A program made the position numbers and the translations under genes. Of a stretch of 64,000 bases of DNA, positions 1-64,000 are shown piece by piece (position 1 is the first letter of the stretch; each line of letters begins with the position of its first letter). The stretch lies in assembly GCA_009869945.1 (NCBI GenBank), contig WIXG01000038.1, forward strand, positions 283,115 through 347,114, written 5' to 3'. The notes under the pieces are model-generated. The model was not told the DNA's origin, ran no database searches, and saw only the letters and a program-made list of their open reading frames with translations. The stretch comes from Mesaphorura yosii. Lineage: Eukaryota > Arthropoda > Collembola > Poduromorpha > Tullbergiidae.

Positions 1-2594
1 CTTTCAGTCGTCTCAATGATTCTCTTGATTAGCTTAAATTGAACGCCAGCGAGTCAGCATTTTCTGGAGGAGACACGCGATTCTTTTTCTTCGTCGACGG
101 TCTTCTTCTGACTGCTATCTTATTGACCCTTCTCATTTCTCGTCTCCTCGTCGCTTTCTTTTTCTGGTTCATTAACGTCATCGAAGGCCTCCCATGCAGC
201 TTCAATTTCATTAAGAAAAGCCGAAGCCATCTCAGTTTACAGACAATAGCAAACACTGACTGACATTCTGCTTCTGAAGTTCAATGGGTTTGACTTCCTA
301 TTTTGTGCGTGCCTATTCCTATTCTTATGAAAAAAGATCCGTAATGATTCGTTGGTCGTTGAATACTGAAATTCCATGCTGACACTGGCTGACCATGACT
401 CGTTTAGCAGTAAGCAACGACAACGACAGCACGTTCGTTCACGTGCAGTCATCGAGTCGGAATAATGTTGTCTGCATACTTAGAATGTTGTTACTATGAT
501 GATGATGGGACTTTATGGAAATTTCACGCCGAAAGATTGGGACTGAGAGCGTGAGCCAAAGCTAAAGTAAAAGTCAAGTCATGGTGTCATGGCCTGGCTT
601 TGCTTTGCTGGCTGGTAAGTGCTCACGCCGTCATTTGTCCCTGCCCAGTAAAGTTAAATGATTGTTAGTGAAAGTTGAGTTGGGGCTTATTATTATTCCT
701 CAAGTGTTTTGGTTCGTGTGCGAGCTTAATAAAACGTGCGTTGAGTTGATCGTTGATCTGCTTTCCGCTTTCTACTTCCCGACTGACTGACTTTAGAGTG
801 CAACTTGTGTGAAGCGATGAATGGATTGCCCGCTCGAGCTTGCAGTGGCTGGCGTGTCATTCTCTCGCGCATTTCGATTCCTTCCGTGATGTTTGATCAT
901 TATTTTGATGACTATTCTTCTTCTTTCTCATCTTTTACGACATGTCAAGCGGAACTATTACGCTCTCAGTCGACGGTGAAAGCAGGAGACAAACCCTCCA
1001 TTTCCTCCTCATTTAATGAGACGAGGCTCATTGACATTTTCTCCTTACCGTTCGTTCTTTGCCCGTCTCAGCCACTGCCACATATCATCATCTCATCATA
1101 TTATATTATTATTGGTACTTTAAGCCTTCTCTCCTCGTCGTCGAAATGACAGAACATGGCACGTACAAGCTCTCCAACTCCTCAGATACACTCGAGAAAT
1201 TGAGCACATCGCATCTTCAAAATTCATTTCATCGTGCCCGAACCAACTTCATATATAGGACAATTTCGGTTCTAAACAGCAGGCTGAGGAAGTTGCTCGC
1301 CATTACGGCACACATTTGACAAAACGAAATAAGTAATAAAAAGGACGAAAACGACTTCTTTTCTGTCTGACAAAACTAATAACAATACGAAAGTTTATGT
1401 GCTGTCGCTGTCCCCCAACAAAGGAAAGCAATAACAGGCATTTTCGCAAAACATGGTATAAAACGTGTCGTCGAAGGACCGAGGCCAGCCTCTAGCAGGC
1501 CGTTTCTGCAAAATAAGACCATATTTGGCCGTAAAATTAGGCAAAGTAAGGCCATTTAGTTCTATTGGTTGTAAATTTAATTACTACTTTGCGCGTGGAT
1601 ATGAGTCATACCTTCCACACTCAACACACGACGGGGGGTCCTGTGTTTGACGACAGCAATGCGCCGAGCCCGACCTCCGCCAGCAGTCAGCAGAGGTTCA
1701 AGGCAAGGTTCAGACTGCTTTCAAGACGTCCGTCGAATTTGCATCTCGAACTGCGGATGTGCCTGCTTATGTCATCGTCAGCTGCGACGTTATGATACTA
1801 AAGACTCGAATAAATCCGACTCTCTCGGTTTTGCATGCATTCAATGGCCTTTGTACAGAATAATCTAATATTCACAGAACGAGAAACCCATTTCCAAGTA
1901 ACGGCGAATGAGAGCATTTTAATGCCTAAAATTTGAAGACTGTCGTCCAGACCAGTGGAGAAACTCAACTTTCGAATTCGAAATTTACGACTTGGAGCAG
2001 CCTTCAGCCAATGATGGCAGCCTAACTGCGATAAAATAAATAAAATAGACCACTCGAACAAAGGCAGAGATAAAAATAGAAATAAATAAATTTTATTTGA
2101 CGCCACAAAGCAATAATATACTCTTTGGGTTTATCACCGCGGACGCAGGAACGAACGCCAGACTTCCATTCAATATAAATGCTTATTTCATTACACGTTC
2201 TGAATTTATGCGTATAGCAATTTTGAGTCTATGACAAGAGGTACTTGTGCAAACGGTTACACGGTAAGATAAACTGAACAATAAAGCATTGCGCAATGTT
2301 GGAGTACTGAAAAAACGTTAGTAAAATTGTAGCATCGTTTCTTTGACATTTGACTATTGTTGACAACTAAATCTTAAATCTGGTACTTCTATTCACGCCA
2401 ATTTCGTAATTTCCTTGTTTAATCACAAACTAAATGCAAGTTCCAACTAGTTACGGTTAGTCAGTTCTGTAGCCTTGAAAGTATAAAATATCTACGCATA
2501 AAACTTATTGTTAATTTGGCTCAAACTGTTTGATTGTCTCGGAGTACCTAAAATTATTACGTCTGTTAATTAAGTTAATGACTTATGAACTCAA
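1..2594. other. Left flank without a convincing gene
   Basis: No open frame here resembles a known family, and none has a convincing exon structure. The longest frames (about 100-115 codons near 805-1149 and 1798-2106) are low in complexity or match nothing recognised. The right part should include the 3' flank of the BLTP3-type gene. On the minus strand a second AATAAA (plus-strand tttatt at 2092-2097) could be a distal polyadenylation signal for that gene. A 36-codon frame at 120-230 on the minus strand is treated in the findings. Confidence 0.5.
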
Positions 2595-2600
2595 TTTATT
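2595..2600 (-). terminator. Candidate polyadenylation signal of the BLTP3-type gene
   Basis: An AATAAA on the minus strand overlaps the first base of the stop-codon region and lies directly after the coding end. Using it would give a 3' UTR of only about 20-30 nt, which is unusually short. A second AATAAA about 500 nt further on (2092-2097) is the alternative. Confidence 0.35.
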
Positions 2601-5600
2601 TAAGCTTTGCTGTGCTGATTTTGGAATTTTCTGATAAGACTTAAGTGGGTGGATTTTTCTGCCTGAAGCTTATTTACTTGGTCCTGGAGCTGGACAATCA
2701 TCATCTTCAGGTCAGGAATGCTTTGCAACTCGGACTCAAGAGTAGAATTCTTCTTTTGGGCGAGGTCAAGCTGCTTCAAAGCTTTTTCCAAGTCTTGTTG
2801 CAACACGTCGGTGTCATTCTTACTTCTCGTCGTCGAATGTGTGTGGTTTGCTTCTTGAAACATGGAATTTGTATCACCTGAAGTGAGCAAAGTCTGGTCA
2901 CTTCGTTCTCCGACGTGGAACACACCGTGCTTGTCTCGGGCGACGGGCAGAGGATTCGAGATTGACACGAGTATAGGAACAGGGCCAGGCGATGTTATGT
3001 TGGCAGATGGGCGGTCCTCAATCATTTCCAAATTTATGCCTGCCAATTCCAACTGAAAATCAAACAAGCTCAATTAATCTCCAATCTGTAATATTATTTA
3101 CCTTCAGCTCTGTTTTTTTTGCTTTAGCTTGCCTGTAATGGAAAAGGAGTGGGAATGATTTCATCTTCCACAAAATCGGCCAATCCCATCGCAGTCGTCA
3201 TGTGCAGAACGAATTTCTCTTCATTTCGGAAATCGACATGGCAATCCAAAAATACCGCTGTGGAATTTGTGATTAACGATCTAATTGGTGAACTATCTCC
3301 GGGTCTGTCGCTCAAGTTAATTCGTGGATTTGAAGGAGCCCTAATTTTCTTGATTTCTTCAAGTGTGGTGTCGGAACTAAGATCCTTCTTGAATGCTTCT
3401 TCGTCGATTCTTTGGGAAAGCCGAATCTTTAAAGCTCGTTTCTGAGTAGGGCTACCAAGTGTCTGAGTTTCTTCAGGCCACGTTCGACATCTTGCAGCAA
3501 ACATTTTCTGAAATGAAAATTAAACCACATTTAAATCAAACTGATATTTTTCTGGATTAACAATTAAGGTAATTAAGCATTAAGATCACTGCAGAGACAA
3601 AGCCATTTCGTTGCAACAAAAATACGAACAGATATTACATAGTAATTTCGAAATGAAATAAAAGTAGGCATGTTAGTGACCACAACAAAGCTCTGACGCA
3701 TTTAGAAAATCGCAAGCTACCTTATCCAAGTCACCTGTCTGCATGTAAAGAGAGTAAAAATGCGATGTTAAGGCAAAGGCACTCCTGACTTGAGTGTGAT
3801 AGTCAAAGGGCAATTGCAATGCGTTGCGTGGTAAAGGAGGTGTGATTTTCGAAACAACAGTTATAAATCACATTTAAAAAATACGAAGTGAACTGTGATT
3901 TTTAGTGATACAAATTTAGGTGAAGTTAAATTAAATGTTATTAAAAAATTCAGTAGCTCACCTGGAACTCATTCCACGGAATGCTTGTGCATTCTTTAAG
4001 TCCGACAGATTTGCACTGGATCTTAATCACGGAGTCCAAACCACGACCTTCCTGAGCAATTTCAACTCCTTCCAGTCTTGCAGTTAACAAACTAACCTGA
4101 AAAATTTGAAAAACTTATAGTTTCGGGAAAGGTAGCAAATAGAATTGTATCGATTAAAGTGTGATTCCTTACGACAGTCTCGTCACTTTCATGTTTCAGT
4201 GATGCACCATCAGTTGGAACCATCGGTGACGGAGTTGATCTTTCAGTGAGGTCATTTTCCTCCACAACTTCTGTTGCAATTTCCACACCATCGTCATCCT
4301 CAAAGCCCTCCTCTCCGTTGTTACTAAACATTTGTGAGTTTCGAAGAGAGACCGATTCCGGGTCGACAACGTCAAGAGTGATAAAATTGTTTTCAGACGA
4401 CGAAGAGCTGAAATTTGACCAGTTTGATGCTATCTCGCTGTCCGGAGTGGAAATTCCTCCCTTGTTGAATGACACCGCCAAGTTGCTCACTCCATGACCA
4501 TGCTTAATATTTTGTGTCAGATTGGAGCGGATAGTTTCTAGTGCGGGGTTGCTTCCATGCAAGTTTAGTGGACTATTGCTTAGCGAAACAGGAGCTGACA
4601 CCAATGCGGGTGTGGACAAGGACACTGGCAACGCTGCAGTTTGTGGACCACCCTTCCCGAAGCTACGTCGGTGCAAGGATTTTTGATCTCGCCTAATGAA
4701 AAATGACCGCTTATTTACGTGACCTGTCTCACTAAAAGGTTGGCCGAATTTAATAGAAAATACTTACTGGTCTAATTCAGCGTCTATGCTGGAAGACTCG
4801 GGAATTGTGGAGTCCATTTCCAGCGATGGAGTCTCTGCTTTTTCTGGCAATGGTTGTGGGAAGAGCAATGAAACTTCAATTGACGGGGAACACCCGAGGA
4901 ACGTGACGAGGTTGTCCAGGACTGATGTACCAATTATTTGCTCCATGTCAAGAGTAATGAACAAGGACAATTCGCCTAACGCCTCCGCCATTCGCATCAC
5001 AAAGAGGTATTGATAATGGTTTAGTTGTACTTTACAAATTGCATTTGTACTAAAGAGAGCTTGGATGTTTTTCTGTTCGATTTTGCCTTTCCTAATTTTG
5101 CTTGGGTGCAGCCACACTGTCAGCGGAACAGAATCCACAAATGGATAGACTAGAGATTTGGTATTTGCTTCAGCGATTGGCTTTCTTGACAAGCTCCTTC
5201 TGTTTTGCGTTGGTTTCTCTTCCGATGGTGCCCGGGGTTTCTTCGTCTCAAGTCGAAAGTCAGCCCAGAAAGGATCCATAAAGACATACCAAACGTCCCG
5301 AGGATCGGTCCACAGCAAGTCTTTAGTTAGCTCAGACGCAAGCTCTTGAAAACTGGTGCACTTAACTTTCTTGAGAGAATGCAATTTGTCTCGTCCTACA
5401 CAAAAAATTTAATTACATCGCATAAATCATTTCAACATTTTCCAAAAATTCTGCTTTACCTTCTGCGTGCGCCAGGAATTTCTCCGACACTAGGTTGACG
5501 TCATTTGCCGTGGAAGGGAAGTCGGCCCCATAAACAAGGTCACCTCGCTGCAGAACCTCTAGACATTGGGTCAACTGATGAAGCGTACCCGTATCTGCGG

Positions 5601-8121
5601 ATCTGTAGTTTGACAGAACCATTCTGGAAACTTGAAAATGTATGGACTGTGGACGCTCCTTCTGTCCCGCGTACACAGTCTTATTCTCGAAAATCACCTG
5701 ATTAAAATAAAGAATCATACAATTCAGATTCAGGTACGTTTTACATTACGAAGCTTATAATAAAGTAAATTACCTTTGGCATAATCACTTCAATTCTAAT
5801 GTCGACGTAATCACTTTCTTGAGGAGAACTTTCAAGGGTCATTGAATGCTGGAGGTTGGAGATGAAGGCATTTAGCCATAAAATTGTGCAAGTGTCCAAG
5901 TGGACTTGAATCGGATGTATGTGAGAATAAATCTTTGGACTAGGCACTGAAAATACAGGTTTTGAGTGTTTAAGTAAATCAAAAACACATTGCAGTTAAT
6001 TTTAATATGGCTCCTTACAGGGAAAGCAAACCTCCCCAGGATAATAAAACCATGCGAATTCTGTGTGGATGACTGGCAAATCTTTCGGTCTCTCAATAAA
6101 AGCTGTTTAGGACATTCTCATCGTTAGACACTCGAAGACCTAATTAATGCATGACTTACTTGAAATGAATGGTTGCGGAGACTCTCTTTTGGATGCCGTC
6201 GTCACTCGAAACAGACGAAGATCCTGAACTTTAAGTATCAGACAAGTCGTCATGAGCTTCGCAAACTGTTCAGTTATACTGTCCCTCAGCTGATTGTTTT
6301 CTGGTAGTCCAGGAGGAGACTGGACTTGGTTTTGCTTTCTGGTGAGAGGTGGATGCATAGATTCCAAAGATAAAGTGTCAATCAGGGAGATCCTAAAACT
6401 CTGCAGCGCCTGATGCAACCACTGAGCCAGTGTATTGTCAGCATACTTTGGCCAAGACTTTCGGCTTCCTCTTGCCAGGTGATACGGATAGAAATCAACC
6501 ATGACTTGAGTCAGTGAAAGCTGGAGCGCGCCTCCTTCCTTCAAGTCTGGATGCTGAGACCGACCATCTAATTATAAATAATAAGGTGTATTATATATCT
6601 ATAGCATACCGGAGAGAATCAGAAGTCTCGGGTTTCTCTAGAGAAAATAAAGCATATTTAAAAAAAACTTACTTCCAGGATCGTCACAGAAGTGTAAGTC
6701 TATCTTTTCACAAATGAAATGATACGAAGTTTCTTTCACATCAAAAGCATCAAATTTCTTCAAGGCTATGTCAGTTCTTGCGTCTTTCTGCATCGCGCTA
6801 GCCTGAGAAAGTTGAGCTTGGTATTCTGGCAAGCTCTGTAAAAACATAAAAAATGTTTTCGTGAAGCTTTGAAATTAGTTTACTTAGCGAGCATGCTAGT
6901 GATGGCAGGAAGAAAGAAGCTTACCTCCAACTTGCGTTTCGCTTTGACTTTTTGAGTCATTTCAGTAGCTTGCTTTATGAGCCCAGATAATGAGTTAATG
7001 AAATGTAACGCAGCCAGGATCTGCGAGTCAGTCAGTACCCATAAGAGATCATCAAGAATAAGTGAAAGCCGGCATCCAACAACTTGTGAATCTGAGATGA
7101 AGAAAAGTTGAAGAGAAATAGTTAAAGTAGCAAAAAAAAGAAAACCTAGGCCTCTTTGTAAAATCCAACATGCAGCATACCGGATAGTTTCTTTTTCATT
7201 ACGATTCGGGCTTTCGCTTGATTTGTAAGCAGTCTCAGCGGAGCGAGATGAAGTTCCGTCGTCGACCTCGCTTCTAAACGCAATGTCTGCCACTCCATCT
7301 CCTTGAATATCAAAGTCTCGTCCTTTTGCATATCCTTCAGTCTCGTCCCGGAAAGCTCCACCTTTTGCCATTCTGGTGACTTTGATTCGACGCGTATTCG
7401 AGAAATCTGCTCCGGGGAAAGGTAAAAGAGTTGAGAAAAGTTATTATCTTGTTACAGCAAACCCTTTGAAGAACTAGTGCGAAGTAAAAATTGAATTATA
7501 GGATCACCTGAACTTTCGACTCGAATGCCTGACTATGAAATGTGATCTCAACGGAATTGACTGTTGCTGTGATGCCATCGATTACTTTGTTAACAAAGCC
7601 ATACTTTCCCAATGAAGTTGGAATTGTCGGGGCTTCAGTAGTTGGCGTTCCTTGCCTCAATTCCTCACACGCCTGAACGCGTATGTGAACTTCGTCCAAG
7701 CTCTGAAGCGAACAGATGCACAAATTAAACACAAACTGAAGGCTCGATATGCTCGGACGCTCAGTTTTTACTTACCAAATGAATTGGGACACTTTTCAGT
7801 TTTGTCCACTGTATTCGGACAAGCACTCTGTTGCAGTGAGCTTGTGTCAGTTTCATCCATGTTGGCAACGACAGTAATTCAGTCAGTACATCTTCTTCAA
7901 GCTCCAAATTATTCAGTTCGCCTTCTCCTTTCAGAGTACTCAGGCTTATTTTATCAGCCGAAAGATTCTTCACGAATCTGAAATAAATTAGCCGGCTTAA
8001 TTGATACCTGATACATTTCTGATTGTTTCTGATACCAATTTAATTGATTGCGTGAGGCGTAAGTGGATAGTACGAACCTGGACAAATGCTTCAGAATTTG
8101 GTTTTTGATAATTCCGGCCAT
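2600..8121 (-). CDS. BLTP3: Bridge-like lipid transfer protein, BLTP3 / UHRF1BP1 family (15 exons, complete)
   Basis: Exons on the minus strand: 8121-8078, 7977-7776, 7702-7508, 7406-7181, 7091-6925, 6835-6673, 6567-6160, 6102-6019, 5946-5774, 5697-5460, 5395-4768, 4692-4173, 4096-3962, 3507-3133, 3052-2600. Phases agree and give 4,011 nt, or 1,336 aa; the human paralogs are about 1,440-1,464 aa. The protein opens with a chorein-type N-terminus (MAGIIKNQILKHLSRF, then NLSADKISLSTLKGEGEL). Family landmarks follow: YGFVNKVIDGI (around 113-125), LILDDLLWVLTDSQ (exon 5), FDVKETSYHF (exon 6) and LPSPKIYSHI across exons 8-9. The last exon (1187-1336) carries TLLTSGDT and ends in a heptad-like coiled coil at about 1250-1330. 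Known family role: rod-shaped hydrophobic-groove proteins that move glycerolipids between membranes, linked to endosome and early-endocytic traffic. The start is fixed by the conserved N-terminus. The intron after exon 14 is GC-AG. Family assignment is firm; the choice between BLTP3A-like and BLTP3B-like is not resolved. Confidence 0.95.
3053..3132 (-). other. Non-canonical GC-AG intron (intron 14 of the BLTP3-type gene)
   Basis: On the minus strand the exon ends in CAG and is followed by GCAAGC instead of GTAAGC. The 80-bp intron ends in TTGATTTTCAG. Joining Q to LELAGINLEMIEDRP keeps phase 0 and matches the spacing remembered for human UHRF1BP1L in this region. Reading on past the donor hits a TAA within three codons. 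The nearest GT donor upstream would remove the conserved FVEDEIIPTPFPLQ segment. Confidence 0.85.
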
Positions 8122-8194
8122 GGCACGGAGAATACGCCACCACTCTAAGCTAATATGCCCAGCTAATTACGACGACTGACAGTGTGTTTTGAAC
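8122..8194 (-). other. 5' leader of the BLTP3-type gene with a possible upstream intron
   Basis: Directly upstream of the start codon there is no in-frame extension resembling the family. On the minus strand TTTGTTTTCTAG, a good acceptor signal, ends at 8195. This suggests that the 5' UTR is split and that transcription starts farther to the right. No promoter motif was identified with confidence. Confidence 0.35.
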
Positions 8195-11100
8195 CTAGAA
8201 AACAAAGCAAATGAAAATAACATTCAAGATTACTTTAGTTCAAGCTGTCATCGGCATTTACGTAAGCAGTTTCTCCAAAACCTTTGACACGTAATATTTA
8301 AAGCACAAAAGAACCAAGTCATCGTTGAAGTTAAGACATTTACACGGTAATTCCATTTGTCCCTGCCAGATTACAGAAAGGAGCACAGTGTAATGAGTAA
8401 CGTGCAGCTGCAGCTCGTTCGGGCATTCGTTTGATTGCATAATCATAATCACAATTCTCATTGTCTCCTTAGCAAGCGCGTGTGCATGCATTGTCCTGTC
8501 ATTCCAGGACCAATGCGATGAAAGAAGACATTTAAATATAGTTCATTATTCCCTCGTTAATCAACATGTGTAATTTACCATTTGGTTTCTGCAGATTTAA
8601 TGACTAGTGCCTGTTGCTGCAAGACGAATAGCTTCCAGCCTTCCGTTGCTGTTGCCGTTTGCTATGATTTGACGAAATGAGTTCTTTGTCAAAGGGCATG
8701 CTAAGTTGAACGGAGTCAGACCAGGCCAATAACGTGTGCGCTCGCTCGAGTGAAGTGGTTGAACCTGAATCAATAGAATCAAATTAGATTTATCAGAATG
8801 GTAAATATAGAAATATACGTGCCGTTCTCAGTGAAACGCTGAGTATGGAAATTAAATCATGTCTACGCTGCAATGTTAATACGAGAATACGGGAGGTCAT
8901 AAGGCAATGGTGTAATCAAAAGTCTTCCTTTAAAAACAAATGTGTAGTGTATTTATGGATTTTATCTAAACTTTCAGTCTTGTTGACATGCAAATCCGGG
9001 CTTAGGCGTAGGCTTTCAGTTTTTACGGATCGAACACCAATCTAAGCAATCATTCAAGTTTCAGCTCTTTAATCCTGACTTGGCTGCCATGCCATGTCAC
9101 CGAAAAATGAAATTACCAGGAAAATGAACTCAGTCGAGCATCATCACAGCGCTTCAAGGTCTCAAACGACATTCATGGAATTGCTAAGTAAAACCAGAAC
9201 AAATTGATCCAAGGCCAATGCAATTTGGCAATTTGCATGGTCATTACGGGGAGTATTCAATATCATGCAAATTTCCTTCATCTTCCTCTTATACACGCAT
9301 CTCGGAATAGAACAAAGTATCTAAAACATGCATTGAGCTCCACAGCATTCCAAATTCCAGTTTCTGACATAATATAGAATTTAAGAATTTATTGCTTACC
9401 TGTTATTGACGTATGATGAGTGAAGATGTCACACGACATGAAGTCTCAATCCTAATTTGAGGAGCTTCGAAGATGGATTGTTAACTATCACAAGGCAAAC
9501 ACAGTCACGAAGTAAAGTTGGTTTCAATGTTGCAGCAACAACTGTTTAACAACCTAGGATCTCATCTCTTGTAATTGCACAAAGTAGTAGGGCCAGCACG
9601 TTACAGAATAGAATCACGACAGTGGAAATCAGTCTACTGTAGCAAGATCGACAGTTGATAACTCAACATTATCAATGAGCATAAGCGTTACAAAGATAAA
9701 GACGCGTTCATCGACAGTGGAAAATGGATACTATTACAATTTAAGTGCCTTCCTACGCGAAAACAATAATTATCTTCAGCCTAAGCTAAGTTCTAGCAAA
9801 ATAAGCTACGTTAATTACACAACACATTTGAATTATTGCTAGAATTGGGCAATCGGCAATGAAAAATTTGTGCGAATCTCTTCCTGGCTGCTGTCGACGT
9901 CGATAGTACAACTAGGACTACTAATTACAGGAGTATGGCGTAATTTCTAAAGTATTGATTTCCGATATTTGCACGGGCGATAGACACGGGTGCGATCAGG
10001 TTTGCTTCACTTCGATTAAACCAACTTCAGTATCAGTCATTGACCAATTAGAAGAATTGAAGTTATTGAAAAGTCGCAGAAATGATGAGTCACTAAACAC
10101 GAGAGTGCCGAGAGTCCACGCTACAAAGTCGTGATATGTAAAAATAACAAAGACGTACACGATGAATGATTAATAGCACAATTAGAACTGCTGAATACTG
10201 ATGCAAGTTAAACAAAAATATTTGTGTGTGGAACTTCTTTGTTTAAATTCCATATTGAGTCGTGCACGGTCGTCTGCGCGAGCTTCGTGGCTGCTCAAAT
10301 GATGATCATGAAATCATCATTTAAATTATTATTACGTTACAAATAACAACTTGTCCGACCACACTAAACTAATCTATGCACGATTCGTGGCAAATTACTA
10401 CCTTACGCACTACCAGAGTCGGACCTACTGTCTACATTTCAATACGATGGAATTTATGATAGTCAGCTGACGACTGACGACGAATCCCACCTATGCATGC
10501 ACTTCCCAGTCAGTCAATGCGAGCGGGTGTGTGCTCACAGAACTGCCTTGGGCTTGGGTTGTACTCTGCACGTCGAGCCAGTCTTTGTTATTCCAGAAGG
10601 CGAAAGAGATCCACTCCAAATTCCTTGTGCCTGACGCCTCGGTTTCTTGTAACCCGGTTCCAGATCCAGCTCCGCACTTGATTTTGGTTACTGACGCAGC
10701 AGCAAGTGGTCCAAATGGCATTTATGAAACCTGACGGAAATATTTCACGGCCACCATACAAGGACGTGTTTCAGGATTCAAACAGGCGTTGCCAGATGTT
10801 CATAAACACTGAAGTCTTAAATCGCATGAGTTCGAATTCGTGACTTGTCCGATAAACTCTGCATCTTTATTCCAACGCTAGTGGCTATGTTCCAGTTGTC
10901 GGAATGGCAGACGTCAAGCAAATGAGATGTGAATCGCTGAATATACCTTGATGACAAACTTGACTATAGACTTGGTACTTCCAGCCACGTAATAAAAACG
11001 ATACTTCGAGTTCTTTCCCTGATGCTCTCTTCCTGTTGCCCCTTATTCAATCTGCACTTTGCATTCGTTTCATTTCAAAATCGTAACTAATTTTAATCGT

Positions 11101-11265
11101 TTCCAGTTGCTGGGGCTAATTTATTAATGCCTACATCAAGACAAGTCAGTAAAGTGAATTGTGTGGTCTTGGAACAACCGAGCTCGCCGCTCTGGATAGT
11201 CTTCTAGCTGGAACAACTAAGTTAACTGCGGGCTGTACACTCACTAAATCATTGTGCTGCTGACC
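8195..11265. other. Intergenic DNA, no recognised gene
   Basis: AT-rich sequence with only short chance frames. Around 10,490-10,735 three overlapping frames of 62-76 codons are open on both strands, but none matches a known domain. A small perfect hairpin lies at 10,297-10,322. The 5' UTR exon and promoter of the BLTP3-type gene probably lie in the left part but cannot be pinned down. Confidence 0.5.
10297..10322. repeat. Perfect 10-bp inverted repeat (hairpin)
   Basis: AAATGATGAT and ATCATCATTT are exact reverse complements separated by 6 nt (CATGAA). The hairpin is AT-rich, in intergenic DNA and of unknown meaning. Confidence 0.6.
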
Positions 11266-11493
11266 ATGACCATAGCATTGTGTGCGTTATCATTACAGAT
11301 AACTGATGCGGATCGAGTAAAAGAAAAATGCTCACCTCGTTTCAATTACGACAATCACTTCGAAAACGACAAATCCAAGTTGGTGCTGGCGCATCGACTA
11401 CCGAAAGACCACAGTGAAGTGATCCAAGGTAGATTAAAGGAGGGTATCACTAAGGGGTGTCTTTGGGCCACAATTTTTTATTTTTGTGATTAA
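11266..11493 (+). CDS. Candidate small ORF with a signal-like N-terminus
   Basis: A 75-codon frame starts at an ATG in the context TGACCATGA. It begins MTIALCALSLQITDADRVKE, a hydrophobic stretch followed by a polar region, as in a secreted peptide. A polar segment with a single Cys and several His residues follows (KCSPRFNYDNHFENDK and onward). The sequence TTATCATTACAG inside it also reads as a splice acceptor at 11,298, so the piece after it may instead be an internal exon, possibly of the zinc-finger relic downstream. No family is recognised. Confidence 0.22.
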   Translation: MTIALCALSLQITDADRVKEKCSPRFNYDNHFENDKSKLVLAHRLPKDHSEVIQGRLKEGITKGCLWATIFYFCD

Positions 11494-11550
11494 TAGGCCT
11501 TAGTCCATAGAAAAATAATCCGTCGAGGCCGGACTCGAAAATTTGAATTT

Positions 11551-11569
11551 CCCGGGTCCCAGACCCGGG
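11551..11569. repeat. GC-rich palindrome
   Basis: CCCGGGTC and GACCCGGG form an exact 8-bp inverted repeat around CCA, which stands out in otherwise AT-rich DNA. It could be a piece of a foldback element; no target duplication was found around it. Confidence 0.5.
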
Positions 11570-11805
11570 TAAAGTCTGACCCTCTATTTTTCAACCTTTT
11601 CCTGGGCGGTGCTATCGGGTCATAATGTTATGTTGAGCCAACAGGCTTACGAACCTCAGCTAACGTATCCCATGCAGTCCCATGCGTTCTGGGACTTAAA
11701 TTTTCCTGCCACTCGAAATCCCACTCCAGCCCAAAGGCGGACCGAGCAACCGAATCCCATTCTCTTGCTCGTGTTTTGGGGAGACTCACAACAAAAGGAA
11801 GCAAA

Positions 11806-12644
11806 TGTCACGAGAGGATTGTGAGGATTCATACTGGCGAGAAGCCTCATCTGTGCACATAGTGCCCGGCCACTTTCACCTCTCACGTTATCCATGATTG
11901 TTCTTTTTCTTACGGATTCATAATTTGCAGAGCATGAATTTTGAACCCTGAATCCTGATACAAGATGACGAAGACCATCGCTATGGTTGAACAGCATTCT
12001 ACAATTCTACCAGTTTTCTGGAAGTGCTTGCTTCTACAACTGCTGGTAGGAAGCCCCTCAAAACCTCGAACATGCCCGCTCTGCAACAAGATGCCATCAG
12101 GATGGGCCAATGCGGTGCAGCACTGCAGCCGCAAACACAAAGAGGAATGCGACCTGACGGCAATGAAGGCTCGTCGGGCGGGGGCGAAAGTTCTGATACA
12201 CGAGCAATCAGCCCCTCCCATTCCTCAATCTGATGCACCAACGGAGGACAATCCTGCAACACCAGCATCTCGTGCAGCGTCAACCATCGATTAGGCCAAG
12301 AATCTTTGGACTTGGAAAAAGAAGGCAATCATTGTCCACGCCTTCGTGAAACTTGAGCCCCACAAATGCCCGTACTGTGACAAGATACTTTCAAGTCGGA
12401 CCAATGTGGTACAACACTAATTCTCCCTGATTTCGGTAAGCGAGAATCGGTTGAATTGAAGATGATATGACGGTAGTGTGCACGTTTTCTTATGGTTGTT
12501 TATGTTTGTAATTTGCAGATCCTGATCCCCGAGTCATTGACTCCACAGATGCTGGTCGCTAGTCCTCAAAGTTGCACATAGCCCATTCTAGGACAAGGTG
12601 CTTCAAGTTGGGCCAATCTGGTGCAGCACAGCAGACATCAACAC
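11806..12644 (+). pseudogene. Decayed C2H2 zinc-finger gene (four finger remnants)
   Basis: Four plus-strand relics of C2H2 fingers occur in order. The first (11806-11892) has CHERIVRIHTGEKPHLC, which contains the Krueppel-type linker TGEKP, then a TAG at 11860-11862 between its two Cys. The second (12073-12138) keeps a full C-x2-C-x12-H-x4-H pattern (CPLCNKMPSGWANAVQH). The third (12367-12417) has CPYCDKILSSRTNVVQH, followed at once by TAA where the second His region should be. The fourth (12573-12644) has CT-stop and an indel, then SWANLVQHSRHQH. Similar TAATTTGCAG acceptor signals precede copies near 11,930 and 12,520, each followed by ATCCTGAT, so exon-intron units seem to have been duplicated. 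Stops at 12293-12295 and 12418-12420 prevent one long protein. A short expressed fragment holding only the second finger remains possible. Confidence 0.75.
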
Positions 12645-12911
12645 AACGATGACTACAATATATCATCGGGGCGCTTATTGGAAAGGTAGGCACGCCGTTA
12701 AAGGCTGCAACTGAATGAGGTCTGCACCAAAATAGCCAGACACCAAATTCCATTAAAGATACATGAGATATGAGCAGAAGCAGTGTAATTGTATTAATAT
12801 ATAAATAGTTTAGATTACGGGATTTTGCTTCATTCACTCACGTTCGTTCTTGGGCATTGGACGCATTCAGATCTTCACATCAATACAATACAGTCAAGTG
12901 TCCGAGCCAAG

Positions 12912-15082
12912 ATGGATTTCTTTCAGGCAGACCAGTTGCTGGCGCCTGTCACTTACGCCATTCCAACACTGGCCTGTTTGTTCTCAACACTGACGAGCAG
13001 GGACGGGGCACGCCAATACGACGGGTGGGTGAATACTATAATGCCAAATTAGCCACTTTGCTTACTGATTTCTTACAAAATTGAATTTCAGTTACCAAGT
13101 ATTTCGTGTCAATATAACAAATGAACCTGCAGTGGACACGCTGACAAGGCTTTTCTTAAATGACAACTTTGACTTTTGGATTCGACCCAACATGAGAACC
13201 CCAACTGACATCATGGTCTGTCCCGAACAAGTGGAAAACTTCAAGCTTATACTCGGACTTGTTGGTGTTCCTTACGAAATTATGATAAAGGACTTGAAAA
13301 GGTAACTTAGGTAGCCAGTGATCACATCAATTTCTTTTCATATGTGCTCTAAAATAAGAATCTTACCTCGTAGGACTATTGATAAAGAAAAGGTCATGCT
13401 GTGGACAAAGCAATCAAACACCTTCAATTGGGACACTTATCATCGACTGGACATTATCCAGGAATGGATGGACGGGCTGGCTGCTGAGAATCCGTCCCTC
13501 GTTACCGTTTTGTCAATCGGCAAGAGCGGCGAAGGACGCGATATGAAGTTGCTGAAAATTTCCTCAGGAGGCGAAAACAAGCAAGCTATATGGATTGACG
13601 GTGGTATGTATAATGCATTGAAAATGAGTAATAATCTGCTTGAAGTCTGCATGCGTTGACTTTCAACTTTGTGTGCCAGGAATTCATGCGAGAGAATGGA
13701 TTTCTCCGGCGGTGGTTACGTTCATAGCCAACGAGTTGGTTAAGCGAGCCTCCAAGAGAGCTGACTATCCACTCACCCAATACTTTGACTGGTACATTCT
13801 TCCGAACGGAAATCCGGACGGATACGAATACTCCCATGCAATGGTAAATTTGTCACCAATTGTAGTTATAAGACTGCCCTGAGGAATTTTAGTCTAATCG
13901 GAATTCGCATTTTAGGATCGGATGTGGCGAAAGACGAGGTCGACGCAGGATACCTTCATTTCAAACTTATTCCGATGCAAGGTAAGCAAAAGCTGCAAAG
14001 GCAGCTCACCCTAATGACGTGCTAATGATTTTCAGGGAACGGATCCAAACCGGAACTTTGCCTACAAGTGGGGAGGTAATTTAATGAAACAGGATACTAA
14101 CGATAAATAATTCAGGCGAGTACTCACTCAAAAATTGCTTTCAGGGAAAGGAACATCGAACAATCCGTGCTCGGATATTTACAGGTACAGAATAGAGCTG
14201 CGGAGCATGGGCACGTTAATTAATTCTCGTGGCATGAATGCAAACGACGAATTTTATCAGAGGTCCTTCACCAGCCAGCGAGCCTGAAATTTCCAGTGTT
14301 CAGAAGTTCGTGTACGACAAAAAAGATATCTTTAAGTTGTTTTTAACATTCCACAGCTATTCCCAGGTAATTAGAATATTTCCAGCTGCAGAGAATTTGA
14401 GGGTTTACGAACTTACAAGGCCAAAATGTGATGCATTCCAGATGCTGTTCCTGCCTTGGGGTTATGATAATATTCGAGTGGACGATTATGACGACCTTGT
14501 AAGTCGGCATAAATGCAATCAAATTATGGAAATCAGTGCCCGAAGATTTGACTTACTTTTCCTTTGGTATTCGTTTTCGCAGATGGCCGTAGCAAACAAA
14601 GCAGCCAAAGCACTGGAGAGCGTGTATGGAACGAAATTTGACGTCGGACCTTCACCCGAGTTACTGTGTAATTGCATGCATGCCTTCATTGCCTTCTGTT
14701 TTATTCTGGAAAACGAGACATCTTGGTTAGCAAGGTTTTTGTTCTGCTTCTGCAAATTATAGACGCTGCTGCCGGAGGAAGTGAAGATTTCGCAAAGGGA
14801 GTTGCTGGAATTAAATATTCGTACTGCTTTGAACTGAGAGACACTGGAAACTACGGGTTCATCTTGCCACCAGAACAAATTAAGCCATCGGGTATGGGCG
14901 ATAGAAATATATGACAGGTCAGGATTTGCCTTAAACCGCATTAAAATATTGCAGGCGTCGAAACGTTTGCGGCAGTGGAGTCAATGGCAGAGGATATGAT
15001 TGTTATTTATAAGCTGAACGAAACATCTACAGAACCATCGACAACTGTCAGCGACAGCAAGAAGTATCGTCATCGTGGATAA
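12912..15082 (+). CDS. Secreted zinc procarboxypeptidase, M14A family, predicted B-like (12 exons, complete)
   Basis: Exons: 12912-13024, 13092-13301, 13374-13600, 13680-13843, 13916-13981, 14036-14075, 14145-14184, 14261-14366, 14442-14498, 14583-14667, 14763-14891, 14955-15082. Phases agree and give 1,365 nt, or 454 aa. Order in the protein: hydrophobic leader (1 to about 32), activation propeptide (about 38-110, YQVFRVNI through [12 protein letters not shown]), then the catalytic domain. Zinc ligands are H186 and E189 ([10 protein letters not shown]) and H318 (FHSYSQ). R243 and R246 (WRKTR) and N265-R266 (DPNRNF) correspond to the substrate-binding arginines, Y370 to the down-swinging tyrosine and E393 (FELRDTG) to the catalytic glutamate. 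The residue at the specificity-pocket position (bovine 255) is E377, which suggests cleavage of C-terminal Lys/Arg. Known role of the family: stepwise removal of C-terminal residues after proteolytic activation, usually digestive. The start has a good Kozak context (CCAAGATGG); the exact leader cut site is uncertain. Confidence 0.95.
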
Positions 15083-15149
15083 TTCCCAGCTGCTAAGACT
15101 AAATATATTGATGCAGCTGAAGAACTCATATGGAAAGTTCATTAAATTG

Positions 15150-15155
15150 AATAAA
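15150..15155 (+). terminator. Polyadenylation signal of the carboxypeptidase gene
   Basis: A canonical AATAAA lies 68 nt past the stop codon on the coding strand, a normal distance for a compact 3' UTR. Confidence 0.65.
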
Positions 15156-15199
15156 AGAGTTGCACTTAAAATAGTTTCATTTCATGAGTGTCCGCCCGA

Positions 15200-15320
15200 T
15201 GGACATGACGAGGAAGGTCACGCGGTTGATCCTGGCGTACAAATGTTTCGGAAATGTCGGAGCAATAGTGCACAAACTGGCTCGAATGAAAGGTATCATC
15301 ACAAATCTCATTGTTCGTGA
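15200..15320 (-). pseudogene. Duplicated fragment of the bestrophin last exon
   Basis: The stretch aligns with 16,186-16,316 inside bestrophin exon 10, with conserved blocks such as TGGACATGACGAGGA, GGTTGATCCTGG and CATTGTTCGTGA. On the minus strand it reads VTNNEICDDTFHSSQF and RQDQPRD, against [16 protein letters not shown] and LQDQPRG in the real exon. It has no promoter or splice context and lies downstream of the real bestrophin stop, so it is best seen as a non-functional duplicate. Point changes and an overall 10-bp length difference show it is not recent. Confidence 0.85.
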
Positions 15321-15327
15321 CTGACAA

Positions 15328-15415
15328 TATCGTCATCGTGAATAATTCCCAGCAAAACCATCCGAAAATATGTTCATGCAGCAGAAGTATGAGTTCATAA
15401 GGAAAGTACTTTGTA
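15328..15415 (+). pseudogene. Duplicated fragment of the carboxypeptidase 3' end
   Basis: TATCGTCATCGTG followed by AATAATTCCCAGC repeats the last codons, stop and early 3' UTR of the carboxypeptidase (from 15,065). Similarity continues through ATGCAGC, GTATGAGTTCATA and GGAAAGT to about 15,415. It directly abuts the bestrophin fragment at 15,200-15,320. Together the two mark the junction of a tandem duplication. Confidence 0.8.
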
Positions 15416-15762
15416 TTAAAAAAGACGCTAAATGTTAAATCATACTGAATTAAACTTGGAGTTCGATCATTCCTGAATTTCCTGTGGGAGCAGTAAAAGC
15501 TTTGATAAGGGTGAATGCCACACTTTCTCTTTCGGCACAATACCGGTGTGCCGTGGAATTATCAAGGCTGTTGCAAATATTTGTGTTTCAGCAAATAAGG
15601 GGGCGCCCGAAGTCTGAAGTCCCAATGGAGTCCTTATGTACTCTAACCCGAATCATGGTCAAGTAAAGCACATGCTCCATTACTAAAAATTCAAATAGAT
15701 TGTCTGATAGTAGGACTGCGTTCTAGTGAGCATGAAGCGGATTTATGTAATGCATCGGGTTG

Positions 15763-15768
15763 TTTATT
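15763..15768 (-). terminator. Polyadenylation signal of the bestrophin gene
   Basis: The plus-strand tttatt is AATAAA on the minus strand, about 70 nt past the bestrophin stop codon. Confidence 0.6.
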
Positions 15769-15837
15769 AAAAGATTAAAATGTAGAATCACATTAGGACA
15801 CAAGTTCCCATTCCTTAAAGGCAAACGAGATCCCTGC

Positions 15838-18800
15838 TTAACAGTTACTTTCTTTACTGATATCATTGAGCAAATGTTGTTCCGTGATTGATTCGTCCTT
15901 GTCACTGCCACCGAATCCAAGAGTCTTGGCCACTCTCGTTCCAATCCCGTCTTTTGATTTCTTCCCCAACGATTCTTCTGGAGTGTCATCTGAGTCTGAT
16001 TGGTTTAGGAGAAAAGCAGAATGTTCCCCCGTTTCTCTGTTTGCCGAGCTCTCAGCTAAAATTGTCTGAAAAGGGAAACTATCAGACACAGAAGCGTCTG
16101 ACGGGCTCAGGTCAAAAAGCAGGCTTAGCGACGAGGAAGTCGGAAAACTTATTTTTACTGGCAATGATCTGTCAGGCAGCACAGCTGGACATGACGAGGA
16201 AAGCTGGGCGCTTCCACGTGGTTGATCCTGGAGCACAAGTGTGTCGGAGTCGTCGGAGAAAGAGCGCACAATCTGTTTCGGCTGAAAGCTATCATCGCTC
16301 TTCTCATTGTTCGTGATTGGGCCTCCACCGAAAATGTCCTGAACGGTTGGTTTTTTCTTCTCCCCACGCGTGGAGACAATCGTTGTCATATTCTCATCCA
16401 GTTCAGGGATCACATCATCCAGAATATTCCTGTTCACGTTGATAACGCTCCCGTACACGTCTCCCGTGCGTCCTGAGGAAGGAAACATTTGAAATCAATA
16501 GCCTGACCTTCGCACAAAAGATGAGACTATTAAATCCATCCTTAGCATAATGGCTGATTGGATTGGCTGCCTTGTTCACGGACAATACCTACTTAATATA
16601 TAATAATACTCAAAGTTAAGTTGCTGTCGAACTTTCACCATACATCATTTTGATTTTCAAAGTTCAAGGAGACGAATTAGCGAAATGCGAATGCAATTGC
16701 TCGATGTCGCGAGTCTGTTTAGCAGCTTTGCGGATTACTTATTGCCAGAATTCGAATTAAATCTACTTTGAGTTCAAAGTCACAACAAGACTAATTCGAA
16801 TAATGCTGAACCCACAAAGCAACAGATACAAAGCGAACAGGAAAAGTCACGACCACTGACTGTCTGCTTCTCTAAGCACATTAAAAGCAAGTATTATAAT
16901 AAATATATTTTGCGAGCTTTGAGTTTTGCATTACTTAAATTGCAGACCTTCAAAGAAAAATGAGTCGTCTTTGTGGCAAAAAGTGAAGGCGAAATTTTCC
17001 GGGAATTATTTAATCCAAGAGAATATTCCACGCTCGTGTTACCAAAGCTTTCGATTAAATAACATTTCTTGGAATTTCACGCTCCCATAAAACCGACTGC
17101 TTAAATCTGAGCCGCGTGACGCCTGCAGTGAACGCAGCAAGATTCAAAATAGTTTGTCCTCAAAGAATACATACGACAAATTATGCGACGATTTTAGTTG
17201 CAGTATTTACATTTTAAGGATTTTTGCATACCCTTACACTTTAAATATGCGTGTGTTCGTATCTCTGTGTGTCCAAATTCGTCAAACGAGGACAAGACAC
17301 CAAATCTTAATTTAGGCAAGTCAAGGTTGTCATTTGCATAATTTATATTCAGTGATTCGACCGAAAAGCTAATTAACACGATCTGATCGGAAAGTCAAAC
17401 AAAACAAGAAATCATGGTTGCTAATTTCCGTTTCCCGGTTTAAAAGCTGGCTGGTCGTATAACATTTTGGAAAGAAATGTCGTAAATGAAAACTGAAAAC
17501 CAAATTCTAAGAAATAGAAATGCAAATATAAGAAGCCCCTGAATCCTGAAGAATTTCAATTTGAAATTATGCTGCGCTATTTCTTGAGAAAAACTTTTAT
17601 TTGCGTCTATGAAAATTTCCAAGAAACCTTCGTCTTAAAGCGTCAGACAAGTTTTGATTACTTTGGTGCTGGGCATGACGTTTAACCAGAAGGAAGGCAT
17701 TTGAGGCTGAGATTCAGTTTTAGGGCACTTCATTATTTTGCCACAGTCATGAAGGCTTTGAAGATGTAAGGAACTTTTTGACTGACTTGTTGAAGCCCAG
17801 TGGTTGAACGCACTTTATTTCCCGGAAATATTTTAAAACAAAGTTCCAAGATGCCAGGTTGTGGTCGAGACTGCCATTGAACTTCCTCGTATCCCGGGCT
17901 TAAACCTGATTAACTTCTCCTTGTGAGGACAATCGAGAGAAACTTATGAATGAAGCATTCTCACCGAATTCTTGAGTCTGAGCTCGGTCTGCTTGCTAAA
18001 GCGAAACTTCTAGCACATGCTCTACATTCATTCTTCACTTTGTTCATGAACGTGAAAATGAAATTGGAACATTTGCCTCAGTGGTTTTTATCTACCAAGT
18101 TAAATATATGGAAAACCGAAACAGAACGCAGACCGCGTAAGGAAAGTGAATAACGAATTGAAATAGAGTAAATCGAACAATGATCTAATATATAAACATT
18201 CTTTTCAAGAATGTAGCCAAGCCAAACAAAGCTAACAGATGAGGATTCTGCCAGAATTTGCAATACAGGCCAGATCAGGTCAAGCAAACGCTGTGTATCT
18301 GATTCCAGTGAAAGGCTACATTGCATTGCATTGCAAGACGATCAATTAATGACACTTTCATTTCTCACACGAGTGCCGTTGATGCTGTGCGGGAAGGAAA
18401 TTCAGGAATCCAAATATAAATAAGAATACAAATACCACAGGAATGGTGATCTCGTGACTTTGGCTTGCGAATCAGTTCATACAGCACAATGAGCACGGGC
18501 AATTCCCTAACAAACGAACTTGCGTCAGGAAGGTTTGCTTCAGACCGCCCAACTTATCAATGTCACTGTAAATACGAGCGGCTGGAATCTGCTCGTGCAC
18601 GCAAACGAAGGAAATTGATAAGTACGAATAAAAGATACGAGAAATGGAGTCAAGTCAAGTCAGGTCCGAGGAGCATCTCGCCGACTCACCGTCTACGCTG
18701 AGGCAGCTGCCGCCGGTCTGCTCCGTGCCCCGTGAAAACATCCTCTTGAGCGCTGAACTGATGGAACTCGCCCGACTCATCTTGCCACTCGCGCTCTCGG

Positions 18801-21800
18801 CCAGCGTGCTCTGACTCGCGTTCGATTTCACACTCGCATTTCTCTCACGTGAAATGGACCCACTTCCTCTTGATTTGGACGGACTTCTTGAAGGCGGCTT
18901 CCCAATTTCCTGTGTGGAATAAAGAGCACGTGTTTAAATGAGAATAAAAGATTGCGGTAGTATTTTATTGCCCTCCCAGTTCACAATTCAAGCACGAAAG
19001 TTATCTGCTCTAAATTCATATTTCTAATCAAAGTGCACGGAAAGGAAGATTAAATTAACAATTCTAATGCGCCATTACTCGACGGAATCAAGGTTTCCAT
19101 ATCGAGACCTTATTGGCAAGCAGTGTTTCTGCACGTCATCCAATTACTTTCATGCAGAAATCTCATGCATGGTAAAATATTACACACGAAAGAAGAAAAA
19201 GTTTAAGGAGAAATTTGTAGTCTGTGAAAGTTTATTGCGTATGTAAAACTATGCAAATTATACATGGAAGCGATGCCTTTTGCCACGCCACACACTGTAA
19301 TCTGCAAACAGACACAGATTGACTTAGGGAGCCATGCTACTTGAGTTTTTGCGCTAAGAGTGCGACAGAGCATATAACACCGATTTTTAGCATGCTGAAA
19401 ACTGGAAGGCAGATGACTATGGAGCACAATCGGCGAGAGCGGGAGCGCAATCCGAATCACATTTCTATTTATTGCATTGCAGTGCAGTGTAGATATTCTG
19501 GAGAAGTCGAGTTCGGAGAAGGAAAGTCATTAATGAAAGTGTTGCGCCAACAACATAATAAAGTGCTTTCACCCTGAACTTTTTCTTTTGTGTTGTCGGA
19601 GTCTGACATTTGAATAATGAATGCATTTGCAAAGAATTCCCTTCCCGTGTTCTATATTTTGTGAGTAGTTGTGTTTTTGTTTGAGTTACAGAACGTGCAG
19701 GCATTCAATCTTGCAACTGGCAAGACCATTTACATAAAACTTGACACAACATTCGCATGCGGGCCAAGAAGTGCACCTCAATCTAAGCGGTGATCAGACT
19801 CACTTGTGATCCATGTCCGTCTAGCCTCGTCACGCAAGGTTTCATATAAATTACCTAGGAAAAGTTGTCCGAGTCAATTAGTGTCTGACCCAGAGAGAGA
19901 TAAAACTGAGAGATTACGCGGACCGACAACAAAGTAGACGAACGCTATTTTTGTGTTTAAATTTCAAAGCAAGTTCCCCTCAGAATTGCCCTTTCAATTT
20001 ATTTTCTATTTAGACACCGCGAAAGAGCCTACTGAAACTTAAAAATCTTGCTCGTGGTGGAGTTCAGAGAGAAAGTTGGAATTGGAAATAAAAAAGAAAC
20101 CATCTTCACCGTGTCGTCATAAGAATTACATCAGGGAATAATTACGCCGGGAAAGGCCGCCCAACTAAATTTAAAAGCCTTTCTTTCGCTCACAGAGAGA
20201 GAAAGTTGCAGTGAGTCGCATTCAAAGTGCAGAAAGTAAAATACCCCAGAATCAGACATTTCATCCAATTTGAGTGATGACGGTGCAATAATTTCGGCAT
20301 CATTCTTCGAGACTTGGATCTTGGCCGTGGAGTGAGTCGGAGGTTTATCTCTGTACTGTTCTGAGCCGATTGTATACGGAAGTTCCTGCGGGAACACTTC
20401 GTCCCAATATTGGTCCTTCAGCAGCTCCGGATGCTCGTGATGCATCTCGTCCACAATCAAGTACGATACCTGGAATATAATAACATGACGGCATACGGCA
20501 TATTACAATAATTTCATGTTTCATGTTACGAAATAAGAACGCGTGGATTGTAGATAATCTCCAGCATATATCTGAAGCTGTACTCGGGAGCCGTTCTTGA
20601 ATAATAGCAATGACCCGACCGGCCTTGAATCGAATGTTTGCAATTCAATGCCCTCAAACCATGTGAATGCGTCAAATATTCACAACCAACATGGAAACCT
20701 GATGCTCAAATTTTACATTCCAGACGGGAAAACATTAATTAAACATGATGCAGGTTTGAGGTTTTGGTTTTCCAAGTTCTGTTTTGGATTTAATATGTAT
20801 ATAATTACTCGTGTATGTAAATAAGAGCAAAAAGGAATGAAAATGACTTCGTTTAAAGAGAAAACTTTCGTCTGTCTGCTCGAATAATTACATTCATGAA
20901 TAAGAATTCTACTTGCTACACTGCGCCAATAGCACGTTGTTACGCTGTAATTTAAAGGCGCAGCCAACTTTCTCCGGATTCAGTCGCTCAAAGAATGGTG
21001 TCAACTTAATTTACGAAAACACGAGTCACTCGTGTTGCTAAAAAATCAAATAAGACAAAGCTTGGACCTGCCTGCGCGCTGTGCCTGTGCCCAAGACACG
21101 CAGAGTCAGAACGAGCACGAACTCACTAACACTCGAACCGGGAAGACCTCGGGAGACGAGTTGTAACTTGTAACCAACGCAAAACTTTTTCAATATTTGT
21201 TTAATGTGAAAGTAGAAGGAACAGTTGCTTAAAAGCTGGTGAGCAGTGAAGAAAAACGAAAACGAAGAGAGAGTCCGCTGAGTTTGCGATTCGTCCTTGG
21301 AGAATTCAGCTATTCTCCTTTTCTTGTTTCCAATTGCATTCAACGAATGTCAACGTCATGCCAACCGTCATTAGCCGAAAAGTACTACCGGCCTTTGACG
21401 AAAGACACGTGGTTAATTTGAGAGAAGAGCGCTTTGTAATTTGCGCATGTATCGCATGCTTTTTATGTCTGAAGTCTCCAGAAGTTCCCGGCCATTTACA
21501 CATTCTTTGAGAGCTGAACACTTTTTAAGAACTTTCAAACTGTGGGTGCTGAACTTGGACGTATTTCGATGAATCGTTGACGCAAGTCGTCGTCAGTCCA
21601 ACTTTTAAAGGGAAGCAGAAGCAGCTTACCTGCAAATTTCTGTCTACTATCCAATTGAGTTCAAAGTCATCATCGTCATCACCAAACGGATTCAGGAGCG
21701 ATTCTGCAACCTTTAGCCATCCCATGTAGAAGAAAAACTATCAAAAAGAAGAGCCGACACTAAAATTAAACTCGTAATTACTGCGCGTGTAATTAATTAG

Positions 21801-24800
21801 TGAAAGTAAAGTCTGAGCCAGTGTGTGTAAAAAGGCTCGGTTCATTGCAGCAGAATCTCAAGCATCGAAACACGTGCCACCAAATTTACGAGTTACGTTC
21901 TTTCAGCTCAGATTAAGGATGATTAAAGCTATTAAAAGGCAACAGGCACTTCGGGTGACCATAAAACCCTACTTCAAGAATCTGTTACGACTTCATAGTT
22001 TCATAATAAAAGGAAGTCTGTTCTGCTCTGCTTTTTGTGAGAAAGAAAAATTCTAATTTTTAACCATCCTGTACCCAGACGGGGCTAGGCTCCTTCCTGA
22101 GAAATTTTGCTGGTAGTTTTCGGCCAAAGCCCAAAACAATTTGGGCTTTAGAGGAGTTCACCGGAAAGGTAAATTGAGTCACCTTATCTCGAGCACGTAT
22201 AGGAAAAAGGTGGTTAAACCTTGTATGAAATTTTAATACACGTAAGTATTTCTGAGTCCCTGTGCGTCTCTCTTCTCCATCACAATGTAGTGCAATGTTT
22301 GTTGAGTTGAGCGTATATTTTTGAACGAGCCATACGCTGAACTTGACAACTCAGTCGCTTTCGACAGTGCGGAGCGAGCGGGACAAGTGCCTGGGATGGG
22401 ATTTCGAAAGTCATTTGTACTAAGTGCAGAAGATCGATAAGTTTAGAAGAGCACTCAGGTGAAATTGAATGAGACACTATCTATAAATGGAATCTGTGTA
22501 CGGATCATTCGGTCACGTTAAAGAATTGGGATTAATCTAATTTCTTGTGAGGATCTTCCTCATACGCAGGAAGAAATTCAGGAAATGTACGCGGGGTTAC
22601 TGCGAGCAAATAGAATATAGAAGAAATACCCACTTGTAATGTTGTAAAAATTGGAAAAACCAAATCCAGGTCTGGAACTTTATTCTTCGCCACGGCGTTC
22701 GGATGAGCCGGGCTCAGCCACTGCCTCCCCATCACGCATGAAAGAAAATAAGAATAAACGGCCAGTGTTACAACCTGAAATCAAATCAAACTGTAAACTT
22801 TAAAATAGACAACAGCCTTCGTACTTGTTCCGGAAATTGGAGAAATGCGTACCAATATTAAAGCAGGACGTACACATACACAGATTTGCAGTACAGACGG
22901 ATTTACGCACGAATAATTGTTATTGTTTACTCAAGGAAAATGCGTTATCATTGATTGTGCGATCTCAACGGAGGTATAACGCACTTGTCAATAAATCCGC
23001 AGAAATTGAAAACTTGAACGCGTAAACAAGTTTTAAATTCTGCCTTTGGCACGTTCAACTTTAATGGAAACAAGCAAACGCAATCTGAGGGTTCGCAATT
23101 ACTCAAACAAATTCCGAAAGTATTTACTATTTACAGAGCTCGAGGAGTACGTTGAAAAGATTACTGGGTTAGTCACCTGGGTGTAAACGAGGGGAACGCT
23201 GATCCAGTCATAGCTGATGAGTAGACCGCAGCTGCCCCGAAATTTGTTCAGTTCGTCCAGCAGTGTCTTAACCGCAAAGTCGTCCCGAATCTTGCCCTCT
23301 TTCCGTGCGCGTGTCACAATGGAGGCTGCCCAGATGATTGGGAGCCATGTCTTTGAGTATCCGGGAACAGATTTGTTCAGAGTTTCAATCACCTTCTTCT
23401 CGTTTTCAAGCAGCAGACCTGTTTCGCATTCGTAAACAATTGAGCATGAGAGATGAGCGAAATACATATTAAAAGGTGTTGGAAAACACTTCTCATGTAC
23501 GAACGTAAACATGTTTGCTCAAATTACAATTTGTGAAGCTCAAATAAATAGCAGATCGATAAAAATTCCAATCACCCGCTAAGAGCATAGCTTTTATGCG
23601 CTTTTACCTGCTTCAATGAGATGATCCAAAGTTGAAAATCTCTTCTTCACACGAGCACTGATGAGAGTGAAGCACATGGTGAGTGAAAGACAACAGTAGC
23701 GCATGATGGTTCTTCGCATGAGTCTACTTTTCTCTTCCTGAAATTCCAAAGTATCCAAGGGCTGAGCACAAATCCAGCAGAAGCAAATGTCACGTCAGTG
23801 TGTAGCTCAACGATGCAGAAGAATTAAGCGAGTCTGCCGTTAATTTACTTGATCAAAAGAACAAAGAGAAATCGATTCCAGGAATCTCGCATTTTGATAA
23901 TGCCAGACTCGGTCGTGGAATTGAAGAATCATTTTGTGGTTATTTAGGGCCTCTTTTTGTTCAGAATTCAGACCACACGTCTTTTTAAGCGTGCTTACTG
24001 ATTTCGCTGGAAGCCGGGCAAATGGTTGGCTCAATTCATGAGAAAACACGGTTTTAAACGGGTTCCATTGAGCAGCTGACTAGCACTGTTAATTATTCAG
24101 CTTGCCTAGCCGAATCACGTAGCCGTAGCTGGGCTGCTCATTTCCTTCTGCTCGTGCTTACCTGCCCGTGGATGCTGGCACTGACAAAGACGGCGACGGG
24201 GTCTGGCCATGGAATTGCTTTGTATTGATCCCACCAGCGGCCGACCACAATCGAGACGTAAAAGCCCAAGACAAATGACACTGGAATCAATGTGCCATAG
24301 TTCTCGCAGTAGGTCGAGATTTGTTCAAACAGCCTGTGCAAAAAATATAATGCCACATAATCAAGAAAAATTTCCTTCACATGCGGCACATCGCACAAGA
24401 AATGTCGGCAGGTATGCTCGGCTTCCCGCCTCACGCTCACACAAAAGGGATGCTTCGCATGAAAGCATAAAAGACTTTTCAGGGACGAGAACGAATGTCG
24501 TTGGATTTGCTTTCTCCTGTCCTGATGTCAGGAAGGAACTCGTAGAATGTGTCAAGGAGTGTAATTTAGGGCGACAAATGTATCAATTCAATATTGTGGA
24601 GGCTAGAAAAATATGTTCTGGTCGCATCGATGAAAAGAACTCAGTGCGCTTCTTCTTCAGTGTCATGGTGTACAGCATCACAGCAGCTCGAAGATTCAAT
24701 CCAAATTACACAACAGACCTGGCAGCGTCACGCGTATGCCTGTTTTGACTGTATACAAACAATAAGGCGTAACAGCAGTTGACAGAAACGTAGAATTTCA

Positions 24801-26216
24801 TAATATTGCTGCCCCACTTCTCATTTTGTCTGCTGGCACTGCGATCTATGTGATGCATGCTGGGACAGACGTCTTGCGATCTAAGCGTGCAGACTTCCCG
24901 ACCTTCACTGACTGAAACGAAGTTATCATTGCCATTGCCACCACCCTTTGCTTTTGCCTTTGCGGGCTTTACCCTTCGCAAACATATGGCGTACGATGTT
25001 TTCCGAATTTTTCAATGAATCGCTGAAAATTGAGTTTGTCACCCACGGCGTGGCTCGACACAGAAAGATGAGAAGGCAAAGGATTGACTTACTTTTGCTG
25101 TGACGGAGTCAGGAAGAAGCGGTACAGCGCGCTGAGAGCGAAGTATGTTCCGAGAAAGAGAAACAAGTCGGGCCACATCAGCTTGTAAATACTTCCTTTC
25201 CATCTGAAATCAATCAGAAAATATTAGATTAGAAACGTCTCGTATTTAAACTGCATTAAAACCGGCGACACGGCCTCATCATTTCGTTTCTGGTTTTCCC
25301 GTTCCTTGGACATTTTTGAAGTTTTGTGACGTCCTTCGAATTATACATTTGCTGGGTGAGCTTCATTTTTCCGGCAAAAATCAAATTCAGGCTCATTCAG
25401 GCTCAGATTTGGTTAGGTTAGGTTAGCAAATGCATGCGAGCCTGAGCCTGAATGAGCCTGAGCCTGACCCCAACAAGCAAATGTGTGCGAGCCTGAGCCC
25501 GAGCCTGAATTTGATGTTTGCCGGAAAAATGCAACTCACCCCATTTGCTTACCGAAAATTGGCAGTCTGACCTTCACTTTGCGTTATGTGAGTAAAGTTC
25601 ATTCAAATGTTGTCTTTCAGCGTTAATACTGCCAATACTCGCTGTTTTCGCATGAATGCCATAAAAAGTGTAGCATTTCACAAATGTAATCATGCGCAGT
25701 GTAAGAAAACAAAAGGTTTTCGGTCCGGATTTCAAGTAGCAACAACTTCTGTAAATTGAACGTACCCGAAAATCAGTATAATAAAATTGTTAGCACAAGT
25801 CCTAGTCTTGATGCTAGAATTTTCAACTTTTTTCTTTCAATCACCTTTGAAAAGGTCGATGAGTGGGTTGTATTTACTTTTAAGAGCATTAGAGTGGAGA
25901 AAAGAATGACTTTTTAATGAAGTCGATGGTAGAAGAAGTAACAAACACGAAAGTGAAGAACGATCGTAGACTCTCGTACGAAATTATAAGCGCATGACTT
26001 GATTAATGGGCAGAGGGGCAGGGAGCTGATGAATTAATGACTTTTGGTTAAACGAATTGTGGAGTGTCATCAAGCTAGTATTTCTAAAGACTTTGAACTG
26101 CAGAAAGTAGGAAAAATCCTTTTCGTCGAGATCAAAACAACTTACCGAAACAAAAGCTTCACGAAACAGCCGAAGCCCTTGCAGGTCGCGACCTCGGCCG
26201 TGTAGGTCACCGTCAT
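15838..26216 (-). CDS. Best: Bestrophin, calcium-activated chloride channel (10 exons, complete)
   Basis: Exons on the minus strand: 26216-26146, 25203-25093, 24333-24162, 23737-23608, 23418-23177, 22774-22634, 21737-21630, 20469-20245, 18909-18690, 16472-15838. Phases agree and give 2,055 nt, or 684 aa. The N-terminus MTVTYTAEV is typical of bestrophins. The channel neck [11 protein letters not shown] (I77, F81, F85 match human I76, F80, F84) leads into GRWWDQY and [17 protein letters not shown] and [12 protein letters not shown] are conserved, and an acidic run D309-D313 ([14 protein letters not shown]) matches the calcium clasp. [11 protein letters not shown] and VDEMH follow. Residues after about 400 form a divergent cytosolic tail: Ser/Arg-rich at 401-473, then acidic and Ser-rich to the end. 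Known role: pentameric plasma-membrane anion channel opened by cytosolic calcium. Length is similar to insect bestrophins and longer than human BEST1 (585 aa). Introns 1, 8 and 9 are the large ones (0.9-2.2 kb). An acceptor-like ATATAG near 26,295 hints at a split 5' UTR. Confidence 0.96.
22126..22149. repeat. Perfect 10-bp hairpin in a bestrophin intron
   Basis: AAAGCCCAAA and TTTGGGCTTT are exact reverse complements around a 4-nt loop. They lie in intron 6 of the bestrophin gene. Weakly matching outer sequences (TTTTTAACCATCC near 22,060 and GGTGGTTAAA near 22,210 on opposite strands) suggest the core of an old foldback element of about 160 bp, but this is not firm. Confidence 0.5.
25354..25541. 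mobile_element. 188-bp miniature inverted-repeat transposon with an 8-bp target duplication
   Basis: The element starts GGGTGAGCTTCATTTTTCC and ends in the near reverse complement. The outer 41 bp of the two arms (25354-25394 and 25501-25541) differ at only 3 positions. Identical 8-bp direct repeats CATTTGCT flank it exactly (25346-25353 and 25542-25549). The inside holds repeats of GAGCCTGA and three GGTTA units, and no coding capacity. An 8-bp target duplication is typical of hAT (and P-type) transposons, so it is probably a non-autonomous hAT-like element, though its ends lack the usual CAGGG start. It sits in intron 1 of the bestrophin gene. Confidence 0.88.
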
Positions 26217-29200
26217 TTTAATCACCGTCACGGCAGTTGTTGGAAGAGATCAGATCAAGGCACTGATCCCGTTGCGTTGCCCGGACAAGTAAATCCTATA
26301 TTCAATCAAATTGAGAGCAAGCATTAAACGCCCTTCGAGCTGCTTTACTTTTTGTCGTCATTTGCTATTTGAGAAGGTCATATATTTGAACCGTAATCGT
26401 AATTTGTAAGGCCAGATTTAGCGAATAGAGAATTACATGGAAACCAGTTCCGTTTAATATTAAACCGCTATCACTGCATTGAACGGCTTGAGCCAATATT
26501 TGCTCAAATATTAGACTGGCCGCGAGTGCAGCCGACCTTCACACTTTCTTGCTGGGAATCCGTGGATCAACGTCTCCAAATGATTAACTTCAAAGTTCGT
26601 TCTAATGTGTAGTAACTTCCAGAATTGCATGATCACGTTTCATCTGCCCTGCACGAAGCTGTGCTGCGAAACTAGTCGGGATTACTTTCGGAGCTATTTT
26701 TACTCCCGAACTGCACGATAAGACAAGCGAATGGTGAACTACATAGCGCGTGCAAATTTTACGACAGCATGCGTGCATACTTTTCTGTAAATTTTGAATG
26801 CGAAATGTGAATCATGCCGTCGCATTTATTGTCCTTCTCGCGTCGATATCTTCACAGATATCAAAGATCGCGACTGAACCTTTTAAGCGTGGACACGAAC
26901 CGACATTTCATTCGTTCGATTCGCCTTGTAACCACTTTCAATCGCGGAAAAATATAATTGGAATATGCCAAAATCCAGTAATTTGACGCAATCTTTGTAC
27001 CTTGGAGCCAGAATCAATGCGACAAAGGCCTTCCATCTCCAAAATGTTCAATTCATTCCTTTGTTTTCTTTCATACATAACTTAATGAAATTTAGTTTTT
27101 ATACCAGCTTAAGTTGGCCAATCTTCCATTGCACTTCAATCACATTTGCGACCAAAAATTTGGAAAATGCTTTCTACCGTTGCAGATGTCAAACTCCTCC
27201 GGCCTGTTTTCTTACAGGCTTCACCAAATTAAAGGCATATGCCAATTAAATGGCAAATGAAAGAGCAGAAGCTTGCTTTGAGAAATGAAAATATTGACAC
27301 AATTGTCACAAATGTGGGCTGTGCTCTGGTCATTACTGACAAGGAAAGGAATTGCTTGGAAATCCTACACTCTAATGGATTCGGAGAAATTGGCAAATTG
27401 GTCACAAGTTAAATTCCGAGAAGTCAGACTAAAGCGTAAGAATCGGGTCAGTCGCGAATCATTTGCGATTTGCGAGGTTTCATATATTCATGCATTCAGG
27501 CGGAAAATTTGGTTGCAAAACTACGAACGAATGACAGCGTAAAATTCCATGCTACATTTAAGCTTACCTCAAGTCAGCATTCCAAATCCTTAATCTTTCT
27601 TGTCATCACATCGCTCGCTCTTGGACTCCCACGTATTTACCACGGACTCGGGAGACGCAGGTTCCAAGTTTTAAAACAAATGAACGATGCACTGTAACGA
27701 GCTAGCGTAAAGCGCAATTCGTAAATGACCGTGCTATAACACCACAAACACGAAATTCGATACCGTGGCTAATGCTAAGTGAGTACTCACATCACATCTG
27801 CAACGCGTCCATTCCAATACTGACGGGATGACTTCAAGAACGCGAACACGGATCTCAATACACTAAAACCTTGGCCAGTTGGCCCGTTAAAAAAAGTCTA
27901 TGAGGTACTGTAATCGAATAAGTGAATCCGAATTATGTCAATAAATTTGATACTGTTATTGCCACCGATTCAATCGCAATAGCAGCGGCAGCACAAGCGT
28001 CAGCACCAGGATGGAGAGTTTCCTTTCCTCAAGTTTAGTAAACATCTAAAAATTGAGTGCGGCCAGAGTCGTGAGTTGTTGTCGTACGAACTTGCGTTGA
28101 CTTAATGAGAACAATAACATTAATACGTTCAACTGCACGGACACTTGCCAAAGATTATAAATAGACACGTACGCGTACTTTATATCCAACTATCTACTGC
28201 GTTACAGCGCAGGGGGCTTGAAAGAAGCGAACCCGTTACACGTCCGTGTACGAATCTTATGCAGACTCATGTGCAGATTTGAATTGAAGTCGGTCACCTA
28301 AGCAGCAATTACATTTGCCAAGGTTTAGATGCGAGAGCTGTCAAGAAATGCGTCGGTTCAGGTCCTAGTCGGCCTCGGCTGCCGTCATCAACTTTTAACG
28401 TGGTGCATTTAATTTGTGAAAAAATTCCGACGCTAAAACGTCGATACTTATTATCCGTCCACGAGGAAGTACCTTGGCGCTATTTGCAATATTCGCTGTG
28501 TGAACAGGAAACCTCAAAGTGAATGAAATATAAGGCTGAATGTCAAGGCTTTGGACATCGACTAGAATCATATAATCTGGCTGCTGCTTTTGCTGGCCAG
28601 AGTATACCGCTCAATTCTAAGTTCATTGATTCGGTGACGAAAAAATTCTGTCGTCTCTCAAGAACTTGTTTCGCTTGAGAACTGGTAACTGCGAAGAATT
28701 GAAGACTGCTTTCGTACTGTGCAAAATCGGCTGGGCTTGATTGTGATTGCGCCCATTCAAAGATTCTAAGCACAGAATTGCGGTGTATAATTACGTGGAT
28801 TGACTTAACTTGTAATTATCTCATCTGACGTTAAGTCATAAACCGGTCGCTCTATTCGTTATTCCGTTTCTGGCGAGCAGCTCATTCGCGTCAGCGTCAG
28901 CCGAAGGAGTCAAGCCGGGATCCTTACGCTTATTAATAACTTTATGCATGGCGCTTTATGCTTTATGCCAAATACGGTGCTGGTCGGGTGTCAGTTCATT
29001 TGCCCCATCACTCCATACAGTAGAATAGTAGCTTAATTAACTTCGTGATTACTTTTCATTTTTCCAAGATTTTATGCCGCAACTTTTTTATAGTTGTTCC
29101 ATTTTTATTGCGTAATTAATTTCAAGAAGGCCATAACTGCTTTTTGTTGGCATACGACAAGTGTGCGAGTGGAACAAAGCACGAGTGAAAGCGAAAGCTT

Positions 29201-32200
29201 GAGTCTGTACTTTAGTGCGTGGAAATAAACTTGCCTCTTAATGCACTGCGTTATCGCCTGAGTTATGTTCGACTAATAAACTACTAAAGCTAATATTAAT
29301 ACACTGAGAACTGAGGGGCGTTTTGAGAAACGATCAGCAACACAGCTCAACGGCTTAGCAGCCGTCGTCGTCCTTGAGCTGGCAATTATTATCCGATGAA
29401 CCCGGCATTTGCATATCTTGGCAGCGAATCAGATTTTTGAAAACACTTAAGACTGGCTGTTCCGTGAAGGAGAGGAAAATTTTAGGTTTGTATTCTCTGC
29501 CTAATCATTATTAGAACCGTAAGCCATCAGCTTTCGTCCCTTAATTCTCTATTCGAACCAAGTAAGTCGAAGATAATGTGATTAATTGAAGGTTGCGGTG
29601 GCAGCTGACATGATTATCTTCACCATGTGGGTAGCAAATTCACGGGCGATGCACCCATCTCTAATTTAATCAATCAAAGGCAAATAGCAGTGAGTAAATA
29701 AGTAGTGAATACTGAAAATCTAATCTCAAAATAATTAAGATATACGCTCATATTTACTCTAAGCACAGTCTGATATTCAAGGGAGAGAAATTCTCGCCGA
29801 GCATTGAACGCCTGATATTTAAATTCACAAGTCAAGAGGAAGTGATGCAAAATTTCGGAAATAATGATCATGATCAATGCCATCCAGCCACAAGTTCGAT
29901 GGTTCGAGATCCTTCAGCCCGCAGCTACAGCTGCGAATTTTGGAATTTTCAGTTCATGGTGGTACTATTCTTATACGTACGTATGCATACGGTTGGTTTA
30001 TCGCTATACTCAGATTCAGGAGTGAAAACAGGTTCAAATGATCTCCGCCTCGCAAATACGCAGAAGTTGTGTTTACACTTCGCTAAGGTCGTAATTAAGG
30101 CACTTCACACTGAGGAAGCAATAGTATCGCTGCTTCTTCATTATCAATGCAAAATATTTACAGACTTGTAGTGGTATGAGCTGAGCTAATTTTCTCTTCC
30201 ACGTCTCGTTGCAGACTCTGCATAGACTAGACTGACTCCTTCATCTAATTAGGCCCTTGATAACGAGCATAGCATTGCCCCAAGGAACGGAGTCAACTCA
30301 AGCAAACCCAACGAACGACGGAAGCAAACGAGAAGAAATTCTCAACTTTACAATCTTAACGAACTTTTCCCTTTACTTTTTGCATCTTTCTCCTTGGATT
30401 AGCTTGAGTAAACAAACATGCTGCGTCACGTCAAAACATCGAATATGAGAACTCGTTAAATGCAGGACTCACAAGTTTTAATAGAATTATATGATTATAT
30501 GATTATGGCACTTTTTAAGCAGTGTCTCAGCAGTCTCAGGACACAACCACGCGGTGAGAAATTTTGATTTGCATTCGCAAAATTTACAGCTTGAATGAAG
30601 GCGTCTTGATCTCGAAACTGGAGTTTAGGACCACAAACGACTGAGACTTGGAGTTGAGTCCAAACGTCTGCGTCCGTCCTATTTTTAAGCTCATAATAAC
30701 TGCTTTTTATTCGCTTATCTTCATTCTCGGTGTGCTTAATTTATTTATAATATCTTCTGCAGCATTTCCGACTGATAATGCGGCCCAGTGAAAGATGAAA
30801 TGGATAAAGTTTGGAAGATTAAGCCTAAATTATAGCTGTACAAAAATGGACGGCATGTTACACTTTCCAGCCATGTCATTGTGCATTTATCATTTCTTTT
30901 TGTTTTCTTAATATCCTCGACTTAAGCATTGAGTGCATTTAATAAAGTTGTTGGCAGTGCGTCAAAAGAAACTTGAGAAAACAATTCAACAATGCTTTGT
31001 TTTAGTTTCTCTTTGTGTGCTTCTTTTGTTGTTGTCTTACAAAACCCGGCAGACGAGTGCGGCGGGGCTGTCTTTCCAAGTATTTTGGCAACAGTTCAAC
31101 GGAAAGAACCTGTCTTCTAAATATTCACTCGTTTGTTCCGCTGAAGAAAAGCTGTCCGATCCCGAATGAAAAGTCTCGGGCAGCGTCTAATGGCAATGGT
31201 CCTCACATTTCGAACAAAAGCTGTGTCCAGACCCGACAATTACGGATAAATAATGTGGGGAAGCCTGCCTTGGCGAGTCAAACAATTGCGTCTGTTCCGA
31301 GCGACGAATGCACTGAACCAAGTAACCGAAAACAATTGCGGGAACTTGAGCGATTTGTTAAAAAGTGGAAACTGAGATTTCGGCGACCGTCCTTCCTGCG
31401 ACCTTTCCTGGTTGGAAAGTTTGTCATATTGAGGACACTTGACGCTGGAGGATTTCGAGCTCATTCAAAACGCCGACAGTTGTTTGTCCACAAAATCGCA
31501 TTTGGGCGTGAAAAGGGCAATGGCTCCAACTGTTGTTGTGAACATTCGGGAAGAATTGTCTTCTATACTTGGCACTCTCCAATCCTTTCAAGGTACACAT
31601 GAATGGGTTTGTATTATTCATTGTTTATGTCGATCAGCTATTCTCGAGCTGAAAAATTGTGCCCCTTCAAATTTCCTTAAAATTCAGTGAATAGTGTTAT
31701 TGGCACATCTTGTATGTGCTTATTAGTTACTTATGTTTCTCATAATAATGAAGTTGAAAGTTTAAATGATTACTTTGCGAAAACCCTGGAATCATATTTG
31801 CAGGCAGTAAAAAGACATAGAGATTAATAATTAGCATACTCTTCGAAGCTTAAGTTGAAATATGGCAGCTTTAGGTCGCCTGTGATCAGATCAGGATGGA
31901 AAAAATCGGGATTTATTCACATTTTCTACTAAGCCCATTCAGAATGCGCACGCGACCTTGTAGAACTCTAAACCGGGGCTGATTTACTATTTTGGTCATG
32001 CTGAGTGATTGAGCGTGCTGCTGGAATGCCTGGCTGGCTGGCATGAAGAATAAAATGTTGCCTGGAACCAATGTGTGTCTAGAAATCTAAAATGGAAAAT
32101 GTTGCACAAAGGTATTTGACAAATTGTCCCTTTCCTCACAGCCTCTGGATTGTCTGCATGCAATTTTATGGGCTTTTACATCACGACCTGACCTGTGCGC

Positions 32201-35200
32201 TCACTGCTCGCGTTCACATTCAGCATTTAATGAACCTTTCAACTTTATTTCAGCTCGCAGCTCGTAAACACTGCCATTTGAGATTTGCACGGGATCAGCA
32301 GAAAATGAAGAGAATGTCGCTCCTCGCCATAAAAATGTTTCTACAAATTCTACGGCTAAGATGAACGCTATAAATCAAGTCAGTTAGAATGCAGACGATG
32401 ACAATGACAAGCAATAGTGAACAAGGAGAGCTAGAATCTGAAGTTTGGTCCACCAGGTACGCCGAATTATTTACAAGTCCTTACATAAGAGTGACCTCAT
32501 CACAAAGACGAAAGACGAGTCTCTGACAAAAGGCACTCCAATTTATCTGAGACAATATTGTGGTTCGGCAAATCAAAGTTTCAAAGTTTTACTCGGCAAA
32601 CGCAAAAGCCTGGGAATTCGTGCACAAAGTTGAAATTCTGCTTTCGCACTTCGCACTCGTAACGCGACGGCTCCTTAACTTGTAAAATTGTTTAAGCTCG
32701 TGCATTATTTTGCATAGAAAGTCAATAAAATGACTCTTCTTGCTTACAGCATCGCAAAATTTATTGCGAAAAGTCATCTGCTCCGCTTCCAAGCTTAAAA
32801 TAGGAAAGTTTCAATGGAAAATAAATAATTTTGTGTTTTGAATTCAAAGTTTTTCGATCTGACGTACATTTAATCGACTTCCGAGACTGTATCGCTTTGC
32901 TTCTTTGCAGAAAGACAGCGAGCATTTCCTGCTACTTCGATTTCCTTTCGCGATTCTGTTGCAACCAATATTCGTCCGTCTCCTCAGTCAGTTTGGCTCT
33001 TGCGAGTCGGATAGGAGCGTATTGTAAACTGCATTTTGTCACAACTCAATGGGTTAATGGGAAGGTTGGAACAGAAAGCTGTGTACTTTCATTTTATAAA
33101 GTTGCTTTTGTGTGTTAATAAAAATACCAGTGTACAAGGCAAAATCAAACCAGATACAAAAAGGAACTTCGTTATTATTAGTCTGCTGCTCCTTTTGGCT
33201 GAGTTCTAAAAGTTGGTTTTGGTTCGCTCGTGTCTGTGCTTATTACTTTGCCTGCTTCGCAGCGCAGCGCAGCCAGCTTCATGGCTCCTCGTCTGACTGC
33301 CTTCGCACTATTAATGCAATCTTCTCCCGGAGCCGAAGTGTTTGTTTTGACTCTGATTCTGAAAGAGGAACACCAACGAGAGCCGCCAGCCGAGGCGACA
33401 TCCAAGCCAAGTTGAGACTCAAGAACGCTGAACGCTGAAACAGAATACGGTTATCATTAACGCTGTAATGGAGCAGCCAGTGTGTGCTAAGCAATAATCG
33501 ACGACGCCTTCCTTCGAACACTTAATTCGGAGCTCATTGCCCGAACATCTGTCACAGTGCAGTGAAAAGATTCAATAAACTCCACATTCCAGCCGACCTT
33601 TTAAGTAATCATTGCCGTAATAAGCGACGAGCGAAGTCAAACTTGTACACGCAACTTACACAGCGGTTCAATGAAAATGTGAACTCGAGACAATTAAAAG
33701 ACAGCAAGCAAACTTCTGCAGCTGAACCGCATTAGCTCGCCGTCTGGACATCTGTGACCTCCTGCACCATTAAAACGTAAGAACTCTGGCTCTTCACTCC
33801 GAAGTCAGAAGTTAATTAAAGCCTAAGACTTTGACTTCTTTCTTCTTACTTTCATTCCGATCTCTCACTCGTTTTCCTTTCTTGTTATTTTGACAAAGTA
33901 CGAATGGCGCGTAGGACGCCATTGTTTGAAAATGTGATTCAACATAAAACGCGATGTACGCGTGACTTCCATTTGCTTATTTATTCAATTCATCTCATTC
34001 ACTCATTCTTGCCAAGACTACGACATTCTTCTTCGAAGGTTGAACAAAAAAGAAAACTAAAAGAATTTGTGTGAGGGCGGTGGATTTTGAGAAATCGGAA
34101 CACGGCGCGTTCGTTCGTGAAGGCGTTCTTGATGGGCAGCAGCGCCAGAATGTGTTAAGAACCCAATTTGCGCATCCTCAACGGTTATTTACATTTTGAT
34201 CAGTGTCTGAGCAGACTGGGCTGAGAATTCAAGAAGTTCTTGAGAGGCCATCCAGTCTGTGAACACACCGTTGCTGTTTGGAGTGTGTCGCCGAATGATA
34301 ATCCAAGACGAAATTTGCCCAAACAACGACACTCATTCAAATTCATTTCGGAGCTTACACACAGCACGTCTGCACGTCGTTGCTCATTCTTCCGTTTTTT
34401 CTCTGAGAATTTGAAAAGTTTATGCAAAAATAACTAAATTGCGGTGTGTCCGACTTTGCTCTTACAACAATAAAAGACCCGGGTTTTGATAGAACAATGA
34501 TAATAATGATAAGAGGACAGGCAGTGGCTGAATATACAAGATAGCAACACGTGCTCGCTTTTAGTATACCAAAACTGTACATCTGGGACACACTTTTCTC
34601 AGTCGGACAAAGACAAAGACAACGTCTGGCGCATTCTGAGCAGACTTTCTCCTCCTCAACACGAGTGCCGATCCTCGTCTTACTTTAAATTCTTTAACTT
34701 TCTTCGCATGGTTTCGTGTCTCATCCGATTAATTGAACAGAAGAAGTACAGTGCGTGCTCCGGAAAGTTTCAATGTCAGAGAGAAGGAGATTCTTCGAAT
34801 TGGATTACAATGAAAAGTAATTAATGCAGTGCGAAACGACGAAAGAATCATAAATGGGCAAAGAGAAGTGACGTGCAGCGTCCGAGTCTCAGTCAGTCTA
34901 AATTTAGCTCAGCTAGTAAACTTGTTACATTAGTCTAACGGAGCCGTGCCGTGCCGTGTTCCGGTTCGTGTATCGTCTCATCACGTTCAACGAGACTAGT
35001 AATTGGGCGCCGCGTGAGGTCTTGCTGTTATTATCATCTTGCCAGCACGCGAACTGAAGAGAAGCAGGGCTTTCTCACGCAGAGCCACGTTCGTGTTCCA
35101 GCGCGGATATGAAATTGAAATAAACACAAAGTGTCATCGTTTTCATGCTGAGCTCCTGAAGTGAAGAAGGCAAGGCGAAAGGCAAGCACGGTTAAAAGCA

Positions 35201-35305
35201 ATGGCGGCATAAATTTCACAAATCACGCTCAGAATTTGCACATCTTCAAGTGCTAAGTAATAAATTTGACGAAAACAGGTTCGGTACGACAGAAATTCTT
35301 TGAAA
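26217..35305. other. Intergenic DNA between divergent bestrophin and receptor genes
   Basis: About 9 kb with no recognised gene. The two flanking genes are transcribed away from each other, so their promoters and any 5' UTR exons should lie here. The longest frame is 31,015-31,602 (195 codons, plus strand); it matches no family I know and overlaps a second open frame, see the findings. An acceptor-like AAAACAG ends at 35,279, 26 nt before the receptor start, so the receptor 5' UTR may be split. No convincing TATA or initiator was assigned. Confidence 0.5.
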
Positions 35306-38300
35306 ATGACCGAATTATGGAACTCTGGACCATTCCGCGCCAACATCACGACGACCGACTCGTCCGTGTCGTCCGCAACGCCATCTTCGTTCACAGAAGC
35401 CACGACGGGCTTTGCCAACGGATCCGATTTGGACGGTCGCAATCAGACGCTGTTGATGCTCCCTGGCAACGGTCTTCACCTTGAGCCAGACGTTCTCGTC
35501 CAGATTGGCCTCTACAGCGTCATCTTCCTACTCGCCGTGCTCGGGAACGTTCTTGTCATTCTCACCCTCGTGCAAAACACGGGAATGCGAACAATCACAA
35601 ATTTATTCTTACTCAACTTGAGCTTCTCAGGTAAGCAAGCCTCTCGAATTGTAATTAAAACGGGAATCAGGAATTGCGTTGAAGAAATGAACTTCGTTTT
35701 ATGCAATTCCTTTCGTTAAATGTCTTTCCGACTTTTCTGTTTACATTTTAAAATTAATTTTTCTCATTCCCTCAGAAGTCAGTTAAGTTTGTTTTGTAAA
35801 TGAAGGCATCACAGGAAACAAAATAAAAAATACATGTCCTAGACAAGAAACGTGCTTATTCCACTCTTTTAAAGTTCTCGTTTAATTTTCACACTTTCTC
35901 TTCCTTTTATGTGATTTAGATCTTCTCGTGGGCGTATTTTGTATGCCTTTCACGCTGGCCGGTATCGTCCTGAGAGACTTTGTATTTGGGGCTGTTCTCT
36001 GCAAACTCATTCCGTATCTGCAAGGTAAGTGAAAGGAATTAATGAAGCGTGCATGTTTTCAATTACGCGTAGTATTTAGTTGAGTTGTCATTAAAGTAGC
36101 ACTAAAAGTTCTGGAATACAACTTATCAAATTCATTGTGACCCAAAAGCATGTTCAGTGGCCGCACGGGCGTCGGGCTCCAGAATTCTGTTGGCCGTGAG
36201 ACAGCTTTTTCCCCAAACCTGCTTCGCTTCGACATTTCAAATCTTTTCTGTGCGGCGTGTTGGGGCGCCGCATCAGATCCGGTTAAATAGAGGGTATATA
36301 ATTCGATTTACAAATAGCTGCGTACGAATTTGCATTTTATGCTTTCATTTGCATACATATTTCAACTTCCAGTGGCAATAACTGCGCTGCGTGATCTCTA
36401 CGATATGAAAAACGAACAAACGCTACTGAACGTGACTCGGCGTGGCTGCGGCGTGCAAAGGGAAAGCTACGCAATACGAAAGGCAAAGGGAATAGAGAAT
36501 CAAGTTTGTGCGAGACTCGCGTGACATTTATATCCTCATAATGCACATTTAATTGCACGTCGCCTCGTACGCGTGCGTCTATAAATAATTTCTTGCCCCG
36601 TGTAATTCACACTCGCTCGTGCCCGTGTACGATTGCGAGCATTATTTCGAGTCCTGCGCGTGTATTGAATTGAAAGAGTTGGCGATATGAGTCAAAGAAA
36701 GGTGAGGCGCACATAATTATAACTCGTTAGCGTATTACGCAGTGCATGCGCGCAATTTGGGTTCATTTACATTTCCGTGCTCAGTTTCTCCACGCCTGTC
36801 CTTTATTTTCATGCGTTTATCACACCACTCTGTTGAGTGAAAGCAGAACAGTACGAGAAATGTCGTCAGACTTTGTTCGAGCAATAGCAACTTAGTAAAT
36901 GTTGCTTTTATTCTTTCCTTCTAAATTTTAACAGTGTACCGTTACTGCAAGAAAAATTGCACTCTTAACTGTAATGCAAGTAAAATATTACGTTACCATA
37001 TACACTTTGTTATTTCTGGAGGCGAACTGCCGTTATTCGTCATTCACTTTCACAGTGTTTTTGCCTTTGCTCTATCCACAATCCACGTGCTTGTGCACTT
37101 ATGCTATTTATAATGGTAATATCGTTGAGAGAGATTACGTTTTTGTGAATTTGAGTATTTGAGAGCCTATGAGTTCAACTCCACCTTCTTTCTCTGCTGC
37201 TGCTGCTGCTTGCTATTACTTACTTGATAGCTTCTATTTACGACAAGGACACGCGATATAATCATTCATTCTCTGCCTGGAGTATTGTCGTAAATACTTT
37301 CTCTCGGCAGTTTCTCCTTCAGTTTTCCTTAAAACGTAAATTCGTAAATTTTAGTCTAGCAAAGTATGACGACGGACGAAAAACATGCCTTCAGGCTGGA
37401 AGTCTCATGACCACAACGCAGGCGTACGGCTCCACGTGGTGCCTGTTGGCAGTTCAGCCAGCAGTAAGCATTCATCAGTCCAGTACAGTGTGGGCAGAAT
37501 TAATGTAATTATTGCAAAGAATTCCGTCAGACGGCGGTAAACATGAGCCCGTGCCCTGCCGTGCCGCGCTTCGACTTGTCGCAAGCGGATCGCGGTTCTG
37601 TTCTTATGGATTTAAACTTGTCAAACACCGTGACGGTAATACTTGCAATCTTGACATCTGATCAATCGGCTTGAGGTTTTATTGAGGGCATATTTTGCAA
37701 ATGTATGAGAAATGCGTCGGCAGCACAAAACAACAGAATAGAATGAACAATTCCTGCGGGCTGCGGGCATATAAACATGCATCAAAATGTACTTCATCGG
37801 ACTTTCACTGCGGCCGTGACTGCACGTGACATATTGGCCAGAGAAAGCAAAGGTGATAAACGGCCAATTTCAGTGGAGCTTATCAGCCACTGGAGTTGTT
37901 GTAGTTCCAGGAACGCAAAACGCAAGAACAGCTGAAATTCTAATTAAGACGCAAGTTCAGATGGAAAGATTTTCTCATAACTCACACTCCACGACTCGAC
38001 TTTCTGGTTACACGCATTCGAGTTTCGCATTTTCATTGTTCTTGCTGGGGTTGGACATCCAACATTCCGTTTGCTTTTACCTGTTTCGTTTTCCAGTTTG
38101 TTTACTTTCTAGATTAAAGTGACTTTGCTTATAGTTTCGAAGTTATTAACAGCATTTCAACATGTAAACATAAATAATGCCGAATGCAGGGAACTTTGGT
38201 AAATTTGCTAGAGGCGCCTGTTTGTGGTTGGAGTGAGCCAATTTTATTGGCAATAATACGCTTTGCAAATATCGCGAGTGGGCACCGCAAAGTTAAAGTA

Positions 38301-41300
38301 TCCGAATTCGATTTTCAACTCTGCTTTTAGCAAAGTGGGCCCATCGCAATCGCACTTTTAGTTTTAATGGAATGGCAATGGAAATTTTGCGTTTGGATGA
38401 AATGTGCAACTAAAGTCGATATAAAATAATATTAGACAGCGTGCCTCGGGACACGCTTTTCATCTTTTATGCAAACGAAAGTAACTATTAACGGAGAACA
38501 GTAAACCAATTCGTGGTGCGGTGGTTTCGGCAAGCAGTCATTCATTCCACGGCGCAGAGTTCGTAGTACCTTTGCTTTGGCTTTGGCGTACCGCTCCGGC
38601 CGGGATTACATTTATTTGCTTCGCGTGTATTTACACAAGAGTAATTTAAGCTCTAATTTCATACAACGCGAGCGATGTGCCTTTAAATACCAATTCGACT
38701 CCATTTCATCGTGGTCTGTCGTACCTGCTCATATTTCATATTCGTACAAATCTTGTTTGCGTCTCTTTCACAATGCCCTGATGCTGGTACGTTCATCAAC
38801 TTATTAGTCTGCTTATTTATGTCTGTTATCCGATTTCAATCCGGATACGGTCAGGTTTTGCTGCAAATTCAATTAAAGCCTTATCGTGGAGCCTGTCCGA
38901 AGAAGCATGACCGGACGGTGAATACTGACGTAATATATAACGATTGGCAATGCCATGTAACTTCGTTGCGGTATTTTTGGTGAGTTCTCATAAGCTCACC
39001 ATTATACGGCCAAAGAACTCGCCCCAGCAGCTTTCGGAATTTGGACACCACAGTGCAACTGACAACATTCTGCTCGATTTAACTTCAATACACGGATAAT
39101 GTTTGATCCAAATTGAAAACAAGTTCTAGCAGGAAGTACTTTCACCAGAGTCTCATGAAGTCGTGTCATTAAGTTTGTCGTGTGCGTGTCCCACCTTATA
39201 ATTTATAATTCATACAGAACGAGTCATCTGCCATCGTGCTGTCGGGTAGTAAAACATTAATTGGACCACCGCAAGCTGACAGAAGTTGGACCATCGCGTT
39301 ATTTCAGGCGTCAATTGACTTAACAAGCTGTGACGCGGCAGATACATAATTTCCTAGTATTTGGAAGGCAGCTTTCCAAGCGTGTATTTAGTATTTAGAG
39401 GATTTTGAGTGGAAACTAAGCCACCGCGCTCAGTGCATGCTCCATTGGTAATAAGCCTAATTAGAGCACATGATACTAACTCAAAGCGTGGTGTGTCGCG
39501 CGATAGACGATAACTGAAAAGGGATAGACTAATGGGATTAATTTGAACGAACTTATGACCCGCCAAAGCGAATGTTGAGTCTGGGGGCTTAATTAAGCCA
39601 ATGATATCATCAAGTTATTATGGATACTGGAACCATACGAATTAAAAGATATCGAGACCTCACGCAGAGGCGAATGAGTCAGTAATTCAGCCGCGCAAAC
39701 GACGACGCAAAGGAGATTCGAATTACGTGATGTCTGGCTCGGGTTCGGCTCGGCCAAAACAGCATAGACAGAACTGGAACAGAGAAAGCAAATCCGGGAT
39801 TTACCTAGAAAATAATTTTGTGTGGTTGTCCCACATTTCTCCTGTTGCCTGTGGTTGAAAAATGCAGTCAGTACATCATGCTTTTGTTATGTTCTGCCGT
39901 GTGCACAAAGTATAAAAACAATAATGAAGCAACTTTGATTTATGTGATGGTCTTTATTATTAGCCAACATGTGAAGGAGTGGCCGTCCGCTCTTTTGCAG
40001 CAGGCCGTAGGCTCAGGTGCAGCGTACAGTCTGGCTGGCTAGAGTCTCTGCCTGCTTTGGTTTGTCGTTCGTTCTATTTTTTGCTCATGCTACTTTTCCC
40101 CGCGTGCTTTTGTTTTACGGCCGCAAAGCATGAACGTATGCACAACCATTTAAATTTTTTGTTCATACGCGAATGAGAGCGTAAAAGCAAGCAAACTCGT
40201 ACGCGCAATTGAAGCCGATGTCTGGTCGGGTTAGATTAACTCACGTAAAATGGAAACAAAATGGCATACGCATACGGCTTTGTCTGGCTTTAAAATCGAA
40301 TCAAACTTTGATGTAGTCGCAAACGGTATGCTATTTGGTGTGGAGGCCGACGGAAGCAGGCAGAATCGAGCCTGAAGAGGCTGAGAAATGTGTCATCCTC
40401 CGCTGGCGTGGTATTATTTTCTGAACAAAGAGGCAGGCAGACGAAAAAGACCCGGACACAGGAAGGTGTCAGTGGGTCGGGGAAAGATAGACTCAATTTT
40501 TTATTGTGTGGTGATGAAAGTTGTCACATGGGAACTAATAAAGTTTTGATTCTATTCTACCAACTCAACTCAACTTTTACTCTCTCCGCTACTACGTCTT
40601 CGTGCGCCTTTAAATGACTTTCTTTTTCAACCTTCCGTCGTTGTCACCGCTGCGTTGCACGCAGTTGATTTCTTCGCACCCGAACTCCTGTTGCTGTTGC
40701 CTCTCCGCCGTAGGATGAACGAACCAGAAATCTTTCTCCAATTTCATTCTGGGTCCTAAAAACAAGATTGTGTCACGAAACAAAGAGGCGCTTTCTCTGA
40801 CTCTCCAATGAAAACTGTACGATTGAGAACATTGTGCAATTTTAAAGAATGCTGCTGGCGCAGTTTCGCACGCATTTTATGTCCCATCCACTTGAAGTCT
40901 GCGTCTTTTATTGGGTCGGTCCTCAGTCTCAAAGTTCCTCAATCGATATCCTGCACACATGGAGAATTTTGCTTTATGTCAACACTGCAGAATGCAGCTC
41001 AGGATCTCCACATTAATGAGTTTCTGTGTATGTATTCACATGGCTTTGGCCTAGTTTGAGTTTTATGACAATTTTGGTGTTCCATGAACGCAGTTCTGCT
41101 AACTTTATGATGCAGAATGTGTGTACTTTGTGTGTGGTAGCATAAAAAGTCATCAAATTCAGTAAATTAATACGTCGTATTAATTTTTGATCCTGTTGCA
41201 GCTCACTTTGGGGTTTTGTTGCCGTAGACATTTGAGCTCCGCAGAAGATCATGTGTTTCCACACCATAAACTCGTTACTTACGCTAATTAATAAGAGCGC

Positions 41301-44300
41301 TGTGGGCGTTTGAGCCGAATCGTGGTTCCAGCATGCATGCAGAATTTAACACTTGCGAAAGTTTCGTCAAATACTCGCCATTTAATTCTGTGTGCTCATA
41401 GTTTGTCTGAAAAATAGACCTTTCCAGCTCAATCAATTCACTGTACAATGATTTCAACGTTTTCTGTCTAAGTTGAGAGAAGCGTGAATTTCTCCCACAC
41501 ACACTGTTCCTTTTCTCAGGCAAATATTGAATTTTGACAACGACAACGACTTTCGAGCATGCCGCCAGTACTCGCGAGAAGACGGATTTGAAATATGAAG
41601 TTTAGGAATTCACACATAGATGTATCCCGAGAATGGACGACATTTCAAAAGTTTGCAACTGAAAAGATCGACCGGAAAATTAGAGTTGTGATTTGGAGTG
41701 GGAACAAGCTTGCACCCTCGCCTGCATTGTCTGCGATAAGAGAAAGCGGAAAGCCATGTGTAAGAACAGGCCAATTTTCTATTAAAAAACTTTCGTTGTA
41801 GGAGAGCATGTGATTGTTTTAAAATAGAAGGAACTTCAGGAAACAATATTTGTCATTTGTTATCGTGCGTTCACGAACACTCTCAACTTTTTCTATTAAC
41901 TGTGGCTTCGTGCCGGCAAGACAGACGGTGAACACGGCAATGGGGCTTTGAGGGTGCTTGTAAATTGAGGATCGTGAACTTTGGATGGAATGCACTTGTG
42001 AGTCAGAACAATAGTTTGGATTTCGGCTTATTGTTAATAAAATATGAGTACGAGCATGCTCTGTACACTCAACATTGAGTTTCTAGGCGAGAATCGGCCA
42101 TAATGTACATTTGGTCCGCCTTTCGGCCCACTCGTGGATCACGAGCATAAGAGCTCTTTAAATTCCTGCTAATTCAGAGATGCCTTCCCATAAGAGTTCA
42201 TAGCTGCGTGCGTTCACGACAGCCCGAAAAGTGTTCCGACCTTTCGCAGGCAGAATGCACTTAAAAGGTTATCTTTCGCTTGAGTGACGCGCGTTGTCAC
42301 CATCACCGTCGCCGACCAAGCCCCGGCATGGCATGGCAGTAATAGATTTATAATGCATTCTGTCCCACGCCACATTCCTATAATTCTCGCGTCTACTTTT
42401 TGCCTGTCACAGAAATGGGCGAAATGAAATAAGGGTTAAAGATATAATTTTTCTTTTCACGGAGAAAGCACAAACGTAAAGAGGGTTTGGTTTTGTTTGC
42501 TCAGCCACACTTCCACTGAACAGTTTTTCTTGTTGCTTGCTTGTTGTCTCTTTGTCGCATTTCACATATTATTATTTACAATTTATTTTTCCGTCTTGTA
42601 GCAATGCGAGTGCGTGCTTTCTCCTTCCCAAGACAATAATGCCTGCCTGCCATGTTTACTTATTCTCATAAACAAAAAAATGGAAGCCCAGAGTGGCACA
42701 AGATAAACATGACTGTGTGTACAAAACGACCGTAATGGAGTAATTGTCTTTTATTATGTTCTGGGCCGCTGTCAAGTGCAGAAGACGAACCCGGCCTTCA
42801 TTTCTTCATTTACAGTATTTTAATCCAGGCGAATGAAGACTTGAAAACTCTGAAAGAGAATGGAAAGAAAATTGAGTCGGCTTTCGAGTCGCACAATAAA
42901 AATAACATAAAACAAAATGCTAAGTATTTTGCCCAGCTTTAAATGCCTGAAATGCTCTCCAATACAAAAGAAATAATCTGTCATAATGTCAAAACTTGCT
43001 TCTCCAGTTTTCGTCTGCCCTCATTTCATTTCTTCCGCGTTTCAGTTTCAGTGAGCTCCGAGAAGGATGCTCATTACGGCACAGGATGCTCATGACCAAG
43101 ATTGATAATGATCAAAGTAAGGGAATATTCACAAAATATTTTTAAAATGCAACGGGCGGGTAGAAAATGGAAATTTCAAAATGCGCCAAGTTGAGCATTG
43201 ACCTCTGTCATTGAAATCGTTTCAGACGTGAACTTGAATTTTCATGACCTTGCAGTTTGCTTGCCTTTATTATACGACGCCAATTACACGGAATTGGTGA
43301 TCTCGTTTCACTTTCAATTATCCTTTGAGTAATATAATCCCGGATTTATGTCTGTGTAATTAGATCCTGTCTTCACAACGCTTAATTGCATCCACCACTG
43401 AGCCGGTTTAATCCCCTCACACAAATGTTGGCTCAGCGCCTCCTAAGCTTCAAGTCAGGCCGCCATTCTCTTCCAGTGCGTGGCTTGTATTGCAATCGCT
43501 GCGCCGGTGACGTTTATGGCATCGGATATTAATTTTGTCGTATTTGGGCACTGTGATTACAAGCTATTACCGGGTAATAACAATACAGTGCACAAATCAA
43601 AAACGTAATGCACGTATGAGGTTTACTATGACGTCTAATTTGGAAATGCCGCGCCGCAAATATTACCTATCTACATTGCAAGGGAAAGCAATAAATCTGT
43701 GGGGAGGAATAATTGCATTTGGTCATGCAGATCATAAAATGCTTTCTTTTCCTTTGTTCTTGCATTGCGGCGGGCTGTGCGCGTACTTCGTAATGATTCG
43801 CTTACTCAATCAGCGTGTCTGCGTTTGCGAAGAAATCGTAGCGTGCAAGAATACATTGCTGGTCGATAATGCGAAGAATTCATGGCCGTGGTCTGGGATG
43901 CGAGTTTATCTGTAAAGTGTTCGTTTTCAGTTCTCAGAGTGTACCAAGATTCTTGAGAGAACACAAGGAAGTATGGCGATCGTATTTCATACTTGGCAAG
44001 TGCCATATATTATTTTAGCCATCCACGCCGAAAACTACGAACCACAGAGCATTACGCAAGACGACCACACTGTTTTTGCAATTCTTGCTTTTGGGAATAG
44101 ACCTCCTACGAGATGTTTGGCATTTGATACTCTAAAAAACACGGTCGCGTTGTTTTCATTTGTTGTGTTTACGACGAAGATCCAAATGATTCGATCTGGC
44201 ACGCAGGAAATGAAACGCGAGGACACAATTCGAAAGATTGACGTTGTCATTTCTCTCATTGGAATGCCGGTCGATTGTCGTTGGAGCGAACAGCAACAGC

Positions 44301-47300
44301 GCACTCAGTAGCGTGACATGTGGAAAATACGCTCAGTCATAAAACAATGTCGACGAGGGCAATAGCTTAATAATGAGAGCGGTCGGTCGTATGAGAGCAG
44401 AATTGCAGAATGCACGGAGCGACAGAGCAAAAGTGTGCATGCCTGGTGTTGCTTTCGCGAAATGTGTGGAAAACGAGGGCCGGAGAAGGGAAAGAAATGC
44501 AAGTAAATGGAGTGGAATAAAAGAAAGTGGCGGCAGAGAACGAAGAAGCAGGAGCCCGGTGCGTCATTAGGGAGTTAACTTTGGTGGTCTTTCTTGGACT
44601 GGAAATTGCTGCAGGAACCCTTTTTCATTTGGAGATTCATGAAGTTGAAAGCAGAAACGCTACACGGAGTGCGCGCAAGAGAGAAGTAGACTAGACTTTG
44701 AAGAAGTAGAATTATAATAAGTTCCAAGGAGCGTATTAAGGAGCAGTGGCAGCAGCGGTTTATAAGAAGAAAGAAAAACAAAGAAGGCGAGAAGAAAAAA
44801 CAAATCTTGTGTATGATTCCTTGTGATAAGTTGCTCTATTGTCCTCAAGTACCACACTCAGGGAAAGGAATTCAAAGAGACTTAACTGTGACAAGCTTTC
44901 ACGCTCCTTCGCGGCCTTGAAGCTGAGCGTTACGTCTCGCCTTCGTTTCAAACTGACGCGGGCACTCCACGAAGTCTCTGATTATGACGTTGTCCCGCCG
45001 AGTCAATTTGATACGGGAGCACAGACGTCGAAGAATTGTTTCATTTACTTTCTCCGTCCGGCTGGCTTTCGATTATACGCGTTTGCAGTTTCAATTAAGC
45101 GTTAAAGAAAGATTTCACGCCTTGAGCGGACATGATATTAATAAACTACATACTCGAAATGCATTCGGAGTTATTAGTTTGGTTTAATTAATTGGCCGCA
45201 TTCATCCATTGAGAAAATGTGTGTAGGACTCGGAACCGGTGTCGACGCCCGCCCGCTCAAGCGAACTTAAAGATTATTGACATGATCTCCCGCCGAACTT
45301 GGACCGAAAGGAAGAAGCAGCGAGATATTTGCAGAGTCGCCACCGCGTAAAATCTTTTCCGCCCGCCTCGCAACCAAATCCAATTTCTAATAACGTATGG
45401 ACATTTATTTACATGGCACAGCTTGTCATTTACCCAAATGCTTTAAAGTGTAATTGGATTTGATTATGAAGCAGAAAAGTCTCGAACAGTCAAAGGGCGA
45501 GAAGGAATCTCATCGAACTGTGTGGGACGCCAGGGCCAGAGTTGTTGAATTAATTTTGAAATTACTCAAACCTTCTTATTACAGTAATTCGACTTTGAAG
45601 TTTCTTTTAGTGATTTTTGACAATTCAATTACGCACTACGCGGGTTACTACTGTACGACCTGAGGCAGGTGGCGAAGAAAAGACTCGAGTCAAGTTAGTC
45701 ATTAATCTTGTTAGCTCCTCTGACAAGGGAATTGGCGTGGCGTAGACTAGTCATGTGCCTTTTTGTATGCAGCAGGTATTTCAGGATATTGATCGACGAA
45801 ATTATTCTACGTCTTTTTGTCCGACTTTGCCAAATTATACACTCATGGTTGCATGATTAACGTGACTAAAATTGAAAGCGACAAAACCAAAAAGTGGGAC
45901 TCGGCGTGAAGAACTTGAACTTTTGTATTCAGCGAGTTCCACTTTGAGCCTCAATACTCACTTAAGCCTATGGGGAAGCTTTTGCTGCTGCTATAAGTGA
46001 ATTATAGAATTATTGGTTTTGAAATGGAAAGATACAAATCTTAGCGTTAGGAATTGTGTAATCAGCAGTAAAGCAGACTTGCCGCCTTCAAAAGTAGAAT
46101 TTTCTCGACAACTAACGGAACAACAACGTTCAATTTTGGCGCCTTATTCCAGGCTACCCATTGCTCTTTTAATTGCCTGCAGCAACGATAAGGCATTGCC
46201 TGTCGTTGTGGTTTGTAATAAATTCAATTTTGGAATGTCACAACTCGGAAATGATAAATTATCACTAAACTTTCTGCAAGTTTAAGATTACATAAGTCGC
46301 ATCATTCGAATTCGTCCGTTCTTTTCCATTTTACATGGGTAACGCTAGAAGCACGCTATGAACTATGAAATTAGAAATTGCAATCTTTGCCTGTACCAAC
46401 GTCGTAGCAGCATGGCGTTTCTATTGATCGCTAAACTCACGGCGAAAGCATTTTACTTTAGAGCAACATGTTTTCATTAATGTGACAGGGATGCAGTTAG
46501 TAAAAATAGAATCTCTATGTTCTGCATCATATTTGCGTCTATACAGTTTGTTCTTGATATTAGGAAAATGCTCAGCCTCTCAATGCACGCGTTTTAAAAT
46601 CCACACATTTCGCTAAATTTATTTGAATTGCAACACTCACTACCAAATCCTTCACATCAAAGGCCCTTAACGCATTATACACCTTCCTAGAGTGAATTTC
46701 CGAAACCAAAAGGTTTTGAGGTTTTTAAAACGTCGTCCGTCTCCTTTGATCATCTTCCTTCTTAATGCACTCATGCAAAAATCTTCGCAGAGGTTAAGTC
46801 TTCAAAGTGTCCGAAGATGCGGTGCATGCAGTCTTATATCTCGACGTTCTCGGAATATTTTCTTTCACTTTAATCTCTGTGCAAGTGAGATATGTAAGCC
46901 TAACTTGAATTTCACGTTCAGTTGATACACATATTCTGCATTCTCAGGCTGCGGTTTTCTCGGTCGCACTTCTGTTCAGTGTCAGTTTGCAAAAAAATTC
47001 GCCTGCACTGCGATTTTATTCTCTTCATTCTGTCCGGTCCAGCGTTCATGATGAGAGGCATTTGGCATTTAGTATGTGCGGCGAATTCTTCCTCGTAACG
47101 GTAATGTCAAGATTTTACAACCTGTTTTATTCGCCATATAAAATATGGTCATGTGCTTATCGCAGTCATAAAAGTAAATCACTGGAGTAAAGAAGTAAAA
47201 GTACTGCCAATTTAACTTTAGTTACCAGAAATTAGCATTCCACGCATGATTCTCATTACTGACTTGTAGAAAATCAGTGCAGTTTGTAGAAAAATCAACA

Positions 47301-50300
47301 AACCACAAAATGCATGGGAGGAAGAAATTATAGGAATATTACGACCATCTTAAACTGTACACGAAATTTGCGAAGAATCTTCTTTACGGTAAAAAAAAAG
47401 GCCAGAACCGTGTTTTTAAAAAAGCGGGACCGTCATCGTCATTTCTTTCCATTTGCGTCTCTGCAATATTAAATTTATTCCTTGCAGACGCTTTGTTCTA
47501 AGCAAGAGGCCCGATGAAGACAGTTTTATTTTTCAGTGTAATAAGGCCGGATTTTTTACCAAGACTGAATTTAAATGAATCGGCTCCTTTCATAACGCGG
47601 AAAGTAGAACAGAACATGCTTAGGCAAATGGCAAGGCAATAGGCAAGAACTGTCATTAAGTCCTGTGGATGTGACTCTGCTGTCTGGCCGGGTTTCTAAG
47701 GGCTAGATTAAAAATAAAGCCCCAGTCATTACTCATCGTCATGATACAAAGCCCAACGAACGCAGGCAAGCACTGTCGATTCAAATTAGAACAATTTACA
47801 AATGAATTAAAACTCCACTTTATGAATAGCAAAATTGGAAATAGAGATCAATATTCATTCTTCTCGTCTGGCCATGTGTTGAGTTGAGGGCATTGGGCAT
47901 ATTGTTCACGAAAACCCCAACCAAAGTCAATTTATTTGCAAATGGAAGCGCAAGGAACCGATCGCGCCGAAATAGATAAACTGGAAACAACGCAGTTGCA
48001 GTCAGTGTCTTATGTTACATTATTATTATGGGCTTCGCTATCTGTATACGGCGCGATAGCCGAAGACACATAAATTTCACGAAGAATATAGTGCAGGGAG
48101 GCAGGCAGGTGACGTGTCGAGAGAGAAAGAGACCAAAGTGAGAATATTATACTCCGCATAATTCCCCGGAGCTTTTGTGTTACGCGAGAGAACGTGTGTA
48201 AGAGCGCGTTAGATGAACCATTAGTCTCTTCCAGCAACCGACACCTCCACAAACACAGGCACTGGCATTCAAGCGTATTTATAGAGTGACTGTGACGTCG
48301 GAGGAAGACCGCACGCTTCTTTTCACGCAAGATACGACCTACCGACCGAGGGAGATCAAAGCCAGGGCAAGGCAAAGAAAAATGATGAGAAAACTAACTA
48401 CGACAGAGTGGGAAAGACTCAAATTATGAACCTCCACGCTTCATCACCCGTCTAAGGCGATTTTTGCTGCATTCCAGTGATACTGACGGCTCCTGACTTT
48501 TCAATTCAAATGAGGTTCGTTGAATTATGTCCAAGAAATGACAAGAAAGATTGACACACAAATCCTGTCATGGCATGAGAACAGCGTACAAGCGCAAGTT
48601 GTCCAATTAATCAAATTTGTTGGTAGTTGACTTGGGCCAAGATGCTGAGGCCTTTTGCCAGTGTAATGTATGGAGGAAAGAGGAACGAAGAAGGCAGAAA
48701 CACGGATTCATTCAAGTTTTAATTGCCCTGAGCTCGTAGCGCGTGTCGTGATCTCTTGAACAAACAAATTGTTTAGTTAGTCGGAACTTTCCAGCTTCTC
48801 ATTAACTTTTGATGACTCCAAGATACGAATCTATTGTCGTGTATCCGGAGAAGTCTTCTGACGACGCGTCTGGCAATTCTGCACGAGTTCAATGCCCACA
48901 GTTTTTATTTTAAGAGTTGTCAAAGTCTGGCAGACGCCAGATACGATTTTATACGGATTATTTATAGATGCAGAGAAGATCTTGGTGAGTTTCTTAGAAT
49001 ATTTCAGCTCAAAGCATTTTTTGTAGACAAAGCCTTGCTTGAGGATGAGATAATCACAGTTGACGAGTTCAGACCCCAAGCGCAATTTTCTATTCGGAGG
49101 CACAGAAAATAAAAATACAGGTGAATGATGTTTAAGTACACGACATCAAAATTGCATTTAGCATTTGTAATTCCTCTCCCTCTGGAATCTGGAAGCAAGC
49201 AGACACTTTGTGACAAGCAATAAAATGCATCTGGCCTTGTGCAAATGTGCAAAACGCGAGTTCCCACGTCCTTCGCGAATTCGCATGTCCTTAACTGCTG
49301 TGTTGTTACGACCTACTTGAGACTTTCTGGAGTCTCAATATTGCGCTTCGAAATCATAATGGCAAGCAGGAATAGGCAATGGGATGTACCATATTGCGAC
49401 CGCAAGAGACGTAATAGCGCCACTGCATAAGAGGAGCCGTCCTTCGGAGAATGATGGCCCATGTTTACATAGTATTAAACCCAGAACAAACTCAAAAGTC
49501 GTCATTTCGCTGATTTCGCTCTTGGTGGACTCAGTTACAGTTTCTGCTTCTCGAGCACGCCGTCGTCGCTGCCTCGCTGCTCCTACTTTCGCGAAGGATT
49601 AGATCAAAAGCCACAAAACTAACGAACCGTTCAACTGCACTACTTTGGAACTTTTTTCAACTCGCGATTCGCGACCTTGCCTAAGACTCTGGCAAAAGTC
49701 AGTCGAGGGTTGGAATCCACTTCCACTTCCACCGTATGGCAATCAAATTATAAAAGTTGGTTGAAAGGTTGAGCTTGGGCTGCACTTTCTCGCTGCTGCT
49801 GCGTGAAAATGTGCGCAATTAGAATGCAAACGGAAAGTTGATGAATGAAAATGACAATAATACAATTGCAATTTTTAATTTCGAAATCGTGAAGCCGCCG
49901 TCATTTGCTGGAGAAAATGAACACGCACACGCCTTCAGCGCGTGAGCAAAGACGAACGAGCAGAAATTGAATGAAGCAAATGAAGCTTAATTAATGTAAG
50001 TAGTAAACAAGCTTAATCAAGCAAAGTCGGTGAAAATTGGAAGAAAGAAAGAAAGTGGATTGAGAGCTTCGGTACTTTACGAATGAACACTGACTTCAAA
50101 GAGAAACTGCAACTCTTCGCGTACGCGTTTCGACTCGGGCGGAGGTGGTTCGTTCTAAACTTTCTCCACATGTGATAAACATCGAGTATCTCACAGCTAG
50201 GATCTGATTCCAAATCCTAAATTCGAATTCAGTTTTTTATATTCGCGGGACGTAAGACGAGTGCACGATATAACGAGCGAGTTCCTTTTGCTTGTGCAGC

Positions 50301-53300
50301 TGCTCGACGTTCCTACGCAAAACTTATGTGCCAGAGGAAATTATGATTACGAATTCTAAGAGAATACGTTCTTCAGCAGATTCAAACAAGGAGAAAGCCA
50401 GGGAAACATTTTTTTTTCAAGCAGGCTCACTCAAGGCGTCTGTCTTTCTCCCTGTCTGCCTGCCTTCAGTGGCTTCTCCATTTGAAATCAAACCCAAGAT
50501 GTTTCTCCGTTGCGAAGCCGCTTCATTTTATTTACTGTCCTTCGCTGTATGAAGGCATGAGGGACGAGATAAGCGATATCATCAGTAAAGTCTTCCATCC
50601 CTCCATCCCAATCATGACGGTCATATCGTCTTTAAATTTTTGTTAAAAATATGTGCATAAAAAATTGGAGTTTGCCATTATCTTCTTCACCGGCACGGCA
50701 CAAGTTTTTGGAGTGCTGCATGTATTGAGCATTTCTGTATTCCAAACCAGAAATTGGCACGTGTGCAAATTCTATTCACTGCATTGTGTGTGGCTTGTAC
50801 GATGCTATTAAAGTTGTTCGCTTATTATCTTTTCTAAATCTGAACTCGGTTGCGTCTTTTTGAATAATTGGACATGGAAGCACGATGCGAAATTGATCGA
50901 AGGGCAGGCAAATAATGGCACGGCACGGAAGAAGATGCATCAGACTAAAAGCGCACAGAGATTCCTTGAAAATAAAATAGCTGTGGCTGGCGTTTGCGAT
51001 TCAGTTATTACTGTTACATATACATATTTATGGAGTGAAATAATAATATTTGAAATGGTTCAAAGACGGAGTCGGAGCAGGCAAGATATTTTCTGCTCTG
51101 TTCTGACTCAGAGTAACTCGTTGCAATCAGAACCGAGTCTCTTGGGTGCACTTACTTACTGCAAAGAAATAACCTCAATTTATTTCGCACTGTGCAGTTG
51201 ATGCACTAAATTGCATTAGCTTCAGGTATTGCCGTAATATCGCACATCAAAACAGACTCAAGTAATTTGACCGCCTTTGTCTTTTCTGGTGGAGACCGCA
51301 ACGCAAAGAAAGGCGAAGCCTGGGCGGAGTTAATCTCGCAGAATATAATTATAGCATAGTAAATTCGAACGTGCTCTTTAATTTGGAGCTTAAGTCGGTT
51401 CAGACCCCAAGCCAACATCAAAGCCGTTGTCTTGCGCTTCAAAATCTAATCTTCAGGATAAACACGTCCGGCGCGGCCATGCTTCGTTTTCACCCAGTCA
51501 AACGACATTTATTGTTTGCGGTGGCGCGCCAGTGCGATGGATTCTTATATATATTTCGTATCGAATTCTGCTCAGATAATTTTCCCCATCCTCAAAATGG
51601 CTTCGTATATTGTTATACCTCATAATAATAAATACTAATAATATGAGAAATTGAACTGCGGCGGACACATTGTCTGTACGTGCAGGCGGGTACAAACAGC
51701 GCGGGCAGAAGGGAAAGTTTATATTGACAACGGATCTAATTAAATACAAAGTAGGCAAGGCGAAAGCAGGCACTGAAGCCGTTGAAGCTTTTGAACGAAC
51801 TGTGCTCTGCTGAACAATTTGTACGACGACCACAACATCAGATACGACCCTCGTTTCATATGGCGGGTTGGTTTATTATAAATTTAAATTGAAGCGGCCA
51901 ATGCTGAAGCTGCTGGCCAGGCTTTCAAGAAGAAGAATTCCCTGGTTTCTTCGCTACCGCTGAAACCTATTCCATCTGCGATAGCGTCCTTTGATGAATG
52001 ACAGTTGATCTTCGTCTGGGGACCAAATGACCTGAGGTGGTGCTACACGTGAGCAGGCAACCGGACACGATGACGTTTGCATACTGAGAATACTGCCGGA
52101 ATTTCGAATTGCGATTTGAAGTGGACAAAGATGAAATGACTTGGAAGGATTTAATAACATGCGCTGTGCTGTGCCTGAGTAATATTCTTCATATCGAATA
52201 TTTCTCCTGACAAATGCACGTGTACACCAGTTCGTCTACGTATGTATACTATTGTCACAAACAAGTCTGTGTGGTTTTTCCTAAAAATCTTTCGTAGTCT
52301 GGTCTGGTCTCTGGAAATCAAGTGATTCAAAAGGTAATGGTGCACGTTCGGAGAAATGTTAGTGTACAATGTCCAATTCATGGAGCACGAGAGACGCAGA
52401 CGGAGTAATAATGGAATGATGAAAGCAGAATGTTCCCGTCTCCTTCCGCTTCACCACATATTAAACGCGCGCGCGGCAAGGGCACATTTTTCTCTCTCCG
52501 ACTGAATTCAAGTCCACGTACGTGTGCTCTGTTCTGCTTTTCCCGTGCGTGTAAGATGATAATGCCATGATCAAAAACATCGGAAATTTTCCATTTTGAA
52601 CCAATCACAATTTATATTTCAGCCGTATCATGTCGCGGTCGCATGAGGCAGCATCGTTTTTTCATTGTCCCAATATTGATCGGGACGGCAAGACGCAAGA
52701 TGTTCGGAGGGCTCGAGCGTGCAGATTTCTTTCTTCTCTTCTCTAAACTACGTTTACAGTAATATAATCAGCTTTGAGCCTCTCTTTAGAAATCTTCAAA
52801 AGAATGACAGACAAGACGAGGCAGTTGTTCTCGTGGACAACCTACCTCGCGATATGCGATTTGCGAAAAAGTGTGAGCCACGCCATACAAGGCGAGCCAG
52901 GACTGAGAAATCGTATTGTCTGTAATCTGCACGCTCACGCTTACGTCTCCAGTAAAGACGATTTATAGATTCTTTGCGAGTATAAGACAAGACGCAAAAC
53001 TGTCTTTTGAAAAGACCTGATTTCTTTTTAGACTCTACGGGGAAATGAACCTCAGGAAAGCAGCATCGCATTGCGGTGAGGCGGTTTCTACAAAGTGAAG
53101 CTGTGTTCTGCGCGTTTAAACTTTTGTAATGATGTAATATTCTCCAGCAGATAATTTCAAACGGTCACCTTACAAATGTGGACTAAGAATGCGAACCTTT
53201 AGTCAATGTTGAAAAGAAAGTTTCTTCTTGTGTGTAATTGCAGTAGCAAGGCGCGTCCGTCCGCCCGTCTGGTGTGCTGCCGGAAACTGGGAATTTGAGC

Positions 53301-56300
53301 ATTTACCCTATCCAAGTTGAATGAATTCCGGACCATACAATACAACGGAGAGCAAGAGCAACGTCGTTGGCAAATCCCTCACATACCAATTATTCTTTAA
53401 GCAGTGGACAAAGTACGAATTAACGAACAAAGTGGTCTCCTTAAAATATTCCTTTTGACGTGCTTCGACGCTCTGCCTTTCATTTCCGAGATGCTTCAGC
53501 CTGTAATTTGTCGTTTATTTAAAGATCAGACGTGGCGTGTGTATGCTGAGCAGACGCAGGGCACAAAACCTTCTGAAATCAAATACAAAATCATCCAAGT
53601 TTGGTTCGTTTTGGTTGCCTGAAGTTTTCGTTTTTTATTTAATCGGACAACGTGGCTATGATGCTTTGATGCTATTTTACATTCCCTCCCATTTGTGATG
53701 ATTTGAAAGAAAACAATTTATCTGAAAGTATTTTGTAGTACAAAGTGGAACCATTTACAAAGTTGATGCTGATGTAATTGTAACAGAACAAAGTGAGCCA
53801 TTGAACTCAAATATTCCTTCATCACATTCCTCGATTGTAACGAAATCTACGCATGTATTTCATGTTTGATTCATGTGAGCCTGATTGACAATGAAAACAT
53901 GCGAGGTTTCAATGCTGAAGTTGTTGTTTGATTCACAAATTGAATTTCAGCAGACAACCATGAAAAACAAAGACGAGCAAAAATTCCGCGGCAAAGAATT
54001 AATGGTCGGATTGATCTAATGATTCGCCTGTCTGTGCCTTGCCCGGCCATGTTGGAGTGATGACTTTGTTCTCGTACGCCTGAAGGAAAAGCACGTGTGG
54101 AATTCGCATGCGAGCGTCGGCCGCACGTGTGCGACGGCTCGCCAATGTAAACAAATGTGAGCAAGGTTGCTGGCTCTTCAGACGACCGTGTTATTAATTT
54201 CACGATTCACATGCCTGATGATGGATTACGATGACATGAGATTCACGATTCACAATTCACAGTAATAACAATCTTTGCCATTGCCATTGCAGTCACTGCT
54301 TTTCAATTACGACTGATGAATGTGAGTTGTAATTTCATTTCAGTGGCATTGATAAATGTTGGTCGTGGCGGGCTGTGATGAGCCAGCGCGATTTTCTTGT
54401 CCGCATGAACCATAGTACAGCACCTGGGATATATAGCTTGCTAACGCGAAGAAAGATTAAGTAGGTGTCTGTTGATCAACACAAACTCGCATGATTAATA
54501 GCCGTCTGTACGCGTATTTTTGTTTTTGGCATCAGTGGCGAGTTGGCGATAGTTGAGGCAATGCAGCGACAGCAGCGAGTTAATTTCGAGAAATGCAGGA
54601 CAGGGATTACGAAGTTTGCTTCTCGTACACTTTCAGACACACGCCCGACCTTGAAAAAGACGAACTCCATCAAACCAACCCCTGATTTGCGAATTGCATT
54701 TAATTCAGGGTCAAATTTTGACCTTCAATTGACAGTATAACAATTTTATAGCGTAATTCGAAAAACTTCTGAATTTCTTTATGTAATCCAGGATGTTTTC
54801 ATAATCCTTTTAGTCTGTATTCTCTGTGTAATGGAAACTGGGAATCACCTCTGCTTCGATAAAAGAAGTTACAGTGCTATACTTTGCCAGGACAATTTTG
54901 GCCTGGACTAAATTAGCGGACAATCTGGTTCCATTAAGTATCAATTTGTTTAGTCTAATCTCACCTAAAGTCTAAGGGTTATCGACTCACCGTGTCCGTG
55001 TGAGATTAGTTTTACTTTTCGCAGTTCGTGCTTGCATGAAACATGTGCGTGCATTACCGCATGTCATGTCAAAGGAAGCACGAAGTCCGAAGCTCAGAAG
55101 CCAAAGAACAGCACGGCATGGCATAGCGAACGCAAAAATAATCTCTTAATCAAATTTGTATTTGATATCAGTCATTGATATCGTATTAGCCCATTTCTCA
55201 TGTCCGTCCGCTTTCACTTTCACTGAACAAAGCAGCTCGCTTCCAAGACGCACACGTACAAATTTCGAAAATCTAATCTGCCTTCAGCGCCAGCAGCGCG
55301 CCCGTCCTTCCACCATCAAGTAAATAAAGGTGGGCGAGCGGAGGAGCGTTTTGTCAGATTTTCCCTACCTCTCGGCACTTTCTTTCGCATTCGCATTCTG
55401 TTTTATTGTTCCGGCTCACTTGTATGACAGCTCGAGAAATGAAAAGAATGCAGAGCAAGAAAGAAAATCATACGTATGGCGTATACTTGTTGGATGGGTT
55501 TCAACGTCTTTATTTCGCTTCTAATATATCGCGGGCAACAATGGAGAGGGAGCCTAAAAGCTTCTTCATTTTCCCATTCCGAATATCATCGACACAATGT
55601 AGCTTTTTCCTGCTCGCATTTGTTCCCAGGAATTTGCAGCGGCGCCCTCGCGCTTTTGCGATTTGTGCAAAGAAACAGGCGAGCGAGGACGAACTCGATT
55701 GCGAAAAATAAAAGTTACATGCTCATCCTTCTTCCATCTCTCCAAGGCAGTTATTCTTGGCCATCGTAAACTGAATCCAAGTTTGTACTCAAGCACACAT
55801 TTCTTTTCGAGTTCGCATCGGCACATTGCGCAGATTTGGCCTTTCCATATAAATAAAAAGTAAAAGTACGGGAAAAGTAAATGATAGCATTGAAAAGGGA
55901 GAGAAGAAGAAAAGACATACGAAAGAGCAATTGACATAAATTTCATTTTCTGCAGTGCGTTCGGCCTTCCCTTCGCGTGTTCGCTGCACTGCATTGCAGC
56001 GAGTGTTTGGCTTTTCAGTTATAAAAATGTCACCAGGCGCTCAGCCTTCGTAATGCATCCGCTTTCGAGCAGCAGTTTATCTGACTTGTATGGGACAAGG
56101 GCTAAGACGATAAAATTGCACTGCACGGATTTTTGCGGGTTTCGCCAAAGAATGTGCTTATGCTCTGATTTTATTTGTGAGTGTCCATGCATGGTTTAAA
56201 TCTTCGCACACGGAACGTTGTCGCTCATAACCGTAACTACTGTTCTATTGCGCAAACAAAGTGATTTCTTGGAACTTCATGCGGCAACAATTTCCTGTCT

Positions 56301-59300
56301 CCTGAAAAGTAAAAGCTCTTTGATCGGGGTAGATTCCGGGAATTGTTTGGTCGCAGAATAAAAAATGAATCGAAAGCTTCCTTATTACACTAAAGAGCAT
56401 CCACTTAATTGCGCTTTCTCTAGAATCGTCCGCTGTCGCTTTTGGCGATTTTTGTTGACCTGACCTCGCGGCTCAACTTTTTTAACGTTGCGTGGATACT
56501 CGAACGTCGACCAGCCTATTTCGCAATTCGCAGACAGACGTTCACGTGCTCCTTACATGCAATGAATAAAAAAGTAAAATGCGCTCATTATTTTTTGTGA
56601 AACGAATTTCCTTTGAAATTACGAACAAAACTGAAAACCTGAGAAAAGCTGCGCGTTTGAATACAAGCCTAATTTAATCCGAGACGGCTTCAATGAACTA
56701 ATCCATCCGGAACAAATCTACCTAGTTGAAATCTACCTCAACAAATCTACCCGTGGAAATAATCTACCGAGTAATATTCTACCAAATTAAAAAAATCTAC
56801 CCCTTCAATAGGGTCGGTCAGCTTATACCAATGTGTCATTGGGGGAAACAGTGCAGGTCCACTAGCAGGCAAGTCTCTATTACGAACCCGGGGTAGGGAA
56901 CGAATACAGGATGGAAAAATATTCACATATGAAATACAAAATATGAGAATGCTCCTAGCACCCACTATCAATGTGAACAAAGTATTAATAAAACGGGTAG
57001 ATTTCTCGTGGGCAGATTTGTTCCTCGGTAGGTTTCAACCGGGTAGATTTGTTCCAGGTGGATTAGTGCCTGTAACGAGACGGCTCATTGTAACAGTGGC
57101 TCTTTTCCTTGTTAAAATCGTGCGTGTCCAAATTCTCCAAGATGATGAGTGAATTTTTACCGGCGCGTGGGCAATTATTTCCTTCTGATTTCACGTGTCA
57201 AATGATTTGTCGACCGTTAGTCGTTATCAATTCAAATTCCGAGAAGAGCACGCCGAACATACGAAAATACGACGAAAAAGCAGGAGACCATTAAAAAGAA
57301 GCAAATTCAAGATCCAATTGCCGTGTAATAAATATCAAATACATAAATAAAGTCATGAATACAGGCAAAAATAGTTATGGCTCATTAATTTTAAGACTAC
57401 CTCAGACTTGCTTTAAACTCGTATGGCAGACTGATAACGGCAAGCCCAAATGATTTGTGTATATATACGGATTTCGATGCTTTCAATTGCCGCCGTCTCA
57501 ATTTTCTCGTTTGCTCAGTGATAAACTCAAGTTTTCCTTCTCAATGCGTCGCCACTCCTTTCTGCGTTCCATTCCAAGCAAACTGAAGGCTGCAAAACGC
57601 AAGGCTGACCTTCACAACTTCGCGTTCGGGTAAGCTACGGCGTGGCCTACCCAAACGTTAACCCTTTTAGCTGATGATCTCCACGAAAGCAGCATGCACT
57701 GTAAAACTTTGCAAACTCATTCTAGCGAATGTAATGAGAACTCTCAGTGTACGGAAGAAGCAGAGAAGACATTAAACACTTTAGAAAAATAACTCACAGT
57801 TAGAGAAAGGCGAAAGAGATTAAGCGCGGATGAGTAAGCACAATGAGCTGGAGCAGAAACGTAATAATTTCACAGTTGCCAGCTGTCATTTACAAAATAA
57901 TAAAAACAATATATTATTACAATGCACTGCTACAATACTTCAGCAGTATTGCATAAGAAGCAGCCGCCGAGAAATAAAGTTTGTTCATCGGGTGCAATGT
58001 GAAAGACGAGAAGAAGTGTACGGATGAATAAAATTAACGCAGCCGAAACAAACTCCCGGCCGCCTTCTTTAAATAGAAGAAAGTTGTTCTCTCCTCACCG
58101 ACGAATGCGAATGCGGCGCGTGGCGGGCGCTTTGCTGGCAGGGGTTTGATCTGAGGAATGGGCCCGTTTTGTCATTGTCTCATTAACATGTTCGGATGTA
58201 CAGCATCAAGCGACAGAAATCTGAGTGAGCGCAAAATCGGCCCGGCATTCACAGAATTTGCTGCCTGCTGACGCTGTCGGAAGTTGATAGTTGATGCACT
58301 CGAAGGAAACAAGGAAAAATGAGACGAGAGCTTATACGAATCATTTTCATAATTGTATTATGAGACGCTAAAAATTCGCAGCCAGGAGCGGAGTGGAAAC
58401 CTTGAAGAAATCCGAGCGATGGGTTTCAATCCTCTCAACCGTAATTTCCGAAATTGTGCTTGGAGAAAAGTGACGGAGTGGCAAACACGTGACAGCAGTC
58501 CTTGCATCATCCTCCACAACCATCACAAATATTCTGCCCCTCGCTGCAATCGCACCCGGCCTCCTTGAACGATTTCAGCAATGCGGCGGCACTTTTTATC
58601 TGCTTATCAGGTGTCCGCATCGCTTCTCGCTCCGACAAACTAGTAATTCCGGCGCTGACAGTTTAAACCGATCGAAAGCATTGCTTTCGCATCTATTGAC
58701 CTTCCCAGCTATAAAATGCATTAAATGCAGGTGAAGTGAAACAGATTTCAATGAAATCTGAAAGATCAGTGAAAGGTTGCGAGATATGAGAAATGGAGTA
58801 AAATCGTTTGAAAAAATTGAAAAGGAAGAAAAATGGCAATATTTTGCGCGACCTTTCGCTGCGTGTGACACTAACTTTCATCTCCAAATATTATTATATA
58901 TCACTTTTGCAGACCGCTGAACATAAATTGCAAGTTCAGTTGTCCGTGAAAAGCGGAATGGAAAGAATAATACGCACGGGCAATGTATCTTGCGTGCTTG
59001 CTGGCTCGCTCCCGTCTTACGGCTGAGACACCAGTCTTTGTTCTATTTTCGTACCCAGAACCCGCATACTTTCTCTCGCACGGGAGAAAGTCCACTCCTC
59101 AAGTTCAGTCTTTAGTCTCTAGCACAAATCATTCGCAGACTAATTTAATACGGCAGCGAATTGACCTCTCAACAAACTACAGCGTGTCAGAACGTTATGA
59201 AGTGTGGTTCAAGAAACTAAATCTTGACATCAAATCTAATACGCCTTGTCTACACTGCGGCTTTCTTCTGATGCCCTACGGTTAAAGCCAGGGAATGGTA

Positions 59301-60177
59301 AAATGAACCCGGTCGTGTCCTTGACTTGCCGTTCCGGCGGGCATGGGCAAATATTTGCACCGAATTCCGACGCCCCTATTGCGTAGTCACTTGCAAATGA
59401 AAGCAAGCGAATTCTTGCGAACGTGAGCACAGCACGCCAAATTATTATTAATGTGTCAAATTGCTATTGCTATTGCTTGTCATGCTGAATAACAATTTTT
59501 GGCGAAATGCGAAATATGTAAATTACAAATCCATTAGTAAACCAACAGAATGTATACTTGGCATTTGTCTGCCCGTTCGTTAGCCGTGAACTTTCGCGCA
59601 AATTCGAGTAAAGTGCATTCGTGCTGCAAAGCCATTAATTAATGGATGGATAATTGAAATTTTGATTTTATGCATTTCAGCTGTTGCTGTCTCAGTCAGC
59701 GCTTGGACTCTGGTCGCCATTTCAGTGGAAAGATATTACGCTATCTGCCATCCGCTCACATCACGGAGATGGCAGACGCTCTCGCACGCGTACAAAATCA
59801 TCACTGTGGTCTGGGTGGCGAGTCTCATCTGCATGTCTCCCATCGCGATTCTCAGCGTGTTGCTCCCAACAAAAACTGCGGGTAAGAAGAATCGTGGAGT
59901 TTCGGGCCAACTGCTTGTGACTTGCGAACTCGTCGATTTGCACAGTCATTAAGCAAATGCACGAGTCGAGACTCGCGCCGAGTTTGAAATGAAAATTCCA
60001 ATCATTTTCTGCTCTTTCCATTGCCAGGGAGGCACAAATGTCGTGAGATGTGGCCTGCGAAGGAATTGGAGCAAGTATACACCGTATTTCTTGACACCAT
60101 TCTTCTTGTGCTCCCACTCGGCATCATGACAGTCAAGTACAGTCTCATCACAAGGACGCTGTGGGCAGCGGGCAGCG
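35306..60177 (+). CDS. CCKLR: Cholecystokinin/sulfakinin-like GPCR, 5' part (TM1-TM5; gene runs past the window)
   Basis: Exons: 35306-35630, 35920-36024, 59681-59881, 60028-60177. They encode 260 codons plus one base, open at the 3' end. The extracellular N-terminus has three N-glycosylation sequons (N13, N38, N46). TM1 holds GNVLVILTLV (N81). TM2 is read across the first junction as NLSFS-DLLVGVFCMPF. C136 before TM3 and C215 in the second extracellular loop can form the usual disulfide. TM3 ends in SVERYYAICHPL (an ERY variant of DRY), followed by SRRWQTLSHAYKII, a signature of CCK receptors. HKCREMWP and TM5 follow. Known role: Gq-type receptor for CCK or, in arthropods, sulfakinin, which regulates feeding. 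The start ATG has AAAATGA context. TM6, TM7 and the C-tail were not found up to 64,000. Another peptide GPCR class is possible but less likely given SRRWQT-SHA. Confidence 0.86.
37194..37211 (+). repeat. Short CTG/TGC microsatellite
   Basis: About six uninterrupted CTG units inside the large receptor intron. Confidence 0.7.
56690..57075. mobile_element. 386-bp inverted-repeat element with a 10-bp target duplication (MULE-like)
   Basis: Left arm from 56697 reads ACTAATCCATCCGGAACAAA; the reverse complement of the right arm (ending 57067) reads ACTAATCCACCTGGAACAAA. Similarity continues for about 70 bp (roughly 56697-56768 and 56994-57067), and both arms are built from repeats of AAATCTACC. 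Direct repeats CGAGACGGCT flank the element (56680-56689 and 57076-57085). Long terminal inverted repeats with a 9-10 bp target duplication point to a Mutator-like non-autonomous element; no coding sequence is present. The outermost few bases of the arms match poorly, so the exact ends may shift by a few bases. Confidence 0.78.
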
Positions 60178-63100
60178 GTGAGTTTTACAGATCAATTTAT
60201 GTGCAATGTGCATTGTGAAATTCAAGCACTCTGGACAAAAACTGTGGCCTACACCAATCAGTTGGCATTTGTGTCCTGTGAATAAAGTGGAAAAAACGAG
60301 GTTTTCATATTGAATGTCTGCATGTACGAGTGAATGCCGCCTGTGCCTGTCTTTCAGGCTGGGTCTCCGACACATTAATATTTGCATATAAATTGGTGAG
60401 TGGCGGACCGCACAGCTCTATTCTATTTTTAGTATGAACTTTAATTCAGACTTGCAGCATAAAAGCAGTAAAATGTATTTATAGCTCCATAGCATTCGCA
60501 GAGGGAGAAGGAGTTATGAACCAACACCAGTCGTCGTGTTCGACAGTGCATTAAAGCAGTTTATCGACACAATTCCACTTTTTCCGCTAAAATGTCATCG
60601 GTTCGATGCTCCATTTGCGAGAATCAAGCAAGAGAAAGTGAAGACTGACACTAAAAATGCATATATTGGTCCCCGAGCCTCGGTCCATACAATTTAAGAC
60701 TGTGTAATGCTTGTCCATTGTGAGAAAAATTTGCAACGTCGTACGAGTCGGGTTATTGAGTAAGAAGTGAGGGTTCATACTTCAAGATGAGATCGTAATG
60801 TTCCTGGTTCCTGGGATAACGAGATTTGCAATTCGCCTGAGAACAATTCGAGGCATTCTCTTGCTCTTTCACTTCTGTAGTAACGCGACGATTAGCATTA
60901 TATTACCTTGCCATTTCTCTTCACAACGCTCACTCAAACGCGAACCTCAAGATTTTTTGCATGTCAGCAGAATAAAGTTCAATCACTTGTCAGCGTCGGT
61001 GCTGAGTGAGCATCATTCTTTTCCGTGTAATATCCGTATTCCTTCTACGCAACCGTGTGAACATTCCCACACAAGGGCTTGTTTCCCAAGGCCACGAGAT
61101 TTTAAAGCAGATTTTCCTCAGCTCTTCTTCTCTTCTGGACTGCTGCACAATTCTCAATTAACGTTGCTGGATAATTCAAACCCTCTTTTCTGCAAATCCA
61201 CCTTTCTCTTCCTCTTTCTCATAAATCTTTCTTATTCGGAGATTAGGAAAGTTTGATGACATTCACAAATTTTGTAATTTCAAAGTTTCAGAGCAAGCAA
61301 GTCGTCCCTCCAAGGCTTAACAATGACTTAACTGTGCGCTGCGTTGTTTCACCAAAAATTTCGGCCGAAGAATTTCTTAGGTTAAATCTTAGAATCTTTC
61401 ATTCGCAACATCTTGCCTGTACACCAAATTCTTACATACCAAAAGTGTTCGTGGCTGTTGCGCCATAAAATGGCGCATGCAAAATGGACGACAAATTGCA
61501 TGCCTCGTTACTCAAAACAGCTGAAGCTGAAGAAAGGAAGTCATTCCACTCTGGAAGCTATCAGAAAAGTCGCAAAGGCACTGGAACTTTGCTCCTTTAC
61601 TTTGTGCAAACATCAATTTATTTCTTCGGTATAATCTAACTAGCTCCGTATCGTAATATACGTTCTGCTTCGCGGCTGGGCTCCGCAAGGAAGAGAACTG
61701 AGACGGGTTATTAAAAATCACACCAGAATAAAGTACGGGCCGCATCCGGGTGGCAGTAATTGAGGCTGCATCATAAATCTATCATCTTCTGTCTCCAGCA
61801 AAGTTTACTTTCACTTTCTTGCCTCATTTGTTCGCCGTGCCTGCCCCAAATGGACCGACCTTCTGCTTGTCATAATCTCAATACCCTTTTAATTCCTGAA
61901 AATTTATCACTTCCAGTATGCTTAAAATAGAGTTCTCTCCGCTTCCACTCCATCAAAGAGAAAACCTGCTTTTCGTTGTACGCGACGCGATTCAGAAAAA
62001 GAATTCATGTGACTGCACGGGGTTTTGGCTTGGTCCAATTGATTTATGAATTATCAAACGGTGGCCTTCAAGAAAAGCTTACATTGACAATTCTGACCTT
62101 CTGTCACTAATTCTAATTCTAGGAAGTGGGTCCAATTATAGCTCGCATTATCATTGCTGTCAAGGGGCTTTCATATTCCACTGAAAGGGGACGAAATGAA
62201 TGAAACGAAAAAAACTTTAGGCATTTAACTTGTCATTCGAGTTCTATGCCGTACTCACAACGGCCTCAACGGCGTGGCAGCAGGATTTCCATATTTGAGA
62301 CAAACACTGAAACACTGACGCCGAACCCAAGACGAATGCTGCCTTTCATTTATTTGAAATTTATTTTTGGAACATCGTGCCTTCGAGTCTTTTCATGAGA
62401 AAATTGTCATTTTATGTCATTTAATAACAAAATCCGCAAGTGGAAAGGGGAAGTAAGAAAATTACGGGTTCTAATAGTATGGAGAGAATGAAGAGCGGAT
62501 TGAATAAAAGACTTAATGAGGTGAAAGCTTTTTTACTCTCGTGAATTTGTTGTTCGCCACATCTCTGAAAGCCTAAAACAGTGCAATAACAGTAACATTT
62601 CTCTCACGAAGCTAAAAACGTGATGCATTCACAATCCGGCCATCGCCTCAGCGAATGCAAAGATTCTTGATTTCGGCTCTATTCCGGTCTGGCACAGATT
62701 CCAAGTGCAGTATTTCGACACTCACATTAATAATTTTGAACCCACTTCCCATGAAAAAATCTGATTAACTTTTCGGGCTTGTAAGCGCCATTTTTATTGG
62801 AAGGATGCTGCAGTCAAGTGTGTAATTCTAATTTCATTTGTGGATTCTGAACGCCTTCTTCATGCAGGCAAATTCCGTGCGATCGGTAATTACATTTTTG
62901 TGAAATGAATTTATTTCGAGGTTGGCTTTCATCCACGGCGTGCATATTTATTCAGTTTCGTTTAATTTTCAGCGTGTACATGAACAAAAGTTAGCATTTT
63001 CTTTTATGTGAATGCAAAAATTATTTCAAATCACGACTGCATAGAAGCGAGGCTCTTTCGCTTGTTTACGCTCTTGAATTTACAGAAGGTTATGTGTGTA

Positions 63101-64000
63101 TACCCGAGTGAATGCGAGTCCCAAAATAGTTATTCTTGGCATGAATTTATATGACCCAATAATAGTAAATAATGCTACACATTTAGGAGACTTTTACAAC
63201 TGCCACCATGAACTGGAAAACTGCAAACTGCTATGCGTTATTCTCTACATACTTCGTTTGGTTAGTTTTGCACTTGATTTGGATCATTCTCTGTAATGTC
63301 TATTTTATGCTCTCCGTTTTGGAAATGGTGAAAGCTTAATTTTACTGACGCGAATATTTGTGCTGTTGCTTTTGCCGATTCAGCAGTTTTCCCTTTCTGC
63401 TACGATTTCACGTTTTCGCTACCAATCTCATTATCAAGATTGTTTCCCGAAAATTACGATACAAAGAATGCTATTAAATGGAATATTTGACGCACAGCAC
63501 ATTTCTTGCGTTTTTATTTCCATGGCTCAATTTCCTATGAAACCCAGAAATTCCTCAGAAATGAGCAAGAACTTTATAATCATTCTTGGCAAGCTTTATA
63601 TTTACCATGCGAGTTTAAACATGTGCATTACGAACGCATATTCATGACGTATAAATCATGAAGAATAATAACGTCAGCTTTCTTGTACTCCGTTTTCATG
63701 CATATTTTCTGACAAACGCACAAAAAATGAATTAAGGACGGATTCTTCTTTCTCTTAAGACAATTTCATCGCATTGTTCATTTCTTTAACCTTTACACTC
63801 CGAGGTCAAAACAAGGATTAGTGCCCACAGGGCGAGACTAGTTATATTAATTGGTTGCCAATAGCGAACGAGTATTCTTAAAAACAAATCTGAGAGACTG
63901 GTCAACTTCATGGTGAACGTACGCGCCGGCCGAAAGTGAAACAAATCAAAATTTAATACACGCGATAATAATTTTTGCAAATGTACATGACATTCATGTA
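60178..64000 (+). other. Probable next intron of the receptor gene; no exon found
   Basis: A good donor (GTGAGT) follows exon 4 at 60,177. I looked in the plus strand for TM6 (CWxP-type) and TM7 (NPxxY) segments and saw none. The longest frame, 60,798-61,256, has no seven-helix features. The rest of the receptor is expected beyond 64,000. Confidence 0.55.

What the first reader, a model, noticed from the sequence alone, without database searches (positions are those of the whole stretch)
15065..16316. Tandem duplication scar at the meeting point of two convergent genes
Between the carboxypeptidase and bestrophin genes there is a degraded piece of bestrophin exon 10 (15,200-15,320, matching 16,186-16,316) followed at once by a degraded piece of the carboxypeptidase 3' end (15,328-15,415, matching 15,065-15,145). 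The order carboxypeptidase end, bestrophin fragment, carboxypeptidase end, bestrophin exon is what a tandem duplication of the region from about 15,065 to 16,316 would leave, after loss of roughly 0.85 kb from the first copy. Both genes survive intact because one undamaged copy of each end remains outermost. The fragment keeps an open reading frame, so its present 3' UTR role or antisense transcription is open.
Basis: seen in the sequence. Interest (0 to 1): 0.72.

Follow-up and report, generated by a model that had tools for sequence, protein, structure and literature searches.

The report
Decayed tandem duplication between convergent genes
In an animal genome, about one thousand bases covering the ends of two genes that face each other were apparently copied side by side, and one copy has since lost most of its length and decayed into remnants, an ordinary kind of genomic scar.

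Summary
The bestrophin-like piece 15,200-15,323 matches the last bestrophin exon at 16,186-16,319 (74.6% gapped, 79% over 105 ungapped bases); the carboxypeptidase-like piece 15,328-15,423 matches that gene's 3' end at 15,065-15,154 (71%). None of 1,000 shuffles reached either score. The pieces abut with 4 nt between them, oriented like their parents, in the order a head-to-tail duplication predicts. A patchwork templated insertion remains a rival; the 45 nt that might have decided fit neither flank better than chance. I found no sign of function: substitutions are even over codon positions, a 34-codon open frame survives by chance 57% of the time, the cryptic splice acceptor scores poorly, and the pieces lie between the two genes' predicted poly(A) signals. 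No relatives were available, so age and ancestral state are untested. Duplication followed by deletion is described in Drosophila (PMC5460883, passages). Ordinary.

The parts
14955..15082 (+). Last exon of the M14 carboxypeptidase gene, stop codon TAA at 15,080-15,082
   Evidence: Open to the stop; four upstream frames hit Pfam Peptidase_M14
15065..15154 (+). Copy 1 of the carboxypeptidase 3' end (last five codons, stop, 3' flank), the copy in use
   Evidence: 71% to 15,328-15,423
15150..15155 (+). AATAAA, putative poly(A) signal of the carboxypeptidase gene
   Evidence: Motif match; use inferred
15155..15199 (.). 45 nt between the two copy-1 pieces, where the internal deletion should lie; not assignable to either side
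   Evidence: Two-piece score 5, reached by 162 of 392 random window 45-mers
15200..15323 (-). Copy 1 of part of the last bestrophin exon (decayed remnant)
   Evidence: 74.6% to 16,186-16,319; differences by codon position 6/8/8 in the 105 ungapped nt
15324..15327 (.). Junction of the two copies (counterpart of 16,319 joined to counterpart of 15,065), 4 nt unassigned
   Evidence: Ends of the two alignments
15328..15423 (+). Copy 2 of the carboxypeptidase 3' end (decayed remnant; no AATAAA, an ATTAAA at 15,415-15,420)
15328..16319 (.). Copy 2 as a whole: the surviving, near-complete copy of the duplicated unit, 992 bp
   Evidence: Bounds
15763..15768 (-). AATAAA on the minus strand, putative poly(A) signal of bestrophin
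   Evidence: Motif match; use inferred
15838..16472 (-). Last coding exon of bestrophin (number 10 if one exon lies upstream of those I found); joins in frame to the exon 18,690-18,909
16186..16319 (-). Part of the last bestrophin exon that has the decayed second copy

Best explanation
A segment of about 0.99 kb, running from the last five codons of the carboxypeptidase gene to the middle of the last bestrophin exon, was duplicated head to tail. Because the genes converge and the segment held only their 3' ends, the outer copy of each end left each gene complete. The inner carboxypeptidase end and the inner bestrophin exon piece were redundant. Copy 1 then lost about 0.73 kb from its middle (bestrophin 3' end plus intergenic DNA), and the redundant pieces drifted to about 17-21% differences in aligned bases plus indels. 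Shown: the two similarities, their order, orientation and 4-nt junction, no codon-position bias in the fragment, no further copy found. Inferred: that duplication came first and deletion second, and that the remnants do nothing.
For: Neither score was reached in 1,000 shuffles. The end of the bestrophin piece (counterpart of 16,319) and the start of the carboxypeptidase piece (counterpart of 15,065) meet within 4 nt, in parental orientation and in the predicted order. The pieces have similar divergence: 24 mismatches in 124 aligned bases and 15 in 86. A search of the 93-Mb assembly with 15,040-15,840 lists only this locus and the bestrophin exon; the 26-nt block occurs only twice with up to 3 mismatches. 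Differences 6/8/8 by codon position, dN 0.26 vs dS 0.23. Duplication followed by secondary deletion is described in D. yakuba (PMC5460883, passages).
Against: The 45 nt between the copy-1 pieces align to neither expected flank better than random, so the deletion junction is not seen. No relative or unduplicated allele was available. The first 26 nt of the carboxypeptidase copies are 96% alike, more than the rest. The dN and dS values rest on 22 differences (about 20 silent sites). In the D. yakuba example a fragment left by duplication plus deletion was upregulated, so such remnants are not always silent.
Confidence: 0.82

Rival explanations
1. A single break-repair event inserted two templated patches (about 124 nt of bestrophin exon and about 96 nt of carboxypeptidase end) into the intergenic DNA by template switching; a full 1-kb duplication never existed.
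For: Gives the same final order. The 45 nt that the duplication-deletion model should explain are unassigned. Templated insertions at breaks are known (PMC7202663, passages; there counted as insertions of at least 5 bp mapped within 40 bp of the breakpoints).
Against: Needs two patches both in parental orientation and in just the order and abutment that a duplication gives; the patches are longer and come from farther away than in the definition seen.
Confidence: 0.13
2. The bestrophin fragment is kept as an alternative last exon of bestrophin, spliced from the exon 18,690-18,909.
For: An AG stands at 15,322-15,321 on the minus strand, at the very start of the fragment, and the sequence behind it is in the phase of the true last exon; 34 codons are open in the bestrophin frame.
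Against: The acceptor scores -4.2, below the 12 local acceptors scored (leave-one-out -1.7 to 9.5), and 70% of 3,685 minus-strand AGs do as well or better. On the minus strand the nearest AATAAA beyond the fragment is at 14,705-14,700, inside the carboxypeptidase gene, with no ATTAAA before it. No third-position bias. An open frame survives 22 random substitutions in 57% of 20,000 simulations.
Confidence: 0.02
3. The second carboxypeptidase 3' end serves as a back-up poly(A) site or transcription stop between the convergent genes, or read-through over it makes RNA antisense to bestrophin.
For: An ATTAAA stands at 15,415-15,420 in copy 2, with another at 15,449-15,454; 25 of the first 26 nt are identical between copies.
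Against: Copy 2 has no AATAAA. The longest exact run shared by the bestrophin copies is 16 nt, shorter than a small interfering RNA of about 21 nt (recalled). By a hand estimate (no call), 26 nt with at most one difference has a chance of about 2% per place at this divergence, not compelling over the whole alignment.
Confidence: 0.03

Closest known systems
[quoted passage not shown]
   Same: Tandem duplication that ignores gene bounds, captures gene fragments, and is then shortened by a deletion
   Different: Those are young, segregating variants studied with reads and RNA; this one is old (17-21% differences in aligned bases plus indels) and seen in a single assembly
Templated insertions of polymerase theta-mediated end joining (PMC7202663, passages seen)
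   Same: Copied patches near a junction
   Different: Patches here are about 96 and 124 nt with sources up to 1 kb away; no junction microhomology could be shown
Ordinary tandem gene duplication (another pair seen in L009)
   Same: Head-to-tail copies of local DNA
   Different: Here no whole gene was copied, only two 3' ends

Membership tests
Partial tandem duplication with internal deletion | Two direct-orientation copies next to each other | tested here: met
   Direct repeats with spacings 996 and 263
Partial tandem duplication with internal deletion | A novel junction joining the right end of the unit to its left end | tested here: met
   15,323 (counterpart of 16,319) and 15,328 (counterpart of 15,065) are 4 nt apart
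Partial tandem duplication with internal deletion | Deletion junction inside copy 1 assignable to both flanks | tested here: inconclusive
   45 nt at 15,155-15,199 score no better than random
Partial tandem duplication with internal deletion | Unduplicated state in relatives | not testable with these tools
   The search tool states that G000 has no relatives here
Templated patch insertion | Patches copied into an otherwise unduplicated ancestor | not testable with these tools
   Needs a relative
Alternative terminal exon | Usable splice acceptor and coding constraint | tested here: not met
   Acceptor score -4.2, below 12 of 12 acceptors scored; codon positions 6/8/8
Dispersed repeat or transposon insertion | Further copies elsewhere in the genome | tested here: not met
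   Two places listed in 93 Mb at E<=0.1, both in this locus. The tool scores only its best candidates and did not list the known second carboxypeptidase match inside the query, so weak copies elsewhere could be missed; the 26-nt pattern was found twice only, both here

The most novel reading that the evidence does not exclude
The scar was kept because it is useful: the spare carboxypeptidase 3' end acts as a second stop for transcription between two convergent genes, so that a tandem duplication of a convergent 3' border built a double transcription barrier.
Probability: 0.03. Interest if true: 0.45.

Novelty: new member of a known kind. Interest (0 to 1): 0.14.

Why it matters
Mostly as a clean example of how a tandem duplication over a convergent gene border can be harmless, because each gene keeps its outer end, and of how such scars leave exon-like fragments that a gene finder may misread as exons or unknown genes. 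It settles no open question.

Tried and rejected
Rejected: dispersed repeat, alternative last exon, known structured RNA (no Rfam match in the window at the gathering threshold), joining of two alleles by the assembler (a fifth of the bases different, as many replacement as silent changes per site, and a 0.73-kb loss are not allele-like; inference). Tried without result: assigning the 45 nt between the pieces; a junction microhomology (read by eye, undecidable at this divergence); naming the organism (ribosomal RNA family search gave no answer; no COX1 match; no match to an 18S pattern). I take it as an animal, probably an arthropod, from recalled resemblance of the bestrophin to insect ones; this was not tested. 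The window has no tRNA call and one short tandem repeat, far away. Two bestrophin C-terminal frames gave no Pfam match; the gene's identity rests. Literature: searches, of which I saw the listings; passages only of PMC5460883, PMC4503668 and PMC7202663 (nothing was used from PMC4503668). No paper on this locus stood in those listings, but the species is unknown to me, so that says little. The base-rate sample was meant to be 40 stretches; 20 were granted (200 kb).

Full report
What is there. The window lies at G000:C38:283,115-347,114 of a 93-Mb assembly in 1,127 contigs. An M14 zinc carboxypeptidase gene runs on the plus strand and ends with a TAA at 15,080-15,082 (4 of the 4 carboxypeptidase frames given to Pfam hit Peptidase_M14; last exon open to its stop). 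A bestrophin gene runs on the minus strand: Pfam Bestrophin matches lie at C38:304,735-308,334, window 21,621-25,220. Its last coding exon is 15,838-16,472, which joins in frame to the exon 18,690-18,909; two frames from the gene's C-terminal part gave no Pfam match. The two genes converge.

The observation. BLAST of 14,000-17,500 against the window gives, besides the self match, two strong pairs: 15,200-15,323 with 16,186-16,319 (74.6% over 134 columns) and 15,065-15,154 with 15,328-15,423 (71% over 100 columns). The window-wide E-values are 3.5e-19 and 3.7e-6. Without gaps, 105 nt of the bestrophin pair are 79% alike, and the first 26 nt of the carboxypeptidase pair are 96% alike. Against 1,000 dinucleotide shuffles each, scores of 146 and 102 stand against maxima of 55 and 57. 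The refutation test named in the finding is therefore not triggered.

Anatomy. The bestrophin piece ends (counterpart of 16,319) 4 nt before the carboxypeptidase piece begins (counterpart of 15,065). Both are in the orientation of their parents. This is the junction that a head-to-tail duplication makes. The unit's length is read from the surviving copy, 15,328-16,319, 992 bp. Copy 1 now holds 15,065-15,323, 259 bp; 733 bp are missing net (spacing 996 minus 263), and the 12 best two-piece alignments place 696-728 bp in the gap. The 45 nt at 15,155-15,199 between the two pieces of copy 1 align to neither expected flank better than chance: score 5, reached by 162 of 392 random window 45-mers (8 of 400 draws fell in the locus and were dropped) and by 183 of 400 shuffles of the 45-mer itself. 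The deletion point itself is thus not visible.

Other copies. A search of the whole assembly with 15,040-15,840 lists two places, the locus itself and the bestrophin exon. That search scores only its best candidates and did not list the second carboxypeptidase match that lies inside the query, so weakly similar copies elsewhere could be missed. The 26-nt block is found twice with up to 3 mismatches, both here. The assembly has 27 bestrophin matches on seven contigs and 68 M14 matches; none of those places off contig C38 came up in the DNA search.

Is it functional? Over the 105-nt ungapped stretch the 22 differences fall 6, 8 and 8 on codon positions 1, 2 and 3, with dN 0.26 and dS 0.23. This fits an unconstrained fragment beside a loosely constrained protein tail, though 22 differences over about 20 silent and 82 replacement sites are few. 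The open frame of 34 codons survives 22 random substitutions in 57% of 20,000 simulations, and 11 in 76%, so it carries little weight. An AG at 15,322-15,321 stands at the start of the fragment in the right phase for splicing, but its acceptor score of -4.2 lies below the 12 local acceptors scored (13 were looked up; one was dropped because I had set its boundary one base off), and 70% of 3,685 minus-strand AGs score as well or better. Putative poly(A) signals are AATAAA at 15,150-15,155 (plus) and 15,763-15,768 (minus), so both redundant pieces lie between the two predicted transcript ends. Copy 2 has no AATAAA; ATTAAA stands at 15,415 and 15,449. The longest exact run shared by the bestrophin copies is 16 nt, short for RNA interference in trans. 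No RNA data were available.

How common. Cut into 10-kb tiles, the window (7 tiles, two of them overlapping) and 20 sampled stretches of the assembly gave local direct repeats of at least 60 columns at E<=1e-6 in 2 of 27 tiles: this locus and L009, where two gene-sized copies lie 2.57 kb apart. Such repeats are uncommon per 10 kb but not singular in this genome.

What is known. In Drosophila yakuba, among 1,116 tandem duplications, 1,004 captured genes or gene fragments; [quoted passage not shown] The present case is an older example of that kind at a convergent border. Templated patch insertion (PMC7202663, passages) is the main rival and cannot be excluded without a relative.

Verdict. Interest is low.

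Noticed in passing
window 25354-25541: A 188-nt near-palindrome (self inverted, 71%) with a short TAACC tandem stretch near its middle, upstream of a bestrophin exon and probably in an intron. It matches 12 other contigs, best piece per contig 76-96%, so it looks like a dispersed fold-back or MITE-like family; the TAACC units resemble the arthropod telomere repeat TTAGG (recalled).
   Followed up: partly
window 56697-57067: Inverted repeat with arms of 56 and 58 nt (83%). Between the arms, about 56,806-56,927, lies sequence with matches on 21 other contigs: a short dispersed repeat.
   Followed up: partly
window 12033-12652: Direct repeat of 111-114 nt, 71% (12,033-12,146 / 12,542-12,652); translations look like C2H2 zinc fingers by eye, so probably repeated protein modules.
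   Followed up: no
L009 164-3541: Two gene-sized direct copies 2.57 kb apart, 67-72% alike; translations look like alpha-amylase (motif recalled, no family search run).
   Followed up: no
G000 whole assembly: No COX1 match and no match to one generic 18S pattern with up to 2 mismatches: mitochondrial and ribosomal DNA may be absent from this assembly or withheld.
   Followed up: no
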